Assembly (NCBI GenBank): GCA_021734045.1
Contig: JAIPJR010000064.1
Span: 1 to 14,734 of the forward strand
DNA: 14,734 nucleotides
Direction: 5' to 3'
Source of the DNA: Fidelibacterota bacterium
Lineage (GTDB): Bacteria; Fidelibacterota; UBA8477
Below are positions 1 through 14,734 of this stretch, in pieces (positions within the stretch are counted from its first letter, which is position 1; every line of letters starts with the position of its first letter). Both the position numbers and the translations under genes were made by a program. The notes below the pieces were generated by a model. The model did no database searches, was not told where the DNA came from, and was given only the letters and a program-made list of their open reading frames with translations.

Positions 1-133
1 GAAGTGAAGTCAAACGGAGCGGTAGCGAAGTAAGACGAACGAAGTGAAGTCAAACGGAGCGGTAGCGAAGTAAGACGAACGAAGTGAAGTCAAACGGAGC
101 GGTAGCGAAGTAAGACGAACGAAGTGAAGTCAA
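1..133. repeat. 40-bp tandem repeat, 3 full copies plus 13 bases
   Basis: Units at 1-40, 41-80 and 81-120 are identical, and 121-133 repeats the first 13 bases of the unit. Each unit is purine-rich on this strand and begins GAAGTGAAGTC. The array starts at the window edge, so its true copy number is unknown and more units probably lie to the left. There are no spacers, and the unit length is not a multiple of three, so it does not encode a repeated peptide. It sits downstream of the terminator that ends the rplI transcript. A short duplicated octamer (AATCCGCC) follows at 132-147. Function unknown. Confidence 0.95.
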
Positions 134-162
134 TCCGCCAATCCGCCCGTGAACGCATTCAA

Positions 163-219
163 TAAAAAAAATCCCCGCACACCATGGTTTTTCGTTTCCG
201 TAACCATGAGGTGCAGGGA
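163..219 (-). terminator. Rho-independent terminator after rplI
   Basis: On the minus strand an arm at 218-202 pairs with 189-173 to give a stem of about 17 bp with one mismatch and two G-U wobbles, around a loop of about 12 bases. Eight consecutive T residues follow (complement of 164-171). It lies about 65 bases after the rplI stop and ends the translation-gene transcript before the tandem repeat. Confidence 0.9.
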
Positions 220-284
220 CTTGTTGAATGGAATAATGGAGAACCCGGGATGCTGAACACCCTGGCATTCACCTGCCTGTCAGG

Positions 285-728
285 TTAGCCCTTGATGACC
301 CAGACCTTGATCTCAGCCTTGACATCTGTGGCAATCTTGATAGGGACATTATAAATTCCCAACGCCTTGATGGGCTCATCCAGGAGAATGTCCCGCTTAT
401 CCACTTCAATCCCCTTTGCGGCGATCAGATCGGCGATATCCTGGGCTGTTACAGCCCCAAAGACCTTATCGTCTTCGCCTACCTGTACCGTGGCTTCCAG
501 GGAGAGATTCCCCAGCTTGGCGGCCAGGGCGTGTGCCTTCTGCAGGTCACGGGCAGCCTTGGTCTCCCGCAGTGCCTTCTCCTGCTCATAGACTTTTAAA
601 AAGCCCTTGGTGGCCGGATAGGCGATTTCCCGGGGAATCAGGTAATTACGACCATAACCGTCCTTCACATTGACGATTTCACCGGCACTACCCAATGTAT
701 CCACATCTTTCCGAAGAATGACTTTCAT
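285..728 (-). CDS. rplI: 50S ribosomal protein L9
   Basis: L9 of the large ribosomal subunit, an elongated two-domain protein that binds 23S rRNA near the base of the L1 stalk. The length of 147 residues is normal for the family. The N-terminal domain starts MKVILRKDV and carries the L9 signature at about residues 13-40 (GSAGEIVNVKDGYGRNYLIP). A long charged connecting helix follows at about 43-75, and the C-terminal domain contains KVFGAVTAQDIA at 88-99. The ATG at 728 is preceded by a GGAAGGAG ribosome binding site at about 739-746. It is the last gene of the rpsF-rpsR-rplI run, 25 bases after rpsR, and is followed by a strong terminator. Nothing is missing or broken. Confidence 0.98.
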   Translation of the reverse strand: MKVILRKDVDTLGSAGEIVNVKDGYGRNYLIPREIAYPATKGFLKVYEQEKALRETKAARDLQKAHALAAKLGNLSLEATVQVGEDDKVFGAVTAQDIADLIAAKGIEVDKRDILLDEPIKALGIYNVPIKIATDVKAEIKVWVIKG

Positions 729-753
729 ATTTGCATCGCTCCTTCCGGCTGAA

Positions 754-990
754 TTACACGTTTTTTATATCAGAAGCATAGGCCAGCAGCGCGATATTGC
801 GGGCACGTTTAATAGCTGTGACTAATTGCCGCTGATGACTGGCGCAGGTGCCGGTGATTCGGCGCGGCAGGATTTTGCCCTCTTCCGTAAGAAAGCGCTT
901 AAGCGTAGAGGGGTTTTTGTAGTCTAAAACCACATCTTTGTTTTCGCAGAACTTACAGATCTTCCGCTTGTATTGCATTTTAAAACGCAT
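754..990 (-). CDS. rpsR: 30S ribosomal protein S18, zinc-binding type
   Basis: S18 of the small subunit, which binds as a heterodimer with S6 at the platform. It has 78 residues. The core [19 protein letters not shown] at about 38-56 and the following [11 protein letters not shown] are diagnostic. Cys12 and Cys15 (CKFC) plus Cys49 and His52 (CASH) make a plausible CxxC...CxxH zinc site, so this is the cysteine-retaining form rather than the cysteine-free paralogue used under zinc limitation. The ATG at 990 has an AAAGGAAA binding site eight bases upstream. A second in-frame ATG at codon 5 lies closer to the usual S18 start, but the outer one has the better spacing. A promoter candidate lies just upstream in the rpsF-rpsR gap. 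No ssb gene sits between rpsF and rpsR, although many bacteria have one there. Confidence 0.97.
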
Positions 991-1042
991 GTTTAATTTC
1001 CTTTCTATCCAACACCACTGGTGAGATCGGATCCTGTCATTT

Positions 1043-1080
1043 TTTTAAAATTATACCAAAAAACGACTTCCGAAACCGTG
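1043..1080 (-). promoter_or_regulatory. Candidate internal promoter for rpsR-rplI (extended -10)
   Basis: The 109-base gap between rpsF and rpsR contains, on the minus strand, TGGTATAAT: a perfect -10 hexamer (complement of 1050-1055) with the TGn extension (1056-1058). No good -35 hexamer is visible 16-18 bases further upstream, which fits an extended -10 promoter. Initiation would fall near 1043, giving a leader of about 50 bases. This would let S18 and L9 be made independently of the long-tailed S6. A perfect small palindrome, CACCACTGGTG at 1012-1022, lies inside that leader. Confidence 0.5.
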
Positions 1081-1099
1081 GGCTGATAGCGTGACAGGC

Positions 1100-1798
1100 T
1101 TACGCCTCTTCTTTTTTGTCATCCACATCTTCGCCTGCATCGGCGTCAGTGTCAGTGTCAGCCTTGTCGTCGTCGCTTTCATCCTTGTCTGCTTCTTCAT
1201 CAGCGTCCGTCGAATCGACTTTAGATTCAGATTCAGATTCTGAATCTTCGCTATCACTGGATTTTTCTGCGACGGGAGCATCTGCTGCTTCCGGCTCAGT
1301 TTCAGCAGCCGGAGCTGCTGCTTCTTTAACGTCGGAATCGGATTCACCCTCCAGATCGGCACCTTCAGCCTCATCGTCAGAATCAGCGCTGCGGGGTCTG
1401 CGGCTATATGAATCCCGGTCCCGTGAGCGGGAATCATCATAGCGGGAACGGCCACCGCGGCGATCGTCTTCGCTTTCATCTTCCGGGATCATGACCTTAT
1501 CAAATTCCGGCATTTCATCCAACCGCACGGTCAGGTATGCCAGGACGCTGTCGTCCAGTTCGAGACTTCGTTGTAAATCCGTGATCTTGGGGGCTTCACC
1601 ATTCAGATGCATCAGGACATAATTGCCATACTGCTGCTTCTGGATCTGGTAAGCTAAACGACGTTTTCCCCAGTGTTGAATGTTTGCGACTTCGGCGTCC
1701 GCTTCTTTCACGTAACCAGTCACTTTTTCAATCACAGTGGAGATGCCGTCCCCATCGAAATTGGGATTTACAATGAAGAGACATTCGTAATTACGCAA
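1100..1798 (-). CDS. rpsF: 30S ribosomal protein S6 with a long acidic C-terminal tail
   Basis: S6 binds S18 on the small-subunit platform. Residues 1 to about 100 are a normal S6 fold: RNYECLFIVNP at the start, WGKRRLAYQIQKQQYGNYVL at 43-62, then SVLAYLTVRLDE. Family members are usually about 95-140 residues; this one has 232. The extra part has an Arg/Ser/Asp-rich stretch at about 112-138 (RSRYDDSRSRDRDSYSRRPR) and then about 95 residues made almost only of Asp, Glu, Ser, Ala and Lys, certainly disordered. The start codon is TTG at 1798; it matches the conserved S6 N-terminus and has a near-perfect Shine-Dalgarno sequence. The gene follows hppA by 16 bases. The core identification is certain; the role of the tail is unknown. 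Confidence 0.96.
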   Translation of the reverse strand: MRNYECLFIVNPNFDGDGISTVIEKVTGYVKEADAEVANIQHWGKRRLAYQIQKQQYGNYVLMHLNGEAPKITDLQRSLELDDSVLAYLTVRLDEMPEFDKVMIPEDESEDDRRGGRSRYDDSRSRDRDSYSRRPRSADSDDEAEGADLEGESDSDVKEAAAPAAETEPEAADAPVAEKSSDSEDSESESESKVDSTDADEEADKDESDDDKADTDTDADAGEDVDDKKEEA

Positions 1799-1814
1799 GT
1801 GTGCACCTCCTCAA
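1799..1814 (-). promoter_or_regulatory. Strong ribosome binding site that fixes the rpsF TTG start
   Basis: On the minus strand GAGGAGGTG (complement of 1804-1812) is almost fully complementary to the 16S rRNA 3' end and lies seven bases before the TTG at 1798. There is no competing ATG near it, so the TTG start is well supported. The site fills the whole gap between the hppA stop and rpsF. Confidence 0.85.
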
Positions 1815-4007
1815 TTAAAAACCACCTATAGTTGCGATCAGCGGCGCGATTACCAGCGACACCACCGACATCAACTTGATTAAGATATTTAACGACGGTC
1901 CTGACGTATCCTTGAACGGATCACCCACGGTATCGCCGACAACGGCCGCCTTATGAGCTTCAGAACCTTTGAAATATTTTTCACCATTTATTTCCACACC
2001 ATTTTCAAACATTTTCTTGGCGTTGTCCCAGGCACCACCGGCGTTGGACTGGAAAATGGCCATGAGCACACCGGATACGGTGACACCAGCCAACAGGCCA
2101 CCCAATGTTTCCGCACCAAAAATCAACCCCACCAATACTGGTGTAATGACCGCCAAAAGACCGGGTACGATCATCTCTTTAATGGCTGCCTTGGTTGAAA
2201 TGGAAACGCATTCACCATATTCGGCTTTGCTGATAGCGTCATGGAAAATGGCTTCGTCCTCGTCGGACATCTTGGTGCCGTCTTTGTATTTCTCCACAAT
2301 CTTCAGTCCGTTCACCAGCGCAGGGATTTCCCGGAACTGGCGGCGCACCTCTTCAATCATACTCATGGCCGCGCGTCCCACAGCGCCCATTGCCATGGAC
2401 GAGAAAAGGAATGGCAGCATGGCACCCACGAACAGACCGGCCATAACACTGGCGTTGGTCACATCAATATTCACCGCCGCCTGCATGGGATCCCAACCTT
2501 CCGCCAGGCGGATCTGGGTCACCGTGGTCCGGAACGCGGCAAAAAGAGCCAGCGCGGTCAAAGCAGCGGATCCGATAGCGAAGCCCTTACCGATGGCCGC
2601 GGTCGTATTTCCCACGGCATCCAGCTTGTCGGTGCGTTCCCGAACCTCTTTGGGTAACTGCGCCATTTCGGCAATACCGCCGGCATTATCAGCAATCGGG
2701 CCATAAGCGTCCACCGCTAACTGAATGCCTGTATTGGCCAACATACCCAGAGCCGCCATAGCAATGCCGTAGAGTCCGGCAAAATGATACGCCAACATGA
2801 TACCGGCGGCGATTATCAGAATGGGAATTGCCGTGGACTGCATGCCCACACCCAAACCGGAAATGATGTTGGTTGCCGGGCCGGTGAGGGACTGGCGGGT
2901 AATGCTGCGAACCGGACGTGTATCGGTACCGGTGTAGTGTTCGGTAATGGCACCGATACCCAGTCCGGCCACCAAACCAATCGCCGTTGCCCAGAACACA
3001 CCCATGCTGGTGTAATTCACACCATTTAGTTGAAATTCACCCGGCAACATGTAGTAAATCATGGCAAAGATGACCACCACCATAATAGCCGAGGAACCGA
3101 ATTCACCCTTGTTCAACCCCTTCTGGGGATTGCCACCCTCCTTTACAGAAACCATGAAGGTTCCCAGAATGGAAATGAGGATACCGGCCGCCGCAATGAG
3201 CATGGGCAGCGTGACGAATCGCAGGTCACCCTGTCCGGCCACCAGAATCGACGCACCAATAACCATGGATCCGATAATTGATCCCACATAAGATTCGAAA
3301 AGGTCAGCGCCCATACCAGCCACATCACCCACATTATCACCCACATTATCGGCGATGGTGGCGGGATTCAGAGGATGATCTTCCGGAATTCCGGCTTCCA
3401 CCTTTCCCACCAGGTCTGCACCCACATCCGCCGCCTTGGTGTAAATACCGCCGCCGACGCGGGCGAATAGTGCGATGGAAGAGGCACCAAGGGAAAATCC
3501 GGAGATAACACTCATAACCAGTTTATCATCGGCGGGCCACATGCTTGAGTAGAGCATGTAGAGCAAGCCCAAACCCAGCACACCCAACCCAACTACGCTG
3601 AGTCCCATGACCGAACCGCCGGTAAAGGCCACATTCAGTGCTTTGGGGAGGCTGGTGCGGGCAGCCTGGGCTGTCCGAAAGTTGGATTTTGTCGCCACGC
3701 GCATTCCCAAGAAACCCGCCAGTCCGGATGCCAGCGCACCCACGATAAAGGAGAGCGCCACCAGCGGGTGTTTGCCCGATCCGGTATTGGCGAATCCCAG
3801 TAAAATGGCGACCACGATAACGAATAGAATCAGCACCCGATATTCGGCTTTTAAAAAAGCCATTGCCCCTTTGGAAATGGAGTTTCCAATGCGAATCATG
3901 GTTTCATTCCCACGATCCTGTTTTGTGATCCAGGATGTTCGCCAGAAGGCAAACAACAGCGCTACGAGTCCCATTGCAGGAACCAGCAGAATTAACGAAT
4001 TACCCAT
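1815..4007 (-). CDS. hppA: Membrane-bound pyrophosphatase, K+-dependent, probably Na+-translocating
   Basis: Integral membrane enzyme that hydrolyses pyrophosphate and pumps cations out of the cytoplasm. It has 730 residues, about 15-16 hydrophobic segments, and the full set of family motifs: [11 protein letters not shown] at 194-204, DNVGDNVGD at 220-228, and [17 protein letters not shown] at 691-707. The [10 protein letters not shown] motif at 466-475 has Ala where K+-independent enzymes have Lys, so activation by K+ is expected. In DLFESYVGS, Glu238 occupies the position typical of Na+-pumping and dual Na+/H+ members; plant-type H+ pumps have Gly there and Glu four residues later, whereas residue 242 here is Gly. 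The ATG at 4007 follows GGGAGGA and lies three bases after the pth stop, so it is in one operon with pth and rpsF. The cation is inferred. Confidence 0.96.
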
Positions 4008-4010
4008 GCG

Positions 4011-4610
4011 TCAACGATCCTCCCTGATTGCAAGGTCATCTGTTTGATTACTTTGATTAAATTGATTCATGGTCTGGTCAATGCCATGAACCATCCAGCT
4101 TTCCACGGCATCGGCCGCGCGTTCAATCACCTGGGGAAGTATCTCGACCTCCCCTTTGTCAAATTTCTCCAGTACAAATACTTCAGCCGGTTTTTCGCCC
4201 TGATTACCACCTATACCGATGCGAATCCGGGGAAATTCTTCCGTACCCAGATGCCGGATAACGGATCGGACTCCCCGGTGGGTTCCGGCACCACCGGTTT
4301 TTCGTACGCGCAACTGGTTGAACGGAATATCCAGATCATCAAAAATCACCAGTGTATCTATGGGCTCGACCTGGTAATAATCCATCAGATGCCGCACAGC
4401 TTCACCGCTGTTATTCATATAGGTGCTGGGCTTGGCCAGCATGGCCTCACGACCATTGTCTTTGGCGTACACATACGCGCCCCGTCCGGAGCGATAATCC
4501 TGATGCCAACGACTGGACAGCAGATCCACTACCATAAACCCCACATTATGCCGCGTTTCTGCATAGCGACTGCCGGGATTCCCCAGTCCAACAACGAGTT
4601 TCAATGCCAT
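4011..4610 (-). CDS. pth: Peptidyl-tRNA hydrolase
   Basis: Cleaves the ester bond of peptidyl-tRNAs that drop off the ribosome, recycling tRNA in the cytoplasm. Its 199 residues match the family length. Visible motifs: VVGLGNPGSRYAETRHNVGF at 6-25 with Asn11 and catalytic His21, KPSTYMNNSGE at 60-70, and VIFDDLDIP at 88-96 with Asp94 (equivalent to E. coli Asp93). In the substrate-binding loop the usual GGHGGHNG is GGAGTHRG at 106-113, so the Asn of the E. coli loop is replaced by Arg; some lineages may share this, so I do not read it as loss of function. The last 20 or so residues are polar and Asn/Gln-rich. The gene lies 35 bases after rplY and three bases before hppA. The ATG at 4610 gives the standard N-terminus. 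Confidence 0.97.
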   Translation of the reverse strand: MALKLVVGLGNPGSRYAETRHNVGFMVVDLLSSRWHQDYRSGRGAYVYAKDNGREAMLAKPSTYMNNSGEAVRHLMDYYQVEPIDTLVIFDDLDIPFNQLRVRKTGGAGTHRGVRSVIRHLGTEEFPRIRIGIGGNQGEKPAEVFVLEKFDKGEVEILPQVIERAADAVESWMVHGIDQTMNQFNQSNQTDDLAIREDR

Positions 4611-4645
4611 TCTGACCTGAAAACCTCAGTTTCCGCATCGGGAAA

Positions 4646-5317
4646 CTACGCTTCATCCTTATCGGATTCTTCGTCTTCACCCTCTTCGGTGCCCTCTTCA
4701 GCTTCCTCGCCTTCTTCACCTTCTTCGCCTTCTTCTTCTTCCAGAACCGGCGTTTCAATTTCCATCTTCTGAGGTGGCTGAACCGAAACCAGCGTGACAT
4801 CTCCAGACTCTAATATGGTCCAGATTTCAGACTCAAGATCACGGATATGGATTGCGTCACCGATGTTCATATCGGCAACATCCAGCTCAATATGTTCGGG
4901 AACATCAGAACCCTTACAACGGATGGTGAGCTCATGGATGGTTTGCTGCAGAACGCCACCCTCGTCTTTTACACCAGCAGGCGTGCCTTTAATGATGAGC
5001 GGCACTTCAATCTCCACAATATCGCGGAGGCGGACACCGTGCAGGTCTATGTGCAGTACTTTTTCTGTAACCGGATGATACTGAATCTCTTTAATGACGG
5101 CACGCCGCTGTTCGTCATTAATGTGAATATTGAAAATGCGCTCACCGGACCGGAGTGCTTCCCGGACATCGGCATATGACATTTTCAAAGGCACCGCGTC
5201 AGTACCATGTGAATAAAAAACCACCGGCACCCAGCCATCAGCCCGCAGCTTCTTAATGGCGGTTTTGCCATTTTCAATCCGCTCGTGGACCTTTAATTCA
5301 TACCTTGTTTCTGCCAT
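4646..5317 (-). CDS. rplY: 50S ribosomal protein L25 (Ctc/TL5 type) with acidic tail
   Basis: 5S rRNA-binding protein of the large subunit, of the long Ctc/TL5 form. Residues 1 to about 95 are the L25 5S-binding domain, including VPVVFYSHG at 30-38 and an IKEIQYHPVTEKVLHID segment at 75-91. Residues about 97-185 are the TL5 beta-domain. Residues 193-223 are almost entirely Glu, Gly and Asp. The frame is open up to 5428, but the ATG at 5317 is chosen because it starts the conserved MAETRYELKV and has GAGGAAGAGG nine bases upstream; the longer frame would overlap prs. The length of 223 residues is normal for the Ctc form. It lies between prs and pth, the usual bacterial order. Confidence 0.96.
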   Translation of the reverse strand: MAETRYELKVHERIENGKTAIKKLRADGWVPVVFYSHGTDAVPLKMSYADVREALRSGERIFNIHINDEQRRAVIKEIQYHPVTEKVLHIDLHGVRLRDIVEIEVPLIIKGTPAGVKDEGGVLQQTIHELTIRCKGSDVPEHIELDVADMNIGDAIHIRDLESEIWTILESGDVTLVSVQPPQKMEIETPVLEEEEGEEGEEGEEAEEGTEEGEDEESDKDEA

Positions 5318-5351
5318 GTTAGTTAACCTCTTCCTCTTGCTTTCCTCGATG

Positions 5352-6287
5352 CTAAAAATTGAACAACGAGCTAATCGATTCTTCGTTGTGGATACGGAGT
5401 ATTGCTTCGCCGAATACGGAAGCCACACTCACCACTTCCAATTTTTCAAAAACTTTATCCCGGGGAATCTCAATCGTATCAGAAACGATGAGCTTCTCAA
5501 CCGGTGACTTCTGAACCCGTTCAATCGCCGGTCCGGACAAGACCGCATGCGTACAGGCTGCCATCACTGACAACGCGCCATTCTCCTTCGCTGTGCGCGC
5601 CGCGGCCACCAGTGTTCCCGCCGTGTCCACCATATCATCCATGATTAACACATTTTTGCCTTCCACTTCACCAATCAGGTGCATTACCTCGGATCGGTTG
5701 GCCTGGGGGCGCCGTTTGTCAATAATCGCCAATGACGCGTTCAACAGTTTGGCATAAGAACGCGACAAGGGAATGCTGCCCACATCAGGGGACAACAAAA
5801 CCAGATTATCCGTGACCTCCTTATCCTTCAGGTGAGAAATCAGCGCCGTCTTGGAATAGAGATGGTCAAAGGGAATATCGAAATATCCCTGGATCTGCGC
5901 CGAATGCAGGTCCATGGTGAGGACCCGGTCAGCACCAGCGGCATTAATCATATCTGCTAACAGCTTGGCGCTGATAGGTACCCTGGGTTGATCCTTCCTG
6001 TCCTGGCGGGCATAGCCGTAATACGGAATAACGGCCGTGACCCGGCGTGCTGAAGCCCGCTTGGCCGCATCCAGCATGAGTAAAAGCTCCATAATGTTGT
6101 TGGCTGGCGGATTGGTGGATTGAATAATGAATACATCCTGACCACGGATATTCTCATCATAACGCACCCACAATTCACCATCGCTGAAATCTTTAATGGA
6201 AATTTCACCTAATTCCATTTCAAGATAATCAGCTATCCGTTGTGCCAGGTGCGGATTGGATCGCCCTGTAAACAACTTAGCGTGCAT
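5352..6287 (-). CDS. prs: Ribose-phosphate pyrophosphokinase (PRPP synthase)
   Basis: Transfers pyrophosphate from ATP to ribose 5-phosphate to make PRPP for purine, pyrimidine, His, Trp and NAD synthesis in the cytoplasm. Its 311 residues are typical of class I enzymes. Motifs: FSDGE at 34-38, the ATP-binding loop YGYARQDRKDQPR at 90-102, DLHSAQIQGYFDIP at 126-139, and the PRPP-binding loop DDMVDTAGT at 217-225. The region after SPDVG at 166-170 reads SIPLSRSYAK where most class I enzymes have a GGVxRA-type sequence, a local divergence worth noting. The ATG at 6287 has AAAGGA ten bases upstream. It lies 40 bases after tRNA-Gln with no visible terminator between them, so the two may share a transcript, and 34 bases before rplY. 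Confidence 0.98.
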   Translation of the reverse strand: MHAKLFTGRSNPHLAQRIADYLEMELGEISIKDFSDGELWVRYDENIRGQDVFIIQSTNPPANNIMELLLMLDAAKRASARRVTAVIPYYGYARQDRKDQPRVPISAKLLADMINAAGADRVLTMDLHSAQIQGYFDIPFDHLYSKTALISHLKDKEVTDNLVLLSPDVGSIPLSRSYAKLLNASLAIIDKRRPQANRSEVMHLIGEVEGKNVLIMDDMVDTAGTLVAAARTAKENGALSVMAACTHAVLSGPAIERVQKSPVEKLIVSDTIEIPRDKVFEKLEVVSVASVFGEAILRIHNEESISSLFNF

Positions 6288-6327
6288 GGTTTTGGTGTCC
6301 TTTGTTAAGGGTTCCGGTAGGAAATCG

Positions 6328-6398
6328 CTCCGGGACGAGGATTCGAACCTCGATTCTCGGCTCCAAAGGCCGGTGTCCTGCCGTTAGACGATCCCGGA
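6328..6398 (-). tRNA. tRNA-Gln (UUG anticodon)
   Basis: A 71-base cloverleaf can be folded on the minus strand. The acceptor stem is TCCGGGA with TCCCGGA, the D-arm is GTC/GAC, the anticodon loop is CTTTGGA giving UUG, the variable loop has four bases, and the T-arm is CGAGG-TTCGAAT-CCTCG. The discriminator base is G and no CCA is encoded, so CCA must be added enzymatically. Position 27-43 is a C-A mismatch at the outer end of the anticodon stem. It sits between ispE and prs, a common bacterial position. Confidence 0.96.
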
Positions 6399-6429
6399 TA
6401 GTTGACGAACTCAGTCGTGTATGGTTGAA

Positions 6430-6464
6430 TAAAAAGAAAAATTGAATTCGAGTGATTCGAATTC
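6430..6464 (-). terminator. Intrinsic terminator after ispE
   Basis: On the minus strand a perfect 8-bp inverted repeat, GAATTCGA and TCGAATTC (6464-6457 and 6451-6444), surrounds a 5-base loop. It is followed by a T-rich run, TTTTTCTTTTT (complement of 6431-6441). It lies about 27 bases after the ispE stop and 32 bases before the tRNA. The stem is AT-rich, so termination may be partial. Confidence 0.7.
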
Positions 6465-6490
6465 TGTTCAGGGGAAATGATGTAGAGGGG

Positions 6491-7345
6491 CTATTTCGCC
6501 GGCAGGGTTAACACAACGGTATTTGCTTCATCCTGCTGCTGGAAATAGAATTGTGCAGCTTCTGCCAATTTTCGGTCCTCAAAAACACCATACACAGTCG
6601 AGCCGCTACCCGACAAACTGGCAAACCAGGCGCCCTGCGTCTGCAGGTCCCTTTTTATGGCGCCAATTTGTGGATATGTATGGAACACCGAAGGCTCAAA
6701 ATGATTTTCAAAAAGCTGCTTCACATCGTCCTTCGTTAAAAGGCGGCCAAAAGTAACCGGCACCTGCTGGTCTGTCAACTTTAATTTAAGCCCCTCAAAC
6801 GCCTGTTTTGTCGAGACCTGGACCGGCGGAATCACCAATAAAACCGGGTGGTGGAAAGTCAACTTCAACGGCTCCAATCGTTCCCCCACACCCCGGCCAT
6901 GCTGAACACCACCGCGGATGAAAAAAGGCACATCAGCCCCCAATTGTACCGCCATATCTATTAGTTGCTCGTCAGGCAGGGCCAAACCTGAGATCTGATT
7001 CAATGCTTTCAACATGGCCGCACCATCTGCGCTGCCACCGCCCAGTCCCGAGCCTGCCGGAACCCGCTTTTCCAGTGTTACCCGACAACCGATCTCTTTT
7101 TCGGTTTTTTCCGAAAAAAGCGTGTGGGCACGCTGGATGATATTGTCACCACCATCATCGAAGTTCACGCCTGTCATTTCCAATTCAAATCGTTCCTGTG
7201 GCTCAAAATGAAGTGTATCCCCAAAGGCCAGCTCCTGGAACACCGTATCCAATTCATGATAACCATCCGGCCGTCTGCCTAAAATCTGTAAAGCCAGATT
7301 GATCTTGCAGTGGGCTTCGATAGAGAAGGATTGGAAAGAAGGCAT
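6491..7345 (-). CDS. ispE: 4-diphosphocytidyl-2-C-methyl-D-erythritol kinase
   Basis: GHMP-family kinase of the MEP (non-mevalonate) isoprenoid pathway. It phosphorylates CDP-methylerythritol at the 2-hydroxyl using ATP, in the cytoplasm. It has 284 residues. Near the N-terminus is the substrate-binding block KINLALQILGRRPDGYHEL at 14-32, with Lys14 as the conserved lysine. The ATP-binding glycine loop PAGSGLGGGSADGAA is at 96-110, and GADVPFF at 136-142 contains the catalytic Asp138. The C-terminal GHMP motif is SGSGSTVYGVF. The ATG at 7345 gives a normal N-terminus, but no clear Shine-Dalgarno sequence precedes it and no other start lies nearby. It is followed by a terminator and preceded by a long stretch of uncertain content. 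Confidence 0.97.
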   Translation of the reverse strand: MPSFQSFSIEAHCKINLALQILGRRPDGYHELDTVFQELAFGDTLHFEPQERFELEMTGVNFDDGGDNIIQRAHTLFSEKTEKEIGCRVTLEKRVPAGSGLGGGSADGAAMLKALNQISGLALPDEQLIDMAVQLGADVPFFIRGGVQHGRGVGERLEPLKLTFHHPVLLVIPPVQVSTKQAFEGLKLKLTDQQVPVTFGRLLTKDDVKQLFENHFEPSVFHTYPQIGAIKRDLQTQGAWFASLSGSGSTVYGVFEDRKLAEAAQFYFQQQDEANTVVLTLPAK

Positions 7346-7442
7346 AATTAACTTTTGATGTCTAATCTCACGCGTATCCCTGAACTCGTCAAAGGGCGCA
7401 GGGGAATGCTATATAAAGATCGCAATATTCTCCGCTGTCCGC

Positions 7443-7462
7443 AAAAAGGCACCCTTAGCCTT
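7443..7462 (-). terminator. Weak hairpin with short T run
   Basis: On the minus strand AAGGC and GCCTT form a 5-bp stem around TAAGGGT. The T residues that end the stem run on to five in a row. The stop codon of the small open frame at 7455 lies in the loop. This is too short to be sure of termination; it may be incidental. Confidence 0.25.
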
Positions 7463-7682
7463 GCCTCCAGTGATTTTTAATCAGATTTTCTAAGAGGTAA
7501 GACGCCCCGAAAGCTCTTCCGGGATTGAATGACTCACCGCCGAGCTCAAGTACTGAAGCCTCACTCCTGATTAAACCCAAACCGCCGCCGCGGCTAAATC
7601 CATTTAGTAATTCTGTCCACACTTCCATAACGAATAATATGGCGCAAATTATCAGCACAGTTGAGATTCCCTGAGCATTCAT
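7455..7682 (-). CDS. Possible small one-helix membrane protein, unrecognised
   Basis: An ATG at 7682 opens 75 codons. The product has one hydrophobic segment at about residues 6-25 (ISTVLIICAILFVMEVWTEL), then a Gly/Ser-rich stretch and a polar C-terminus ending KNHWRQG. The frame is open further upstream to a GTG at 7802 (115 codons), but the extra part has no membrane or motif features. Neither start has a ribosome binding site, unlike almost every other gene here, and I do not recognise the family. It lies between the cbb3 operon and ispE. It could be a real small protein, a decayed gene or chance. Confidence 0.25.
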   Translation of the reverse strand: MNAQGISTVLIICAILFVMEVWTELLNGFSRGGGLGLIRSEASVLELGGESFNPGRAFGASYLLENLIKNHWRQG

Positions 7683-7687
7683 CTTTA

Positions 7688-7963
7688 TTAATCTAATACC
7701 GGGAGATTTGAAATGAAATAGCCACACCCCGGTGTCGGTATTGACCTGGCGGGCACTTCCGTCAACACTTGCCTCACGAACCTCCCCGATGATGCACGCC
7801 ACGGTTTAAAACTGTTTTTGTAAATTGAAATGGGTTTAACGAGCTGACAGCCAGCGCTATCCAACGCCACATCAAGCCGGGAGACATGATTACCTGTATG
7901 GTAGCTATTGGTGTATTTGGCGGGGTACTCTGTTAATGCCTTATGGATTTTTTTATAACAAAC
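7688..7963 (-). other. 91-codon open frame directly after the ccoH stop, same frame
   Basis: Straight after the ccoH TGA (7966-7964) the same frame stays open for 91 codons, to TAA at 7690-7688. The sequence reads like ordinary protein (for example KALTEYPAKYTNSYHTGNHV and DSAGCQLVKPISIYKNSF), but it has no ATG and no ribosome binding site; the only possible starts are weak ones such as the GTG at 7870. CcoH is complete without it. It may be a fragment of a lost downstream gene or a chance frame. Confidence 0.2.
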
Positions 7964-8482
7964 TCAATAATCGATGACAAAACTGCCCTCGTTGTAATAT
8001 TCCACACCGTCGGAATCCCAAGTGATTTTTACCCGCCAAAGTCCCGATGATAATGCTGCCGTGGAAAACACCTGTTCGCGCACCGCGTTTAACTGCAAAG
8101 GAAAGGACACATCCGCGCCGGCGTCATTGGGCCGGTAAAAGCTCAGCCGTCCCTGAATGTCTCCGGATTTAAATTCAGCGGGAAATGTCACCCGGTAAAC
8201 CTTCTCGCCAGCTTCATAGCGCAGCAAAACCGGCTCTGCTAATGCTTTCGTACGATTAATCCGGTCAATCTGAGCCTGGTATTGCAGCGTCTTTTCATAG
8301 TAATTATCGGTGACCAGTTCCACATCATGAGTCCCGGCAAAAATGAGAAATCCCACCAGGCTTAACACAAACAGGATGAGAAAGACCGTAATACTCAAAG
8401 GCCAGATTGGCCAGCCGCCGGTTTTGCCTGTACTGCCGGCCCTAATCGTGGTGCTCGTTTTCACTTTCCTTTTTATGCTCAC
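7964..8482 (-). CDS. ccoH: CcoH/FixH-family cbb3 oxidase assembly protein
   Basis: Membrane protein needed for assembly or stability of the cbb3 oxidase; family members contact CcoN. It has 172 residues. One transmembrane helix is at about 27-50, introduced by the typical GWPIWP. Next is the family block LVTDNYYEKTLQYQAQIDR at 56-74, then a periplasmic beta-rich domain containing SGLWRVKITW at 146-155. The outermost start is GTG at 8482, overlapping the end of ccoG by 41 bases in another frame; a second GTG at 8464 is possible. Neither has a well-spaced ribosome binding site and no ATG is available, so translation is probably coupled to ccoG. It is the last recognisable gene of the cbb3 operon. 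Confidence 0.88.
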   Translation of the reverse strand: MSIKRKVKTSTTIRAGSTGKTGGWPIWPLSITVFLILFVLSLVGFLIFAGTHDVELVTDNYYEKTLQYQAQIDRINRTKALAEPVLLRYEAGEKVYRVTFPAEFKSGDIQGRLSFYRPNDAGADVSFPLQLNAVREQVFSTAALSSGLWRVKITWDSDGVEYYNEGSFVIDY

Positions 8483-9929
8483 GCGAATTATCTGTCTCGT
8501 GACTCCGCTGCCGGAAGGGATTGGGTCCTAAAAATGTGGTCTTCACGGTCTGGCGCTTCTCACCACCGGCGTAAACCTCGATTTCAATGGATGTTTTCAC
8601 CCGCGAAACCTCATCCCGGGGTAGATCTACAAAAAATGCCGCTTCCACAACCGATTGACCCGGGAGAATGACAGGACCACCCACCATGCGAATGTCACCA
8701 GCAGCGGGTTCGTCAACTTCAAACCGTATGGGCAGCGGGTTGAAGGTCTTGTTCACCAGTTTGGCGGTATAGAGATTGGCGATTTTATCGTCACCCATTT
8801 CCTGATAGAGTGTCCCCGGCGTGCGCAGAATCGTGGCCTCAATATCGCTGCGGGTGAATAACAGGAACAATACCGCGCCGGTGAGCAGCAGCAGAATGGT
8901 TGTGTATCCGGCCACCCGGGGGGTGATGCGAAACCGGGTGCCCTGCTCGATATTATTATACGAGGCATAGCGAATCAGGCCTCGCGGCCGTCCCACTGCA
9001 TCCATCACATGATCACAGGCATCGATACACGCCGTACAATTCACACATTCCAATTGGGTGCCGTCCCGAATGTCAATTCCCGTGGGACACACATCCACAC
9101 ATTGATGACAGTCAATACAATCACCCCGCTGGTTCCAATCCGCTTTGGGCGAGAATTTTTTCCGGGGCTCCCCGCGTTTGTAATCGTAGGAAACGACTAC
9201 TGAATCCGCGTCCAGCAGAACCCCCTGCAGGCGCCCGTATGGACACACCAGCGTACAGACCTGTTCCCGAAACCGGGCGAAAATCCAGTAAAACACACCG
9301 GAGAAAATGAGCATGGCGGTGAATCCGGCAAGGTGTTCGGTAGGTGGAGCGGTGACGATGCGAAACAGCTCATCCTTGCCAATGATATAGGCCAGAAAGG
9401 TGTTCCCAATCAGGAAGGCGATGGCAAAGAAAATGGCGTGCTTACTCACCTTTTTGAGAATTTTCTGTCCAGACCAGGGCGCCAGATTCAATCGCCGCTG
9501 CTGGATGGCGTCGCCTTCAATCCAGTACTCGATTTTACGGAAGACCATTTCCATGAAAACCGTCTGGGGACAAGTCCAGCCGCAAAACACGCGACCGTAC
9601 ACCGCAGTAAACAGAACAATCCCAACAATTACAGCAATCATGGCCAGAACGAAGAGGAAAAAATCCTGAGGCCAGAAAACCATTCCAAAAATGATGAATT
9701 TGCGTTCCAGGACATTCAGCAACAGAAGCGGGTGGCCATTGATGGTGACGAAAGGACCGGCAAAGAGAACCGCCAGCAGGAACAGACTGACCCAGTTGCG
9801 TGCCTGGTAAAACTGGCCCTTGGGTTTTTTGGGATAAATCCAGGTGCGCTTACCGCTGGCGTCCACGGTGGCAATGTGGTCCCGGAAGGATTGATCCTTT
9901 TGCGTCTGCCCCGTGTTATTACCGCCCAT
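8442..9929 (-). CDS. ccoG: CcoG/RdxA/FixG-type polyferredoxin, cbb3 assembly
   Basis: Membrane iron-sulfur protein that in studied bacteria reduces copper during cbb3 oxidase assembly. From the chosen start it has 495 residues. Membrane helices are near 46-68, 88-110, 165-185, 200-218 and 338-358. The third segment is preceded by FCGWTCPQ, and VCTLVCPYGR lies near 225-234. Two 4Fe-4S motifs follow: CIDCHQCVDVC (Cys 271, 274, 277, 281) and CVNCTACIDAC (Cys 295, 298, 301, 305). The C-terminal third is the Ig-like domain typical of CcoG, then a charged His-containing tail. An ATG also exists at 9935, but the GGGGGA site sits directly against it and six bases before the ATG at 9929, so I chose 9929. 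It follows ccoP by about 30 bases. Confidence 0.96.
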   Translation of the reverse strand: MGGNNTGQTQKDQSFRDHIATVDASGKRTWIYPKKPKGQFYQARNWVSLFLLAVLFAGPFVTINGHPLLLLNVLERKFIIFGMVFWPQDFFLFVLAMIAVIVGIVLFTAVYGRVFCGWTCPQTVFMEMVFRKIEYWIEGDAIQQRRLNLAPWSGQKILKKVSKHAIFFAIAFLIGNTFLAYIIGKDELFRIVTAPPTEHLAGFTAMLIFSGVFYWIFARFREQVCTLVCPYGRLQGVLLDADSVVVSYDYKRGEPRKKFSPKADWNQRGDCIDCHQCVDVCPTGIDIRDGTQLECVNCTACIDACDHVMDAVGRPRGLIRYASYNNIEQGTRFRITPRVAGYTTILLLLTGAVLFLLFTRSDIEATILRTPGTLYQEMGDDKIANLYTAKLVNKTFNPLPIRFEVDEPAAGDIRMVGGPVILPGQSVVEAAFFVDLPRDEVSRVKTSIEIEVYAGGEKRQTVKTTFLGPNPFRQRSHETDNSREHKKESENEHHD

Positions 9930-9961
9930 GCTCATTCCCCCGCATGTTCAATCATGGCTGC

Positions 9962-10858
9962 CTACTCACCCTCATCCTGTTGAAACAAATCGCCCTGGGG
10001 CGCTTTGGGGTTGGGTGGATCGGTGCCACGCAGCGTTTCAATGTAAGACGCCACCTCTTGAATCTGTTGCGGTTTTAATGTGCGGTCCCAGGCGATCATT
10101 CCCTTGGCCGGAACACCAACATTAATGATGTGGATAATGTCTGCGTAGCGCCCGCCATTAATCCAATAATCATCCGTGAGATTGGGACCAATGCCGCCCT
10201 CACCGAATTTGCCGTGACAGGGAACGCAATTCAGATCATAGATTTCTTTACCGGCCGCCAGGCTGGCGTCATCGGTCAGCGCCTCCAGCTCTGGTTCCTC
10301 CGGCTCTGCCTTATCAGCTCCGCTACCCGTCTCGCCCGCCTCAAAGCGGGTATACAATTCCGGAAATGCTGACGCCAATTTCTCCAGATTTTCCTCATCG
10401 GCCTTGTCCATGGCCAGCAGAATCAGCTCGTCAAAACCCATCGCGCTGGTCGCCGTGGCGTCTATGGCACCAGCCGCCTGTTGTGCTGCCACCATCCGGG
10501 CTGCCTCGGCTTTGATTTGCTTTTCCAATTCCTTCCGCTTCAACGGCGTCATGTCCTCTTCACCATAATAGGGTGCCCGGTAACTCCATTGAAAACCGTC
10601 TGCTCCAGCCATTTCCGGCGGCGGTTCATAATTGGGGTCGGCCGCCTGCATTTCTGCCACATATTCTTCCGCCTGGGTATTTCCCACACCCAGTACTTCG
10701 TAATAAGCGAAATAAATCACCGCGAAAATGATGGTGAGATAAAACAGGTTCTTCCACCAGGGCGGCAGGTCGTTGTCCAATTCACGAATACCGTCATATT
10801 CGTGATCCAGAAGCAGTTTTTCCTCATTGTTGGGCTGCTGATCACGCTCAGTTACCAT
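9962..10858 (-). CDS. ccoP: cbb3 oxidase CcoP subunit, one-heme form
   Basis: Membrane-anchored c-type cytochrome subunit that delivers electrons toward CcoNO. It has 298 residues. The N-terminal family block HEYDGIRELDNDLPPWW is at 19-35 and one helix at about 36-55. Only one heme site is present, CVPCH at 211-215, with Met254 (KGMIAWD) as likely sixth ligand. Proteobacterial CcoP has two heme domains. Here the place of the first is taken by about 140 residues that contain no cysteine and are rich in Ala, Glu and Lys (about 60-200), partly helical by composition. The ATG at 10858 lies within the end of ccoQ (11-base overlap) and has GGGAGAGG upstream. Confidence 0.96.
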   Translation of the reverse strand: MVTERDQQPNNEEKLLLDHEYDGIRELDNDLPPWWKNLFYLTIIFAVIYFAYYEVLGVGNTQAEEYVAEMQAADPNYEPPPEMAGADGFQWSYRAPYYGEEDMTPLKRKELEKQIKAEAARMVAAQQAAGAIDATATSAMGFDELILLAMDKADEENLEKLASAFPELYTRFEAGETGSGADKAEPEEPELEALTDDASLAAGKEIYDLNCVPCHGKFGEGGIGPNLTDDYWINGGRYADIIHIINVGVPAKGMIAWDRTLKPQQIQEVASYIETLRGTDPPNPKAPQGDLFQQDEGE

Positions 10859-11063
10859 GATTACCCTCTCCCTCAGTCTCTAAATAATGTGGTCTTGTAT
10901 CACGACCCGGTTCCAGCGGCAGGTTGCCCATGTGCTGAACATGGTGTTTGTCCATTTTCACAATCCAATACACCACGCCCAGAAACAACCCGAAGAAAAT
11001 CAACAGCGAAATAACCGGGTAAATGCTCACACCACCAATGCTTTCCATGATTGCTTTATACAT
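10848..11063 (-). CDS. ccoQ: CcoQ-like small cbb3 oxidase subunit
   Basis: A 71-residue membrane protein with one hydrophobic helix at about 13-35 (SIYPVISLLIFFGLFLGVVY), then KMDKHHVQHMGNLPLE and an acidic tail. The size, the single helix and its place between ccoNO and ccoP identify it as CcoQ/FixQ-like, which stabilises the oxidase complex. Sequence identity in this family is low, so the call rests partly on position. The ATG at 11063 has only a weak ribosome binding site, 24 bases after the ccoNO stop, and its end overlaps ccoP by 11 bases. Confidence 0.85.
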   Translation of the reverse strand: MYKAIMESIGGVSIYPVISLLIFFGLFLGVVYWIVKMDKHHVQHMGNLPLEPGRDTRPHYLETEGEGNHGN

Positions 11064-11087
11064 AGTTGTAAATGCTCACTTTTCCGG

Positions 11088-13208
11088 TTATTGATTGCCT
11101 TTAATGTCCACGCCCAGACGCTGCAAATACGCAATCAGTGCGATGATTTCCCGGTCCGGATCCGTGTCAATCCCGCCAATGGCCAGGTTATAAGCGATCT
11201 CGTTCGCCTGATTCATCAAATCCTCCACCGCCTGCTGGTCGTACCCTTCCGGATATGGCACGCCCATTTTCTGCATGGCGCGGATTTTTGCCGGCGTGTG
11301 ATTCACATTCAATTCATCTTCCAGCAACCAGGGATAGGGTGGCATGAGGGAACCCGGCGACATGGAGGTGGGATCTTCCATGTGGCGATAATGCCAGGCG
11401 TCAGGATATTTTCCCCCTTCCCGGGCCAGATCGGGTCCCGTGCGTTTGGAGCCCCACAAGAAGGGGTGGTCATACACAAACTCGCCTGCCTTGGAGTATT
11501 CACCATAGCGCTCCGTCTCGCTGCGGAAGGGCCGGATCATCTGGCTGTGACAATTATTGCAGCCCTCGCGGATGTAAATATCCCGTCCCTCCAGCTCCAG
11601 CGGTGTGTAGGGTTTGACACTGGCAATGGTGGGGACATTGGATTTCACCAGAAACATGGGGACCATTTCCACCAACCCACCAATGAGCACGGCGATTACC
11701 ACACCCACAGAAAACTGGACCGGGCGACGCTCGATCCAGCGGTGCCAATCTTTCTTCGTGATTTTTTCAGGACCGGTGGATTTCTCCAGCGCTGGCGCCG
11801 CCACTGCTTCATTGGCCTCAAACCGGCCGGCTTTCATGGTTTTCAGCAGGTTGTGCCCCATGATGAAAATCCCGATGAAATACAGACTGCCGCCAATGGA
11901 GCGCAGCAAGTACATGGGCACTACCTGGAGGACGGTTTCCAGAAAATTGGGATACTGAAGAAATCCGTCTGCTGTAAACTGCTTCCACATGAGTCCCTCA
12001 GTAATGCCGCCCCAGTACAGGGGAATCACATAAAACAACATCCCCAGTGTGCCCAGCCAGAAGTGCCAGTTGGCTAATTTTCGTGAATAGAGCTGGGTAT
12101 TGTAGAGTCGCGGTACCAGCCAGTACAAAATGCCAAATGTGAGGAAGCCATTCCATCCCAGCGCCCCCACGTGCACATGGGCAATCGTCCAATCCGTGAA
12201 GTGGGACAGGGCATTCACCGATTTGATAGACAACATGGGCCCTTCAAAGGTGGCCATGCCATACGCAGTCACCGCCACCACCATGAATTTCAAAATCGGG
12301 TCTTCCCGCACTCGATCCCAGGCCCCGCGCAAGGTGAGCAAACCGTTCAGCATCCCGCCCCAGGAGGGCGCAATGAGCATGATCGAAAATACGGTTCCCA
12401 GTGACTGCGCCCAGTCCGGTAACGCTGAATACAGCAAATGGTGCGGCCCGGCCCAGATGTAGATGAAAATCAGCGCCCAGAAGTGGATAATGGAGAGCCG
12501 GTAGGAAAACACCGGACGGTTGGCCGCTTTGGGGAGGAAGTAATACATCAATCCCAGGTAAGGTGTGGTGAGAAAAAAAGCCACGGCGTTATGGCCATAC
12601 CACCACTGCACCAGCGCGTCCTGCACACCGGCAAACAGGGAATAGCTTTTGGTCCAGCTCACGGGAATTTCAAAGGAATTCACAATATGGAGCACTGCCA
12701 CGGTAAAAAAAGTGGCCAGGTAAAACCAGATCGCCACATACATGTGTTTTTCCCGGCGCTTCATGATGGTACCCAGCATATTCACGCCCCAGATCACCCA
12801 AATCACCGCAATGGCGATATCAATGGGCCATTCCAGCTCGGCATATTCCTTACTGGTCGTAATACCCAGTGGCAGTGTGATGGCGGCGGACACAATAATC
12901 GCCTGCCAGCCCCAGAAATGGATTTTCGACAGGGTATCGCTAAAATTCCGAGCCTTCAAGAGACGCTGAATGGAGTAGTAATAGCCCATGAAGATGCCAT
13001 TCCCCACGAAGGCGAAAATCACCGCATTGGTGTGGAGCGGCCTTAACCGGCTGAAGGTGATGTACGGAATGCCACCATTCAACTGGGGCAAATAAATCTG
13101 AAACGCGATGGTGACGCCCACCAGCATTCCCACCGCACCCCAAAAAATGGTGGCGATGGTGAATAACCTCACGATCTGGTTGTCGTAATGGAATTTCTCA
13201 ACGGCCAT
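11088..13208 (-). CDS. ccoNO: cbb3 oxidase CcoN-CcoO fusion (catalytic subunit plus monoheme cytochrome c)
   Basis: One 706-residue chain combining the heme-copper catalytic subunit and the membrane cytochrome c subunit. The CcoN part (about 1-460) has all redox ligands: His59 (low-spin heme b), His206 with His256/His257 (copper B), Tyr250 at the crosslinked-tyrosine position, Glu322, and His344/His346 (heme ligands). Spacing matches P. stutzeri CcoN. A linker of about 35 residues rich in Ala, Glu and Lys (461-495) joins it to CcoO, with one helix at about 498-520, CNNCH at 550-554 and Met622 (SLMPPYPW) as axial ligand. The ATG at 13208 begins MAVEKFHYDN and follows GGGAGGC; the frame is open to 13289 but that would extend into ccoS. 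It overlaps ccoS by 11 bases. No stop or frameshift at the junction. Confidence 0.97.
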   Translation of the reverse strand: MAVEKFHYDNQIVRLFTIATIFWGAVGMLVGVTIAFQIYLPQLNGGIPYITFSRLRPLHTNAVIFAFVGNGIFMGYYYSIQRLLKARNFSDTLSKIHFWGWQAIIVSAAITLPLGITTSKEYAELEWPIDIAIAVIWVIWGVNMLGTIMKRREKHMYVAIWFYLATFFTVAVLHIVNSFEIPVSWTKSYSLFAGVQDALVQWWYGHNAVAFFLTTPYLGLMYYFLPKAANRPVFSYRLSIIHFWALIFIYIWAGPHHLLYSALPDWAQSLGTVFSIMLIAPSWGGMLNGLLTLRGAWDRVREDPILKFMVVAVTAYGMATFEGPMLSIKSVNALSHFTDWTIAHVHVGALGWNGFLTFGILYWLVPRLYNTQLYSRKLANWHFWLGTLGMLFYVIPLYWGGITEGLMWKQFTADGFLQYPNFLETVLQVVPMYLLRSIGGSLYFIGIFIMGHNLLKTMKAGRFEANEAVAAPALEKSTGPEKITKKDWHRWIERRPVQFSVGVVIAVLIGGLVEMVPMFLVKSNVPTIASVKPYTPLELEGRDIYIREGCNNCHSQMIRPFRSETERYGEYSKAGEFVYDHPFLWGSKRTGPDLAREGGKYPDAWHYRHMEDPTSMSPGSLMPPYPWLLEDELNVNHTPAKIRAMQKMGVPYPEGYDQQAVEDLMNQANEIAYNLAIGGIDTDPDREIIALIAYLQRLGVDIKGNQ

Positions 13209-13476
13209 AACGCTGCTCTGCCTCCCTTTTTTCCTCGGCAGCAGATTCGGTGGCTGGCTTACCCTCCGCCCGATCCTGCACTTCCACATGTCTCGAATTC
13301 TTCAAGCCTTTTTCTGATTTATGCCTTTTCGATGGCTGTTTGTCATCGAATAACATCCGTACCGCCGGCGTGTGGCGATCATCATACTGTCCCGACTTCA
13401 CCGCCCACAAAAACGCCAACAAAAACCCGGCTGCCACCACAATACTAAAACCCACCAATAGCACCATCACCGACAT
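13198..13476 (-). CDS. ccoS: CcoS cbb3 oxidase maturation protein, extended tail
   Basis: Small membrane protein needed for cofactor insertion into the cbb3 oxidase. Residues 1-45 are typical CcoS: a single helix at about 3-26 (MVLLVGFSIVVAAGFLLAFL) followed by WAVKSGQYDDRHTPAVRMLF. Many CcoS proteins are about 45-70 residues; this one has 92, because of a highly charged Lys/Glu/Arg tail from about residue 47. The tail ends with an 11-base overlap of the ccoNO start. The ATG at 13476 lies one base after the ccoI stop, so translation is probably coupled. Confidence 0.93.
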   Translation of the reverse strand: MSVMVLLVGFSIVVAAGFLLAFLWAVKSGQYDDRHTPAVRMLFDDKQPSKRHKSEKGLKNSRHVEVQDRAEGKPATESAAEEKREAEQRYGR

Positions 13477-13477
13477 G

Positions 13478-14734
13478 CTACACCCACCGCCGCCGCATCG
13501 CTGCCAGGCGGGTCGTCATGGTGGTAAAAACCACCACTGTAATGGAACTCAGGGGCATCAATACAGCCGACACCAGCGGGGACAGCAATCCAACCACCGC
13601 AAAACTCAGCCCCACGCCATTGTACAAAAACGACAGCCCGAAACTGGTCATGACAATTCTGCGGCTCGATTTTGCAAACTGCAAAAAGGCGGGTAATTCC
13701 TGAAGATGTTTTGCGTCCAGAATGGCATCGCAGGCCGGTGAAAAATTCCCCAAATCTTCCGTAATGGCAATACCCACATCACTGGCCGCCAATGCACCGG
13801 CATCATTGAGACCATCTCCCACCATGAGCACCCGCTTGCCCTGTTGACGCAGTGATTTCACATAGTTTAGCTTCTCTTTCGGTGTCTGGTTGAATTTCAA
13901 CTGTTCTGGACGCGGAAAAATTTTTGACAGACGCGACCGCTCCCGGTCATTATCACCGGACAGCAGTGCCAGGTCGTAATTCTTCTGCTCCAATTCCTGT
14001 ACCAACCGATCCATTTCGGGACGATAGTCGTTGGTGAGGGTGAAATAGCCCTTCACCTCATCATCAATGGCCACATGCACCACGCTCTGGTAGGCCGGGT
14101 CCTCCTCGGTGGAAAGTTGCGCCACACGGCCGGACACCCATTCGTACCGACCCAGTTTCACCTGATGGTTTTCCGCCACCTCTCCCCGGACACCCTGCCC
14201 CGAAACCTCTTCGAATTCCAGAATCTCCGGGAGGTACTCACCATCCAGTCGCTGAAATATCCGGTGACTCAAAGGATGATTGGAGTGACGCGCCACCGAT
14301 TTCAGCCAGAGCTGTTCCTCAGCAGTCAAAGTATCACCGGTATAACGGATGCGCGCCTGGCCCGGTTTGGTCAATGTACCGGTTTTATCGAAAACAATGG
14401 TGTCAATCTGCGCTAATGCTTCGGCAACTTCGGTGTTTTTCAGGTAGAACCTGCGCCGTCCGAAAATGCGCAGCGTTGATCCCAGCGTGAAGGGTGTTGA
14501 CAAGGCCAGGGCGCAGGGACAGGCCACAACCAGCCCCGCCGTAAAAACCTTAACCGCCACAGCCTGGTCCGGCAGCCAATAGATTGCGGCCACCAGTGCC
14601 AGGATAATCACGGCGGCCGTGAAATACTTGCTTACCTGGTTGGCCAGTGTGGTCATGGAGCCCCGGTAATCGCTTTGGAATGTGTCATGGTTCCACAAGC
14701 GGGTGAGATAGCTTTGGGAAACTTCATGAATGAC
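13478..14734 (-). CDS. ccoI: CcoI/FixI-type copper P1B-ATPase, N-terminal part outside window
   Basis: Copper-transporting ATPase that supplies copper for the cbb3 oxidase. The frame stays open to the window edge, so the N-terminal metal-binding domain, early helices and actuator domain are missing; 418 C-terminal residues are visible. Numbering from the edge: the copper-binding CPC is at 72-74 (VVACPCALALSTPF), the phosphorylation motif DKTGTLT at 116-122, the nucleotide-domain His-Pro (HSNHPLSH) near 151-158, and the hinge GDGLNDAGALAASD at 306-319. The last two helices carry YN (371-372) and MPLSS (393-397), the Cu+ ligand signature of P1B-1 ATPases. An internal TTG at 14698 is not a start. 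The stop lies one base before ccoS. Choice of CcoI over a general CopA rests on the operon. Confidence 0.95.
   Translation of the reverse strand, partial: VIHEVSQSYLTRLWNHDTFQSDYRGSMTTLANQVSKYFTAAVIILALVAAIYWLPDQAVAVKVFTAGLVVACPCALALSTPFTLGSTLRIFGRRRFYLKNTEVAEALAQIDTIVFDKTGTLTKPGQARIRYTGDTLTAEEQLWLKSVARHSNHPLSHRIFQRLDGEYLPEILEFEEVSGQGVRGEVAENHQVKLGRYEWVSGRVAQLSTEEDPAYQSVVHVAIDDEVKGYFTLTNDYRPEMDRLVQELEQKNYDLALLSGDNDRERSRLSKIFPRPEQLKFNQTPKEKLNYVKSLRQQGKRVLMVGDGLNDAGALAASDVGIAITEDLGNFSPACDAILDAKHLQELPAFLQFAKSSRRIVMTSFGLSFLYNGVGLSFAVVGLLSPLVSAVLMPLSSITVVVFTTMTTRLAAMRRRWV

Follow-up and report, generated by a model that had tools for sequence, protein, structure and literature searches.

Ribosomal protein bS6 with a long acidic tail in a Marinimicrobia genome, and its relation to other acidic ribosomal tails of the phylum

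The stretch of DNA analysed here (14,734 nucleotides; hereafter the window) belongs to a Candidatus Neomarinimicrobiota (Marinimicrobia) MAG that is 92% complete. Its minus-strand frame 1100-1798 encodes a bS6 protein of 232 aa. The gene, rpsF, starts with TTG, and a GAGGAGG Shine-Dalgarno (SD) motif stands 7 bases ahead of this codon. Residues 3-92 cover the Pfam model Ribosomal_S6 (PF01250) in full (positions 1-90 of 90; 88 bits against a cut-off of 27; E 4e-25), and the NCBIfam equivalog TIGR00166 matches residues 1-94 with 73.8 bits against a cut-off of 42.9. The genes rpsR and rplI lie directly downstream, giving the neighbourhood rpsF-rpsR-rplI. The features of the window referred to below are:

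285-728, minus strand: rplI (bL9), of ordinary length (Pfam PF03948 and PF01281)
754-990, minus strand: rpsR (bS18), the next gene, encoding the partner of bS6 (Pfam PF01084, E 7e-27)
1103-1387, minus strand: acidic low-complexity end of bS6, residues 138-232 (net charge about -35, 0 Arg, 7 Lys)
1388-1465, minus strand: Arg-rich patch of bS6, residues 112-137, DRRGGRSRYDDSRSRDRDSYSRRPRS, with 10 Arg and no Lys (from composition and comparison within the order)
1466-1516, minus strand: conserved linker of bS6, residues 95-111, EMPEFDKVMIPEDESED (identity 0.84 in the genus, 0.81 in family f2)
1517-1798, minus strand: bS6 core, residues 1-94 (PF01250, TIGR00166, TTG start and GAGGAGG)
4646-5317, minus strand: bL25/CTC with an acidic tail of about 40 residues (PF01386 and PF14693, the second match ending at residue 183 of 223)

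In many bacteria ssb is located between rpsF and rpsR. No ssb is found there in the window, the gene being present on other contigs of the genome; it is gone from the rpsF operon in the window's order and in most families seen, and is kept between rpsF and rpsR in loci L044, L047 and L048 (families f26 and f27). Since these loci retain ssb yet have S6 tails of 70-87 aa, loss of ssb was rejected as the cause of the long tail. No Rfam match to an S6:S18 leader RNA was found near rpsF, and the gap between hppA and rpsF is only 16 bases. The antisense frame 1116-1442 (plus strand) was set aside as a mere mirror of the repetitive S6 tail. Of 52 rpsF loci of the phylum, 47 have a non-ATG start (mostly TTG, some GTG) behind a strong SD sequence; conservation of so weak a start could help to set the dose of this abundant protein.

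Beyond the core, bS6 continues for 138 residues (95-232; window 1103-1516, minus strand), so that it reaches 232 aa against the 131-135 aa of full-length E. coli S6 chains in the PDB, a C-terminal addition of more than 20 aa. The initial annotation had recognised a long tail following the core, but let it start at residue 112 and thereby omitted the linker. The acidic stretch of about 95 residues that it described is borne out: it comprises the 95 residues 138-232, among them 7 Lys and not a single Arg, and closes with KKEEA. In the last 40 residues Asp and Glu together reach 53%, compared with 11.5% in the sampled proteome, an acidic composition far beyond chance. The tail had also been described as disordered. 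The charge-hydropathy index, -0.56 for the tail versus +0.10 for the core, agrees with this; AlphaFold, run on three sequences, returned a mean pLDDT of 48 and did not resolve even the core (about 50). The tail is thus probably disordered, as judged from its composition. Short in-frame repeats are found in the window (AGATTC x3, GTCAGT x2.8) and longer ones in relatives (VEDVVEDVV in L041, DDKDVE in L007). In L041 (genus g2; 995-1645, plus strand) the tail is almost pure VEDVVEDVV, a sign of codon-repeat expansion.

Alignment of relatives, as the initial annotation had proposed, showed in-frame tails of similar length in two congeners and 18 further members of the order; the long tail is therefore not an assembly error. 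It is encoded, in frame, and present through the order. A region-by-region comparison of 17 species of the sister family f2 gave identities of 0.87 for the core, 0.81 for the linker, 0.62 for the Arg patch and 0.40 for the acidic part, with dN/dS values of 0.07, 0.08, 0.29 and 0.32, respectively, the value for the acidic part being only indicative owing to uncertain alignment and synonymous changes near saturation. The genus shows the same gradient (linker 0.84, acidic part 0.32), and identity between the window genome and its nearest relative is 98% in the S6 core and 37% in the acidic part. The acidic part thus retains 32-40% identity in genus and family, with about 0.2 gaps: its composition is kept, its sequence is not. 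Identity returns to 0.79 over the last 11 residues in f2, whose S6 mostly ends in ADAE. In genus and family f2, dN/dS is 0.06-0.08 for the linker versus 0.07-0.10 for the core; by this measure, constraint on the first 17 residues past the core matches that on the core itself.

Arg occurs only in the patch beside the linker; the acidic end has none. The 21 S6 proteins of the order contain 150 Arg within the first 45 tail residues; in the 1727 tail residues past that point there are 96 Lys and 0 Arg. This absence is partly expected from mutation, because Arg codons are two steps away from most Asp and Glu codons and Lys codons one step from those of Glu. At least four Arg occur in the patch region in 20 of the 21 order members, and none in L041. 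Outside the order no comparable Arg patch was found, the first 20 residues of 66 tails containing 43 Arg versus 148 Lys. On this comparison of sequences, the linker motif and the Arg patch are limited to the window's order. The possibility that the Arg patch replaces bS21 was rejected, bS21 being present in the window genome and in nearly all of the order.

The initial annotation considered an S6 tail longer than the domain itself unusual. This holds against model bacteria, where matching S6 chains of solved ribosomes measure 90-140 aa, but not within the phylum. Among 110 S6 proteins sampled phylum-wide, the tail has a median length of 68.5 aa (10th-90th percentile 19-128, range 9-154) and attains at least 40 aa in 87 (79%), every one of which has a net negative charge. 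The longest tails of the phylum, 96-154 residues, are those of the 21 S6 proteins from the window's order. A long acidic S6 tail is normal for this phylum, not peculiar to the window genome, and the proviso that most S6 proteins of the phylum should not be equally long holds only in part. Families f8, f14, f28, f29 and f31 manage with just 9-23 residues, so members of the phylum can do without a long tail; tails in f15 measure 10-43 residues. Family f31 (tails of 13-20 residues) often has two bS21 genes, nearly all other families one.

The Asp+Glu fraction of the phylum's S6 tails is 0.389 ± 0.080. It does not follow the GC3 of the core (rho 0.04, p 0.70, with species that are not independent) and stays constant across core GC3 from 0.13 to 0.70; with rising GC3, Ala goes up and Lys+Arg and hydrophobic residues go down. 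Neutral drift is expected to let tail Asp+Glu approach proteome levels. We read the independence from GC as selection on tail charge, and from these sequence comparisons the S6 tail seems to be retained for its charge: sequence and length are constantly rebuilt, with Asp+Glu held at about 35-45%.

A loose acidic-tail test was applied to a sample of the window genome (about 0.70 Mb, 574 ORFs). Four ORFs passed: S6, L25, S16 and a small non-ribosomal ORF. With three of the four ribosomal, acidic tails in this sample of the genome are nearly restricted to ribosomal proteins. The bL25/CTC tail (window 4646-4765) is Glu/Gly-rich and acidic. The bS16 protein has 220 aa, about 135 past the usual core length. 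Stop-to-stop open frames of bS16 span 111-466 codons across the phylum, and Ala/Glu/Lys-rich tails of about 100-290 residues were seen in the loci read (L081:1039-1701, minus strand; L084-L095); measured against its own core, the bS16 extension exceeds that of S6. In bL17 (183 aa) the end is Lys-rich, then acidic. Cytidylate kinase (Cmk) is fused ahead of bS1 in a frame of 1104 residues (L184:1142-4456, plus strand), and this is the frame with S1 domains that scores above the rpsA cut-off; it has a long acidic insert between the domains and a tail that is Lys-rich, then acidic. In bS16, bL17 and the Cmk-bS1 fusion, too, the acidic end comes after a stretch that is near-neutral or basic. The lengths of the S6 and S16 tails do not correlate (rho -0.16, p 0.16, the stop-to-stop S16 frames being noisy). 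For want of correlation, a common length control of the two was rejected, and a single shared pressure is not evident.

The reading that we favour, tentatively and with somewhat less than even confidence, is that an ordinary bS6 core bears a long, probably disordered polyanionic tail which is part of a lineage-wide set of acidic tails (bS1, bS6, bS16, bL17 and bL25) and would serve as an electrostatic brush. This reading includes a module of linker and Arg patch, specific to the order, that would sit on S6 at the platform and has a putative function. In E. coli, the mobile tails of S6 and S18 contact S1, and in Pseudomonas the addition of four Glu to RpsF alters translation (PMC7343187). In Flavobacterium, the platform pocket that holds the 16S 3' tail has bS6 at its border (PMC9976891). 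Binding of bS1 beside bS18 and bS21 has also been described (PMC10123108). Under the favoured mechanism, the linker would lie as a strand in a fixed position on the surface of the platform. The Arg patch would touch nearby rRNA or mRNA in the surroundings of the 16S 3' end, S18, S21 and S1, and the acidic end would project as a brush, making unspecific RNA contacts weaker and preventing ribosomes and mRNA from sticking. The tail would then correspond to the glutamate tail made by RimK in other bacteria, except that it would be written permanently into the gene. A wider version, in which the ribosome surface throughout the phylum is covered by encoded polyanionic brushes (on bS1, bS6, bS16, bL17 and bL25) and one order has equipped S6 with a fixed linker and, near the mRNA exit, a patch rich in Arg that touches RNA, strikes us as doubtful. 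If true, the brushes would amount to a built-in, constitutive setting of mRNA recruitment and ribosome spacing, comparable to RimK modification elsewhere.

The strongest rival is that the tail has merely been tolerated: codon-repeat slippage would lengthen an exposed C-terminus, and selection would purge only sticky (hydrophobic or Arg) residues, leaving acidic filler without a positive job. The in-frame repeats of the window and the long ones of L041 and L007 speak for such growth, as do the fast indels and the dN/dS of about 0.3 in the acidic part and the unrelated lengths of the S6 and S16 tails. Tolerated growth leaves unexplained, however, why the linker is constrained like the core, why the last 11 residues are conserved in f2 and why Asp+Glu is constant over the whole GC3 range. 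For the acidic part alone it is a possible explanation, if not a probable one. A different account, unlikely in our judgement and built on analogy, makes the tail an encoded substitute for RimK glutamylation, by which the recruitment of S1 and mRNA at the platform would be tuned permanently, much as added Glu may tune it in Pseudomonas. S6-tail charge has indeed been tied to S1/Hfq and translation (PMC7343187), the window genome's bS1 is itself unusual (Cmk fusion, acidic insert and tail), and RimK was not found in this genome above the curated cut-off (best 39.5 bits versus 143.4), although at 92% completeness a RimK gene may have been missed. Among the 23 genomes of the order, however, four (G227, G229, G236 and G237) combine a RimK-family protein above the cut-off, by profile score alone, with a long tail; thus the two are not exclusive. 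The comparison with RimK drawn in the initial annotation is therefore apt as an analogy, but not borne out in the window genome itself, whose S6 ends in KKEEA and lacks a Glu-Glu acceptor end.

Charge balance for growth at high salt, also put forward at the outset, fared worst. It would place the tail within an acidic, salt-in proteome, for which we would expect a proteome-wide shift to a median pI of about 5 or lower. The tail is acidic, and one congener (record Tobar14m, a name that we take to refer to a lake whose deep water is saline) possibly points the same way. But the sampled proteome (545 ORFs) is bimodal, with a median pI of 5.93, only 17% of proteins below pI 5 and 29% at or above pI 8, and is not salt-adapted; acidic tails are a feature of ribosomal proteins, not of the proteome at large; and congener CG1_02_48_14, presumably from an aquifer, has an equally acidic tail. 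Salt adaptation is hence a very improbable cause.

Known systems resemble the one described here in part. RimK-glutamylated S6 of E. coli and Pseudomonas likewise has an acidic, mobile C-terminus near S18 and S1; in the window S6, by contrast, the charge is gene-encoded, the tail is far longer, no RimK was found in the genome above cut-off and a terminal Glu-Glu is missing. In Bacteroidia, a platform pocket of bS6, bS18 and bS21 sequesters the anti-Shine-Dalgarno sequence (PMC9976891). The same proteins occupy the same place here, bS21 included, but SD use has not been lost: SD-like 5-mers occur in 79 of 539 upstream regions versus 22 in shuffled ones (start codons not curated). Together with the strong rpsF SD, this enrichment makes constitutive anti-Shine-Dalgarno sequestration unlikely. 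Within the genome, the acidic or Ala/Glu-rich tails of bL25/CTC, bS16 and bL17 are similar in composition to the S6 tail, the basic patch of S6 having Arg where the bL17 tail has only Lys.

The closest published parallel is Mycoplasma pneumoniae, in which ribosomal protein extensions, that of S6 included, are mostly predicted to be disordered; that study finds extensions in this sense (more than 20 aa past the E. coli end) throughout bacteria (Xue et al. 2022; PMC9534751), and Marinimicrobia may already have been counted in the survey. Both organisms have a C-terminal extension on bS6 and on several other ribosomal proteins. In the M. pneumoniae S6, where residues 1-167 are resolved, the proximal extension adopts secondary structure and a loop that can be traced (PMC9534751); the window S6 differs from it in its linker, Arg patch and long acidic end, the linker motif and patch belonging to one order only. 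Our literature search returned nothing specific on Marinimicrobia ribosomal C-terminal extensions or acidic bS6 tails. Such extensions are common in bacterial ribosomal proteins and mostly without known function, and the phylum offers a natural series, with S6 tails of 9-154 residues, bS16 frames of 111-466 codons and the linker and Arg patch in one order. Constant charge despite sequence turnover leads to the testable prediction that net charge, not sequence, is selected. Extended ribosomal proteins, S6 among them, are already known, and the S6 layout described here is a further variant.
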